The translations under genes were made by a program, and so were the position numbers. This document shows positions 1 to 43,933 of a stretch of 43,933 bases of DNA, piece by piece (position 1 is the stretch's first letter; each line of letters starts with the position of its first letter). Origin of the DNA: Planctomyces sp. SH-PL62. Lineage in GTDB: Bacteria > Planctomycetota > Planctomycetia > Planctomycetales > Planctomycetaceae. The stretch covers positions 1 to 43,933 of the forward strand of contig CAMDPX010000035.1 in NCBI GenBank assembly GCA_945905295.1. The letters are read 5' to 3'. The notes beneath the pieces were generated by a model. That model was given only the letters and a program-made list of their open reading frames with translations. It made no database searches and was not told where the DNA came from.

Positions 1-101
1 TCAGCCGCACAAAACCGAGCCACCGACAACCCGGCCCGCCGAAACCGCTCGAACCGCCCACGCCACTCCGAAATCTTCCGCCCATTCGCTCGACGTGACA
101 T
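1..101 (-). CDS. IS66-family accessory protein TnpA-like, N-terminal fragment (runs off the left edge)
   Basis: Reading the minus strand from an ATG at 101, about 33 codons are open to the window edge. The peptide begins MSRRANGRKISEWRGRFERF and continues into a G-L-S-V-A-R-F-C segment. That is the pattern of the small helix-turn-helix proteins encoded beside IS66 transposases, which usually run on as G-x-S-x-x-x-F-Y-x-W. A GGAGG ribosome binding site lies at 106-110, four bases upstream of the ATG. Only the first third is visible, so neither intactness nor the presence of tnpB/tnpC can be judged. Stand-alone TnpA-like copies are also common in planctomycetes. Recognition is from the N-terminal pattern only. 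Confidence 0.5.
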   Translation of the reverse strand, partial: MSRRANGRKISEWRGRFERFRRAGLSVARFCAA

Positions 102-124
102 GACGCCTCCAAGTTGAAAAGGTT

Positions 125-826
125 GTGAATCAACAACCCCGCCAACTTACTCGACGCGTCAAGATTGGTGCGGATGGGCGCTCCTCCACCGTCGGTCGCC
201 TTCTGCAAGAAGGTGACTCCGTGATTGCTACGAATCACGACACGAATGACTCACGCGACCGCGTCGATCCACCAGCGCTCGCGAAATGGCTCGCCGGATG
301 CCGAAACCTTCTCCGAATGCTCGGACCGTACTCAGAACCGTGGGCTCAGATATTCGAGGAGTCAGCAGATTTCCACAGCACCTATCGTGCAAAGAACATG
401 CTCGCAACGCTGCGAGCCATCCAAGAGGCCGTCGAACATAATCTGCTTCTCGACACAGAAGATCTAATTCTTGCAGACACGTTCGACAATCTCCTCGAAC
501 AAGCAAAGTATCTCTTTTCCGAAGGCTACTTCCTTGCGGCAGGCGTTCTTGGACGAGCAGTTCTCGAAGAACATCTCAGAAAATGGTGTCAGCACGCGAG
601 CTGTCTTCCAACGCAACTCAAACCCACATTGGTCAACTACACTCAGGAACTATACCGGGCCAAGCAATTCAACGTAGCCGTTCTGAAACATGTCGAATCA
701 ATGGCAGCCATTGGTAATGATTCTGCACACAACAACCCGGAATTAACTGCCACAGCTGTCGGACGTTTGCTTCGTGATCTCGATGAGTTCCTCGGTAAAC
801 ATTCCCTCGCGTCTAGCGTCACATAA
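125..826 (+). CDS. DUF4145/HEPN-like domain protein
   Basis: A 233-residue protein from a GTG start preceded by AAAAGG. The N-terminal 80 residues are unremarkable and may be partly foreign. The C-terminal half (about 120-230) is helical, with two features of the DUF4145/HEPN-like fold: an R-A-V-L-E-E-H stretch at 144-150, which fits the HEPN R-x(4-6)-H spacing, and IGNDSAHN at 196-203, which resembles the conserved G-N-x-A-H-N block of DUF4145. Such domains accompany restriction, toxin and abortive-infection genes, but none is visible next to it. It starts only 23 bp from the divergent TnpA-like start, so the true start could be internal, for example the ATG near residue 92. No specific function is claimed. 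Confidence 0.6.
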   Translation: MNQQPRQLTRRVKIGADGRSSTVGRLLQEGDSVIATNHDTNDSRDRVDPPALAKWLAGCRNLLRMLGPYSEPWAQIFEESADFHSTYRAKNMLATLRAIQEAVEHNLLLDTEDLILADTFDNLLEQAKYLFSEGYFLAAGVLGRAVLEEHLRKWCQHASCLPTQLKPTLVNYTQELYRAKQFNVAVLKHVESMAAIGNDSAHNNPELTATAVGRLLRDLDEFLGKHSLASSVT

Positions 827-839
827 CAAAGCCGCAGTC

Positions 840-925
840 AAGTAGGGTCCGCTCCTGCCGACCTTTTCTGTCTGCCGACTTTTTCTCTCAATCAACACCA
901 AGGCAGGCGGGAGCCTGCCCTACTT
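840..925. terminator. Hairpin terminator / imperfect palindrome after the HEPN-like gene
   Basis: The inner hairpin at 902-919 has a 7-bp stem (GGCAGGC/GCCTGCC) with a four-base loop and is followed by CTACTTTTT, as in an intrinsic terminator for the plus strand. The outer arms AAGTAGGG (840-847) and CCCTACTT (918-925) are also complementary, so the whole segment may be one of the long palindromic repeats seen elsewhere in the window. Confidence 0.5.
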
Positions 926-934
926 TTTCCGCCG

Positions 935-1399
935 CTAGTGAGCAATCATGAATGAGTGCCATTGGCCGTCGTCGCCGAGAATTTGCGACGAGAGCGTGCG
1001 GTGATCGTCGCTGATGAACTCGATGATGTCCTGGTACTTGGCCAGCCCCTCGCCCGTGAATTTCGGCCCCTCGGTGTCCAGCGTGAGCACCTTCTCGGCC
1101 GCGTCCAGCGAGCCGTCGTAAACCCACAGGCGCGTCATCACTGAAGCGATGAACGTCCCCACGAAGCGTTTCGTTTGCGGGTCATAGCCGAGCGTCATGA
1201 TCGACTGGCAAGTGCCCCCCTCCGGCATCTCGCCCTGTCCTTCACCGATGGTCCACAGCCCACCGAGCGACCGGACCACTTCGCTGCCTGTGGATTTCAT
1301 CGGCGGTTGATCCGGTCCCATGCTGCATTCGCCCTCGAAGGTCCATTCGCCGACGAGTCTTTGAAGCCACTGATGTTCTTTCTGAGGATCTCCGTGCAT
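935..1399 (-). CDS. DUF1579 family protein
   Basis: A 154-residue protein that matches DUF1579 in length and layout. It opens with a K-E-H-x-W-L-x-x-L-V-G-E-W block, followed by an alternating beta pattern with G-x-G-E, the stretch TLGYDPQTKRFVGTFI in the middle, and a W-V-Y-D-G-x-L-D segment. The family is a lipocalin-like beta-barrel of unknown function, abundant in planctomycetes. The ATG at 1399 follows an AGGAAAA site. It is divergent from the DUF1501 gene. No signal peptide is visible, so it is probably cytoplasmic. Confidence 0.85.
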   Translation of the reverse strand: MHGDPQKEHQWLQRLVGEWTFEGECSMGPDQPPMKSTGSEVVRSLGGLWTIGEGQGEMPEGGTCQSIMTLGYDPQTKRFVGTFIASVMTRLWVYDGSLDAAEKVLTLDTEGPKFTGEGLAKYQDIIEFISDDHRTLSSQILGDDGQWHSFMIAH

Positions 1400-1619
1400 C
1401 GTTGTTTTCCTGAGCGTTGAATTGGCGAGTTCGACATCCAGACATTCGATGACAGACTTTGATCACGGCGATCGCTTTGCTCAAGGCGTACCACCCGTGA
1501 CGAATGGGAGTCTGCCCGTCTCGGAAGATGCCGAAGATTCGGACTCACCTGTTGGGCAGCCAGCGTGTATCCTGTCCGCCCCAAGGACCACAACAATCGC
1601 CCTCAAAGATCTGCCTCGA

Positions 1620-3038
1620 ATGCTGACTGTTCTCGGACCTGCTGGTCGTGCGTGTGATGGCGTTTCGCGGCGTGCGATTCTGCGAGCGGGCGGGTTGTCG
1701 ATGTTTGGTGGATTGCTGGCGACGACGTCAGCCGGCCAAGCGGCGACTTCGGCCAAGCACGCGGCGCGAGTGAAGTCGGTCATTTTGATCGATTTATTTG
1801 GTGGTCCTAGTCACATCGACATGCTGGATCCAAAACCGGATGCTCCGGCGGAGATTCGGGGTGAGTTCGCTTCGATCGCGACTTCGGTGCCGGGGTTGCC
1901 CATTTGCGAACACTTGCCGCGTCTGGCCGAGTGGATGAATCGTGTCGCTCTGATTCGCACGATCTCGCATCCGTACAACAGCCACAATCCGTATGGGGTG
2001 ATGACTGGCTTCACGGGGGGCAATGACCGCGAAGATTATTTTTCTCGGCCGACCGACTACCCGAGCATGGGTTCGGTGGCGACGTATTTTGGCTGCGGTC
2101 AGCCGGGTGTGCCGCCGTATGTCGTGCTGCCGGACTTTCCGGGTTACACGCAGTCGCTGCGCCGAGCCGGTCCATACGGCGGGTTCCTCGGCCGCAAGTA
2201 CGATCCGCTGTTCGCGATCGCCGATCCGAAGCTCGATAAGCCGCTCGACAGCAACAAGGATTTTTATAGCGACGACGTGTGGGCGATTGGCGATCCACGC
2301 TTGCCGTCGCTCGATGCGGCGACGACGGCGGATGCGCTCGATCGACGACGGACGTTGCTGCAACAGTTCGATGCGCAGGCTCGGCTGGTTGAAGGTTCGC
2401 GAGCGACTCGCGACTTGGCCGAGTGGCAGCGGGCGGCGTTTGATTTGTTGCTCTCACCGAAAGTGCGCGGGGCGTTCGATCTGACGAAAGAAAGCGACGC
2501 GACGCGAGATCGGTTCGGTCGCGACTTGTTTGGTTCGTCGACGCTGATGGCTCGGCGGTTGGTCGAGTTCGGTGTCAGCTACGTCACGATCCATACCGAA
2601 TCGAAAGCCAATGGGCATTGGGATACGCACAACAACAATTTCAAGATGTTGAAGAATCTGCGGCTGCCGTTTGTGGACCGCTCGCTGGTCGCGCTGTTTG
2701 AGGATTTGAAAGCTCGCGGTTTGTGGGACACGACTCTGGTCGTGATGTGTGGCGACATGGGCCGCACTCCGAAGATCAACAAGGCGGCGGGCCGAGACCA
2801 CTGGCCTCAATGTGGCTTCGCGTTGCTCGCGGGCGGTGGGATGAAACCCGGATGCGTGTACGGCACCAGCGACAAGCAGGGGGCGTATCCGATCGACTTC
2901 CCCGTCACTCCGGGTGATCTCTGCGCCACGATTTATGAGTTGTTGGGCATCTCCCACGAAGCCACCGTTCCGGATCACACCGGCCGTCCGCATGGGATTT
3001 CGCATGGCGGCCAGCCGGTTCGGGACGTGTTGGCCTGA
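1620..3038 (+). CDS. DUF1501 domain-containing protein (Tat-exported)
   Basis: DUF1501 proteins are exported, sulfatase/alkaline-phosphatase-superfamily-like proteins greatly expanded in planctomycetes, often beside DUF1553/PSD1 cytochrome genes. Their substrate is unknown. The ATG at 1620 gives 472 residues, the usual length. It places a twin-arginine-type signal (S-R-R-A-I-L-R-A-G-G) near residues 16-25, followed by an Ala/Gly-rich hydrophobic stretch. Family landmarks include I-D-L-F-G-G-P-S-H-I-D-M-L-D-P-K-P near residue 60, S-H-P-Y-N-S-H-N near 120, H-x-x-x-x-x-N-G-H-W-D-T-H-N-N-N near 330, and the C-terminal G-D-M-G-R-T-P-K and G-R-D-H-W-P blocks. The frame is open upstream to 1422, but that part lacks export features and would bury the signal. 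No cytochrome partner is adjacent. Confidence 0.92.
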   Translation: MLTVLGPAGRACDGVSRRAILRAGGLSMFGGLLATTSAGQAATSAKHAARVKSVILIDLFGGPSHIDMLDPKPDAPAEIRGEFASIATSVPGLPICEHLPRLAEWMNRVALIRTISHPYNSHNPYGVMTGFTGGNDREDYFSRPTDYPSMGSVATYFGCGQPGVPPYVVLPDFPGYTQSLRRAGPYGGFLGRKYDPLFAIADPKLDKPLDSNKDFYSDDVWAIGDPRLPSLDAATTADALDRRRTLLQQFDAQARLVEGSRATRDLAEWQRAAFDLLLSPKVRGAFDLTKESDATRDRFGRDLFGSSTLMARRLVEFGVSYVTIHTESKANGHWDTHNNNFKMLKNLRLPFVDRSLVALFEDLKARGLWDTTLVVMCGDMGRTPKINKAAGRDHWPQCGFALLAGGGMKPGCVYGTSDKQGAYPIDFPVTPGDLCATIYELLGISHEATVPDHTGRPHGISHGGQPVRDVLA

Positions 3039-3228
3039 TGTTGCCCGCAGATTCCCTGCAATTGAAGCGGGAGGCCGGTGAACCAAGGCGTGTTCGGCTT
3101 CTGCGGTGTAATCTGCTTTTGGCTCTGATACATTGGCCGTGTCGAGTTTTTCTCCCGCCGATCTTTCTTTTTTTTCGGTGGTTTTCGTTCCTGAATCGCC
3201 GCGGCCGTGCCGCCACACACACCGAACT

Positions 3229-4971
3229 ATGAGCGTTTCCATCGTTACTTGCCCGGAGTGTAAGTCGCTGTTGCTCAGCGACACGGCTCAATGCCCCAAC
3301 TGCCATCACATGCTGCACAAGAATCAGACGGTCAATCTGTCTGAATTGAAAACGCACAGCGAAGTCATGGGGAGCAGTTCGAACGAGATCGCCTGCCCTG
3401 ACTGTGGCGAGATGGTTCGCAAAGAATTGGTCCGCTGCTATCAGTGCGGAGCATTCTTGCGCAAAGAAATGGCGGAGTCGTACCAGCGAATGCGTGAAAG
3501 CGCCCCCGAGCCTGCCGCGCCCCCATTGCACGAGCTCACATCACGGCCGGTGAAATCGGTTCCCTCTGCACCGTCGATTCCCTTGTCTTCCGATTTACCG
3601 CCGCTGGCCGATGACGATGACTTCGCGCTCGGCCCCGGAGTCACCGCGGTCGCAGCGGGACAAGCGTCAGCAACTCCAGCGACTTCGACGGGTGGTGGAG
3701 ACGACTCGTATTCGCTGAACGCTCCGGCGTTGAGTGCTTCGCCTGCAACCGCATCCGCCGAACTGCCGAACGTTCCGCTGGACGAACCTGGGACGGACTC
3801 AGCGAAAGCCGCTCCTGCCGGACAGATCTCGCATTCGGAAGCGACTGCTGGAGACGTGCTGCTGGACATCGCGAAGCAAGAGGAAGAGGAATCCGAAAGT
3901 CGCCGCAAACAACGGGGCAAGCGCAAGCCCGGTGTCGGTGGAGCGCGCGGGGGCTTTGTCATTTTCTGCCCGTGGGGCCATCAAATCGAAGTGCAGGAGA
4001 AACATCGCGGCCAGATGGGGAAGTGCCCGCGCTGCAAAGCGGCCTTCATCGTCCCGCAGGCTCCACAGGAAGAGAAGCCCGCAGAAGCTGGCCCAGCGAC
4101 CGATGCCGCTGCCAGCACTGTGGCAGCCGAGCAAGTTGGCGCACTCGCGGCGGGCAAGTTCACGCGCTGGATGAAAGACGTGCGCATCCATCCGCTCGAT
4201 CCGACAAAACTTAAATTGAAGCCGGGCAGTTTGGAGAGCACGTTTGATACGCAAGAGATTGGATTCGGGCTCGACGGATTGCTGCTGCTGACGCTCGTCA
4301 AAAAGGGTGGGATGTTCGGCGGGGCTGATAAGAAGAAGCCGGAAATCCGCGATGCGGCCGTCGCGCATTTAGCGGCCGGCAAGCCGCTCGCCGAACTGCA
4401 AGTCGCGGCTCAGCGGCTGTTCGGACCGGACGCCATCAAGCAAATTCAAGTGGTCCAGCCGGTCGTCTACGCACACGAGTCGATGTTCGCGGGCATTCCC
4501 GTCTTCGGCAACAACCGGATCGCGGTGCGGTTACCGAAACCGGCCGACAGCAACGAACTGTTGTTCGCGTCGTTTTCTCTGTCGGAGTTCCGTGAATTCT
4601 CGAAGCAGATGAGCGAAGTCTTCAATGTCCTGGAACTGGGCGACGATGTCGGAGTCCCGTTGACTGACAAGCTCACTGACTTCAAATGCCACTACACCGA
4701 CCAGACTTTTCAAGCGCTGGCGGAAGTCGCATATCACCAAGCGGACCCGAACATCAAGCTGGTGATTGTCGGCCGCAAATGCGAAGGCTGTGGCTTGATC
4801 ATTAGTGAAGACGGACGCAAGAAAGAAAAGCTCGGCGGCGCGGATGGAAAAGGGATCGCCAAGGCCAAGTGTCCGAAGTGCCAAAAGAAATTTGGCTCGT
4901 TCACCTTCTACGCTGTGGACGCCACCGCTCCTGCTGAACCACCCGCAGCGAACGCTCCGGCCGTTTCTTGA
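3229..4971 (+). CDS. Multi-zinc-ribbon protein, function unknown
   Basis: A 580-residue protein from the ATG at 3229. Four Cys clusters are visible: C-P-E-C...C-P-N-C at residues 8-25, C-P-D-C...C-Y-Q-C near 53-70, an F-C-P-W-G-H...C-P-R-C ribbon near 245-270, and a C-terminal C-x-x-C-G...C-P-K-C-Q-K-K-F pair near 520-560. Between the second and third lies a Pro/Ala/Ser-rich, acidic low-complexity linker. A folded domain (about 310-510) has no motif I recognise. The third ribbon resembles those in planctomycete proteins that end with a short zinc finger before a membrane or FHA domain. No signal peptide or membrane segment is seen, so it is probably cytoplasmic. An upstream extension of the frame to 3133 is judged untranslated. 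Confidence 0.75.
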   Translation: MSVSIVTCPECKSLLLSDTAQCPNCHHMLHKNQTVNLSELKTHSEVMGSSSNEIACPDCGEMVRKELVRCYQCGAFLRKEMAESYQRMRESAPEPAAPPLHELTSRPVKSVPSAPSIPLSSDLPPLADDDDFALGPGVTAVAAGQASATPATSTGGGDDSYSLNAPALSASPATASAELPNVPLDEPGTDSAKAAPAGQISHSEATAGDVLLDIAKQEEEESESRRKQRGKRKPGVGGARGGFVIFCPWGHQIEVQEKHRGQMGKCPRCKAAFIVPQAPQEEKPAEAGPATDAAASTVAAEQVGALAAGKFTRWMKDVRIHPLDPTKLKLKPGSLESTFDTQEIGFGLDGLLLLTLVKKGGMFGGADKKKPEIRDAAVAHLAAGKPLAELQVAAQRLFGPDAIKQIQVVQPVVYAHESMFAGIPVFGNNRIAVRLPKPADSNELLFASFSLSEFREFSKQMSEVFNVLELGDDVGVPLTDKLTDFKCHYTDQTFQALAEVAYHQADPNIKLVIVGRKCEGCGLIISEDGRKKEKLGGADGKGIAKAKCPKCQKKFGSFTFYAVDATAPAEPPAANAPAVS

Positions 4972-5007
4972 AGGCCCTATTCTCGGCCACTACATTCGGC
5001 CCGCATT

Positions 5008-5059
5008 TCTGCACCGCGTTTTTCTGCACCGCGTTTTTCTGCACCGCGTTTTTCAGCAC
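5008..5059. repeat. 15-bp tandem repeat, about 3.5 copies
   Basis: TCTGCACCGCG recurs at 5008, 5023 and 5038 with exact 15-bp spacing and T-rich spacers, followed by a degenerate fourth unit (TCAGCAC) at 5053. It lies between the zinc-ribbon gene and the likely start of the TsaC-phosphatase fusion. The period is a multiple of three, so the frame stays open through it. Confidence 0.85.
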
Positions 5060-5075
5060 ATGGAGTTCCCCGACA

Positions 5076-6185
5076 ATGCCGGAGGTCGTCGAGCTGCGCG
5101 AGGTCACGGACCGACGTGATGTGATTCATCACGCCGTGCAGCGGCTAACGTCTGGGGACTTGGTCGCTCTGCCGTCTGAAGCGGGTTACGTGCTCGCCGG
5201 AGCGGCACTCGCCGAGGGAGTCGGTAGCCGTTTAAGCGACGCTGGCGGAATCGTAACGCTGCTGCTCCGCGCGGCCGACGAGGTCACTGACTTCCTCCCA
5301 AATCTGTCGTCCGTGGGGATTCGATTTGCCAAGCGATGCTGGCCCGGCCCCTTGGTCTTGCGTGCTCCAGCCAACGCCACGAATGGTTTTGTGGCGGCTC
5401 TGCCAGAGAGCAGTCGATCGGCCGTCGTCGCGGGCGGAGAGATGTCCGTTCGCGTCTCAAGCCATCCAGTACTGAGTGAGATTGCCAAACTCTCGCGCGG
5501 ACCGCTGCTTTTGCGCGACATCGAGACTCCGTGCAAGACGACCGACTTCACCGCTGGTCCTTGGGGACAGGCCGCACTCGTCGTCAAGGAGAGTTCGACG
5601 GCGGACTCCCATTCCAAGCCCCAAGGCGAAAGCCTGACCACGATTGTCCAAGTCGATTCAACCGGCGGCTGGACTGCCGTGCGAATCGGAGCGACTCCAG
5701 AGAACCGGTTGCAAGTGGCTGCTTGCGAGTTGATCCTGTTTTGTTGCACGGGCAACACATGTCGCAGCCCGATGGCGGAAAGCCTCTGCCGGCATCTTCT
5801 GTGCGAGCGGCTCAAGTGTTCGCCGTCCGAACTCACGAAGCGCGGCTACCTGATCGCGTCTGCGGGACTGGCGGCCGACTATGGCAGCCCGGCCAGTCGC
5901 GAATCCGTGGAGATGATGCGGCGACGTGGGCTCGACTTGAAAGCTCACACCAGCCAGCCGCTGACCGACCGACTGATCGAGCACGCCGACCGCTGTTACA
6001 CGCTCACCAACGGCCATCGAGCCGCGATCCTCGGCAGCCATCCGGAATTGTCCGACCGAGTGCAGGTTCTGGCTCGTGATGGCGAGGACATCTCGGACCC
6101 CATCGGCGGGGGAATCGACGACTACGCCGCGTGCGCGACGAGCATTGAGCAACACCTCACCAAGATCTTGGACGAAATTGCCTGA
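5076..6185 (+). CDS. TsaC/Sua5-like domain fused to a YwlE-type low-molecular-weight protein phosphatase
   Basis: A two-domain protein of 369 residues from the ATG at 5076. Residues 1-205 follow the TsaC/Sua5/YrdC layout (threonylcarbamoyl-AMP synthase in tRNA t6A formation), with A-L-P-S-E-A-G-Y near the N-terminus and K-R-C-W-P-G-P-L near 88. The canonical K-x-R and S-x-N substrate motifs are not obvious, so activity is doubtful. Residues 215-369 are a low-molecular-weight phosphatase. Its P-loop is C224-T-G-N-T-C-R-S231 and its acid loop is D341-P-I-G-G-G. The Thr at position 228 is the residue that marks protein-arginine phosphatase YwlE; tyrosine phosphatases usually have Ile or Val there. 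In Bacillus the separate genes ywlC (Sua5), ywlE and ywlF (rpiB) are neighbours, and here rpiB follows. The frame is open back to a TTG at 4968, across the tandem repeat, but the family-like sequence starts at 5076. Confidence 0.82.
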   Translation: MPEVVELREVTDRRDVIHHAVQRLTSGDLVALPSEAGYVLAGAALAEGVGSRLSDAGGIVTLLLRAADEVTDFLPNLSSVGIRFAKRCWPGPLVLRAPANATNGFVAALPESSRSAVVAGGEMSVRVSSHPVLSEIAKLSRGPLLLRDIETPCKTTDFTAGPWGQAALVVKESSTADSHSKPQGESLTTIVQVDSTGGWTAVRIGATPENRLQVAACELILFCCTGNTCRSPMAESLCRHLLCERLKCSPSELTKRGYLIASAGLAADYGSPASRESVEMMRRRGLDLKAHTSQPLTDRLIEHADRCYTLTNGHRAAILGSHPELSDRVQVLARDGEDISDPIGGGIDDYAACATSIEQHLTKILDEIA

Positions 6186-6323
6186 CAGAAACGTCATGCG
6201 TGCTGGCCGAGCTTTGGCCAGCCCTTGTGGCCGGGACGAGTGACAACCAACAATCTGCCGGGCAGGATGAGTGAGGCTCGTCACCACCTGACCGATCCAC
6301 TTCTCGCAGGGGAGACACGCATC

Positions 6324-6776
6324 ATGAAAATCGCGATTGCCAGTGATCATCGTGGAATCGCCGTGAAGAAGCGGATTCTGCAACAACTTGCAGACATGGG
6401 CCAAGAGGGAGTCGATCTTGGACCGACGGCCTCGGAGAGCGTGGATTACCCCGACTACGCGGCCAAGGTGGCGAATGCCATTACCCACCATGAAGTGGAT
6501 CGCGGCATCCTGATCTGCTGCTCCGGGATTGGCATGAGCATCGCCGCCAATCGCTTCGCGGGCGTGAGGGCCGCGCTGTGCCACGACGAATTCAATGCCG
6601 AGATTTGCCGCCGTCACAATGATGCCAACATCATGTGCCTGTCCGCCGACTTGCTTACCGAGCAGCTTGTCTCTCGCATGGTGGAAATCTGGGTCAAAAC
6701 GCAGTTCGAGGGAGGCCGTCACTCCCGCCGGCTGGAGAAGCTGGAAGAATACGCGAGCAAAGCCGCGGCCAAATGA
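6324..6776 (+). CDS. rpiB: Ribose-5-phosphate isomerase B
   Basis: RpiB interconverts ribose-5-phosphate and ribulose-5-phosphate in the pentose phosphate pathway (cytoplasm). The 150-residue length is normal. Visible family features are M-K-I-A-I-A-S-D-H-R-G at the start, D-Y-P-D-Y-A, the active-site segment I-C-C-S-G-I-G-M-S-I-A-A-N-R, the R-H-N-D-A-N block, and F-E-G-G-R-H-x-R-R near the C-terminus. The ATG at 6324 is preceded by GGGGAGA. It sits 138 bp after the phosphatase fusion and 48 bp before gcvH. The order Sua5-phosphatase-rpiB matches ywlC-ywlE-ywlF of Bacillus. Confidence 0.95.
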   Translation: MKIAIASDHRGIAVKKRILQQLADMGQEGVDLGPTASESVDYPDYAAKVANAITHHEVDRGILICCSGIGMSIAANRFAGVRAALCHDEFNAEICRRHNDANIMCLSADLLTEQLVSRMVEIWVKTQFEGGRHSRRLEKLEEYASKAAAK

Positions 6777-6810
6777 GTTCGGTTTGTGCTCCGCAAGAGT
6801 CCCCAATTTA

Positions 6811-6816
6811 AGGAGG
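6811..6816 (+). promoter_or_regulatory. Strong Shine-Dalgarno site of gcvH
   Basis: A perfect AGGAGG eight bases before the ATG at 6825. It fixes the gcvH start, although the frame is open upstream to an ATG-less region at 6786. It is the strongest ribosome binding site in this operon. Confidence 0.8.
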
Positions 6817-6824
6817 AATACGGC

Positions 6825-7211
6825 ATGGCCCCCGGCCATCTGAAATACGCGAAGACGCACGAATGGCTGGCACTGGCCGGCGATGTGGGCACCATTGGCA
6901 TCAGCGACTTCGCCGTGAAGGAGCTGACCGATCTTGTTTACATGGGCTTGCCCAGCGTTGGTAAAAAGCTGTCGGCTGGCGACGTCTTCGGCGAAATCGA
7001 AAGCGTGAAGGCGGTCAGCGACCTGTACGCGCCCGTCAGCGGCGAGGTCATCGAAGTGAACACCACCATTCCGAATGACCTTGATCTACTCTCCAAAGAT
7101 GCCTTCGGTAAAGGCTGGCTGATCAAGATGCGACTCAGCAATCCGGCCGAAGCCTCCGCGCTGCTCGATGCCGCCGCTTACGAGCAACAGTGCGCCGCCG
7201 ATCATCATTAA
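6825..7211 (+). CDS. gcvH: Glycine cleavage system H protein
   Basis: The lipoyl carrier of the glycine cleavage complex. Its lipoyl arm takes the aminomethyl group from the P-protein and presents it to the T- and L-proteins. The 128-residue length is typical. The peptide has the H-E-W start block, G-I-S-D-F-A near 25-30, and the lipoylation segment E59-S-V-K62-A-V, with Lys62 as the modified residue. Translation starts at the ATG at 6825, behind a perfect AGGAGG at 6811-6816. It is followed by gcvPA, which starts 78 bp downstream. Confidence 0.96.
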   Translation: MAPGHLKYAKTHEWLALAGDVGTIGISDFAVKELTDLVYMGLPSVGKKLSAGDVFGEIESVKAVSDLYAPVSGEVIEVNTTIPNDLDLLSKDAFGKGWLIKMRLSNPAEASALLDAAAYEQQCAADHH

Positions 7212-7288
7212 CGGCTACTGCTGAGCACGTTTTCCTTGAAATCCAGACGCTGAATCGCAAATCCTCAAAACGCGAAAGCGAGTTCGTG

Positions 7289-8668
7289 GTGGCCTATCTC
7301 TTCAACACGCCGGAATCCCAGGCGGACATGCTCCAGACGGTCGGCGTCGGCTCGATCGAGGAGTTGTTCGATCAAGTGCCGCGTGAGCTACGCCTCGACC
7401 GCCCGCTGCAATTGCCGCCGCCGCTGAGCGAGATCGAACTCGAATCGCATCTGCGAGACATCGCTCGTCAAAATGTCGGCGCGTCGGGACAAGTCAGCTT
7501 CCTCGGCGGAGGCATCTACGACCACTTCATCCCCGCCGCCGTCGATGCGATCGCCGGACGCAGTGAGTTCTACACCTCCTACACGCCGTACCAAGCCGAG
7601 GCCAGCCAAGGGAGTTTGCAGACCTTCTTCGAGTATCAAACGCTGATCTGCCAACTCACCGGCATGGATGTCTCGAACGCCAGTTTGTACGAGGGCGCGA
7701 CGGCGATGGTGGAGGCCGTACTGATGGCGATGCGCGTCACCGGCCGACGCGGCAAAGTGATCGTGCTCGGCTCAGTGCATCCGGAGTATCGCAATACGCT
7801 GACGACTTACTTGCGACACTTCGATACCGAGATCGTCACCGTCCCGACTCCGCATGGCACGGCCGATCCCGGCGATGTCACAAGTTTGATCGACGACCGG
7901 ACCGCCGCCGTCATCGTGCAGCATCCGAACTTCTTCGGCTGCCTCGAGTCGCCACGAGAGATCTTCGCCGCCGCAAAGCAACAAGGAGCCTTGAGCATCT
8001 CCGTCTTCGACCCGATCAGCCTCGGCATCCTCGAACGGCCGGCCGATCACGGAGCAGACATCGCGGTCGCCGAAGGACAATCGCTCGGCATTCCGTTGCA
8101 GTACGGCGGCCCCTATCTGGGCATCTTCGCCTGCCGCCAGGAGTACCTGCGTCAAATGCCCGGCCGCTTGATCGGGGAAACGGTTGATCGCGAAGGCCGA
8201 CGCTGCTTCGTGCTGACGCTGGGGACTCGCGAGCAACACATTCGCCGCGACAAAGCCACGTCGAATATCTGCACGAATCAGGGCCTGTTGGCGGTGCGAG
8301 CGACCGTGTACCTGTCACTGCTCGGCCCGCGTGGCCTGCGCGAGATCGCCGAACTCTGCTGCCAGAAGGCCCATTACGCCGCCGAACAATTGACCGCGAA
8401 CACCGGCCTGAAACTCGCCTTTGACCGGCCGTTCTTCAAAGAGTTCGTCCTCCGCTGCCCCGATGATGCCGCGAACTTCGCTCACCGTGTCCGCAGTGCA
8501 GGCGACATCGGCCCCGTGCTCAGCCGCTTCTCAACGCCGACTGGCGAACTCGCAGCGTCGGCCAAGAGTCTGCTGCTGGTCGCGGTGACGGAATCGCGAA
8601 CCAAATCGCAGATCGACTGTCTCGCCAAAACGATCCGAAGTGAATGCTCATCCGCGACGAAGAAATGA
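7289..8668 (+). CDS. gcvPA: Glycine dehydrogenase (decarboxylating) subunit 1
   Basis: The N-terminal half of split-type P-protein, which with GcvPB binds PLP and decarboxylates glycine. The 459 residues from a GTG at 7289 fit the family. The protein starts A-Y-L-F-N-T-P-E-S, like other GcvPA proteins, and contains F-L-G-G-G-I-Y-D-H near 70, the Y-T-P-Y-Q-A-E-x-S-Q-G block near 100, and Y-E-G-A-T-A-M-x-E-A near 135. The C-terminal half has G-R-L-I-G-E-T-V-D and R-R-D-K-A-T-S-N-I-C-T-N. A second GTG at 7286 is equally possible. The stop overlaps the gcvPB start as ATGA (8665-8668), implying translational coupling and a 1:1 supply of the two subunits. Confidence 0.95.
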   Translation: MAYLFNTPESQADMLQTVGVGSIEELFDQVPRELRLDRPLQLPPPLSEIELESHLRDIARQNVGASGQVSFLGGGIYDHFIPAAVDAIAGRSEFYTSYTPYQAEASQGSLQTFFEYQTLICQLTGMDVSNASLYEGATAMVEAVLMAMRVTGRRGKVIVLGSVHPEYRNTLTTYLRHFDTEIVTVPTPHGTADPGDVTSLIDDRTAAVIVQHPNFFGCLESPREIFAAAKQQGALSISVFDPISLGILERPADHGADIAVAEGQSLGIPLQYGGPYLGIFACRQEYLRQMPGRLIGETVDREGRRCFVLTLGTREQHIRRDKATSNICTNQGLLAVRATVYLSLLGPRGLREIAELCCQKAHYAAEQLTANTGLKLAFDRPFFKEFVLRCPDDAANFAHRVRSAGDIGPVLSRFSTPTGELAASAKSLLLVAVTESRTKSQIDCLAKTIRSECSSATKK

Positions 8669-10134
8669 CCTTCATGCGAAATCGACAAGCCACCAATTTG
8701 GTTTTTGAACTCTCGCAACCTGGGCGTCGAGCGGCGGCCTACCCGGCGTGCGATGTTCCGGCGAGACCGCTGAGCGAATTGTTGCCGAGCAATCAACTCG
8801 CGCCGCAGTTGCCCGATCTGCCTGAGCTGACGGAGCCAGACGTCATTCGGCACTTCACGAATCTGTCGACGTTGAACATGTCGGTCGATACGCACTTCTA
8901 TCCGCTCGGCAGTTGCACGATGAAGTACAACCCGAAACGGCACGAGCGGCTCGCGTCGCTGCCGGGGTTGGTCGATCTGCATCCATATCAGACCGAAGAC
9001 GCGCAGCAGGGAATGCTGTCCATCCTGTTTGAACTGCAACAGATGCTCGGCGAGATCGCCGGATTGCCGGCCGTGTCGCTGCAACCGGCGGCCGGCGCTC
9101 ATGGCGAGATGACCGCACTGCTCACTGCGGCAGCTTACTTTCATGATCGAGGCGAGAAGCGAACGAAGGTGCTCTTCCCGCAGAGTGCTCACGGTACGAA
9201 CCCCGCCAGCGCGGCGATTGCCGGTTTCGATTGCGTGCAACTTAAAGGGCAAGCGGACGGCTTTGTCGATCTTGCGGAACTCAAAGCCCACCTCGACGAC
9301 AAGACCGCCGTGTTCATGATTACGAATCCGAACACGCTGGGCCTCTTCGAGCGAGACATCGCCAAGATCTCGCACCTGCTGCACGATGTTGGTGGTCTCG
9401 TCTACATCGACGGTGCGAACATGAACGCGATCCTCGGTATCACGCGGCCGGGTGACTTCGGCGGTGACATGATGCACTACAACGTCCACAAGACATTCAC
9501 TGGCCCGCATGGTTCCGGCGGTCCCGGTGCTGGCCCCATCGCAGTGCGGGATTTCTTGGCGGACTACTTGCCCGGACCGATCGTGACTCGAACGTCGTCA
9601 GAGGGAACTGACCGTTTTCAACTGACAACTCCCACGAAATCCATCGGACGAGTTCGCAGTCACTTTGGCAACGTTGGCATCTTGCTGCGAGGTTATCTCT
9701 ATCTGCGGACACTCGGAGCCGCCGGACTCAAAGCGGTGTCCGAGCAAGCTGTGCTCAACGCCAACTATCTGCGAGCCAAGCTGGAAGATGTCCTGCCGGT
9801 CCCTCACGGCGAACGCTGCATGCACGAGTTCGTCGCCTCGGCCCAGAAATCGAAGACCGAGAAAGGGATCACCGCGTTGGACATCGCCAAGCGGCTGCTC
9901 GATTACGGCTATTACGCCCCGACGGTCTACTTCCCGCTCGTCGTTCCCGAAGCGTTGATGATCGAACCGACCGAAACGGAATCGCAGCAAACACTCGATG
10001 CTTTTGCCGACACGATCCGCACAATCTTGAACGAGCCGCCGGAATTCTTACACAGCGCGCCGCACGCGACACCGGTTTCTCGCCCCGACGAAGTCAAAGC
10101 GGGACGGCAACTCGTGCTGCGCTGGAAACGGTAA
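8665..10134 (+). CDS. gcvPB: Glycine dehydrogenase (decarboxylating) subunit 2
   Basis: The PLP-bearing half of split glycine decarboxylase. The 489 residues match the family. Landmarks are H-F-T-N-L-S-T-L-N, L-G-S-C-T-M-K-Y-N-P-K near residue 90, the Q-P-A-A-G-A-H-G-E block, S-A-H-G-T-N-P-A-S, and Y-N-V-H-K-T-F-T-G-P-H-G, where Lys276 should form the Schiff base with PLP. The ATG at 8665 shares its last bases with the gcvPA stop. An ATG at 8644 would overlap gcvPA by 25 bp and an ATG at 8674 is also possible. The lipoate enzyme gene starts three bases after the stop codon. Confidence 0.95.
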   Translation: MTFMRNRQATNLVFELSQPGRRAAAYPACDVPARPLSELLPSNQLAPQLPDLPELTEPDVIRHFTNLSTLNMSVDTHFYPLGSCTMKYNPKRHERLASLPGLVDLHPYQTEDAQQGMLSILFELQQMLGEIAGLPAVSLQPAAGAHGEMTALLTAAAYFHDRGEKRTKVLFPQSAHGTNPASAAIAGFDCVQLKGQADGFVDLAELKAHLDDKTAVFMITNPNTLGLFERDIAKISHLLHDVGGLVYIDGANMNAILGITRPGDFGGDMMHYNVHKTFTGPHGSGGPGAGPIAVRDFLADYLPGPIVTRTSSEGTDRFQLTTPTKSIGRVRSHFGNVGILLRGYLYLRTLGAAGLKAVSEQAVLNANYLRAKLEDVLPVPHGERCMHEFVASAQKSKTEKGITALDIAKRLLDYGYYAPTVYFPLVVPEALMIEPTETESQQTLDAFADTIRTILNEPPEFLHSAPHATPVSRPDEVKAGRQLVLRWKR

Positions 10135-10137
10135 GCG

Positions 10138-10860
10138 ATGAGCGGCCCCGTGCATCTGATTCTCGACCCACCGCAACCCGGTGTCTGGAACATGGCGATT
10201 GATGCCGCGTTGTTGGAGGAGTCGTTGACGCGCGATGCGATTTTTCTGCGGTTGTATCGGTGGTCGGAGGCGACCGTCTCTCTCGGACATTTCCAGGACA
10301 CCGCAGAACAACAGAGCGATCCGCGACTCGCCAATCTGCCGACGGTACGGCGGCTGTCGGGCGGCGGAGCGATCTTGCATCATCACGAGCAGACTTACTC
10401 GTGCTGCTTGCCCCCTTCGCATCCGCTCGCGCAACAGCCCTCTCAGCTTTACGAACGGATTCATGCCGTCTTCGTGGAGTGGTTGTCGGAGTTCGGTATC
10501 GAAGTCGCGCCTCGCGGCCGTGACTCCAGCCGGCCTGACGAACCGTTCCTATGCTTCCTGCGGGAGGCCGCGCCCGACTTGGTCGTGAATGGGCACAAGG
10601 TGTTGGGGAGCGCTCAGCGACGGCGGCGAGGAGCGGTCTTGCAACATGGTAGTCTGCTGCTACGAGCCTCCGAGCACGCGCCGGAATTGATCGGGGTGTC
10701 TGAGTTGGCTCCGCAGTTTTCTGATTCCGCAACGACGATGCTGGTGTTGGCGGAACGGCTGTCGAAATGCCTGGGGCACGAGGTCATCCAAAGTGACGTT
10801 CCACCGATGATCCAGTCCAACGCCTCGTTACTGGTCAAGAGCACCCGCCATGACCGGTAG
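10138..10860 (+). CDS. Lipoate-protein ligase / LipM-like octanoyltransferase family protein
   Basis: A member of the BPL/LplA/LipB superfamily that would attach lipoyl or octanoyl groups to carrier domains, most obviously the GcvH encoded three genes upstream. The 240 residues show R-R-L-S-G-G-G-A-I-L-H near 71-81, the diagnostic R-R-x-x-G-G-G-A block, and G-H-K154-V-L-G-S-A-Q-R-R, with the catalytic lysine, followed by L-Q-H-G-S. A Cys in an F-L-C-F segment about 30 residues before the Lys resembles the active-site Cys of LipM-type octanoyltransferases, so octanoyl transfer is as likely as ATP-dependent lipoate ligation. The short length, without an LplA C-terminal accessory domain, favours the transferase. 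The gene begins three bases after gcvPB and clearly belongs to the same transcript. Confidence 0.88.
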   Translation: MSGPVHLILDPPQPGVWNMAIDAALLEESLTRDAIFLRLYRWSEATVSLGHFQDTAEQQSDPRLANLPTVRRLSGGGAILHHHEQTYSCCLPPSHPLAQQPSQLYERIHAVFVEWLSEFGIEVAPRGRDSSRPDEPFLCFLREAAPDLVVNGHKVLGSAQRRRRGAVLQHGSLLLRASEHAPELIGVSELAPQFSDSATTMLVLAERLSKCLGHEVIQSDVPPMIQSNASLLVKSTRHDR

Positions 10861-11138
10861 ACCTTCCGCGCAAACCACGAAGTTTTCAGCGTTTCAGAAT
10901 TCACCTGATTGACAGTCAGGAAACGCATGGGTAGCGTTCTCCGCGCCTTTCTGAAGAACGTGCTTCTCTCAACCGACTCTTCTTTGCCGGTTGCGGACGT
11001 TCAGCCAGGCGGATCAGTTGCGGCCGAGTTTCGGTTTCGTTTTCATGTCCAATGTCGCAAGTTGTCTCACAGAGAATTCGTTCAGAATTCAGGTTTTTGC
11101 GCGGTGGCTTGTCCCGAAATGAAATGGGGAGTCGTGTC

Positions 11139-12272
11139 ATGGTGCGGGCGGAACTGAAAGTGGTCGGGGGGAAACAACACGGTTCCCTGATCCCCCTTCA
11201 GACAAAGAAATTTCTGGTTGGACGCGAACAGGATTGCCAGTTGCGGCCCTCCAGTGAATCGGTGAGTCGGCACCACTGCGTCTTCACGATGGATGATTTC
11301 AGTGTTCGTCTGCGCGACCTGGGCAGCACGAATGGCACGTTCGTCAACGGCCAACGAGTCCAAGGCCAATCGATCCTGCAACCTGGGGATCGGATTCTGA
11401 TCGGCAAGCTGGAATTCGAGATCGCCATACACGACTCGGTCGCAGCCGTGAATTACGCGCGGGCCGCAGCCGCGCCGGCCTTTGGTTCCAATTCTGATGC
11501 GGGTTTCATGTTGAATGAATTGGCGGAGATGCCGGAGCCCGCCCCGACCGATGAAACACTGACGGAGATCGGCCGAACGAAGATTCTGGATGCGAGTTCC
11601 GGACTCGCCGAAACTTCCATGCTAAGTGGCGAAAATACGACTTTGATGCCGCCGGCTGCGCCCCCCTCCGAAACAGAGTTGCCGGTCGAAGGATTGGATA
11701 CCTCGACGACGCTGACGGAAATCCCAGTCATGGCCGATGCCCCGGCTCCGCCCACTCCGGCGATGCAGCCCGGAATGCCGGCTGCGATGGCTCCTCAGGG
11801 AATGCCCATGCCAGGCGCTCCGATGATGTCGCCCTATGGCATGCCAGGAGCAATGCCTGGTGCGTATCCACAACCAACCTACTTGCAGGCTCCGTACGCC
11901 AATTACCCGCCGCAGTACATGCCCAACCCGTACGGCATGCAGCAGCCATTCATGCAGCAGCCAGGCTATATGGACCCGGCTTATCAGCAACAGATGGCCT
12001 ATCAACAAGCGATGGCCCAACAGGCGATGATGGCCCAGTACGCCGCGCAGGCAGCGCCTGTCGCCGCTCCAGAAGTGGAAGAACCGGAAGCCCAGTCGAA
12101 ATACGCCAATACGGTGCCTGTCAGCCTGCCTCCGCCAGAAGAAACAGGAGCCAAACCCGCCGCACCTCCACCGCCGCCTCGAACAGAGGGCTCCACAGCG
12201 GTGATCGCCGCCGAAGTTCCCAACCGGCAATTGGCAGCGGATATTCTTAAGAAGTTCATGAACCGCGGGTGA
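11139..12272 (+). CDS. FHA-domain protein with a Pro/Met/Gln-rich tail
   Basis: A 377-residue protein from the ATG at 11139, behind GGGGAG at 11126-11131. The FHA domain (about 5-100), which binds phosphothreonine peptides, has the expected G-R-E near 28, S-R-H-H near 43 and S-T-N-G-T-F near 65. After an acidic, Thr-rich middle comes a low-complexity segment (about 205-320) of repeated P-G-M-P, P-Y-G-M and Q-Q-A-M patterns. The tail is Pro-rich. There are no membrane segments. The partner kinase is unknown; a kinase and an FHA-phosphatase gene lie within 10 kb, but not in the same operon. A frame extension back to 11052 lacks a ribosome binding site. Confidence 0.85.
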   Translation: MVRAELKVVGGKQHGSLIPLQTKKFLVGREQDCQLRPSSESVSRHHCVFTMDDFSVRLRDLGSTNGTFVNGQRVQGQSILQPGDRILIGKLEFEIAIHDSVAAVNYARAAAAPAFGSNSDAGFMLNELAEMPEPAPTDETLTEIGRTKILDASSGLAETSMLSGENTTLMPPAAPPSETELPVEGLDTSTTLTEIPVMADAPAPPTPAMQPGMPAAMAPQGMPMPGAPMMSPYGMPGAMPGAYPQPTYLQAPYANYPPQYMPNPYGMQQPFMQQPGYMDPAYQQQMAYQQAMAQQAMMAQYAAQAAPVAAPEVEEPEAQSKYANTVPVSLPPPEETGAKPAAPPPPPRTEGSTAVIAAEVPNRQLAADILKKFMNRG

Positions 12273-12315
12273 GGGCCGTCACACCGCTTGATTCGCCGTT
12301 TGAAGGAGCATCCCC

Positions 12316-12534
12316 GTGTCCGAACCAAATCCTGCCGCTGCCGCCGCCGACCAACAACGTCGTTACAAAGAGTTTCTCGATCTGTTGCCGCTGGCGATCA
12401 CGTTAGCAGGGCTGCCACACAGTGAAGGGACTCGGTATTACTCCGAAGAAGCGATCGAACTACGGGCCAACACGGTCAAGCACGCCTTCAAGTTCGCTCG
12501 ACAGGTGGCGCGAGATTACATTCAGCGGCAGTGA
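12316..12534 (+). CDS. Small conserved-type protein, function unknown
   Basis: A 72-residue protein from a GTG at 12316, behind AAGGAG at 12303-12308. Sequence composition is predominantly helical: an Ala-rich N-terminus, an L-P-L-A-I-T-L-A-G-L-P-H segment and a basic helical C-terminus. No family is recognised. The good ribosome binding site, GC-rich third codon positions and placement 43 bp after the FHA gene argue that it is real and probably co-transcribed with it. Confidence 0.65.
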   Translation: MSEPNPAAAAADQQRRYKEFLDLLPLAITLAGLPHSEGTRYYSEEAIELRANTVKHAFKFARQVARDYIQRQ

Positions 12535-12694
12535 ACTCGTTCGATCCGACCGCCTCGCGGCTTGTTTGTCGCATTTTTCCGGCAGTCGCGGTGTTCTCGA
12601 AACCGTTGCGGAACGCTGCCGGTATGTCCGGCGGTTGACTTGGCTTTGGTGACGTTGGCCAATCACGGTTTCTGTTCCACGATGGGATCCCGGC

Positions 12695-13240
12695 TTGAAC
12701 GTGGACGTCAGCGAGGTCGAGTTAGTCCAAGGATGCTTGGCCGGCGAGGTGGCTTGCCAGCGGCAGTTCGTCGAGCGATTTGAAGGCATGATCTTTGGAC
12801 TTTGCCTGCGAATGCTCGGTCGGCGTCACGATGCCGAGGATGTCGCGCAAGAGGTTTTCTTGCGAGCGTTCCGTAACTTGCATCGCTGGGACCGCGAACG
12901 GCCATTGCGACCTTGGCTGCTGACCATCGCGGCGAATCGCTGCCGGACTCACTTAGAGGAACGAGGTCGCCGTCCCATACCGACCGACTTGCAAGCCGAT
13001 TGGTTGCCGGAACGCCGCCGTCCCGACGGCCGCGACGATGCCGAAGAATTTCAGCAAGCCTTGGCGACGCTGCGGCCGGAGTATCAACAGTGTTTCGTGT
13101 TGTTCTACCAACAGGAATTGTCCGTCCAAGAGGTTGCCGAAGTGCTCGACTGCCCCGATGGAACCGTGAAGACATGGCTGCACCGCGCTCGCAAAGAGAT
13201 GGCCGAGTACCTGCGCAAGCGCGGCATTGACCAAGACTGA
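12695..13240 (+). CDS. ECF-type RNA polymerase sigma factor
   Basis: A 181-residue sigma-70 family ECF factor. Region 2 includes D-A-E-D-V-A-Q-E-V-F near 48-57 and R-P-W-L-L-T-I-A-A-N-R near 76-86. Region 4 is L-S-V-Q-E-V-A-E-V-L-D-C-P-D-G-T-V-K-T-W near 146-165, with a classic helix-turn-helix. It starts at TTG 12695, with GGGA about seven bases upstream; a GTG at 12701 is an alternative. The downstream gene encodes a zinc-binding anti-sigma factor, 47 bp away. The target promoters are not visible here; self-regulation is common in the family. Confidence 0.93.
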   Translation: MNVDVSEVELVQGCLAGEVACQRQFVERFEGMIFGLCLRMLGRRHDAEDVAQEVFLRAFRNLHRWDRERPLRPWLLTIAANRCRTHLEERGRRPIPTDLQADWLPERRRPDGRDDAEEFQQALATLRPEYQQCFVLFYQQELSVQEVAEVLDCPDGTVKTWLHRARKEMAEYLRKRGIDQD

Positions 13241-13287
13241 GAATTGCGAGATCAATCACAGACCAATCCGTGGATGAGTGACGAATC

Positions 13288-13977
13288 ATGACCTGCCTGG
13301 ATTTTGAAAACCGCGTCCATGAGTTGCTGGATCACCGGCAGACCGAGTTGCCGGATGAGCTGTCCGCTCACGCTGCGCACTGTGCCGCGTGTCACGATCT
13401 ATGGAGAGACCTTCAACAGTTGCAGCATGCGGTCGAAGCTTGGCAAGCGGTATCACCGACGGCCGCTCTCGCAGATGCGGTTCTGCAACGGCTGACAGTT
13501 GAATTCAAGACGACGGCCGATACGCAGATCGTCACGACTCGCCCCGCGTGTTCGCCGTTGACCGGTTTCATGGTGCTGTTGGCATCCGCAGCCGCGTTGC
13601 TGGTCGCGCTGGGAATCGGCTGGCGATTCTCCAGCAATGCGACCTATGCGAACCGGCAATCCTCATCCGCGACGGCGGTCGCCGCGAATCAACCGGCCAC
13701 GTCATCGGCTCCCGTGACCGATCGACAGTTGGATGTGCTGCTGCACGATGCCCGCGACGCCTATGTGGCGCTGGCGTCGCAAGCGTGGCAGGAAGTCTCG
13801 ACGACAAACATGCTGCTGCCGCCGGCTGATGCTGCGACTCCGTTCAACGTCGATGACCCAGCCGCGAGCGTCCCAGAGACATTGTCCCGTCCGCTGGCTC
13901 CCTATGGCCGTGAATTGCGCGACGCGGTGGATTCATGGTTGCAACAGGTCTTCCAAAATCAGGATTCTTCAACGTGA
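13288..13977 (+). CDS. Membrane anti-sigma factor with a ZAS-type zinc-binding domain
   Basis: A 229-residue protein. Residues 1-45 carry H28-x3-C32-x2-C35, the ZAS signature that holds an ECF sigma factor inactive in the cytoplasm. A single membrane segment lies near 92-111 (F-M-V-L-L-A-S-A-A-A-L-L-V-A-L). The remaining 115 residues would be outside the membrane and are Ala/Thr-rich with no known domain. The gene follows the sigma gene and overlaps the next gene's GTG start by GTGA (13974-13977). The three genes are therefore probably one operon, and the secreted neighbour may take part in sensing. Confidence 0.85.
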   Translation: MTCLDFENRVHELLDHRQTELPDELSAHAAHCAACHDLWRDLQQLQHAVEAWQAVSPTAALADAVLQRLTVEFKTTADTQIVTTRPACSPLTGFMVLLASAAALLVALGIGWRFSSNATYANRQSSSATAVAANQPATSSAPVTDRQLDVLLHDARDAYVALASQAWQEVSTTNMLLPPADAATPFNVDDPAASVPETLSRPLAPYGRELRDAVDSWLQQVFQNQDSST

Positions 13978-15761
13978 CTCGATCTCCTTATTGCCGGCGG
14001 AACATTGTGCGTTGGATGTTTGCGATGTTGCTGGCCTGTCCGCTGTTGAGCGGGCTGTGTCTCGCACGAGCCTGTGCCGACGAACCGGAACTCACCAGTT
14101 TGATCGGTGAGAATGTCGGATTGTGCGTCGAGATTCGCGATCTTCGCTCGCACCTGCGCGACGTGCCGTCTGCCGAATGGTTTCGCCGTCTGCGCGAGAT
14201 CCCCTTGGTCAAGCGTTGGCAACAAGGACCGGAGTTCGCCAAATGGCAGGCGGGCCAAGCCACGTTGTCCCTGGTGATCGGCCAACCGCTCGATCAGTTC
14301 GTGTCGGAGTTATTCGGCGAATCGGTCGTGCTGGCGGTCTCACCCTCGCCGGCTGGCCCTCCGGGGATCGTGCTGTTGTCCCGAGCCGCGAAGGACGACA
14401 CGTGGGATCGCGTGCTCGCGCTGTGGGATCAACTGGAGGCTCACGAAGTGCAGACGAAGTCGGCCTTCGGTCGCAGCTTCCAGCGTCGGCAAAAAAAGAC
14501 GAACGGCGAAACCTCCGGCCCCGACCTCTTCACCGTGAAGCTCGGTCGAATTCTCGCGATCAGCGAGCGTGAAGAACTCATCCTCGACGTGCTCGCACGA
14601 TCCGCCTCGGCTCCGAACGAAGTCCGAGCAAAGTCGCTCGACCAATCCCCCGCGTATCGACACGCAATGGCGGCGCTACCAGACCAGTGTGCCGTGCGTG
14701 TCTTCGCGGATCCGCGCCGCTGGGAAGAGGAACTCCGCAAAGACCCGGCCTCCGCCGAACGGTTGCTGCCGCTGTGGCACAAATTGGAATGGTTCTCGGC
14801 CGGAGTCGAACTGCGTGACGGCATCATCGGTCATGCGGTGGTACATCACGAGACCGCGGGTCTGCCTACGGCGTGGCAAAGATTTGTCGAGGCATCGGCA
14901 ACGTCCAGCGATCTCGCCACCCGGTTGCCTGCCGACGCGGTGCTCGCGGGCGAAGTCCGGATCGCCCCGGATCTATTGAATTGGCTACGCACGCTCGATG
15001 AGTCCGAGAAGGCCAAGACCGATTGGCAGACGTTCGGAAAAGTCACGCGCGGGTTGCTCGGCCGCGATTTGTTTGATGACGTGCTGCCACACGCACACCC
15101 CAGTCTCGGCGGAGCGGTCGTCCCCAAGAAGCCGGTCGAAGAGCATTCGGCTCCGGTCGATGGATTGCTCGCCTGGCAATTCGACTTGTCGCGTGGCTCC
15201 GCTCAACTTGATGGACAACCAGAACTGCGCGAGTCGCTCGATGGTGCGTTGCTGACGATACTGAACTTCGCGGCGGTGGCTCACAACAGCCGCAATCCGG
15301 ACGCGCCGGCGACACTGCGAGTCCAGCATCGCGACGCTCTGACCATCAAGTGGCTGGAGAGCCTGCCGCCCTATCGTCCAGCGTTCGGCCTTGGCTCCGA
15401 ACACGTCCTGTTGGCGACCGACCCTCGGCTAATCTCCATGTTTCATGACCACTCCGCGGGCGATCCTGCGCTGCGGTCCGAACCGTTGTTTGCCGCCGTT
15501 CATTCGCGGCACATGGCCGAGCACTCGCATTGGCTGTTCTTGAATTCGCGTGCCGCGCGCGAGTTTCTCACCGAACAACACGAACCGCTCAGCCGTCAGA
15601 TCGCTCACTGGCGCAAGCTCGCGACACCGTCCGTCGCCTCTCAATTGGATCGAGTTCGTGAGATCCTGACTCCATTCGATGCGGCGTTCTTGGCCGCGAG
15701 AATCACGCCCGGCGAAGTCCGCATCACCGCCGGCGCAGTCACTCCCGATCTGCGGAAGTGA
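13974..15761 (+). CDS. Large secreted protein of unknown function, sigma/anti-sigma operon
   Basis: A 595-residue protein from a GTG at 13974 that overlaps the anti-sigma stop. The N-terminus has Arg residues followed by a hydrophobic stretch (M-F-A-M-L-L-A-C-P-L-L near 14-24) and A-R-A-C-A-D, consistent with a Sec signal peptide. The mature part alternates helix and strand and includes F-G-E-S-V-V-L-A-V, repeated charged helices and an S-L-P-P-Y-R-P segment. The general layout recalls DUF3352-type planctomycete exported proteins, but no diagnostic motif is seen. There are no further membrane segments. It is probably periplasmic or on the cell surface, and may be the signal partner or a target of the sigma factor. 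Confidence 0.7.
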   Translation: MTRSPYCRRNIVRWMFAMLLACPLLSGLCLARACADEPELTSLIGENVGLCVEIRDLRSHLRDVPSAEWFRRLREIPLVKRWQQGPEFAKWQAGQATLSLVIGQPLDQFVSELFGESVVLAVSPSPAGPPGIVLLSRAAKDDTWDRVLALWDQLEAHEVQTKSAFGRSFQRRQKKTNGETSGPDLFTVKLGRILAISEREELILDVLARSASAPNEVRAKSLDQSPAYRHAMAALPDQCAVRVFADPRRWEEELRKDPASAERLLPLWHKLEWFSAGVELRDGIIGHAVVHHETAGLPTAWQRFVEASATSSDLATRLPADAVLAGEVRIAPDLLNWLRTLDESEKAKTDWQTFGKVTRGLLGRDLFDDVLPHAHPSLGGAVVPKKPVEEHSAPVDGLLAWQFDLSRGSAQLDGQPELRESLDGALLTILNFAAVAHNSRNPDAPATLRVQHRDALTIKWLESLPPYRPAFGLGSEHVLLATDPRLISMFHDHSAGDPALRSEPLFAAVHSRHMAEHSHWLFLNSRAAREFLTEQHEPLSRQIAHWRKLATPSVASQLDRVREILTPFDAAFLAARITPGEVRITAGAVTPDLRK

Positions 15762-15980
15762 AATTCCCGCCGCACAATCGATACGACCGGCGAGATTGCG
15801 CCATCTCCAGATTGTGCTCAAGAATTACCGCTAACGTGATCGTCACAATTTGCCGGCTCTGCGGACGTGTGGCAGAGTTCCAACGTCCGACAGCGATGCC
15901 CAGTCATGAGTCGTTGTCGGTGCGAACGGCCGTGTTTGGGAGCCGTCCGGTCGCATAGTTTTCCCTTCTCGGAGCCTGCA

Positions 15981-16322
15981 ATGCCTGCCACTTTGGATAT
16001 GGATGTGATTGTCGAACAGCGTTTGAAAAGTGATCGTCGCGTCACAGATCGTCGCCGCTTTCCGTCGCCAGTCGCGCCGGACGGAGCAGAACGCCGAACC
16101 GGCGAACCGCGCCGCCAAGATCAACGCCGACGTGAAATTGATCCCACGACCTGCGAACGTGATTACTCGCTCGACGAAGTCGAATTCATGAATGCCATGG
16201 ACACCTACAAACGCCGCAGCGGGCGACCGTTCCCCACCTGGAGCGAAGTCCTGGAAGTGGTCCGCAGCCTCGGCTATCGCAAGGTGGAGGCTCCCAACGA
16301 AATCATCATCAAGAGCCGGTAA
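15981..16322 (+). CDS. Small Arg-rich protein, function unknown
   Basis: A 113-residue protein from the ATG at 15981, behind GGAG at 15971-15974. The first half is rich in Arg and Asp/Glu (R-R-V-T-D-R-R-R and R-R-Q-D-Q-R-R-R) and likely disordered. The second half (about 55-113) looks folded: M-N-A-M-D-x-Y-K-R-R, then [18 protein letters not shown]. The latter pattern recurs in small planctomycete proteins I cannot name. It may be nucleic-acid or membrane-surface binding. A copy of the four-copy palindrome follows it. Confidence 0.7.
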
Positions 16323-16410
16323 CGCACAGCGGATCGATGCCCTGATCCTGCTCCAGAGCAGACGGGAATGCCGTCGTGATGCCAGGCGAGCGGCAGATAA
16401 AAACTTACCG

Positions 16411-16481
16411 GGTGAGCAGGGCGGCGTAAGCCCCCTGGTTGGTGCCGGACAAACCGGGGGGCTTACGCCGCCCCGCTCGCC
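16411..16481. repeat. Palindromic repeat, family 1, copy A
   Basis: Left arm 16411-16440 and right arm 16452-16481 match in 27 of 30 positions as reverse complements, with an 11-bp loop. The arms start GG(C/T)GAGC and enclose the G-rich/C-rich core shared with the copies at 37906, 41445 and 43852. It lies between two plus-strand genes. This copy has TAAG where the others have TCAG. Confidence 0.9.
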
Positions 16482-16505
16482 TAAACAATGAGAAGGAATC
16501 TTTGA

Positions 16506-16913
16506 ATGCCACGCTGCCTTGAGTTGCTGAATACCACTCTGGCCAACAAAAAGATCGACGACGACGAAGTCGGCACGATCCGCGAGCAGATCTATCGAGA
16601 TGGCCATTTGGATCTGGAAGACGTCCGCCTGCTCATCGAACTCTACTGCGAGGCTCGCGAATATCCGGCCGCATTTGAGACCCTGTTCTTCGACGTCCTC
16701 AAGAAGGTCTTTCTGGCCGACGGGGAAGTGACCCCGGACGAGCAATACCATCTTCTCAAAATGCTCTACTCTGACCGCGTGATCCGGAACCGCGAATTGG
16801 AGTTCTTGCGGGAGCTGAAACGCGAAGCGAAGCACGTCTCTCCGGAGTTCGACTCGCTGTGTCAAAACGCTTTTGAATCCCACCCCACGAACTGGGACGT
16901 CGGCGGCAGATAG
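16506..16913 (+). CDS. TerB-like domain protein
   Basis: A 135-residue all-helical protein resembling the TerB/DjlA-type fold found in tellurite resistance and stress clusters. The N-terminus has D-D-D-E-V-G-T-I-R-E-Q-I-Y, and the core motif A-D-G-E-V-T-P-D-E-Q-Y near 75-85 is the acidic, metal-binding-like loop of the family. It starts behind AGAAGGAA. It is convergent with the FHA-GAF-SpoIIE phosphatase gene. No other ter genes are present, so a tellurite role should not be assumed. Confidence 0.75.
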   Translation: MPRCLELLNTTLANKKIDDDEVGTIREQIYRDGHLDLEDVRLLIELYCEAREYPAAFETLFFDVLKKVFLADGEVTPDEQYHLLKMLYSDRVIRNRELEFLRELKREAKHVSPEFDSLCQNAFESHPTNWDVGGR

Positions 16914-16991
16914 CGGCCCTCGCAAGTCGCCATCGAAACAGCTCGGTGATCTCGCTCCAAGCACGCGGCTCTTCGCCACTGACTCGGCGAA

Positions 16992-18698
16992 TCACGCCGG
17001 ATTGCGGCCGAACGTCATGATCGTGATGTCGTCGTTCTGCGGCCGGCCGTTGGCGTGGCGGCGCACGTCGGCGAGCAACGCCTTGCCGAGTTCATCGGCC
17101 TTCTTCGGGCCTTTGAGGATGAATTCTCGCAAACGTTCCATCGTGTAGAGGTCGTCGTTCGGAGCCATCGCTTCACTAACGCCGTCTGTGAACAAGACCG
17201 CGAGGTCACCTGGCTCGAGTTTGAAGTCGAGGACGTCAAACGGATAACCGTCCACGACACCGATTGGCACACCGATCGCCTCATCGGGAAACTCGAATAG
17301 CGAACCATCCGCGCGGCGGATGATCGGCGACATGTGGCCGGCGTTGGCCAGCGTCAACTCATGGGTCGTCAGGTCGATGATCGTCAACACATAGGTCACG
17401 AAGCGCCCTTCAACGGCGTTCGCGCACATGTGGTGATTGATGGCCTCGACGGCCGGCCCGACTTCTTGGACGAATTGCATTGTGCTTTGGCAGCAGCTCG
17501 ACATGCGCGACATGATCAGCGCGCCGGGGACGCCCTTCCCCGCGACGTCGCCGAATGACAGGAAAATCTTGTTTCCGGGCAACATGCCGGCGTCGTAGTA
17601 ATCGCCGCCGACCGCTTGGGCCGCGTCATACGAAGCGTAGAACTCGTAGCCCTCAACTTTGGGAAGTTCGCTCGGCAAAAGCGCGCGTTGCACATTGCGA
17701 GCGATTTCCATTTCGCCGTCTTGCTTCTTCTTCTCCATGAAGCTGACCAGCAGCCGAGCACTCTCGTACGACAGCGCAGCTTGCCCGGCGACGGCCATCA
17801 GCAGGTCGAGATCTTCTTCACTGAACTGGCTGATGGGGTTCTGCGTATCGACGTTAATCACGCCCATCGGCTCGCCTTCGTGGCTCAGCAGCGGCACGCA
17901 CATCATGGAGCGAATCGCCAAGCTGGAAATCGACTCGCTGGCGGAAAACGCCTCATCGTTCGCCGCGTCCGCCGACAGGATACCCGTCTTGTCGTTGAGC
18001 ACCTTGTTGAGAATCGTCTTGCTGAGTTTGACGGTCGCGTCCTCATCGGCCCGGCGATGCTTCATCGCGCGCGACACCAGCTTGCCGTCTTCCTCTTTGA
18101 GCAGAATACAACCACGATCCGCCTGCGGAAAAATATTGAACAGCGTGTCGAGGATCTTCGGACAGATTGCCTTCATATCGACAATCCCGGCCAGACTGCG
18201 GGCAATGTCGATGACGGCCTTGAGTTTGACCTCCGGGCGAATCTCCAACATGCCGAATTGCCCGCCCCCGCCCCCACCGACCCCGACGAGAGTCCCCGTG
18301 ATCGTCGCGGCATCTTCGGCTTCGTCCACGAAATCGATATCGTGCGCGGTCTCTTCCACCGCCTGCGGCCGCGGCATCAAACCTTTTTGCGGCGCGTTCA
18401 GCAGCGCCGAGCCTTCGCTCTGGAATCGCAGCAGAATCGGGCCGAGCTTGATGCGGTCATCGTGGACGAGCTGTGCTTTGCCTGCGATCTGCTTGCCGTT
18501 GACGAACGTGCCGTTGCCGCTCCCCAGGTCTTCGACAAAGTATTGGCCGTTCACTTTGGTGACTTGCGCGTGCCGCCGAGACACCGTGTTGGAATCCAAT
18601 TGAATTGTGCAGGCGGGATGCCGACCCAACACGGTCTCCCCCTCTCCAATGGGGTGCGTTACCGCCTTCCCTCCCTGCAACACGATCAACATGGCCAT
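16992..18698 (-). CDS. FHA-GAF-SpoIIE-type PP2C phosphatase
   Basis: A 568-residue signalling protein from an ATG at 18698. Residues 1-100 are an FHA domain (G25-R26, S40-R-R-H43, N62-G-T-F) that should bind phosphothreonine. Residues about 180-345 are a GAF domain (L-A-I-R-S-M-M-C-V-P-L, G-V-I-N-V-D-T). Residues about 365-565 are a SpoIIE/RsbU-type serine phosphatase with G-G-D-Y-Y-D and F-G-D-V-A-G-K-G-V-P-G-A, which hold metal-binding Asp residues, and a terminal N-D-D-I-T-I-M block. A Gly run near 170 links FHA and GAF. It would dephosphorylate an anti-sigma-factor antagonist or another Ser/Thr phosphoprotein in response to a GAF ligand. No anti-anti-sigma gene is adjacent. Alternative upstream starts (18734, 18794) lack good ribosome sites. 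Confidence 0.92.
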   Translation of the reverse strand: MAMLIVLQGGKAVTHPIGEGETVLGRHPACTIQLDSNTVSRRHAQVTKVNGQYFVEDLGSGNGTFVNGKQIAGKAQLVHDDRIKLGPILLRFQSEGSALLNAPQKGLMPRPQAVEETAHDIDFVDEAEDAATITGTLVGVGGGGGGQFGMLEIRPEVKLKAVIDIARSLAGIVDMKAICPKILDTLFNIFPQADRGCILLKEEDGKLVSRAMKHRRADEDATVKLSKTILNKVLNDKTGILSADAANDEAFSASESISSLAIRSMMCVPLLSHEGEPMGVINVDTQNPISQFSEEDLDLLMAVAGQAALSYESARLLVSFMEKKKQDGEMEIARNVQRALLPSELPKVEGYEFYASYDAAQAVGGDYYDAGMLPGNKIFLSFGDVAGKGVPGALIMSRMSSCCQSTMQFVQEVGPAVEAINHHMCANAVEGRFVTYVLTIIDLTTHELTLANAGHMSPIIRRADGSLFEFPDEAIGVPIGVVDGYPFDVLDFKLEPGDLAVLFTDGVSEAMAPNDDLYTMERLREFILKGPKKADELGKALLADVRRHANGRPQNDDITIMTFGRNPA

Positions 18699-18829
18699 GA
18701 CTGCGTTTCCCAGAACAACAATGAATGATGACATCGACCTTATTGCCACTGACCGGTCGGTGTGCGGAGGATCGTAGAAGCCGCCATGCGACACTGCAAC
18801 GAGTCACCCACAGAGATCGTCCGTCGCGG

Positions 18830-20119
18830 CTAAAGGCCGCCGACCCCAAAGATCGTTTCGACGTTGCCGCGCAAGTTTTGGCGGCCGAGTTCCAGAGCGT
18901 GCTCTTCCGCCCACCCGCGGCCGATCACGAAATCTTCGGCCAAAATCTTCGCCAGAATGCGCCGGTACATGCCGAATTTCGGCAGCGCGAATTCCAGCTT
19001 GTACATGTCACTGTAGTAACCGATCTGCTTGGTACGCGGGACCGCCTGCAAACGGGCACGGCAATCGGTTTCGATGTAGGCCGGGATGTTCGAGTACCAC
19101 CAATGCCCGTTCGTGACGACGTTCGGGAAGATCCACGAGTAGCTGACCAGCTCTTGGTTGCTGATCTGCGCCAGCACCGAGATTGGAAAAACGACCTGCG
19201 GGAAAGCGTTGAACAACGCCTTGTATTGAATCAACGAAACGCGCTGGTCGAACAAGTCCTGCCCCTGATAGACGCCGGCTTCGTAGACGCGGCGATTGAC
19301 GCCGATCATCAAGTCGAACGGCAGCTTGTGATCCGCACAGTGCTCGGCCAGCGTCCAGAAGACAAAACGGCTAAGCGTCCGCTGCTCATCGGTGGTCAAC
19401 TCTGTGCCGGCTGCGACGGCTCGCAGAATCGGATCGGCGGCAGATGCCTCGATGCGGATTGGTTCAAAGTCCGGCGGCAGTGAAATCGCGCACGCCTTCG
19501 CATTCTTGGAGACGAAGTGATCGAACAGCTTGCCGATCGACTCTTTCAGAGATGCCGCACCGCTTAGTTCGATGCCGGTCGCCTTCGCGAGCCGGGTCCG
19601 CGTCTCCGGTTTCGTCAGATGAAACACGAGGTCGTCAGTTCGCAGGCACGGGATATATCGCTGCGTATCGAAGCCAGTCAGCGGCTCATCGAAGTTGTTG
19701 GTCAGGAAAATCCGTTCGAGCTTGCTGGCCTGCAGCACCTGCTCTTCCCAATCGGGCCGAGCCATCTTCTTCGCAGCATTGTCGTACAGCGTTTCCCAAT
19801 TGGCGGGCGTGATGCGGTCATCCTCGAAGCCGAAGAAGACACGGCACATCTCCAGCAGCCAACTGTATTGAGCGGTGTTCTCGATATCGGCCAGCTTCGG
19901 CACGAGCCGGCTGACCTTCTCCTTCGGGTCGATGCCCGGCTGCTCGATTTGCTCGCGCGGCAGGCCGGCGGAGTGGGCCAGCTCGGTGTAGTAGTGGTAG
20001 CCCAGGAGATCGGCCAACGTGTGCGACGCCGGATCAAGCTGATTGATGTGCGTGTGCGGGTCGATCAATACGAGCTTTTCCAACTCGCCAAGCAGGCGTT
20101 GTCGCAACTGGGCTGACAT
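18830..20119 (-). CDS. Uronate isomerase-like protein (UxaC/glucuronate isomerase family)
   Basis: A 429-residue member of the amidohydrolase-fold uronate isomerase family, which interconverts hexuronates and ketohexuronates. The N-terminal D-P-H-T-H at 20-24 matches the D-x-H-x-H metal site. The later G-H-W-W-Y-S-N segment and the Y-S-D-x-Y-K-L-E-F...R-R-I-L-A-x-I-L-A-E block correspond to the G-W-W-F-N and T-D-S...R-R-I-L blocks of UxaC. It is about 40 residues shorter than enterobacterial UxaC and quite divergent, so the substrate may differ. No hexuronate operon genes are adjacent. Start at the ATG at 20119. Confidence 0.78.
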   Translation of the reverse strand: MSAQLRQRLLGELEKLVLIDPHTHINQLDPASHTLADLLGYHYYTELAHSAGLPREQIEQPGIDPKEKVSRLVPKLADIENTAQYSWLLEMCRVFFGFEDDRITPANWETLYDNAAKKMARPDWEEQVLQASKLERIFLTNNFDEPLTGFDTQRYIPCLRTDDLVFHLTKPETRTRLAKATGIELSGAASLKESIGKLFDHFVSKNAKACAISLPPDFEPIRIEASAADPILRAVAAGTELTTDEQRTLSRFVFWTLAEHCADHKLPFDLMIGVNRRVYEAGVYQGQDLFDQRVSLIQYKALFNAFPQVVFPISVLAQISNQELVSYSWIFPNVVTNGHWWYSNIPAYIETDCRARLQAVPRTKQIGYYSDMYKLEFALPKFGMYRRILAKILAEDFVIGRGWAEEHALELGRQNLRGNVETIFGVGGL

Positions 20120-20260
20120 CAGCAGCAGGCTCCTGTGACTTCAAAGTCGGAAGAATTCGAGCGTCTGAATATCGAGCATCTCGACGCGCACACGGAGAAT
20201 ATCGACCTCGGTTTGTCGGCGACAGGACGAGCACACAGCGGGCAGGCACTTTTGAATTTT

Positions 20261-20374
20261 CTAAAACAAGAGACTCTCCGGCAGACCATCGCGGTTGTCC
20301 GGGCCGGGCAGCAAGTCGAGAAAGAAAATCGCGTCGCTCGCATCAAACGATCGCAGTCCTTTGGGCACGATCTT
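20261..20374 (-). pseudogene. Remnant of a STAND-type extension of the kinase, frameshifted
   Basis: In a different frame from the kinase end, 37 codons read I-V-P-K-G-L-R-S-F-D, F-F-L-D-L-L-P-G-P, then G-L-P-E-S, followed by a TAG. In complete planctomycete STAND/WD40 kinases this block links the kinase to the AAA-like domain and continues S-(I/L)-R-F-W-K. Here the stop sits exactly where Trp is expected (TAG for TGG). The 130 bp further on to 20120 hold no recognisable domain. The gene has therefore lost its C-terminal half by a frameshift plus a deletion. Confidence 0.72.
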
Positions 20375-21317
20375 TAACGGCCGATCCGGAATTCGCGGCG
20401 AAGTGCCGCAAGTCTTCGGCCATGTCGCGGGCGGTCGTATAACGCTCCCGCCGGTGCTTGGCGAGCACTTTCAGACAGATCCGTTCCAACTCTTTCGGCA
20501 CACGATCGTTGACCTGCCTTGGCGGACGCGGATCGAACGTCTCGACGAATTCCAAAGGCTGTGAGGTCTGTTCTTGCGGCGACAACTTTTCGCGGGCAAG
20601 AAACGGACGAACGCCCACCAGCAATTCATAAAGTACGACGCCCAGACAGAAGACATCGGTCTGGACACTCACGCGGTGTCCGTCCGCCGCTTGTTCGCAA
20701 TTAATGAAAACTTGAAATCCCAGACTTTCCGGCGCAGCATCGCGACCGTAGCCCCAAGTGAACTCCAATCCGAAGTCGACGAGATACGGCTTGCCAGTCG
20801 CATCCACCAGAATGTTGGCGGGCTTGATGTCGCGATGATAAATCCCCTCGAGATGCGCGGCGTGCAGAGCTTCGGCCACCTCGGCGATCAGCCGTGACAC
20901 GGTCAGACAATCCGAGCCCGATCGCTGCACCCATTCGGACAGCGTGCCCCCTTCGATGTATTTCGTGACCAGGAACACGGGGAACTCAGCGGTCTGTCCA
21001 ATGTCGTGGATCGGCACGACTCCCGGATGTTCCAGCTTGGCCAGCTTCTGCGCCGCTTCGCGACACTCAGCCAACTGCGATGCGGAGAGCCGCTTGGGAA
21101 CCTTGATCGCCACACGGCGATTCAACTCCTCGTCCAGCGCCAGGTACACCGCACCAAATCCGCCTTGGCCCAATTGTCGCTCAACGCGATAGCGACCGAT
21201 CCACGTCACCATCTCTGACGCGGAGGGAGACGGCTCAGCGGAAGTTGCCAGGGACGGACTCCCAAAAGGAAATTCAATCCCTGTCGTCTCATGCTGTGGC
21301 TGTTCGGGAGCAGACAT
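20343..21317 (-). CDS. Serine/threonine protein kinase, shortened and partly degenerate
   Basis: 324 residues from the ATG at 21317, behind GAGGAAA. Catalytic motifs are present: glycine loop G-Q-G-G-F-G at 50-55, A-I-K72, H-R-D163-I-K-P-A-N and D181-F-G. The activation segment is unusual. Where the family has S-P-E-Q this protein has N-C-E-Q at 206-209, in a diverged stretch after D-F-G. The kinase domain ends near residue 315 with E-R-Y-T-T-A-R-D-M-A-E-D-L-R-H-F, typical of planctomycete kinases that continue into a STAND/WD40 half. Here that continuation is frameshifted and lost (see the remnant at 20261-20374). No membrane segment is visible. It may be an active truncated kinase, a pseudokinase or a gene in decay. 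Confidence 0.85.
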   Translation of the reverse strand: MSAPEQPQHETTGIEFPFGSPSLATSAEPSPSASEMVTWIGRYRVERQLGQGGFGAVYLALDEELNRRVAIKVPKRLSASQLAECREAAQKLAKLEHPGVVPIHDIGQTAEFPVFLVTKYIEGGTLSEWVQRSGSDCLTVSRLIAEVAEALHAAHLEGIYHRDIKPANILVDATGKPYLVDFGLEFTWGYGRDAAPESLGFQVFINCEQAADGHRVSVQTDVFCLGVVLYELLVGVRPFLAREKLSPQEQTSQPLEFVETFDPRPPRQVNDRVPKELERICLKVLAKHRRERYTTARDMAEDLRHFAANSGSAVKDRAQRTAIV

Positions 21318-21343
21318 CAATTTCCTCATCCGTCATTTGTGGC

Positions 21344-21386
21344 CGGTCACTCCGTGACCCGGCCGCCGAGTCGCGGAGCGACTCGG
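21344..21386. repeat. Paired hairpins upstream of the kinase gene
   Basis: GGTCAC-TCC-GTGACC (21344-21358) is followed by CCGAGTCG-CGGAG-CGACTCGG (21366-21386). They lie between the divergent kinase and thioredoxin genes, so a terminator role is unlikely. It may be a small palindromic repeat or a regulatory site. Confidence 0.55.
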
Positions 21387-21582
21387 TCACATTGCGGATT
21401 CGCCGCTTCAGGCACTGCTAAACATGGGGCAGGATTATCCGGTCATCACCATCGCGGTTCAATCAGCATCGCGTTGACACGTTTTCGGTGTTGCCCAATA
21501 ATCCCGCGACTTTTGAGGGCTGGCCGAACCGAAGTTCGCTGGCTGTCGGCCCTCGCATCACTCTTGCACGAGGTTTCTTGTC

Positions 21583-21909
21583 ATGGCCGGAAATATGTTG
21601 GAGTTCACGGAAGCGAATTTTACCTCGGACGTCTTGAAGAGCAGCCAGCCGGTGCTGGTCGATTTCTGGGCTCCGTGGTGCGGCCCGTGCAAGATGCTTG
21701 GCCCGACCATTGAAGAGATCTCCAATGATTACGCCGGCAAGATTCGTGTCGGCAAATTGAACACGGACGAGGCCGGCAGCATCGCATCGCAGTACGGCAT
21801 CTCAGGCATTCCGACAGTGATCCTGTTCAAGGGTGGCCAGCCGGTCGATCGTTCGGTTGGCTTGGTCAACAAGGCCAAGCTGGCGGAGATGATCGACAAG
21901 ACGCTGTAG
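21583..21909 (+). CDS. trxA: Thioredoxin
   Basis: A 108-residue cytoplasmic thioredoxin with W32-C-G-P-C36, the redox-active site. F-W-A-P-W-C-G-P-C-K and the cis-Pro segment G-I-P-T-V are intact. The length and fold layout match TrxA. It reduces disulfides of ribonucleotide reductase and other partners using thioredoxin reductase, which is not in the window. It starts at the ATG at 21583 and appears to be transcribed alone, ending in tandem hairpins. Confidence 0.96.
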   Translation: MAGNMLEFTEANFTSDVLKSSQPVLVDFWAPWCGPCKMLGPTIEEISNDYAGKIRVGKLNTDEAGSIASQYGISGIPTVILFKGGQPVDRSVGLVNKAKLAEMIDKTL

Positions 21910-21950
21910 CCGAACTCGTGAGAGTTCGGACCGAAGTTTGACGACTTCGG
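21910..21950. terminator. Tandem hairpins after trxA
   Basis: CCGAACTC-GTGA-GAGTTCGG (21910-21929) and CCGAAGT-TTGACG-ACTTCGG (21931-21950) lie immediately after the stop codon. There is no T-run, so this may be a repeat-type palindrome acting as a weak terminator or an RNA-stabilising 3' end rather than a classic intrinsic terminator. Confidence 0.55.
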
Positions 21951-22002
21951 CGACAGAACTTATTGATCCAAAACTTCCATTTCCTGGGAAAGGACTCCCG
22001 GA

Positions 22003-23892
22003 ATGAGCGAACAGACACAGGCCGACCGACCCCAATTCACGCCTCCATCACACGACGGCTCACTGGAGCCGTCGTCTCGTTTCGTGCCACTGGCCGATGG
22101 CCGAGTCGCTCGCTTCGATCCGTCGGAGAGCCCGGTTGAACCTGTGGACTCAGCGGCGACGCCGCACGAGTTCAGCAGCGAGCCGCCACAACGGCACGGT
22201 GAAGTGCTGAGCCAAGCCAGCCTGTTTGTCGATCAACTGCGCGTTCAGGTCTCCGAGTTGCAACGACGCGATCAGATTCTCGCAACGCAGTTTCAACAGC
22301 TCGATCAAGACCGACGCAGCCTGCGGCTGTGGAAGCAGGAGGCCGATCAAGATCTGCAATCCACCGCCGAGATTCTGCGGCAACGCGAGGCAACGCTCGC
22401 CGAACAGATCGCCTCGCAACAGGGGATGATCGAGCAGCTTCGTTCCGAACAAGCCGATCTCACCCAGCGCCGCGAGCAATTGGAATCCGACCGCACCCGC
22501 CTGCTCGCAGACGTCGGCACGAAGGTCGCCGCCGAACGCGAACGCTTGCAGCAAGCGATTGCCGCGACGGACGTGGATCGTCAATGCCGGCAAATGGAAT
22601 TTGATCGGCAACGGCAGTTTCTCGAACAGGCTTATCAGGCAAAGCTGCAGGAAGTCGAAGCCGCCAAGTCGCGCGTTCGGCAGGATGTCACCGAAGAAGT
22701 CCTCACCGCCGAACTGCGTGCCGAGCGGGCATCGCTGATCCGCGAGCGAGACGAGTTCGATCTCGCCCGTTCCGAATTCATCGCACTGCGTGACCGCGAA
22801 CGGGCGGAACTCGATCATGCTCGTGAAGTCCAAGTCGCGGCGGTCGCTCACGTGCGTGAGGAATTGCTGGCACAGCAACAGACGCAACTCGCCGCACTGG
22901 AAGTGGCAAAGCAAGCTCAGGAGGCGGAACTCCAAGAAGCACAAGACGCCTTCGCGCGTCAGCGTGAGCAGCAACTGACTGAATTGCGACACGAACGGGC
23001 GGTCCTCGAAAACCGGCTGCGGTTTCAGCAGGAACATCTGGCGAAAGCTCGGCAGGAAATCGAATCGGCTCAGAATGAATTCCGACGCGAGGCCCAACGT
23101 GCGCGCGGCCAACTCGAAGAGGGCGAAGCGATCATCCGGTTGCGGCAATCGCAACTCGATCGCGTGCGGTCGTTGCTGGAGGAACGCGAACGCTCCGTCA
23201 ATCGCGAACGGGAGATGCTCTTCAAATCGCAGCGGGCCTTCGAGCAATTCACCGAACATGACCGCGAGCGGATCGCTCTCGAACGCGAAGAGTGGGACCG
23301 CGAACGTGGCGGGCAACTGGCTGATCTGCGCCGCCAACAAGACATGCTCGCGCTGCACGCTCAAAACTTGGAAGGCCGCCGCGAACGGCTCGACAGCTTG
23401 CGTGCCGAACTGGAAGAGACGCACCGCACGACACTCGAACGGCGCATGGCCATTGAAGAAGCGTGGGCGCAGATGACTCAAGCCTGCGGAGCGGAGGTTG
23501 CTCAGCAACGGCTCGACCAAGCCCAACAACAACTCTCCGGCCACTACCGCGGACTGCGCGACGCGTTGATCGACCAGCGCCGCGAACTCGACGAGATGCG
23601 ACAAGTCTTTCAAACCCAGCGAGACGAACTCCGGGCCGAACAGCAAACGCTCTCGGACTGGGCCGCGACTCAAGAACGGACGCTCCGGGCCCGCGAAGGC
23701 GACTTGCAAACTCAGGCCGAACAACTCAACGTCCGCGAGTCGGCATGGCGTTCGGCGAGTCAGCGCTGGATCAACGAGAAGATCGAAGCTGAAGCCGTCA
23801 TCCGCGATCTGCTCCAACAACTCACGTCACTGACCGAGCCGACATCACCGGTCTCGATGTGGCCGCGACCTCCAATGCCGGTTTACGAGTAG
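22003..23892 (+). CDS. Long coiled-coil protein, function unknown
   Basis: A 629-residue protein. Residues about 60-600 are almost entirely Glu/Gln/Arg/Leu-rich heptad-like sequence (repeated R-E-R, E-R-E-x-W, L-R-A-E-Q), predicting a very long coiled coil of roughly 80 nm if continuous. The first 60 residues and the last 20 (Pro-rich, ending P-V-Y-E) are non-helical. No signal peptide or membrane segment is seen, so it is probably a cytoplasmic structural or scaffold protein. The stop codon TAG lies inside the left arm of a palindrome at 23889. Confidence 0.78.
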   Translation: MSEQTQADRPQFTPPSHDGSLEPSSRFVPLADGRVARFDPSESPVEPVDSAATPHEFSSEPPQRHGEVLSQASLFVDQLRVQVSELQRRDQILATQFQQLDQDRRSLRLWKQEADQDLQSTAEILRQREATLAEQIASQQGMIEQLRSEQADLTQRREQLESDRTRLLADVGTKVAAERERLQQAIAATDVDRQCRQMEFDRQRQFLEQAYQAKLQEVEAAKSRVRQDVTEEVLTAELRAERASLIRERDEFDLARSEFIALRDRERAELDHAREVQVAAVAHVREELLAQQQTQLAALEVAKQAQEAELQEAQDAFARQREQQLTELRHERAVLENRLRFQQEHLAKARQEIESAQNEFRREAQRARGQLEEGEAIIRLRQSQLDRVRSLLEERERSVNREREMLFKSQRAFEQFTEHDRERIALEREEWDRERGGQLADLRRQQDMLALHAQNLEGRRERLDSLRAELEETHRTTLERRMAIEEAWAQMTQACGAEVAQQRLDQAQQQLSGHYRGLRDALIDQRRELDEMRQVFQTQRDELRAEQQTLSDWAATQERTLRAREGDLQTQAEQLNVRESAWRSASQRWINEKIEAEAVIRDLLQQLTSLTEPTSPVSMWPRPPMPVYE

Positions 23893-23968
23893 GTCAGGCT
23901 TTCCAGCCTGACCCAAATTGTCACACGACATGGAGATCGTCTAAGTCAGCCTGGAAAGGCTGACCTAC
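23889..23968. repeat. Palindrome overlapping the coiled-coil gene stop codon
   Basis: Left arm 23889-23912 and right arm 23945-23968 (24 bp each) are reverse complements except for two bases, with a 32-bp loop. Each arm also folds on itself (CAGGCT-TTCC-AGCCTG in the left). The TAG stop at 23890-23892 is part of the left arm. It may serve as terminator between the coiled-coil and APC genes. Confidence 0.85.
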
Positions 23969-23983
23969 GGAAAGACTGCTGCC

Positions 23984-25351
23984 GTGAAACGCACATTGTC
24001 GTTGTCGGCGATTGTCAGCATCATTTTTTTTAACGTTTGCGGCGGTGCGTACGCCGTCGAAGACATCTTGGCGGCCGGACCAGGGTTCGCCGTGCTACTG
24101 ATGCTGGTGGCCCCATTAGTCTGGAGCGTTCCAATCGCATTGATCTGTGCGGAATTGGGAACGGCGATCCCCGAAGAGGGGGGGTATTACGCTTGGTCGA
24201 AGCGGGCCTTGGGGCCGTTCGGCGGGTTCTGCCAAGGGTGGTGGGCGTGGCTGTACACGTTTCTCGACATCGGCCTCTATCCCACGATGTTCTGCGGTTA
24301 TCTCGCGTACTTCGCGCCGGAGTTCGATGCGGAGAGCGGAAACTATTGGCTCCGCAAAGGGGTGATGATCGGCCTGATCTGGGGGTTCGCTCTGCTGAAT
24401 CTGTTTGGCTCGCGCACGATCGGTCGCTTTGCGAAATTGAGCTTCGTTTTGGTGATGTCTCCGTTCGTCATTCTGGCGCTCGTCGGGATGTACCGAGGAC
24501 TAACGCACGGCTTCGCCTTCAGCCCGGTGACGCCGATGTTCTCCTCCGGCAACGCGCTCGCCCCGGCGCTGGCGGCGGCCATTCCAATCGTGCTGTGGAA
24601 CTACATGGGCTGGGATTCGATCTCGACCATCGCGGGTGAGATGGACAACCCGCGCCGCGATTATCCGCGGGCTTTGTTGATCAGCGTCCTGTTGATCGCC
24701 GGAGTCTATGCCGTGCCATCGGTGGTCGCATTGGCTCTGCTGGGAACGGAAACATTTCCGTGGAAGGAAGGAGCTTGGAGCAACGCCGCCGAACAAATCG
24801 TCGGTCCGTGGCTCGGCCAATTCATGAGCGCGATGGGAATGGTCTCAGCCTTGGGACTCTACGCCGCGCTGGTGTTGGTCTATAGCCGCGTGCCGTTCGT
24901 GATGGGACAGGACGGTTACTTGCCAAAGATCCTGATGAAGACAAACCGTTGGGACGCCCCGTGGGTGTCGCTCATCGTTTCGGCGTCGCTCTACTCGGTC
25001 GTCATCCTCGTGTTTCGCAACTTGAGCGAGATCGCTTCGGCAGCGGTCACGGTGTACGGAGCGATGATGTCGCTGGAACTGCTCTCCTTCCTTGTGCTGC
25101 GCTGGCGCGAACCGACTCTGCCGCGGCCGTTCCGAGTCCCCGGCGGCTGGGGCGTCGCGATCCTGCTGTGCCTCTTGCCGCTTCTCTGCGTCGGCGCGGC
25201 TGCGCACTACCAAATCCAAGACGAAGAGTCCGGCGGCTGGCAAAAGGTGATCGGTCTGGCGCTGGCCATCATGGCCAGTGGTCCGCTGCTCTATCCGCTC
25301 GCGGCAAGGTGGAAACGTGGAAGCGAGACAATATCAGCCGGAACGCGATAG
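23984..25351 (+). CDS. APC-family amino acid/polyamine permease
   Basis: A 455-residue inner-membrane transporter with about 12 hydrophobic segments. It shows the APC pattern: G-G-A-Y-A-V near the start, the E-L-G-T-A-I-P-E-E-G-G-Y-Y-A-W-S block near 57-72, and S-I-T-E-like S-T-I-A-G-E-M-D-N-P-R-R-D-Y near 215-228. Substrate is likely an amino acid or polyamine, but the sequence does not decide. It starts at a GTG at 23984. The last residues (about S-A-G-T-R) are coded by the left arm of the palindrome at 25334. Confidence 0.9.
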   Translation: MKRTLSLSAIVSIIFFNVCGGAYAVEDILAAGPGFAVLLMLVAPLVWSVPIALICAELGTAIPEEGGYYAWSKRALGPFGGFCQGWWAWLYTFLDIGLYPTMFCGYLAYFAPEFDAESGNYWLRKGVMIGLIWGFALLNLFGSRTIGRFAKLSFVLVMSPFVILALVGMYRGLTHGFAFSPVTPMFSSGNALAPALAAAIPIVLWNYMGWDSISTIAGEMDNPRRDYPRALLISVLLIAGVYAVPSVVALALLGTETFPWKEGAWSNAAEQIVGPWLGQFMSAMGMVSALGLYAALVLVYSRVPFVMGQDGYLPKILMKTNRWDAPWVSLIVSASLYSVVILVFRNLSEIASAAVTVYGAMMSLELLSFLVLRWREPTLPRPFRVPGGWGVAILLCLLPLLCVGAAAHYQIQDEESGGWQKVIGLALAIMASGPLLYPLAARWKRGSETISAGTR

Positions 25352-25408
25352 CGTCCGATTTGGAACTTTGATGGCCTCTCGAACCGGACGCTAGCGCGTT
25401 CCGGCTGA
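25334..25408. repeat. Palindrome between the convergent APC and SSS transporter genes
   Basis: Left arm 25334-25357 and right arm 25385-25408 (24 bp) match as reverse complements except for one base, with a 27-bp loop. The left arm overlaps the APC gene's last codons and its TAG stop (25349-25351). Its place between convergent genes suits a bidirectional terminator. Confidence 0.87.
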
Positions 25409-25412
25409 TTGA

Positions 25413-26909
25413 CTAATGCCCGCCGCCGACGCTGCGGCGTTGCGCGAATGCTTCGGGGTCTGCTTGCGTGTGCTTGATGAGGTTCGGCAGCAGCGAGCCG
25501 GCGATCATGCCGACGAACGAGGCCGCCAAACCGTAAAGTTGCGGCGGCACGACGTGCCAAATCACTTCGCTGTCGGGATCGTAAATCGTGTACCTCAGAC
25601 CGAGCCAAGCAGAAACTCCGAAGAGGATTGCCAGCACGGCCCCCTGAGTCGTCGAGCGGGACCAGTAAACGCCGCACACGAGCGGCACGAAGGCAATCAC
25701 CAGCGTGACGCTGTAGCCCGCTTCGACCATTTCATACATCGTCTTGTTGCTCGTCACGGACATGGCTGTGGACGCAACGGCGACCACCACCAGCAGGCAT
25801 CGCAGCGTCCGCAGCATGGCTTGGTCGGTCAGCTTGAGTCGTCCCAGAAACTCCCGCAGGACGTTTTCGGTCAGGATGCTGGCCGGCGCGAGCACGGTTC
25901 CGCTGGCGGTGGAGAGGATGGCCGACAGCAACGCTCCGAAGAACAGCACCTGGCACCAGATCGGCGTCGATTTAAGCACCAGCGACGGCAGAATCTGTTG
26001 CACCTCGCGAGCCTCATCACCACCCAATGCGGCGAGCTGATTTGGATCAATCATCGTCGCCGCGTAGGCGATGAACATCGGGACGAATGCGAACACGAAG
26101 TAAAACAAACCGCCGCCGAACGTGCCGATCACCGCCGTCTTTTCGTCGCGTGCGCTGGTCACTCGCTGGAACACGTCCTGCTGCGGGATCGACCCCAGTG
26201 CCATCGTGAGAAACTCGCCGACAAACACCAGCCATGCCGCGGCCGTCACATGCGGGAACAAGTTCAGCTTCCCCGCCGAGTGCGCGTGGTCGATCACCGC
26301 GCCAATGCCGCCGGCCTTATCGCCCAGGAGCAAGGCGACGATGATCAGCCCAATGATAATCGCCGCCGTTTGGATGACGTCGGTCAGGGCGACCGACCAC
26401 ATGCCGCCGAACATCGTGTAAACCGTGACGACGGCCGCGCCGAGGATGATCGATTGATTCAGCGACAGGTAATCCGGAAAGAGCACATTGATGACCAGCC
26501 CCAGCGCGGATAATTGGGCGCTGGTCCAGCCAAAGTACGACGCGGCAATTCCGAGCGACGTGATGATCTCGACGAACTTTCCGTAGCGTATGTGGTAGTA
26601 GTCGCCGATCGTCAGCATGTTGAGACGATAGAACGTCCTCGCGAAGAAGATCGCGACCAGCATCAGGCACAGCGACGCGCCAAACGGGTCGCCAGAGACA
26701 AACCCTAACCCCTGCGTCGCCCCTTTCGCCGAGACCGACAACACCGTCTCGGCTCCGAACCAAGTGGCGAAGACGCAAGCAAAATTCATGTACAACGGCA
26801 GCGACCGCCCCGCGACCATGAAGTCCTTCGAGTCCTTCACTCGCGTCGCTGCCCAGAGCCCAACAGCCACCGTAGCGACCATGTACACAATCACGCAGAA
26901 AACCAGCAT
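25413..26909 (-). CDS. Sodium:solute symporter (SSS) family protein
   Basis: A 498-residue inner-membrane protein with about 13 membrane segments. It has the SSS order: V-K-D-S-K-D-F-M-V-A-G-R near 25-36, W-F-G-A-E-T near 50, G-D-Y-Y-H-I-R-Y near 100, and G-G-M-W-S-V-A-L-T-D-V-I-Q near 168-180, the latter containing the Na-binding-site block. The substrate (sugar, amino acid, pantothenate) cannot be read from sequence. ATG at 26909 behind GGGAG. Possibly transcribed with the gamma-glutamyltransferase upstream, but the strong palindrome at 27019-27090 sits between them. Confidence 0.92.
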   Translation of the reverse strand: MLVFCVIVYMVATVAVGLWAATRVKDSKDFMVAGRSLPLYMNFACVFATWFGAETVLSVSAKGATQGLGFVSGDPFGASLCLMLVAIFFARTFYRLNMLTIGDYYHIRYGKFVEIITSLGIAASYFGWTSAQLSALGLVINVLFPDYLSLNQSIILGAAVVTVYTMFGGMWSVALTDVIQTAAIIIGLIIVALLLGDKAGGIGAVIDHAHSAGKLNLFPHVTAAAWLVFVGEFLTMALGSIPQQDVFQRVTSARDEKTAVIGTFGGGLFYFVFAFVPMFIAYAATMIDPNQLAALGGDEAREVQQILPSLVLKSTPIWCQVLFFGALLSAILSTASGTVLAPASILTENVLREFLGRLKLTDQAMLRTLRCLLVVVAVASTAMSVTSNKTMYEMVEAGYSVTLVIAFVPLVCGVYWSRSTTQGAVLAILFGVSAWLGLRYTIYDPDSEVIWHVVPPQLYGLAASFVGMIAGSLLPNLIKHTQADPEAFAQRRSVGGGH

Positions 26910-27018
26910 TGCCTGCTCCCAACGAAACGAACTTCGACCGGCCCAAAACCGGGCGGGATGTTACTGCTCCGCATTGGTGGAGCAACTCTCCTCGACGGAC
27001 TTCTCTGCCATGTTCCCG

Positions 27019-27090
27019 CCTCTCATTCGCGCTCCGTTTGATTCGCGCGGAAATTTGGCCGCGCGAATCAAACGGAGCGCGAATGAGAGG
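27019..27090. repeat. Perfect 32-bp palindrome between ggt and the SSS gene
   Basis: Left arm 27019-27050 and right arm 27059-27090 are exact reverse complements over 32 bp, with an eight-base AT-rich loop (AAATTTGG). It is the only flawless long palindrome in the window and could terminate the ggt transcript. No other copy occurs here. Confidence 0.92.
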
Positions 27091-27105
27091 CTGGCGGCGG
27101 CTTGG

Positions 27106-28854
27106 CTAATATCCAGCCGCGCAGCCGTCCTTGCGAGGGTCAGTACCGCCATGCAATACGCCTTTCTTGTGGTCGATCAGGATTGCTTGATAGCCACCAA
27201 ATGCGCCACCGGGCCCACTGAGCTGATGCCCGCGTTCCGCGAGGACTTGCAATGACTCCGCCGGGATGCCGTACTCGTGGCCGACGACTCCGCCGTTGGC
27301 GGCCATCGGCCGACCGGTCGGGGTCGCGCTGCCGGTGTGTTGCACGCGTGGGTGCTCGCCCGCCTGCTGCACGTTCATGCCGAAGTCGAGCATGTTGACC
27401 AAGACTTGCACATGCCCCTGCGGTTGGAAGTCGCCCCCCATCACTCCGAACGCCAGATGTGGCTGACCATCCTTCGTGACGAACGCCGGGATGATCGTGT
27501 GGAACGGCCGCTTGTGAGGTTCCAGCCGATTCGGATGCGTCGCATCGAGAGCGAACAAGCAGCCGCGATTCTGCAATGCGAAGCCGACGTTGCCCGGCAC
27601 GATCTGTGAACCGAAGCCAAAGTAGTTGCTCTGGATGAACGAGCAACAATTGCGATCCTTGTCGACGACCGTCAAATAGATCGTGTCGCCGTGAGCCAAC
27701 TTCGCGTCGACATCACCCGGCGCGACTTGCTTGGCCGCCTGAGCCATGTCGATCCGAGCGGCCTGCTTGGCGGCGTACTCTTTGGAAATCAATTCCTTCG
27801 TCGGCGGCACGCCAAACGCCGGATCGAAATAGAACCGCGAGCGATCCGCGAACGCCAACTTCTTCGACTCGATCAGCAAGTGCAGGTAGTCCGGATGAAA
27901 CGGGCCGAGCGACTTGAGGTCATGCCGCTCCAGCACGTTGAGCATCTGCAGGGCCGCGATCCCCTGCCCGTTCGGCGGCAGTTCCCACACGTCGTAGCCG
28001 CGATAGTTCGTGCTGACTGGCTGCACCCACTCGGATGTGTGGTCTTTGAAATCCAGCTTTGAGAAGTAGCCGCCGTTCGCCTCGCTGAACTTCACAATCT
28101 CATCAGCGATTGCCCCTTCGTAGAACGCATCTCGTCCTCCGGTCGCGATCGCGCGATACGTCGCCGCGAGATTCGGGTTCTTAAACATCTCACCAACGCG
28201 CGGCGCTTTCCCGTTCGGCAAATACGTCTTCGCCGAGTCGGGCCACTGCGCCAAGCTGCTCGCGGAACCCGACCAATAGCCGGCGATGATCTCGCTGACG
28301 GGAAAGCCTTCTTCCGCCGTGTGAATGCTCGATGCCAGCAGCTTGTCGTACTGCATTGTACCGAACTTCGACCGCAGCATCTCCCAGCCATCGACGCAGC
28401 CCGGAACGGACCATGACAGCGGACCGGTCTCCGGCATCTCGTCGAGCTTCATTTGAGCGAACACTTCGCGGTTCAGTTTGTACGGACTCCGCCCGCAGGC
28501 ATTCAGGCCGTACAGCTTCTTGGTCTTCGCGTCCCAATAGATCACGAACAGATCGCCGCCGATGCCGCAGCTCATCGGTTCGACGAGCCCAATCATCGCG
28601 TTGGCCGCGATCGCCGCGTCAGCCGCGTTGCCTCCGGCTTTGAGGATGTCCAATCCAGCCTGCGCGGCGAGCGGATGACTCGTCGCGACAATGCCATTCT
28701 TCGCGATGACGACCGACCGCCCCGGATGCGGCAGCACTTTCGGCGGCGCGGCCTCAGCCGTCGGCGATGAAAAATCAAACGCGGCGAAATATCCCAGCGA
28801 CATGGCGGTTACTCCGAGCCACAGAATTTGAAACGAGCTTCTGAGTCGTCGCAC
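27106..28854 (-). CDS. ggt: Gamma-glutamyltransferase / glutathione hydrolase, exported
   Basis: A 582-residue precursor that cleaves itself into two subunits and hydrolyses or transfers gamma-glutamyl groups from glutathione-like substrates. The N-terminal signal peptide (about 1-36) has R-R-L-R then a hydrophobic stretch and A-E-A-A. Family blocks are G-G-N-A-A-D-A-A-I-A-A near 74-84, M-S-C-G-I-G-G-D near 94-101 and G-D-T391, where Thr391 is the expected nucleophile and cleavage point. The GTG at 28854 lies behind GAAGGAA. It is monocistronic or leads into the SSS gene. Confidence 0.92.
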   Translation of the reverse strand: MRRLRSSFQILWLGVTAMSLGYFAAFDFSSPTAEAAPPKVLPHPGRSVVIAKNGIVATSHPLAAQAGLDILKAGGNAADAAIAANAMIGLVEPMSCGIGGDLFVIYWDAKTKKLYGLNACGRSPYKLNREVFAQMKLDEMPETGPLSWSVPGCVDGWEMLRSKFGTMQYDKLLASSIHTAEEGFPVSEIIAGYWSGSASSLAQWPDSAKTYLPNGKAPRVGEMFKNPNLAATYRAIATGGRDAFYEGAIADEIVKFSEANGGYFSKLDFKDHTSEWVQPVSTNYRGYDVWELPPNGQGIAALQMLNVLERHDLKSLGPFHPDYLHLLIESKKLAFADRSRFYFDPAFGVPPTKELISKEYAAKQAARIDMAQAAKQVAPGDVDAKLAHGDTIYLTVVDKDRNCCSFIQSNYFGFGSQIVPGNVGFALQNRGCLFALDATHPNRLEPHKRPFHTIIPAFVTKDGQPHLAFGVMGGDFQPQGHVQVLVNMLDFGMNVQQAGEHPRVQHTGSATPTGRPMAANGGVVGHEYGIPAESLQVLAERGHQLSGPGGAFGGYQAILIDHKKGVLHGGTDPRKDGCAAGY

Positions 28855-28949
28855 GATCGGTTCCTTCTCAGAAAAGCGGAGTTGTCAAACGAAACGGGCG
28901 AGTAGTCTCAACGATCGATGATCGGGCGGCAATCAATCAGGAGGAAGGT

Positions 28950-29017
28950 GCCCGACGAATCGAAGGAGACGACGAATTTTGAAGGTAACATTCGTCGTCT
29001 CCTTTCATTCGTCGGGC
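28950..29017. repeat. Palindrome upstream of serC, with an extra half-site
   Basis: Left arm 28950-28977 and right arm 28990-29017 (28 bp) are near-perfect reverse complements (two mismatches), with a 12-bp loop. The arm end CCCGACGAATCG occurs a third time near 29031-29042. It lies between divergent ggt and serC, where a terminator serves no obvious purpose. It may be a mobile repeat or, less likely, a regulatory site. Confidence 0.88.
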
Positions 29018-29120
29018 GCTTTTGATTGTCCCGACGAATCGCGAGAAGCCTTGCGTGCCCATCGCCACGCTCCTTTAATCCCGCCCCCGAATCGGACCCG
29101 TTTGATAAGGATTAGGAAAC

Positions 29121-30203
29121 ATGATGGAACGCATCTTCAATTTCTCCGCTGGCCCTGCCGTGTTGCCGGTCTCTGTGTTGGAGGAGGCTCGCGAGAATCT
29201 GCTGTCGTTGGGCAACACCGGCATCGGCATTTGCGAGCACTCGCATCGCGGCAAGGCGTTCATCGCCGTTGCGGAAGAGTGCGAAGCTCTGTGTCGTGAA
29301 GTGGGCGGCATCTCGGCTGACTACAAGGTGCTGTTCCTGCAAGGGGGAGCTTCGTCGCAGTTCAGCATGATCCCGATGAATTTCCTCTCGGCGGAAACAA
29401 CCGCTGATTACCTCGTGACCGGAGCCTGGGCGCAGAAAGCTCAGGATGAGGCGGTGCGGTTGGGGAAGACGCACATCGCGTGCAATAGCCAGGATCGCAA
29501 CTACTGCTACATCCCCAAGACTGTCTCGTGCAGCGGCAGTGCGGCGTACGTGCATTACACGTCGAACAACACGATCTTCGGGACGCAGTGGCACCGCTTC
29601 CCGGAAGTGCCGGCCGGCGCGACGGTCATCTGCGACGCCAGCAGCGACATCTATTGCCGGCCGATCGACGTCTCGAAATACGGGCTGATTTACGCCGGAG
29701 CACAAAAGAATCTCGGCCCGTCGGGCGTGACGCTGGTCATCATCCGCAACGATTTGATCGAGCGAGGCAACAAGAACCTGCCGTCGATGTTGCAGTACCG
29801 GACGCACGCCAAGAACGATTCGATGTACAACACGCCGCCGACGTTCGGCATCTATCTGATGGGCCTCGTCTTCAAGTGGATCAAAGCCAACGGCGGACTC
29901 GCGGGGGCCGAGCAACGCAATCGGGCCAAGGCCGAGCGACTGTATGCGTACCTCGATCAGAGCAAACTCTTCAAACCGACGGCCGACAAAGACAGCCGCT
30001 CGCTGATGAACGTGACGTTCGTGACCGGCAACAACCACCTCGACACGCAGTTCGTAAAGACTGCGACTGCCGCCGGTCAGGACGGCCTCAAAGGCCATCG
30101 CGACGTCGGCGGGATGCGAGCCAGCATTTACAACGCCTTCCCGATCGAAGGGGTCGATGCGCTGATCGCGTTGATGAAAGATTTTGAGGCGAAGAACGGG
30201 TGA
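29121..30203 (+). CDS. serC: Phosphoserine aminotransferase
   Basis: SerC converts 3-phosphohydroxypyruvate and glutamate to phosphoserine (serine biosynthesis; also a step of B6 synthesis in some bacteria). The 360-residue length is right. F-N-F-S-A-G-P-A at 6-13, [10 protein letters not shown] near 72-81, and G-A-Q-K196-N-L-G-P, with the PLP lysine, are intact. [10 protein letters not shown] near the end fits the family. A start at 29124 would drop one Met. The stop overlaps a GTG of the next frame (30200-30203), so the genes may be coupled. Confidence 0.96.
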
Positions 30204-30247
30204 CTCCAACTTCTCAGGCGAGCGGGGCCGCTGAGCAGAGGGCTGAC

Positions 30248-31057
30248 ATGTCCGAGCACGAATTTGTCAAAGGCTTGTTGGGGCTGATTGCGTTCTTCGT
30301 CGCGCTGTTTTATGGCGTCATGCCTTTCCTGATTCTCTTCACAGTTCGGATGGCACCGCGTAAGGGACTGGAGTCGTTTGATCCTGACGATCCCGAACTT
30401 TTGGATCAGTTCACCGGCCAAGCCAAGGGAGCCCGCCGACGCCTTGAAGAATTGGGATTTGAAACACTGACCGGCATCTTCGCCCCGTCGATCGCCTCGA
30501 ATGTCAAAGCGGTGCTGGTGACGTTGATTGATCGTCGGACCTGCGACTTCGCCACGATCGTGATGGCCTTCGTTCGCGATCCCGCGACGGGGAATTGGAA
30601 ATTCCATCGCCAGTTCCTGACCTGCTTCACGAAGTATCGAGATGGTTCAGTCGTGGCGACGCGGAACGCGAAGGATCTCAGCAGCTTTCCGCCGCGCCCC
30701 AATTCAACGACTTACTCGCTGCCATCGGTGAAGTCCGCGTCACGATTGATCGCCATTCATCAGTGCGCAAAACGCCGCCACCACGGCTCCGAACCAATCC
30801 TGCGGCACGAGGTCGAATTCCGCGGTGACTTGCTGGAGTATTTCGCAGTCTCCTCGGAAGAAGAAATGAGTGACGCGATTGAGGCGGGCTATCTGCGCGA
30901 ACTGCAAGACGGTGTCTATCGGCCGACGCTCAAGGGAGCGTTCCTGATGACGTGGAAAGAACTCTGGCCCTGGAAATGGCTCCGTCAGTTGCGCGTGAAA
31001 GCGTTGGAGAAGCAGCTTCTCAACGAACTCGCGGACGAGTTGCCATCGGAAGCGTGA
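30248..31057 (+). CDS. Membrane-anchored protein, function unknown
   Basis: 269 residues from the ATG at 30248; an overlapping GTG at 30200 would add 16. Residues about 7-33 form one membrane helix (G-L-L-G-L-I-A-F-F-V-A-L-F-Y-G-V). The rest is soluble. A C-terminal part near 200-245 (Y-L-R-E-L-Q-D-G-V-Y-R-P-T-L-K-G-A-F) looks like the end of a winged-helix-type fold. No family is recognised. It follows serC in the same direction with 44 bp spacing; the interval contains a 15-base GGCGAGCGGGG-like segment similar to the start of the family-1 palindrome. Confidence 0.7.
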   Translation: MSEHEFVKGLLGLIAFFVALFYGVMPFLILFTVRMAPRKGLESFDPDDPELLDQFTGQAKGARRRLEELGFETLTGIFAPSIASNVKAVLVTLIDRRTCDFATIVMAFVRDPATGNWKFHRQFLTCFTKYRDGSVVATRNAKDLSSFPPRPNSTTYSLPSVKSASRLIAIHQCAKRRHHGSEPILRHEVEFRGDLLEYFAVSSEEEMSDAIEAGYLRELQDGVYRPTLKGAFLMTWKELWPWKWLRQLRVKALEKQLLNELADELPSEA

Positions 31058-31163
31058 ATTGCTGGTTGTGCGGCGTCGCATCAACGACTGCCCGCAAAGA
31101 GGCTGTCGGTTTAGTCGCAATTACGTCGTTTAACCGCAAGCTCAGTGGAGTTATCGAGCGTCC

Positions 31164-33020
31164 TCACTTCTGCGACTGAAGGTTGAGCACAAAGCTCCGG
31201 TTCTGGGAACTCGCCACGCAGCCGAGCAACTCGATGGTGGGACGGTCCAACGCGCGATCGAAGAGGAACGACGTCAACTTGGCGACGCAGACCATTGCCG
31301 GTGCGGCCCAGGCTGCTTGCGCGCCGCCGTAGATCAGGGTCACGGCCAGTCCGAAATTGACCAACAACAGGAGGACGACCTCACCATAGAAAAACACTTT
31401 TCGAAAGAACGACGGACACTGCGGCTGCCAGGTCAGGAACCACCACGATTGAAACACCAACACGCAGGCCATGAGCTTTCCCAGAAACGTGACGACCGGC
31501 CAGATTGGCCCGCCAATCCAAATCAGCAGAGAGATCAGCAACGGCGAGGCGATCACGCTCAACGTGATCAACTTCAGCAAGATCACTCGCACGCGCAACA
31601 GTTGCAGTTCGCGATGGCTGATTGGCAGATAGGCGGACAACGGCACCGCTCGATTCTGCGAGTTGTTCCAGATCAATCCAGGCCAACCGGAAAACACAGC
31701 GCAAGCCGTCAGCAAGAACGCGGTGAGGGTCAGCGCTGCGGACACCAACACCGCGATCACGAACATCCAACCCGGAAATCCCGGAATCATTTGCCGAGTA
31801 GCAACGACGCTCGTCGTGGCGGCCCAGAAGATGGCTCCCCAGCCGATCAAGAGATGCGACCAATAGTGATCGTCCAACAGCAAACAATCGGCCAACACTC
31901 GTTCGCGCCGGACGAACGTCGCCAGCGTCAGCCGCTCGAAGAATCCAAGTTGCTCGTCCCGCCAAGGTTGTAAGAACGCTCCGCTCAGGACTTCTTTTCG
32001 AGCATCCTCCTTCGAGATTGGCAGATCGATGGACTCCAATGACAACAGGTCCGGAATCTCGATCGGCTGCACCGGACTGTTCATCACCTTTTGCAACCGG
32101 CTGGGAAGAGGTGGCTCATAAGTCTCCGTTTCTCCCCAGATGGACTCCCGATGAAACAGCGGTTCGAGCGTTCCGCTCGCGCCTAATGTGAACTCGCGAA
32201 TGTCGCAGCGGCGCAGCAGAGCCAGCGCGGACTCCAAACCGGCGAGCGCGTACAAACCGATTGCTCCCAGCAGACCTGCCGCCAGTACGTGTTGGCCCTG
32301 CGACGCAGATTCAAATAAGTACCACGGCCAGCCGTTCGGCCACCACAACCAATTGCGAGTCTCCATCTGCCATCCCACGAACGGCACCCACCGAATCGGT
32401 GCCGCACTCGTGACTGCCGCCACCACGATCAGCGCACTCGGCCAAAGAATTCGCATCCGACTGTCGAAGAACCCGCCGCACCAACGTGCGAGCAACGCCA
32501 CGGTCGCGACCACGCACAGCGGATGTCCGATGCCAGCGCAAAGCCCCCACAGAGTTGATGACCACAGCGGTTGACCTCCGTTGCTCAGAGCTTTGGTGTG
32601 AAACGCTGCCAGCGGAACGGCAAACACCATCGCGAAGACAAACATTCGCCAGACCCAATCCCGCGCCAGCGATCGTTCATCGAGCGGGAACAGTGCCGCC
32701 AGATTCCACTCCGGTAATCGCGGGCTCTGCTGACGCCAGGATGATGCCAGAAACAATGCGACGAACATCATCACCGGAGCCAGCCAGATCAGACCGGAAC
32801 TCAATTGGCCATTCACAATCCACGGCCTATTTGCCGCCATGATCGCCACGGCAAACACCGGAGTCGGCAATAGCAAGCACAAGACTCCGGTTCCGAAACC
32901 TTCGACCCAGCGTCCCCAGCGACGACGGCAGTAATCGGCCAACAGCCTCGGCCGGCACGCCAACCGCTCCAGAGCAGCTCGCCGGACTCGCGATTCCATT
33001 TCGGGCTCGCGGAGACTCAT
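31164..33020 (-). CDS. ABC transporter membrane protein
   Basis: A 618-residue protein from the ATG at 33020, whose first bases overlap the stop of the ATPase gene (ATGA at 33017-33020). Multiple hydrophobic segments are spread over the chain in two clusters (about residues 45-250 and 400-600), separated by a soluble charged section with S-L-E-S-I-D-L-P-I-S-K-E-D. The arrangement fits a large ABC-2-like permease. The substrate is unknown. Coupling to the ATPase implies a two-gene exporter. The reading frame stays open about 280 bases further upstream, antisense-like within the ATPase gene, and this is not counted. Confidence 0.82.
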   Translation of the reverse strand: MSLREPEMESRVRRAALERLACRPRLLADYCRRRWGRWVEGFGTGVLCLLLPTPVFAVAIMAANRPWIVNGQLSSGLIWLAPVMMFVALFLASSWRQQSPRLPEWNLAALFPLDERSLARDWVWRMFVFAMVFAVPLAAFHTKALSNGGQPLWSSTLWGLCAGIGHPLCVVATVALLARWCGGFFDSRMRILWPSALIVVAAVTSAAPIRWVPFVGWQMETRNWLWWPNGWPWYLFESASQGQHVLAAGLLGAIGLYALAGLESALALLRRCDIREFTLGASGTLEPLFHRESIWGETETYEPPLPSRLQKVMNSPVQPIEIPDLLSLESIDLPISKEDARKEVLSGAFLQPWRDEQLGFFERLTLATFVRRERVLADCLLLDDHYWSHLLIGWGAIFWAATTSVVATRQMIPGFPGWMFVIAVLVSAALTLTAFLLTACAVFSGWPGLIWNNSQNRAVPLSAYLPISHRELQLLRVRVILLKLITLSVIASPLLISLLIWIGGPIWPVVTFLGKLMACVLVFQSWWFLTWQPQCPSFFRKVFFYGEVVLLLLVNFGLAVTLIYGGAQAAWAAPAMVCVAKLTSFLFDRALDRPTIELLGCVASSQNRSFVLNLQSQK

Positions 33021-33757
33021 GATTCCGACGTGTCCCGCAATTGAGAGAAGAGATGTTCGAGCACCGCCCCCGGCGCGGCTTTGCTCGATTCCGTGAGGCT
33101 GAACATCGTATCGAACGCGTGAATCTTCCCGCTGTTGATGACGCAGACTCGATCCGAGAACGATTCGGCCAGCTCCAACAACTGCGTCGAGTAAATCACC
33201 GTCCGCCCGCGCCGACTGGCATCGCGCACCAATCTCCGAAACGCCGACAGACCCAACGGGTCCATGCCCGAGGCGAATGGCTCGTCGAACAACCACATCT
33301 CCGGATCGGCGATCGCCATCGCGATCAGTCCGGCCTTGTACTGCTGACCTCGCGACAACTTGGCGACCGGCGATTTGATGAGCGGCAACAAATCGAACTC
33401 TTCCAGCAATTCCACGACACGCTGCTCGATGCCGGCTTCGGCTTTCTCGTAGGCTTTCGCAACCAGCCCGATGTGCTGCAACAACGACACGCGCGGATAG
33501 AAGAACGGGAAGTCCGGCAGGAAGTGCAACCGCTTCCGCAGATCAGTGCGGCTGCGCCGAAACGCTTCGTCATCGAACAGCACCTCGCCACGATCGGGCA
33601 CCACGATCCCGCTGAGGCAGCGCAGCAATGTCGTCTTGCCAGATCCATTCACCCCCAACAGAGAGATGATCTGTCCCGGTTCGATGTCGAGCGTCACGTC
33701 ATCCAGTGCGTGGACTCGGCCATACGACTTATCAACGTTCCGCAGAGCGATCTTCAT
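33017..33757 (-). CDS. ABC transporter ATP-binding protein
   Basis: 246 residues from the ATG at 33757 (an ATG at 33772 is an alternative). Walker A G35-V-N-G-S-G-K-T, signature L-S-R-G-Q at 134-138 and Walker B W-L-F-D-E-P at 155-160 are intact. The layout (about 250 residues, no membrane segment) is that of ABC-2-type ATPases that drive export or membrane remodelling. It overlaps the permease start by ATGA, so both are one operon. Confidence 0.95.
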   Translation of the reverse strand: MKIALRNVDKSYGRVHALDDVTLDIEPGQIISLLGVNGSGKTTLLRCLSGIVVPDRGEVLFDDEAFRRSRTDLRKRLHFLPDFPFFYPRVSLLQHIGLVAKAYEKAEAGIEQRVVELLEEFDLLPLIKSPVAKLSRGQQYKAGLIAMAIADPEMWLFDEPFASGMDPLGLSAFRRLVRDASRRGRTVIYSTQLLELAESFSDRVCVINSGKIHAFDTMFSLTESSKAAPGAVLEHLFSQLRDTSES

Positions 33758-33899
33758 GGTGGGCAAAATCATGGGTCACAGAATCATGAACCGCAGAGGG
33801 GATTATTCCCGGTGTCGATCCCCATCGGAAGCCGCTTCGGCTTTCATGATTTTGTGTAAGATGATTCTGTTTTCCCCATCACTCTGGCGGAGATCGCGA

Positions 33900-35529
33900 A
33901 TGTCTCAGCTTGTTCGCAAGTTTGCTTGTGGTTTGTTGGCTCTGCTCGCCTTGAGCGTGTCGTCCGCCTTCGCTCAGAGAGAGCTCAAGGACATCCCCGA
34001 CCCTGATCCGGAGATCGAGCGGAAGTCGTTCATCGTCGCCGATGGCTTTGAGGTGAATCTGTTCGCGGCCGATCCGCTGCTGCACAAGCCGATTCAGATG
34101 AACTTTGATCCGCAGGGGAGATTGTGGATCGCGGCGTCGGAGGTTTATCCGCAGATTGCTCCGGGGCAGAAGGCAAACGACAAGATTCTGGTGCTAGAGG
34201 ACACCGATGGGGACAGCCGCTCGGACAAGACGACGGTGTTCGCGGATGGGCTGCTGATTCCGACGGGCGTTGAGCCGGGTGACGGCGGCGCGTATGTCGC
34301 GGCGAGCACTGAGTTGCTGCATCTCAAGGACACCGACGGCGACGGCAAGGCGGATGAATCGCGAGTCGTGTTGTCGGGGTTCGGCACCGAGGACACGCAC
34401 CACATCTTGCACACGTTGCGGTGGGGGACCGAAAGAACTCGCCGCCGCGCTGGCCAACAAGAAGCTGCCCCCCGACGCGGCGAAGGTCGCGCTCCGCACG
34501 CTCGATGCCTCCGGCCGGCAGATTCCCGCGCTGAGCGAAGCGCTCACGAAAGCCGGCGGGCTGACGAGCGGCCCACGCGAACTCTCGGCCGACGAAATGA
34601 AAGCCCTCGTCACCGAAGTCGCCGAGAAAGGGAACGCTCATCGCGGCGAGGCGATCTATCGCCGCAAAGAACTGAACTGCCTGAAGTGCCACGCCATCGG
34701 CGGAGCCGGCGGCCGAGTTGGCCCCGACATGCTCAGCCTCGGCTCGTCCGCCCAGATCGACTACATCGCCGAGTCGCTGCTGGCCCCAACAAAAAGGTCA
34801 AAGAGAATTTTAATTCGCTGGTGGTCGTCACGGACGATGGAAAGGTTCGGTCAGGAATCAAGCTGCGTCAGACCGACACCGACCTGCTGCTCCGCGACAC
34901 CGAAGACAACGAGTTCGCGATCCCGCTGAAAAAGATCGAAGAACAAACCAACGGCGCAAGCCTCATGCCCGCCGGCCTCGCCGACAAACTGACGCGCACC
35001 GAGTTGATCGACCTCGTCCGGTTCCTCTCCGAACTGGGCAAATCCGGCGACTTCCAAATCAGCAAACAACCGTTGGTCCGCCGCTGGCAAACGCTCGCCC
35101 CGACCGAAGCCGCGATTATGCAACTCCGCCGAGTCAGCTACGCCAGCGTCGCTCAAAACGACGCCGCGCTGACTTGGACTCCCGCCTACGCAAAAGTCAG
35201 CGGCGAGCTGCCACTGAACGAGCTCTCCGAACTCCGCCCCCCCCTTCCGAGCCAAAGAAGGCCAACTCGGAGCGGCCTTCACTCGCTTCGAACTCGATGT
35301 CACCTCACCCGGCCAGGCGAAGTTGTTGTTGAATTCGATAGATGGGCTGACCGCATGGCTCGACGCTGACCCGATCAAGCTCGAAAAAGAAACGCGGCTC
35401 GACCTGCCTCAAGGCCGACATCGCATCACATTTGCGATCGAACTCTCGCAACGCCAAGTACCGCTGAAGGTCGAATTGACCGATGAGCCGGGATCAGCGG
35501 CGAAGGTGCAAATCGTCAACGGGAAGTGA
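33900..35529 (+). pseudogene. PVC-type membrane-bound dehydrogenase / cytochrome c gene, broken by an internal deletion and frameshifts
   Basis: The N-terminal part (33900-34430) has a signal peptide (M-S-Q-L-V-R-K-F-A-C-G-L-L-A-L-L-A), then F-E-V-N-L-F-A-A-D-P and D-x-D-G-D blocks of the PVC dehydrogenase propeller, ending at H-H-I-L-H-T-L-R-W-G. There the frame changes. Near 34425 the sequence resumes with helical-repeat-type sequence and a cytochrome c C-L-K-C-H motif (34678-34692). This implies loss of most of the propeller and repeat region. At 34784-34790 (after GGCCCC) the frame shifts again into a segment with N-K-K-V-K-E-N-F, and at a run of eight C (35237-35244) shifts once more before the C-terminus ending Q-I-V-N-G-K. 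Three lesions make a pseudogene the simplest reading; the two homopolymer ones could be sequencing errors, the deletion could not. Confidence 0.8.
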
Positions 35530-35546
35530 TCATCCCGGACGATGTT

Positions 35547-35801
35547 TCAGCGACCGACCGACGGCGTGAGATGCACTGCAACCCGGTGGTTGAACTCTTC
35601 GTTCGACAGATAGCCGTTTTCCACGAGCAGCTTCCGTGTGGTCACAAGTTCCGTGGGACGGGCCAATTCGGAGCCGTCGGTGGTGGGGAGCAAAACGAGC
35701 GTGCGTGCGTGCTGATGTGCGCTCCAGCCATTTGGCAACTCGGTCGAATGGAAACCGAGTTCCAGCAAGAGTTGCCGTAATTGACTGAGAGTGACCGACA
35801 T
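35547..35801 (-). CDS. Tiny HicA-sized protein, third gene of the DUF4365 cluster
   Basis: 84 residues from the ATG at 35801. It starts with L-S-Q-L-R-Q-L-L-L-E-L-G-F, a pattern like HicA-type mRNA interferases and small dsRBD-fold proteins. The middle has T-L-V-L-L-P-T-T, and the end is V-E-N-G-Y-L-S-N-E-E-F-N. The HicA catalytic His is not clearly placed. It resembles the neighbouring 82-residue protein (similar G-F near 15-18 and a similar C-terminal helix), suggesting an old duplication. It starts 24 bp after that gene. No toxin or antitoxin function can be assigned. Confidence 0.6.
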   Translation of the reverse strand: MSVTLSQLRQLLLELGFHSTELPNGWSAHQHARTLVLLPTTDGSELARPTELVTTRKLLVENGYLSNEEFNHRVAVHLTPSVGR

Positions 35802-35824
35802 GACTGCTACTTAAGCAAAGTTCG

Positions 35825-36073
35825 CTACGCTGCCCGGGACTGATATCCTGGATTGTCGTCATCGATCCTGATCCCGTTCCATTCCAATTGATGCCGCAAC
35901 GACAACCAATCGGAATCGCGAACCAAATCGGCTGACTTGTGGGGTGGCAACGCATGGACGAGTCCAGAAGACCTTAGCAAATAGATGACATTCGCAGACC
36001 GATCCGTCAGTCGTTCAAAACCGAGACGAGACATGAGGTCATCAAGCTGTCCGTAGTTTGCAGGCTTGTTCAT
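35825..36073 (-). CDS. Tiny protein, second gene of the DUF4365 cluster
   Basis: 82 residues from the ATG at 36073, overlapping the stop of the DUF4365 gene as ATGA (36070-36073). Sequence features: Y-G-Q-L-D-D-L-M-S-R-L-G-F-E-R near 7-21, V-I-Y-L-L-R-S near 29-35, then L-V-R-D-S-D-W-L-S-L-R-H-Q-L-E-W-N-G near 48-66. No known family is certain. The coupling to the DUF4365 gene and the resemblance to the next protein suggest the three act together. Confidence 0.65.
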   Translation of the reverse strand: MNKPANYGQLDDLMSRLGFERLTDRSANVIYLLRSSGLVHALPPHKSADLVRDSDWLSLRHQLEWNGIRIDDDNPGYQSRAA

Positions 36074-36603
36074 CTCGGCCTCCTTGGAAATTGTGGTCCC
36101 TGTGTGTGCTGCAGAATCTGGAAGAATTCCGTGTTGATCTTCGCCTTGAGCCTTCTCCAAAGCTGGATCGCCTCGTGGTCCAGCCTCTGCGTTTTGGGGA
36201 TGTGGATCGTGATTTTCGTCTGGTGGCGCTGATGCTCTTCCATCAGATCGCTGGCTTGGATGTGTCGCCAAAAAGCTTCCTCGGATTTCGGAAGGTAGAC
36301 GACGAGGATCACCGGATAAGGCTCTATCAACCAATGGTCCAAGTCCTTGCGAGACACTCGCACGGACAACTGCTGGGCATCCTCGATCCAGGACGGTGAA
36401 TCCGTGGCCTTCAACTGAAAATTGACTTGTCCGTTTTCCACATACCCATCTTCATCGTAGGTGTGCATCAGCAGGTCAATGCCGTAGTCCGCTCGAATGC
36501 GTTCCACCGTGTATCCGCAGCGGAGAATCTGCCCCGTCACAAAGTTCTCGCTGAGATCAGCAATCACATGCCCGCGAGTTCGTTGTTTGCGTTGATCTGG
36601 CAC
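36070..36603 (-). CDS. DUF4365 family protein (PD-(D/E)XK-like)
   Basis: 177 residues. The N-terminal half matches DUF4365: G-I-D43-L-L-M near 41-46 and V-N-F-Q63-L-K65-A-T near 60-67. The D...Q-x-K arrangement is that of PD-(D/E)XK nuclease folds. The middle has W-L-I-E-P-Y-P-V-I-L-V-V-Y, and the C-terminal third is helical and charged. DUF4365 proteins are found in defence-like and mobile contexts, with no settled function. It starts at the ATG at 36603. It is first in a three-gene minus-strand cluster with the two tiny genes downstream; no methyltransferase or other restriction partner is present. Confidence 0.78.
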   Translation of the reverse strand: MPDQRKQRTRGHVIADLSENFVTGQILRCGYTVERIRADYGIDLLMHTYDEDGYVENGQVNFQLKATDSPSWIEDAQQLSVRVSRKDLDHWLIEPYPVILVVYLPKSEEAFWRHIQASDLMEEHQRHQTKITIHIPKTQRLDHEAIQLWRRLKAKINTEFFQILQHTQGPQFPRRPR

Positions 36604-36809
36604 GTTGCACGCGAAAATCGGTGGTCATTTTTCGATCCATCGGCGGGCTGTTACTCAGAAACCCAACTTCTCTGCAAGCCCATCTCCATCAGGCGTGCAG
36701 ACTCGAAGATCCAAAACATGCTTCGTTGGCCGTGCTTGCCTGCTTTGTGTAGGTCCGACAAACTGTCGCCCCTCATTCGCAAACCCCTGCCCGCATCAAG
36801 GAAATCAGC

Positions 36810-37889
36810 ATGACTGCCTCTTGGATTCGCTCGCTCATGGCCTCGGCATTGGTTTTAGGATTACTGAATTCGGCGTTCGCCGCCGATTCGCCCCTGGTGG
36901 CAACGGACGTCAAGCAGGTGGATCGCGATTACTGGTTTCAGGGGGAGTACCTCGGCTCGGCTCGGAACAGTTGCGGGAAGTGTGAAGCGTGCGGCTTGCA
37001 GGTCGTGGCGCTCGGCAAGAGTGAGTTTCAAGCGGTGCTGTATCGTGGCGGCCTGCCCGGTGGCGGCTGGTGGACGGGGATGACCAAGCACGATTTGAAA
37101 GGGAAACGCGACGGCGAAATGCTGCGGTTGATCGGCGACGATGCGACTCAGCGGATCGAGATTCAGAAAAGCAAAGCAACGTTGCAGACGGTGCATCAAC
37201 CGCCGTCGCCTGCCAGTGAGCAAGTCGTGGCATTGGGAGAATTGATTCGCGTAGAGCGTCGCAGCCAATCGCTGGGAGCCGCGCCGCCGTCAGGTGCGAT
37301 TGTGCTCTTCGACGGCAGCAACACCGATCATTGGAAGAATGGGCGCAAGACGGACGACGGCTTGTTGATGATCGGCACCGAGACGAAGACCTCGTTCCAA
37401 GATTTTTACATGCACATCGAGTTTCAGTTGCCCTATATGCCCAACGCTCGCGAGCAAGGGCGTGCCAACAGCGGCGTCTACATTCAAAGCCGGTATGAGG
37501 TGCAGGTGCTCGATTCCTTCGGCCTCAAGGGTGAGTTCAACGAAGCGGCGAGTCTTTATCGTTTCAAAGCTCCCGACACGAACCTGTGCTTCCCGCCGCT
37601 GGTGTGGCAGACGTACGACATCGACTTCCAATCGCCGCGGTTCGATGCCGACAAGAAAAAAACTGGTTCGGGAACGATCTCCGTCTGGCACAACGGCGTG
37701 CTGGTGCAGAACCGACTTGAGTTGGCCAACAAGACCGGTGGCGGAGCAGCCGAAGGCCCATTGCCGCTCCCGACGAAGCTGCAAGACCACGGCAATCCGG
37801 TTCGCTTTCGGAATATCTGGCTGATCGACCGCAGTTGCGCTGCGAGTACGTTGGCCCAATCTGCATCACTTGCCCAGCCGTCGAAGTAG
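36810..37889 (+). CDS. DUF1080 (3-keto-disaccharide hydrolase-like) exported protein
   Basis: 359 residues. A signal peptide (about 1-24: S-W-I-R-S-L-M-A-S-A-L-V-L-G-L-L, ending S-A-F-A-A) precedes an N-terminal section with C-G-K-C-E-A-C near 55-61 and G-G-G-W-W near 85. The DUF1080 lectin/glucanase-like beta-sandwich spans about 165-345 (V-L-F-D-G-S-N, D-F-Y-M-H-I-E-F-Q-L, R-A-N-S-G-V-Y-I-Q-S-R-Y-E-V-Q-V). Planctomycetes have many such proteins; some act on 3-keto-glucosides. ATG at 36810, behind AAGGAAA. No sugar oxidase or isomerase gene is adjacent. The Cys cluster is an unusual addition. Confidence 0.9.
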   Translation: MTASWIRSLMASALVLGLLNSAFAADSPLVATDVKQVDRDYWFQGEYLGSARNSCGKCEACGLQVVALGKSEFQAVLYRGGLPGGGWWTGMTKHDLKGKRDGEMLRLIGDDATQRIEIQKSKATLQTVHQPPSPASEQVVALGELIRVERRSQSLGAAPPSGAIVLFDGSNTDHWKNGRKTDDGLLMIGTETKTSFQDFYMHIEFQLPYMPNAREQGRANSGVYIQSRYEVQVLDSFGLKGEFNEAASLYRFKAPDTNLCFPPLVWQTYDIDFQSPRFDADKKKTGSGTISVWHNGVLVQNRLELANKTGGGAAEGPLPLPTKLQDHGNPVRFRNIWLIDRSCAASTLAQSASLAQPSK

Positions 37890-37905
37890 ACCACAAAACG
37901 CAACA

Positions 37906-37983
37906 GGCGAGCGGGGCGGCGTCAGCCCCCCGATGATGTGGCGAACGCGAATGCACCGGGGAGCTGACGCCCGCCCGCTCGCC
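37906..37983. repeat. Palindromic repeat, family 1, copy B
   Basis: Left arm 37906-37934 and right arm 37955-37983 with a 20-bp loop; a few mismatches in the arms compared with copies C and D. It lies just after the DUF1080 stop and is followed by 225 bp of gene-free DNA up to 38208. Confidence 0.9.
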
Positions 37984-38042
37984 AAATTGGTTGAGCCGCC
38001 CGCGCTGCCTGCGCCTCGCTTTCGGCGCGTCGCAATCTCGTC

Positions 38043-38072
38043 TCGACACGATTTCCGCCGGACACCTATAAC
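38043..38072 (+). promoter_or_regulatory. Candidate sigma-70-like promoter for the TPR lipoprotein gene
   Basis: TCGACA (38043-38048) and TATAAC (38067-38072) are separated by 18 bp. They match TTGACA and TATAAT at five of six positions each. The gene-free stretch 37890-38208 otherwise holds only palindrome copy B. Transcription start not known. Confidence 0.33.
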
Positions 38073-38208
38073 CCGGCCCCTTCCAGAATCCTGTCTGACG
38101 AAGTTCCCGCCTCGTCTCCTTCCCTTCCTCGCAGATACCTCCGTCGGATCGCGTTTCGCGCGGCTGCGGTGAGTCTGCCTCGAGTTGATCCCCCCGGATG
38201 GATGATCG

Positions 38209-40452
38209 ATGAACAAAGCCTCGTTTCATTGGGCGTTCCTGGCATTTTTGGCGAGCTCCCTCAGCGGCTGCGCGTCTCCCATGGGACTGTTTGCCAAGAA
38301 GCCGCAGTCGCTTGAGGAATATAAAGCCGAGCAACACGCAAAGCAGAATCAGATCGCCGGCAGCCGCGCTGCTCCAGCGACCGGCCAAGTCGAGATCGCC
38401 GAGTTGCTGCACAAAGGGCATGCCGCCTTTCAGCAATCGAATCTGCCGGAAGCGCAGTCGAACTATTACGCCGTCGTTCAACGGCAACCGAATCATCCGG
38501 TGGCGAATCATCGGCTGGGAGTCATCGCCGATCGGCAACAAGATTATCAATCGGCGCAACGCTTTTACTTCACCGCGTTGCAGGCTTCGCCGCACGATCC
38601 GAATTTGTTGAACGACATCGGCTATTCGTATCTGTTGCAGTCGCGGTACGGCGAGGCCGAACAGTATTTGCAGTCCGCCTTGCGGCAGAACGCGACACAA
38701 TCCAATGCGATCAACAACCTCGGCCTGTTGTACGCCAAACAAGGCCAGGCGGAGCAAGCGATGGCCATGTTCCGCCGTACCAACAGCGAGGCGGAGGCGC
38801 GAGCGAATCTCGCTCGACTGCTGCCCAGTGGAGCGGGAACAGCAACACCGCCAGCGACGATGCTCGCGCAAAATCCGTGGGCACCGCAGAACACAATGAA
38901 TCCCGCACCGACTTGGAATGGTGGCCAAAATGGTGAAGTGGCTAGCGCGCCAACTGGACCGAACCCGCCGAATGGTTATCCGCCAAACAGCTATCCGCCC
39001 AACAATGCGACTGGCGCTTGGCCGCCGCCCAATTCGATGACTCCGAATAACCTGGCACCGGTCGCGCAGAACGGACCGAATCTTTCGTCACCGCTGCTCG
39101 CTGATCCGAACTTACCGGGAACAACTCGGAACCTCCTGGAACAGATGGAACGTGAGAAGCGGAAGGCCGTCGCCGAACGGCAAGCTCGCGATTTTGCCGA
39201 TCGGCAGCGACGCGAAATCGCGGCGCGGCAACTGCGTGATGAAGAGTTTGGTCGACCGAACGCTGTGAATCCGAATCTTCCACGACCAACCGATCCGAAC
39301 CGTTTGAATCCGCCTCCCTATGGCCTGTCGAACGCCGCCTCCAATCCGCACGGCTCAATCGTTGTCGGTCCACCGCCGTTGAATCCGAATCCGAATCCAA
39401 ATCCGAACGTGAATTCCAACACCCCCGCCGGGTGGACGCCCCCTCCGAGCACCGCGTCACCACCGAATGGTTATGTGGACTTGATTCCGTCCAACGTTCC
39501 CAACGCGTCCACGAACTTGTTGCCCAATGCCACGCGCGGACAGATGCCGCCGGCCAGCGCTGGCTCGCCGCTGGACACGATGCCGGCTTGGCCGCCATCG
39601 GACACAATGCCGATGAACACTCCGAATAACTCAGCCGCAGGGGCAGCTCCATGGCCGAATGTGATTACCTCCGGCGCGGTTGACGATCCGGCTCGCGCGG
39701 CGTCGCGAATGGGAATGAACGCCGGACCGGGCTACATGTTTCCAATCACGCCGGGACCAACTTCCGCGCCGCCGAATTCGACGAACTGGCCTCCCGCGAC
39801 GAACCCGCCGAACAACGACACGCCTCTCAACGGAGTCGCACCGACAACGCCTCCCAACTGGCCGGGCAATTCGAATCAACCGGGATACGGACCCGCGACA
39901 GGTGAACCGCCTGCCGGATCGTTTGGGCTCGGCAACTTCAACACCTCGGCCAACTCGCAGCCGCAGAGGCCCCAGTCGCCGGCTCAGCCTGCCTCGCAAG
40001 GTCAACTGCCGCCGACCGAGCTGCCTCAGACTCCCAATCGATTCGGATTCGTTCCATCCGCGAACAGCCCGACCGCTCAGCCGACGGGCTTCGCGCCGAA
40101 TCCCAGAACAAGCGGAACACCCGCGCCGCAATTCCGATCCTTCAATGCTCCCACACCGAATCCGAATCCGCCGACGAACGCTGCGCAGCGCAGCGACACG
40201 CGAGCAAACGGGACTGATCGATTCGGCGACAACCAATGGGAGCAAGGCCAGACGCCGGGGGGCCAAAGTCCGCAAACGTCTTTGTCAACGCGGCCAGGAT
40301 TCTTGCCGACAAACGACGGCGACAATTCGCTTTTAGAGTACGAGCGTGAAATCCAGAGACAAAACGCAGAGGTCAATCTGATTCGGCAACAGCTCGATGC
40401 TCAGAGGCAATTGCTTGGCTCGGAGAACAATTCTACGTTCGGACGGAGATGA
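38209..40452 (+). CDS. TPR-containing lipoprotein with a long Asn/Pro-rich tail
   Basis: 747 residues. A lipoprotein signal ends L-S-G-C21. Residues about 70-200 hold TPR-type repeats (A-N-H-R-L-G-V-I-A-D-R-Q and N-N-L-G-L-L-Y-A-K-Q-G-Q-A-E-Q-A). From about 215 on the chain is low complexity, dominated by Asn, Pro, Gly and Thr (runs of N-P near 390-400), with one basic helical insert near 305-350. The last 40 residues are a charged helix. Likely an envelope-anchored scaffold. The GspG-J pseudopilin genes lie convergently downstream, so a link to secretion is possible but not shown. Confidence 0.82.
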   Translation: MNKASFHWAFLAFLASSLSGCASPMGLFAKKPQSLEEYKAEQHAKQNQIAGSRAAPATGQVEIAELLHKGHAAFQQSNLPEAQSNYYAVVQRQPNHPVANHRLGVIADRQQDYQSAQRFYFTALQASPHDPNLLNDIGYSYLLQSRYGEAEQYLQSALRQNATQSNAINNLGLLYAKQGQAEQAMAMFRRTNSEAEARANLARLLPSGAGTATPPATMLAQNPWAPQNTMNPAPTWNGGQNGEVASAPTGPNPPNGYPPNSYPPNNATGAWPPPNSMTPNNLAPVAQNGPNLSSPLLADPNLPGTTRNLLEQMEREKRKAVAERQARDFADRQRREIAARQLRDEEFGRPNAVNPNLPRPTDPNRLNPPPYGLSNAASNPHGSIVVGPPPLNPNPNPNPNVNSNTPAGWTPPPSTASPPNGYVDLIPSNVPNASTNLLPNATRGQMPPASAGSPLDTMPAWPPSDTMPMNTPNNSAAGAAPWPNVITSGAVDDPARAASRMGMNAGPGYMFPITPGPTSAPPNSTNWPPATNPPNNDTPLNGVAPTTPPNWPGNSNQPGYGPATGEPPAGSFGLGNFNTSANSQPQRPQSPAQPASQGQLPPTELPQTPNRFGFVPSANSPTAQPTGFAPNPRTSGTPAPQFRSFNAPTPNPNPPTNAAQRSDTRANGTDRFGDNQWEQGQTPGGQSPQTSLSTRPGFLPTNDGDNSLLEYEREIQRQNAEVNLIRQQLDAQRQLLGSENNSTFGRR

Positions 40453-40474
40453 ACGACGCGACGGGGCCGGTCAA

Positions 40475-41587
40475 TCACAGCGAATCGCTCGGCACATACG
40501 GCTGGGCGAGCGGCAGCGCGACGGTGTGCTGGAAGCGATCGGTCGAGGCACTCACCGGGCGCGAGTACCAGCCGTTCGTCACCACCGGCGGATGAAAGTC
40601 GATCGTGATCCGAACCGCGTTGGGCAAACTATTGGACGTGGCGCTGTCCCACGACGTGCCCCAGCTCACACCGTCAAAGTACTCGAACTGAATCGAGGCC
40701 ACTTCCGGCGCGAGCAACTGCGCGCCGGACGCCATCGACGACATGTCGCCCGATTCGTCGGCGGCTTGCATCGCCATGCGATCCCCTTGCAGACGTGCCA
40801 ACCCAGTGGCCTGACCCGTCGCGCTCGTCAGAGAAGAAGAAAGTTGTTGCGCAACTGAGGAACTCGACCCGGCCAAAAAATACATAACCGATTGCAGATC
40901 GCTGCCCGAAAACGCTGACGTCCCGGAGACACTGCCGTTCGCGGTGGACTGCGCCGCCGCGGACAAAGTCGACGCGCGACTGGGCAAACTCAAATGCACC
41001 ACGAGATTCTGCGAGTCTCCGAACACACCCGTCTTCTGCGTCGAATAAGTGTCCGTCGTGGTCGTGCTCGACGAACTGCCGGTCGAACCGCTGCTCGAGG
41101 TGCTCGAACTCGTGTCGCTCGATCCGGTGGTTCCGCCGGACGACGAACCACTGCTGCCCGAAGTGCTGCCGGTCGTGCTACTCGACGAGCTTGTGTCGCC
41201 GGAACTCGCCGATGAGCCGTCATCGGTGGAGGACTGAAGCGGAGAGTCTCGAAACACAACCGAACGGAGATCGGTCTCAATCCTGCGGAACAACGCGCGA
41301 GCAACTTGCGAACGCTCCATCTCCACTTGCCCCAACGCGGACGACGACCAGTGCATCTGCAACGCCGTGTACAACGCGACTAACAGCAAGCTCGACAAGC
41401 CGAGCGCGAGCACCATCTCCAACAGCGTGAAGCCACGCGGCAATGGCGAGCGGGGCGGCGTCAGCCCCCCGGTGGTCGCTGTGCTCGCTGAAAACCGGGG
41501 GGCTGACGCCGCCCCACTCGCCTGAAAGTCAATTGCTTCGCCGACTCGGAGAGTCAGGCTACGGGATGCGCGACGTCGTCGTGTCAT
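40475..41587 (-). CDS. GspJ/PulJ-like minor pseudopilin with a repeat-derived leader insertion
   Basis: 370 residues from the ATG at 41587, overlapping the stop of the gene before it (ATGA). The prepilin signature R51-G52-F53-T-L-L-E57-M-V-L has cleavage after G52 and the Glu at +5. The leader is 52 residues long, far above the usual 6-25, because residues 23-48 are coded by palindrome copy C. The mature domain has a long Ser/Thr/Gly-rich run (about 110-185) and ends in a beta-rich part. It is last in a G-H-I-J order, as in type II secretion operons. No gspK or gspE/F is visible. Confidence 0.8.
   Translation of the reverse strand: MTRRRRASRSLTLRVGEAIDFQASGAASAPRFSASTATTGGLTPPRSPLPRGFTLLEMVLALGLSSLLLVALYTALQMHWSSSALGQVEMERSQVARALFRRIETDLRSVVFRDSPLQSSTDDGSSASSGDTSSSSSTTGSTSGSSGSSSGGTTGSSDTSSSTSSSGSTGSSSSTTTTDTYSTQKTGVFGDSQNLVVHLSLPSRASTLSAAAQSTANGSVSGTSAFSGSDLQSVMYFLAGSSSSVAQQLSSSLTSATGQATGLARLQGDRMAMQAADESGDMSSMASGAQLLAPEVASIQFEYFDGVSWGTSWDSATSNSLPNAVRITIDFHPPVVTNGWYSRPVSASTDRFQHTVALPLAQPYVPSDSL
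41445..41522. repeat. Palindromic repeat, family 1, copy C, inside the GspJ-like gene
   Basis: Left arm 41445-41473 and right arm 41494-41522 are near-perfect reverse complements (one mismatch) with a 20-bp loop. The element is 78 bp, exactly 26 codons, and keeps the GspJ-like frame open, adding a segment that includes G-G-L-T-P-P-R-S-P just before the prepilin motif. Confidence 0.93.
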
Positions 41588-42039
41588 GGCGTGGTCGTCC
41601 CATCGGTCGTGGTTTGTTGCGCGTCGGTCCACACCTGCGGGTCGCGAAGCAACCGACTGAGTTGATAGCCGCTGGCGGACAGCCCTCCCTGCCCCGGATG
41701 CGAGACATTCACGACCAACAGCTTCACGTTCGCGTGTACGTCGCTGGGCAGGACTTTCAGACTCCAAGTCCAAGTGGAGTCATCCTCGAACGGCGTGTCG
41801 GTCGTGTCTTGCAACGGCACCGCACCGGCCACCACTTCGTTCAGTTTCGACTCGCACCGCAGAATCGCCTGAGTGGCCAATCTCGCCTGCACGGAAGCTC
41901 GCACGCCTCCGTACCACAACTGGCTGAGCGCGGCCAATGCTCCGAGAAACAGCCCGAGCGACAACAAGACTTCCAGCAATGTCAGACCCTGTCGCGCTGC
42001 CGACTTTCCCTCGGTCGTTCTGTGAATTCGCCCGCGCAT
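41584..42039 (-). CDS. GspI-like minor pseudopilin
   Basis: 151 residues from the ATG at 42039; the GTG at 42042 is an alternative. The prepilin motif is Q-G18-L19-T-L-L-E23-V-L-L, with Glu at +5 but Leu instead of Phe at +1. The mature part is short and beta-rich. Both neighbours overlap it: TGATG with the gene upstream and ATGA with the gene downstream. Assignment to GspI rests on operon position and length. Confidence 0.78.
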   Translation of the reverse strand: MRGRIHRTTEGKSAARQGLTLLEVLLSLGLFLGALAALSQLWYGGVRASVQARLATQAILRCESKLNEVVAGAVPLQDTTDTPFEDDSTWTWSLKVLPSDVHANVKLLVVNVSHPGQGGLSASGYQLSRLLRDPQVWTDAQQTTTDGTTTP

Positions 42040-42686
42040 CACCGCCTCCGATTCTCGATGGAGGAAACGGTCACGCCACCGGTGAAGCCGCGCACGGCCA
42101 ACCGGATTTGACGATCGCGAGAGTCGATCACCGCCAGTTCGGAATCGATCGCCGAACCGTCCGGCTGAAATGTCATCGGAGCACTCCAGCCGACCTGTGC
42201 CATCTCGTAACCGTTGGACAGCCCAGCCACCATCGCTTGCGGCAAACGCTCGACCGTCAGTGGCACTCCGTTGATGTCGCTAAGGAACAGGATCCCCTTG
42301 GGGAGCTCGCCGAATGACGGCCCCGTCGTCGAACTGGCGGCCGCGTTGTTCGCGGCTCCAGAACCACTTCCGCCGGATGTCGGCGAGTTCGATTCCTGCG
42401 GCGTCCAGAGATAATGGCGACCACCTGGCTCAAAGCGAAACTGCCAAGCGGCACTGGAATCGAGCGCCTTCAGCCTCACGGTCGCGATCTGCGAACGAGC
42501 CCGTTCGGCCGCCTCTTTCAACGGTTGATCAGCCATCATCCGCATCACCGGCGGGAGAACCAATCCGCTGATGACCAACAGCAACGCCAGCACCAACAGC
42601 AACTCGGCAAAGGTGAAGCCAGCGGAACGCAAACTCTCACCGTGCCGAGCACGCAGCGACCACGGCTGTTCGAGTCTGCTCATCAT
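42039..42686 (-). CDS. GspH/FimT-like minor pseudopilin
   Basis: 215 residues. Prepilin motif S-A-G23-F24-T-F-A-E28-L-L, then a strongly hydrophobic helix (L-V-L-A-L-L-L-V-I-S-G-L-V-L). The mature domain resembles GspH in length and has a Gly/Ser/Ala-rich loop near 105-125 that breaks the beta pattern. It follows the GspG gene by about 10 bp. Confidence 0.82.
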   Translation of the reverse strand: MMSRLEQPWSLRARHGESLRSAGFTFAELLLVLALLLVISGLVLPPVMRMMADQPLKEAAERARSQIATVRLKALDSSAAWQFRFEPGGRHYLWTPQESNSPTSGGSGSGAANNAAASSTTGPSFGELPKGILFLSDINGVPLTVERLPQAMVAGLSNGYEMAQVGWSAPMTFQPDGSAIDSELAVIDSRDRQIRLAVRGFTGGVTVSSIENRRR

Positions 42687-42695
42687 GCGTCACCA

Positions 42696-43163
42696 CTAAT
42701 TCTGCGACCAATTGTTGACGTCGTCGGCGGTGTCGTCTTGATGATCCGGTCCAGCCGACCAGATTGCCGGCTTGTCGATGTTCGATTGACGATTGCCCGA
42801 CGCCGGGTACTCGTATCGCAAGGGCTGCTTCCAAGCGTCGAGCGGAACCTTTTCCAAGTACGGTGGTCGCGGCTTCGCGGACTCAGCCGATTGCTCCGGG
42901 GTCATCAGCATCTGAATGATCGTCTCACCGTTGCCCGGGGGAAACTGCCCGTCATGGTCTTGGGCATACATCTTCATGGCGTTCTCGAAGCCGGCGATGC
43001 TGATGCGCGTCGCCTTCTGATTCGCCACTTCCTGCCGGCCGAGCAGGTTCGGCACCACCATCGCCGCGATCACACCCAGAATCGCGAGCACCAACAAGAC
43101 TTCAATCAATGTGAACCCGGAACGGGTGAAACGGCGGGGGGAGGAACGGCGAGCGGCGTGCAT
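42696..43163 (-). CDS. GspG-like major pseudopilin
   Basis: 155 residues. Prepilin motif R-S-G16-F17-T-L-I-E21-V-L-L, helix, then the G-family core with K-M-Y-A-Q-D near 65-70 and a C-terminal acidic loop D-D-T-A-D-D-V-N-N-W, the calcium-binding region of GspG. It is first of four pseudopilin genes in the order G-H-I-J, so probably the major subunit of a type II secretion pseudopilus. ATG at 43163. Confidence 0.92.
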   Translation of the reverse strand: MHAARRSSPRRFTRSGFTLIEVLLVLAILGVIAAMVVPNLLGRQEVANQKATRISIAGFENAMKMYAQDHDGQFPPGNGETIIQMLMTPEQSAESAKPRPPYLEKVPLDAWKQPLRYEYPASGNRQSNIDKPAIWSAGPDHQDDTADDVNNWSQN

Positions 43164-43195
43164 GACATGTTTCCTTGAGGCGGGAATGATTTTGG

Positions 43196-43259
43196 TAGCC
43201 GCGTTTCGCCAGAACGCGGGTTCTCGGCGATTCGCCCGCGTTCTGGCGAATCGCGGCTA
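43196..43259. repeat. Palindrome between the pseudopilin operon and the GNAT gene
   Basis: Left arm 43196-43220 and right arm 43235-43259 are reverse complements except for one base, with a 14-bp loop. It sits in the upstream region of gspG and downstream of the acetyltransferase, where it could terminate the latter. No other copy in the window. Confidence 0.88.
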
Positions 43260-43362
43260 TTCAGGTAATCGGGCATCAGCGTACTCAAACGCTCGACCGC
43301 TGAATATGCCCCACTCCATTTTTTGACAGTCACGTCCACCCCACTTCGACCGCCGCGGCAAA

Positions 43363-43788
43363 TCACAAATCGCGAGTTTGCAGGAAGAGCGCTTTCTTCT
43401 CGCCCGGCAGCGTGAAATCGAAGCCGCACCGCTGAAAAAACTCGTCGTTGGATGTGATCGCCATGACCTCCAGCACATGGCGTTCTTGGGCACGTTCGAC
43501 GCAGCGCTGAACCAACCCTCGACCAACACCACAACCGCGAAAATCGGAAGCCACGGCGAGGCTGCGAATCTCGCTCATCTTCGGCGAATAAATCTCCAAC
43601 GCCGCGAACCCGACGATACGGCCAGCCGACTCGGCGACGAAACCGTGCTCGACCAAATCTTCCAATTCCTTGGTCGTGCGCGGCAGCAGTTTCCCGGCCG
43701 CGACAAACGGCTCGATGAACGTCGCGATCGCCGAGAGATCGCTGGACTGGACGGAACGAATCGTGACGGAAGCACTCGTGTTCGACAT
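43363..43788 (-). CDS. GNAT N-acetyltransferase, short ArgA-like
   Basis: 141 residues. Acetyl-CoA-binding block R-G-C-G-V-G-R-G-L near 84-92, preceded by E-I-R-S-L-A-V. Segments I-E-P-F-V-A-A-G-K-L-L-P-R near 25-37 and F-F-Q-R-C-G-F near 115-121 are typical of the GNAT domain of N-acetylglutamate synthase, so stand-alone NAGS activity in arginine synthesis is the best guess. The amino acid kinase domain of classic ArgA is absent. ATG at 43788. Confidence 0.82.
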   Translation of the reverse strand: MSNTSASVTIRSVQSSDLSAIATFIEPFVAAGKLLPRTTKELEDLVEHGFVAESAGRIVGFAALEIYSPKMSEIRSLAVASDFRGCGVGRGLVQRCVERAQERHVLEVMAITSNDEFFQRCGFDFTLPGEKKALFLQTRDL

Positions 43789-43851
43789 GGATCTCTCACC
43801 GCAGGAGTTCGTGACGGCGGAACTATAGCCGGCGCGGCCACACGTAAAACA

Positions 43852-43933
43852 GGCGAGCGGGGCGGCGTCAGCCCCCCGGTCTGGCGGCGAATGTATCGGT
43901 GACTGGCGAATGCACCGGGGGGCTGACGCCGCC
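43852..43933. repeat. Palindromic repeat, family 1, copy D (cut by the right edge)
   Basis: Left arm 43852-43880; right arm from 43914, truncated at 43933 after 20 bp, with a 33-bp loop. The arms equal copy C and the loop end TGGCGAATGC resembles copy B's loop end GCGAATGC. Confidence 0.88.

Follow-up and report, generated by a model that had tools for sequence, protein, structure and literature searches.

Introduction

It is established that palindromic repeats can lie in frame inside protein genes and that REPs can serve as insertion targets. Rickettsia palindromic elements (RPEs) are in-frame palindromic repeats which are tolerated in many conserved protein genes (review PMC2229807). Intragenic REP dimers, formed by REPs of the GTAG/CGTC type, are inverted pairs that code for 20-30 residues within ORFs (Di Nocera et al. 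2013, PMC3733652). A position in linkers or loops was proposed for them and REPs were reported from Planctomycetes, too (PMC3733652). Insertion sequences targeting REPs are a further example of mobile DNA that is specific for palindromic repeats (Tobes and Pareja 2006, PMC1525189). As for planctomycetes, the 2013 REP survey was the only relevant work on in-frame palindromes in the literature searched.

The stretch of DNA analysed here (the window; 43,933 nucleotides, contig CAMDPX010000035.1 of Planctomyces sp. SH-PL62) carries a palindromic repeat, designated family A, inside the leader of a GspJ-like pseudopilin. The source genome is a draft MAG of 8.6 Mb in 476 contigs, from which a sample of 1.64 Mb (19%) was used for part of the element analyses. 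For the study of such repeats, the gspJ leader is especially clear-cut, as the peptide added by the repeat should be removed by the time the protein functions.

The GspJ-like gene and its leader

The features of the gsp cluster and of the leader are as follows, with positions counted in the window and the strand given where one is assigned.

40475-41587, minus strand: GspJ-like minor pseudopilin gene (Pfam T2SSJ, 28.1 bits with a cut-off of 28; TIGR01711, E 5.6e-8)
41584-42042, minus strand: GspI-like pseudopilin gene, leader without palindrome
42039-42686, minus strand: GspH-like pseudopilin gene, leader without palindrome
42696-43163, minus strand: GspG-like major pseudopilin gene (Pfam T2SSG, E 1.3e-13), leader without palindrome
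41584-41587, minus strand: ATGA overlap of the gspI stop and the gspJ start, seen in the genus members compared, G005 left out
41432-41587, minus strand: prepilin leader of 52 residues, predicted cleavage after Gly52 (codon 41434-41432) and before FTLLE
41541-41563, minus strand: single remaining arm of palindrome B, CGTAGCCTGACTCTCCGAGTCGG on the coding strand, matching the B arm library; both arms are kept in G008, G009 and G002
41445-41522, minus strand: family A palindromic element (copy C), identified as inverted repeat and from the ORF, read in frame as ASGAASAPRFSASTATTGGLTPPRSP
41445-41473: arm 1 of element A, 29 nt
41494-41522: arm 2 of element A, 29 nt
41441-41443, minus strand: in-frame TTG, the sole possible alternative start between the element and the cleavage site

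The gspJ ORF begins with the ATG at 41587-41585. Its product shows the traits of a GspJ pseudopilin, namely, a T2SSJ domain at the cut-off, a prepilin cleavage motif, the gene order gspGHIJ and a neighbour with a T2SSG domain. The prepilin N-methylation motif (Pfam N_methyl) was found above its cut-off at residues 51-73, and the alignment with the GspJ model TIGR01711 begins at residue 51. With 32.8 bits, the latter match stayed below the equivalog cut-off of 64.85 bits and the protein is therefore named GspJ-like. An AlphaFold model reached a mean pLDDT of 42 and predicted no structure for the leader. In an alignment of nine GspJ-like proteins, no leader column was invariant; almost every column was conserved from F53 through the helix. 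No palindrome was detected in the leaders of gspG, gspH and gspI wherever these were examined.

The two arms of element A are 97% complementary and 20 nt apart, giving a total of 78 bp or 26 codons. The leader had an inverted-repeat score of 26, while the maximum in 200 shuffles of the leader was 12. The reading frame runs unbroken from the start codon of the gene to its stop codon, and the element contains no stop codon. An earlier note on this DNA had described a 78-bp palindrome that supplies 26 in-frame codons to a leader of 52 residues. Both points were confirmed from the arms and from the minus-strand ORF, and the intact frame supports its statement that a structured repeat became protein-coding sequence without breaking the gene.

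Palindromes in the leaders of related genomes

The leader was compared with nine further genomes of the genus; the relatives named here are MAGs as well. A full palindrome B (GCCTGACTCTCCGAGTCGGG and its complement), which is unrelated to A, was present in the leaders of the close relatives G008 and G009 (32 aa each) and G002 (30 aa). The more distant G010 has a leader of 39 aa with an A-like palindrome; the family of this palindrome is repetitive there, with 31 arms. The leader of G011 (31 aa) contains a third palindrome type with short tandem units that is not a mass family in its genome (7 matches, 3 of them in the leader itself). Leaders without a palindrome were found in G007 (18 aa), G003 and G004 (21 aa each) and G005 (start uncertain). 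The gspJ leader has received palindromes repeatedly.

In the source genome, the B arm at 41541-41563 is followed by 18 nt and then by A, and the loop and second arm of B are missing. A tree of five blocks placed the genomes as ((own,G008),G009),G002 with modest bootstrap values of 86 and 45 (FastTree 0.99 on both). Whatever the exact tree, B most likely stood at the site before A arrived, since three relatives carry B and one B arm was kept here. This order of events is read from one remnant arm; a gspJ site with B intact beside an inserted A was not found. The claim that the element extends the leader to 52 residues holds insofar as this leader is longer than those of the relatives (18-39 aa). 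There was, however, no short ordinary leader before. The net gain is only about 20 codons, because the three nearest relatives already have 30-32 residues with palindrome B and one B arm is retained here.

Family A in the source genome and the genus

The earlier note had spoken of a four-copy palindrome. Four copies do lie within the window, but the core arm pattern of family A gave 673 matches genome-wide compared to 2 for the reversed control. Within the genus, core-arm counts were 577 in G002, 269 in G008, 149 in G003, 0 in G004 and 0-24 in several others. The three other copies in the window are all in non-coding stretches, as had been noted:

16411-16481: family A copy, non-coding
37906-37983: family A copy, non-coding; a different palindrome at the same site in G008
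43850-43933: family A copy, non-coding, truncated where the contig ends

Many other contigs likewise end inside family A and the repeat breaks the assembly.

The sample contained 54 paired A copies with similar arms and differing spacers of about 13-46 nt. Copies have the termini GGCGAGC/GCTCGCC; CGTC occurs only inside the arm and a terminal GTAG or CGTC tag is absent from family A copies. No A arm was located within 1.5 kb of any of the 13 Y1 transposase loci in the genome. Among NCBIfam matches (E up to 0.1), there was no RPE model for GspJ and MurG, and for a third protein none among the matches listed (best 25). Given the missing tag, the missing flanking Y1 gene and the lack of an RPE model match, family A was classed as a palindromic repeat resembling REP dimers; it has a high copy number and is presumably mobile. 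The Y1 transposase genes on L037, L038, L039 and L041 are flanked by other palindrome families (GGGGTCGGG..., CGTAGGTTGGGACTC...), perhaps their own REPs.

Outer inverted repeats around A, which would be a sign of nested insertion, were not above the level of mispaired flanks, and a conserved outer flank was seen in only about a quarter of the non-coding copies. For the paired copies, 102 flanks were compared; another palindrome stood next to A in 3 of these, with no enrichment of REP arms. Nested insertion is thus not the rule for A, as few of its copies adjoin other palindromes.

In-frame palindromes at genome scale

Genes were called with a simple hexamer coding model, for which 469 long ORFs served as the training set, and an A copy was counted as in frame when both flanks were coding and the frame was open through the element. 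By this measure, the 1.64-Mb sample offered 71 A copies for testing, and 19 of them are located in frame within genes. The gspJ copy comes in addition to these 19, since its leader scores poorly in the coding model. The view of the earlier note, that it is a special case among otherwise intergenic copies, is therefore not supported. In-frame copies encode peptides such as GERGGVSPPV...TGGLTPPRSP. In murG (TIGR01133 above cut-off; L086:3592-3666), a 74-bp A copy is in frame between two Pfam domains, and a hybrid kinase has an in-frame A insert between its receiver and Hpt domains. At L149:10807-10897, an A copy is in frame right behind the start codon (MNVKEQST...), and G008 has a short N-terminus there.

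Family A is one of at least 25 palindrome families in the sample. Altogether, 524 strong palindromes were detected in 1.64 Mb and none in shuffled DNA. A strict test placed 73 of the 409 palindromes scoring at least 18 in frame, which extrapolates by area to approx. 380 in the genome. Palindromes still avoid genes about threefold, as 60% of random 75-bp windows passed the same test. A broad mask, by which 121 of 417 palindromes count as coding, was rejected as too loose; 27018-27091 was coding by it, yet this stretch lies just beyond a gene end. The palindrome at this position, perfect and with 33-nt arms, follows closely on the stop codon of a gamma-glutamyltransferase-like gene (ends 27106; named from sequence only) and is possibly a terminator.

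Different palindromes at one site

The first set of sites came from regions chosen only for their several A copies. At the murG site, A is present in the source genome, G008 and G002, and an unrelated palindrome in G009. A DUF1549/DUF1553 gene has A in the source genome, another palindrome in G002 and a weak one in G008 and G009. The hybrid kinase site holds A in the source genome, another palindrome in G008 and none in G009 and G002. One spacer contains A in the source genome and G008 and another palindrome in G009 and G002.

An unbiased comparison of the source genome with G008 mapped 46 sites. At non-coding sites unshared with G008, a different palindrome was found in 12 of 25 cases versus 5 of 58 control positions (p = 1e-4). 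For unshared sites that are coding by the loose mask, the values were 3 of 9 versus 0 of 284 controls (p = 2e-5); when the strict frame test was applied to these three, gspJ alone remained. The gspJ and kinase sites, counted against four unshared sites at which no strong palindrome was present, gave 2 of 6 versus 0 of 284 (p = 4e-4); this set was compiled post hoc. Uneven tolerance of sites, without any exchange, could produce such an excess.

A visible route for palindrome replacement, in a family other than A, is a 93-bp palindromic element with the ends GCTGTGAA...TTCACAGC. It sits centrally in B-type and similar REPs in at least 20 copies. Its target duplication of the MITE type is clear and comprises 9 bp; of 29 candidates, 20 agree in at least 7 of the 9 bases. 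The following copies gave a net gain of 102 bp, with empty sites in G008:

L094:3829-3921: 93-bp element
L093:1191-1283: 93-bp element
L092:19753-19845: 93-bp element

Decay by partial deletion was seen in a BNR-repeat gene, where the source genome has A and only CCCGCTCGCCTGG is left in G008.

Probable origin of the gspJ copy

We consider it likely that A came into the gspJ leader at a site occupied by B, that a B arm was lost and that A is translated and then cleaved off, the leader being a tolerant slot. A is a miniature palindromic repeat of high copy number with the layout of an inverted REP pair and a variable spacer. It would have reached a tolerant leader site already holding B, whose second arm was then lost, and nested insertion may have been the route of replacement. 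With the frame kept and no stop introduced, A would be translated as part of the leader, and prepilin peptidase is predicted to remove the A-containing leader by cutting before FTLLE. The insertion should be cheap because the leader peptide is removed at this point; most likely, it was a neutral or nearly neutral event in a tolerant, cleaved leader. This leader would be one of many tolerant places in the genus, among them other leaders, domain linkers, loops and spacers, in which palindromes turn over.

Chances are about even that the sites reflect independent insertions into a tolerant hot spot, with neither targeting of palindromes nor exchange between them. Independent insertion agrees with the location of in-frame palindromes in leaders, linkers and loops, with the finding that some sites hold no palindrome at all in relatives, and with the sister species G010 and G007, of which the former has a palindrome in the gspJ leader and the latter has none. 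It accounts less well for the gspJ site, re-used while it was occupied (B in three relatives, one B arm here), and for the clear insertion of palindrome into palindrome by the 93-bp element, whose copies mostly show the 9-bp duplication. A bolder version, which we regard as rather doubtful, is that many families compete for the same slots, in-frame ones included, and that new palindromes target old hairpins and replace them with the frame kept. If true, the turnover of palindromes would let proteins trade entire linker or leader peptides.

It is improbable that the hairpin itself is functional, i.e. selected in the gspJ leader mRNA whatever its sequence, for example for tuning gspI-gspJ coupling. 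Strong leader hairpins do occur in six of ten genus members with at least three unrelated sequences, and the RNA folds far more stably (-120.9 kcal/mol) than its shuffles (mean -85.3 kcal/mol, z = -7.9). However, four relatives lack any palindrome, among them G007, the close relative of G010, and a hairpin function is therefore not supported. The same palindrome families also occur in many unrelated genes and spacers. Moreover, the hairpin starts 65 nt downstream of the gspJ start codon and leaves the ATGA junction uncovered.

Little probability is likewise assigned to the reading in which translation starts at TTG 41443, giving MPRG followed by FTLLE, and the element is in effect an untranslated spacer. 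The earlier note had seen no Met between element and motif; there is indeed no ATG, but an in-frame TTG was overlooked, which occupies 41443-41441 and precedes the cleavage site by 12 nt. A start at this codon would fit the poor coding score of the leader and the caution that N-terminal REPs may be extragenic through wrong start annotation (Di Nocera et al., PMC3733652). A real start downstream of the element is nevertheless unlikely, with the ATGA start being conserved across the genus and, by eye, no ribosome-binding site before the TTG, which directly follows the hairpin. Between palindrome and cleavage site, no in-frame ATG, GTG or TTG exists in G008, G002 and G011, and none was found after the first arm in G010, so that these leaders are read through the palindrome. 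This supports real translation, and the leader of the source genome is probably translated from the ATGA start as well.

A misjoin of contigs at a repeat inside gspJ is hardly credible: the draft has 476 contigs, many contig ends including the window's own lie in family A and the inner sequence of the gspJ copy is known from the assembly, but both flanks of this copy stand in the right order on one syntenic G008 contig and the reading frame is intact.

Comparison with known systems

With insertion into a tolerant, cleaved leader as the preferred reading, family A can be set beside the described repeats. It is similar to RPEs in lying in frame within protein genes (19 of 71 copies), and differs from them in its phylum, in being accompanied by about 25 families and in that different families occupy the same coding site in relatives. 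Like intragenic REP dimers, A is an inverted pair that codes in frame; unlike these, it lacks a terminal GTAG/CGTC tag, is present in numerous in-frame copies and shows swapping across species. Two inverted repeats, a short variable spacer and hundreds of copies are shared with REPIN/RAYT systems, from which A differs by the absent tag and by the 13 Y1 transposases, none of which is flanked by A. The 93-bp element resembles the insertion sequences targeting REPs since it inserts specifically into palindromic repeats; in contrast to them, it is itself a short palindrome without genes.

In-frame palindromic repeats had been described from Rickettsia and from scattered genomes rich in REPs. By extrapolation, they concern hundreds of genes here, and in related genomes one palindrome occupies the coding position at which another stands in the source genome. 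The site choice of mobile palindromes and the gain and loss of protein segments in unbroken genes can now be addressed by sequence comparison. As far as the searched literature shows, what is new compared to the known systems is the scale in this genus and the presence of different palindrome families at one in-frame site.
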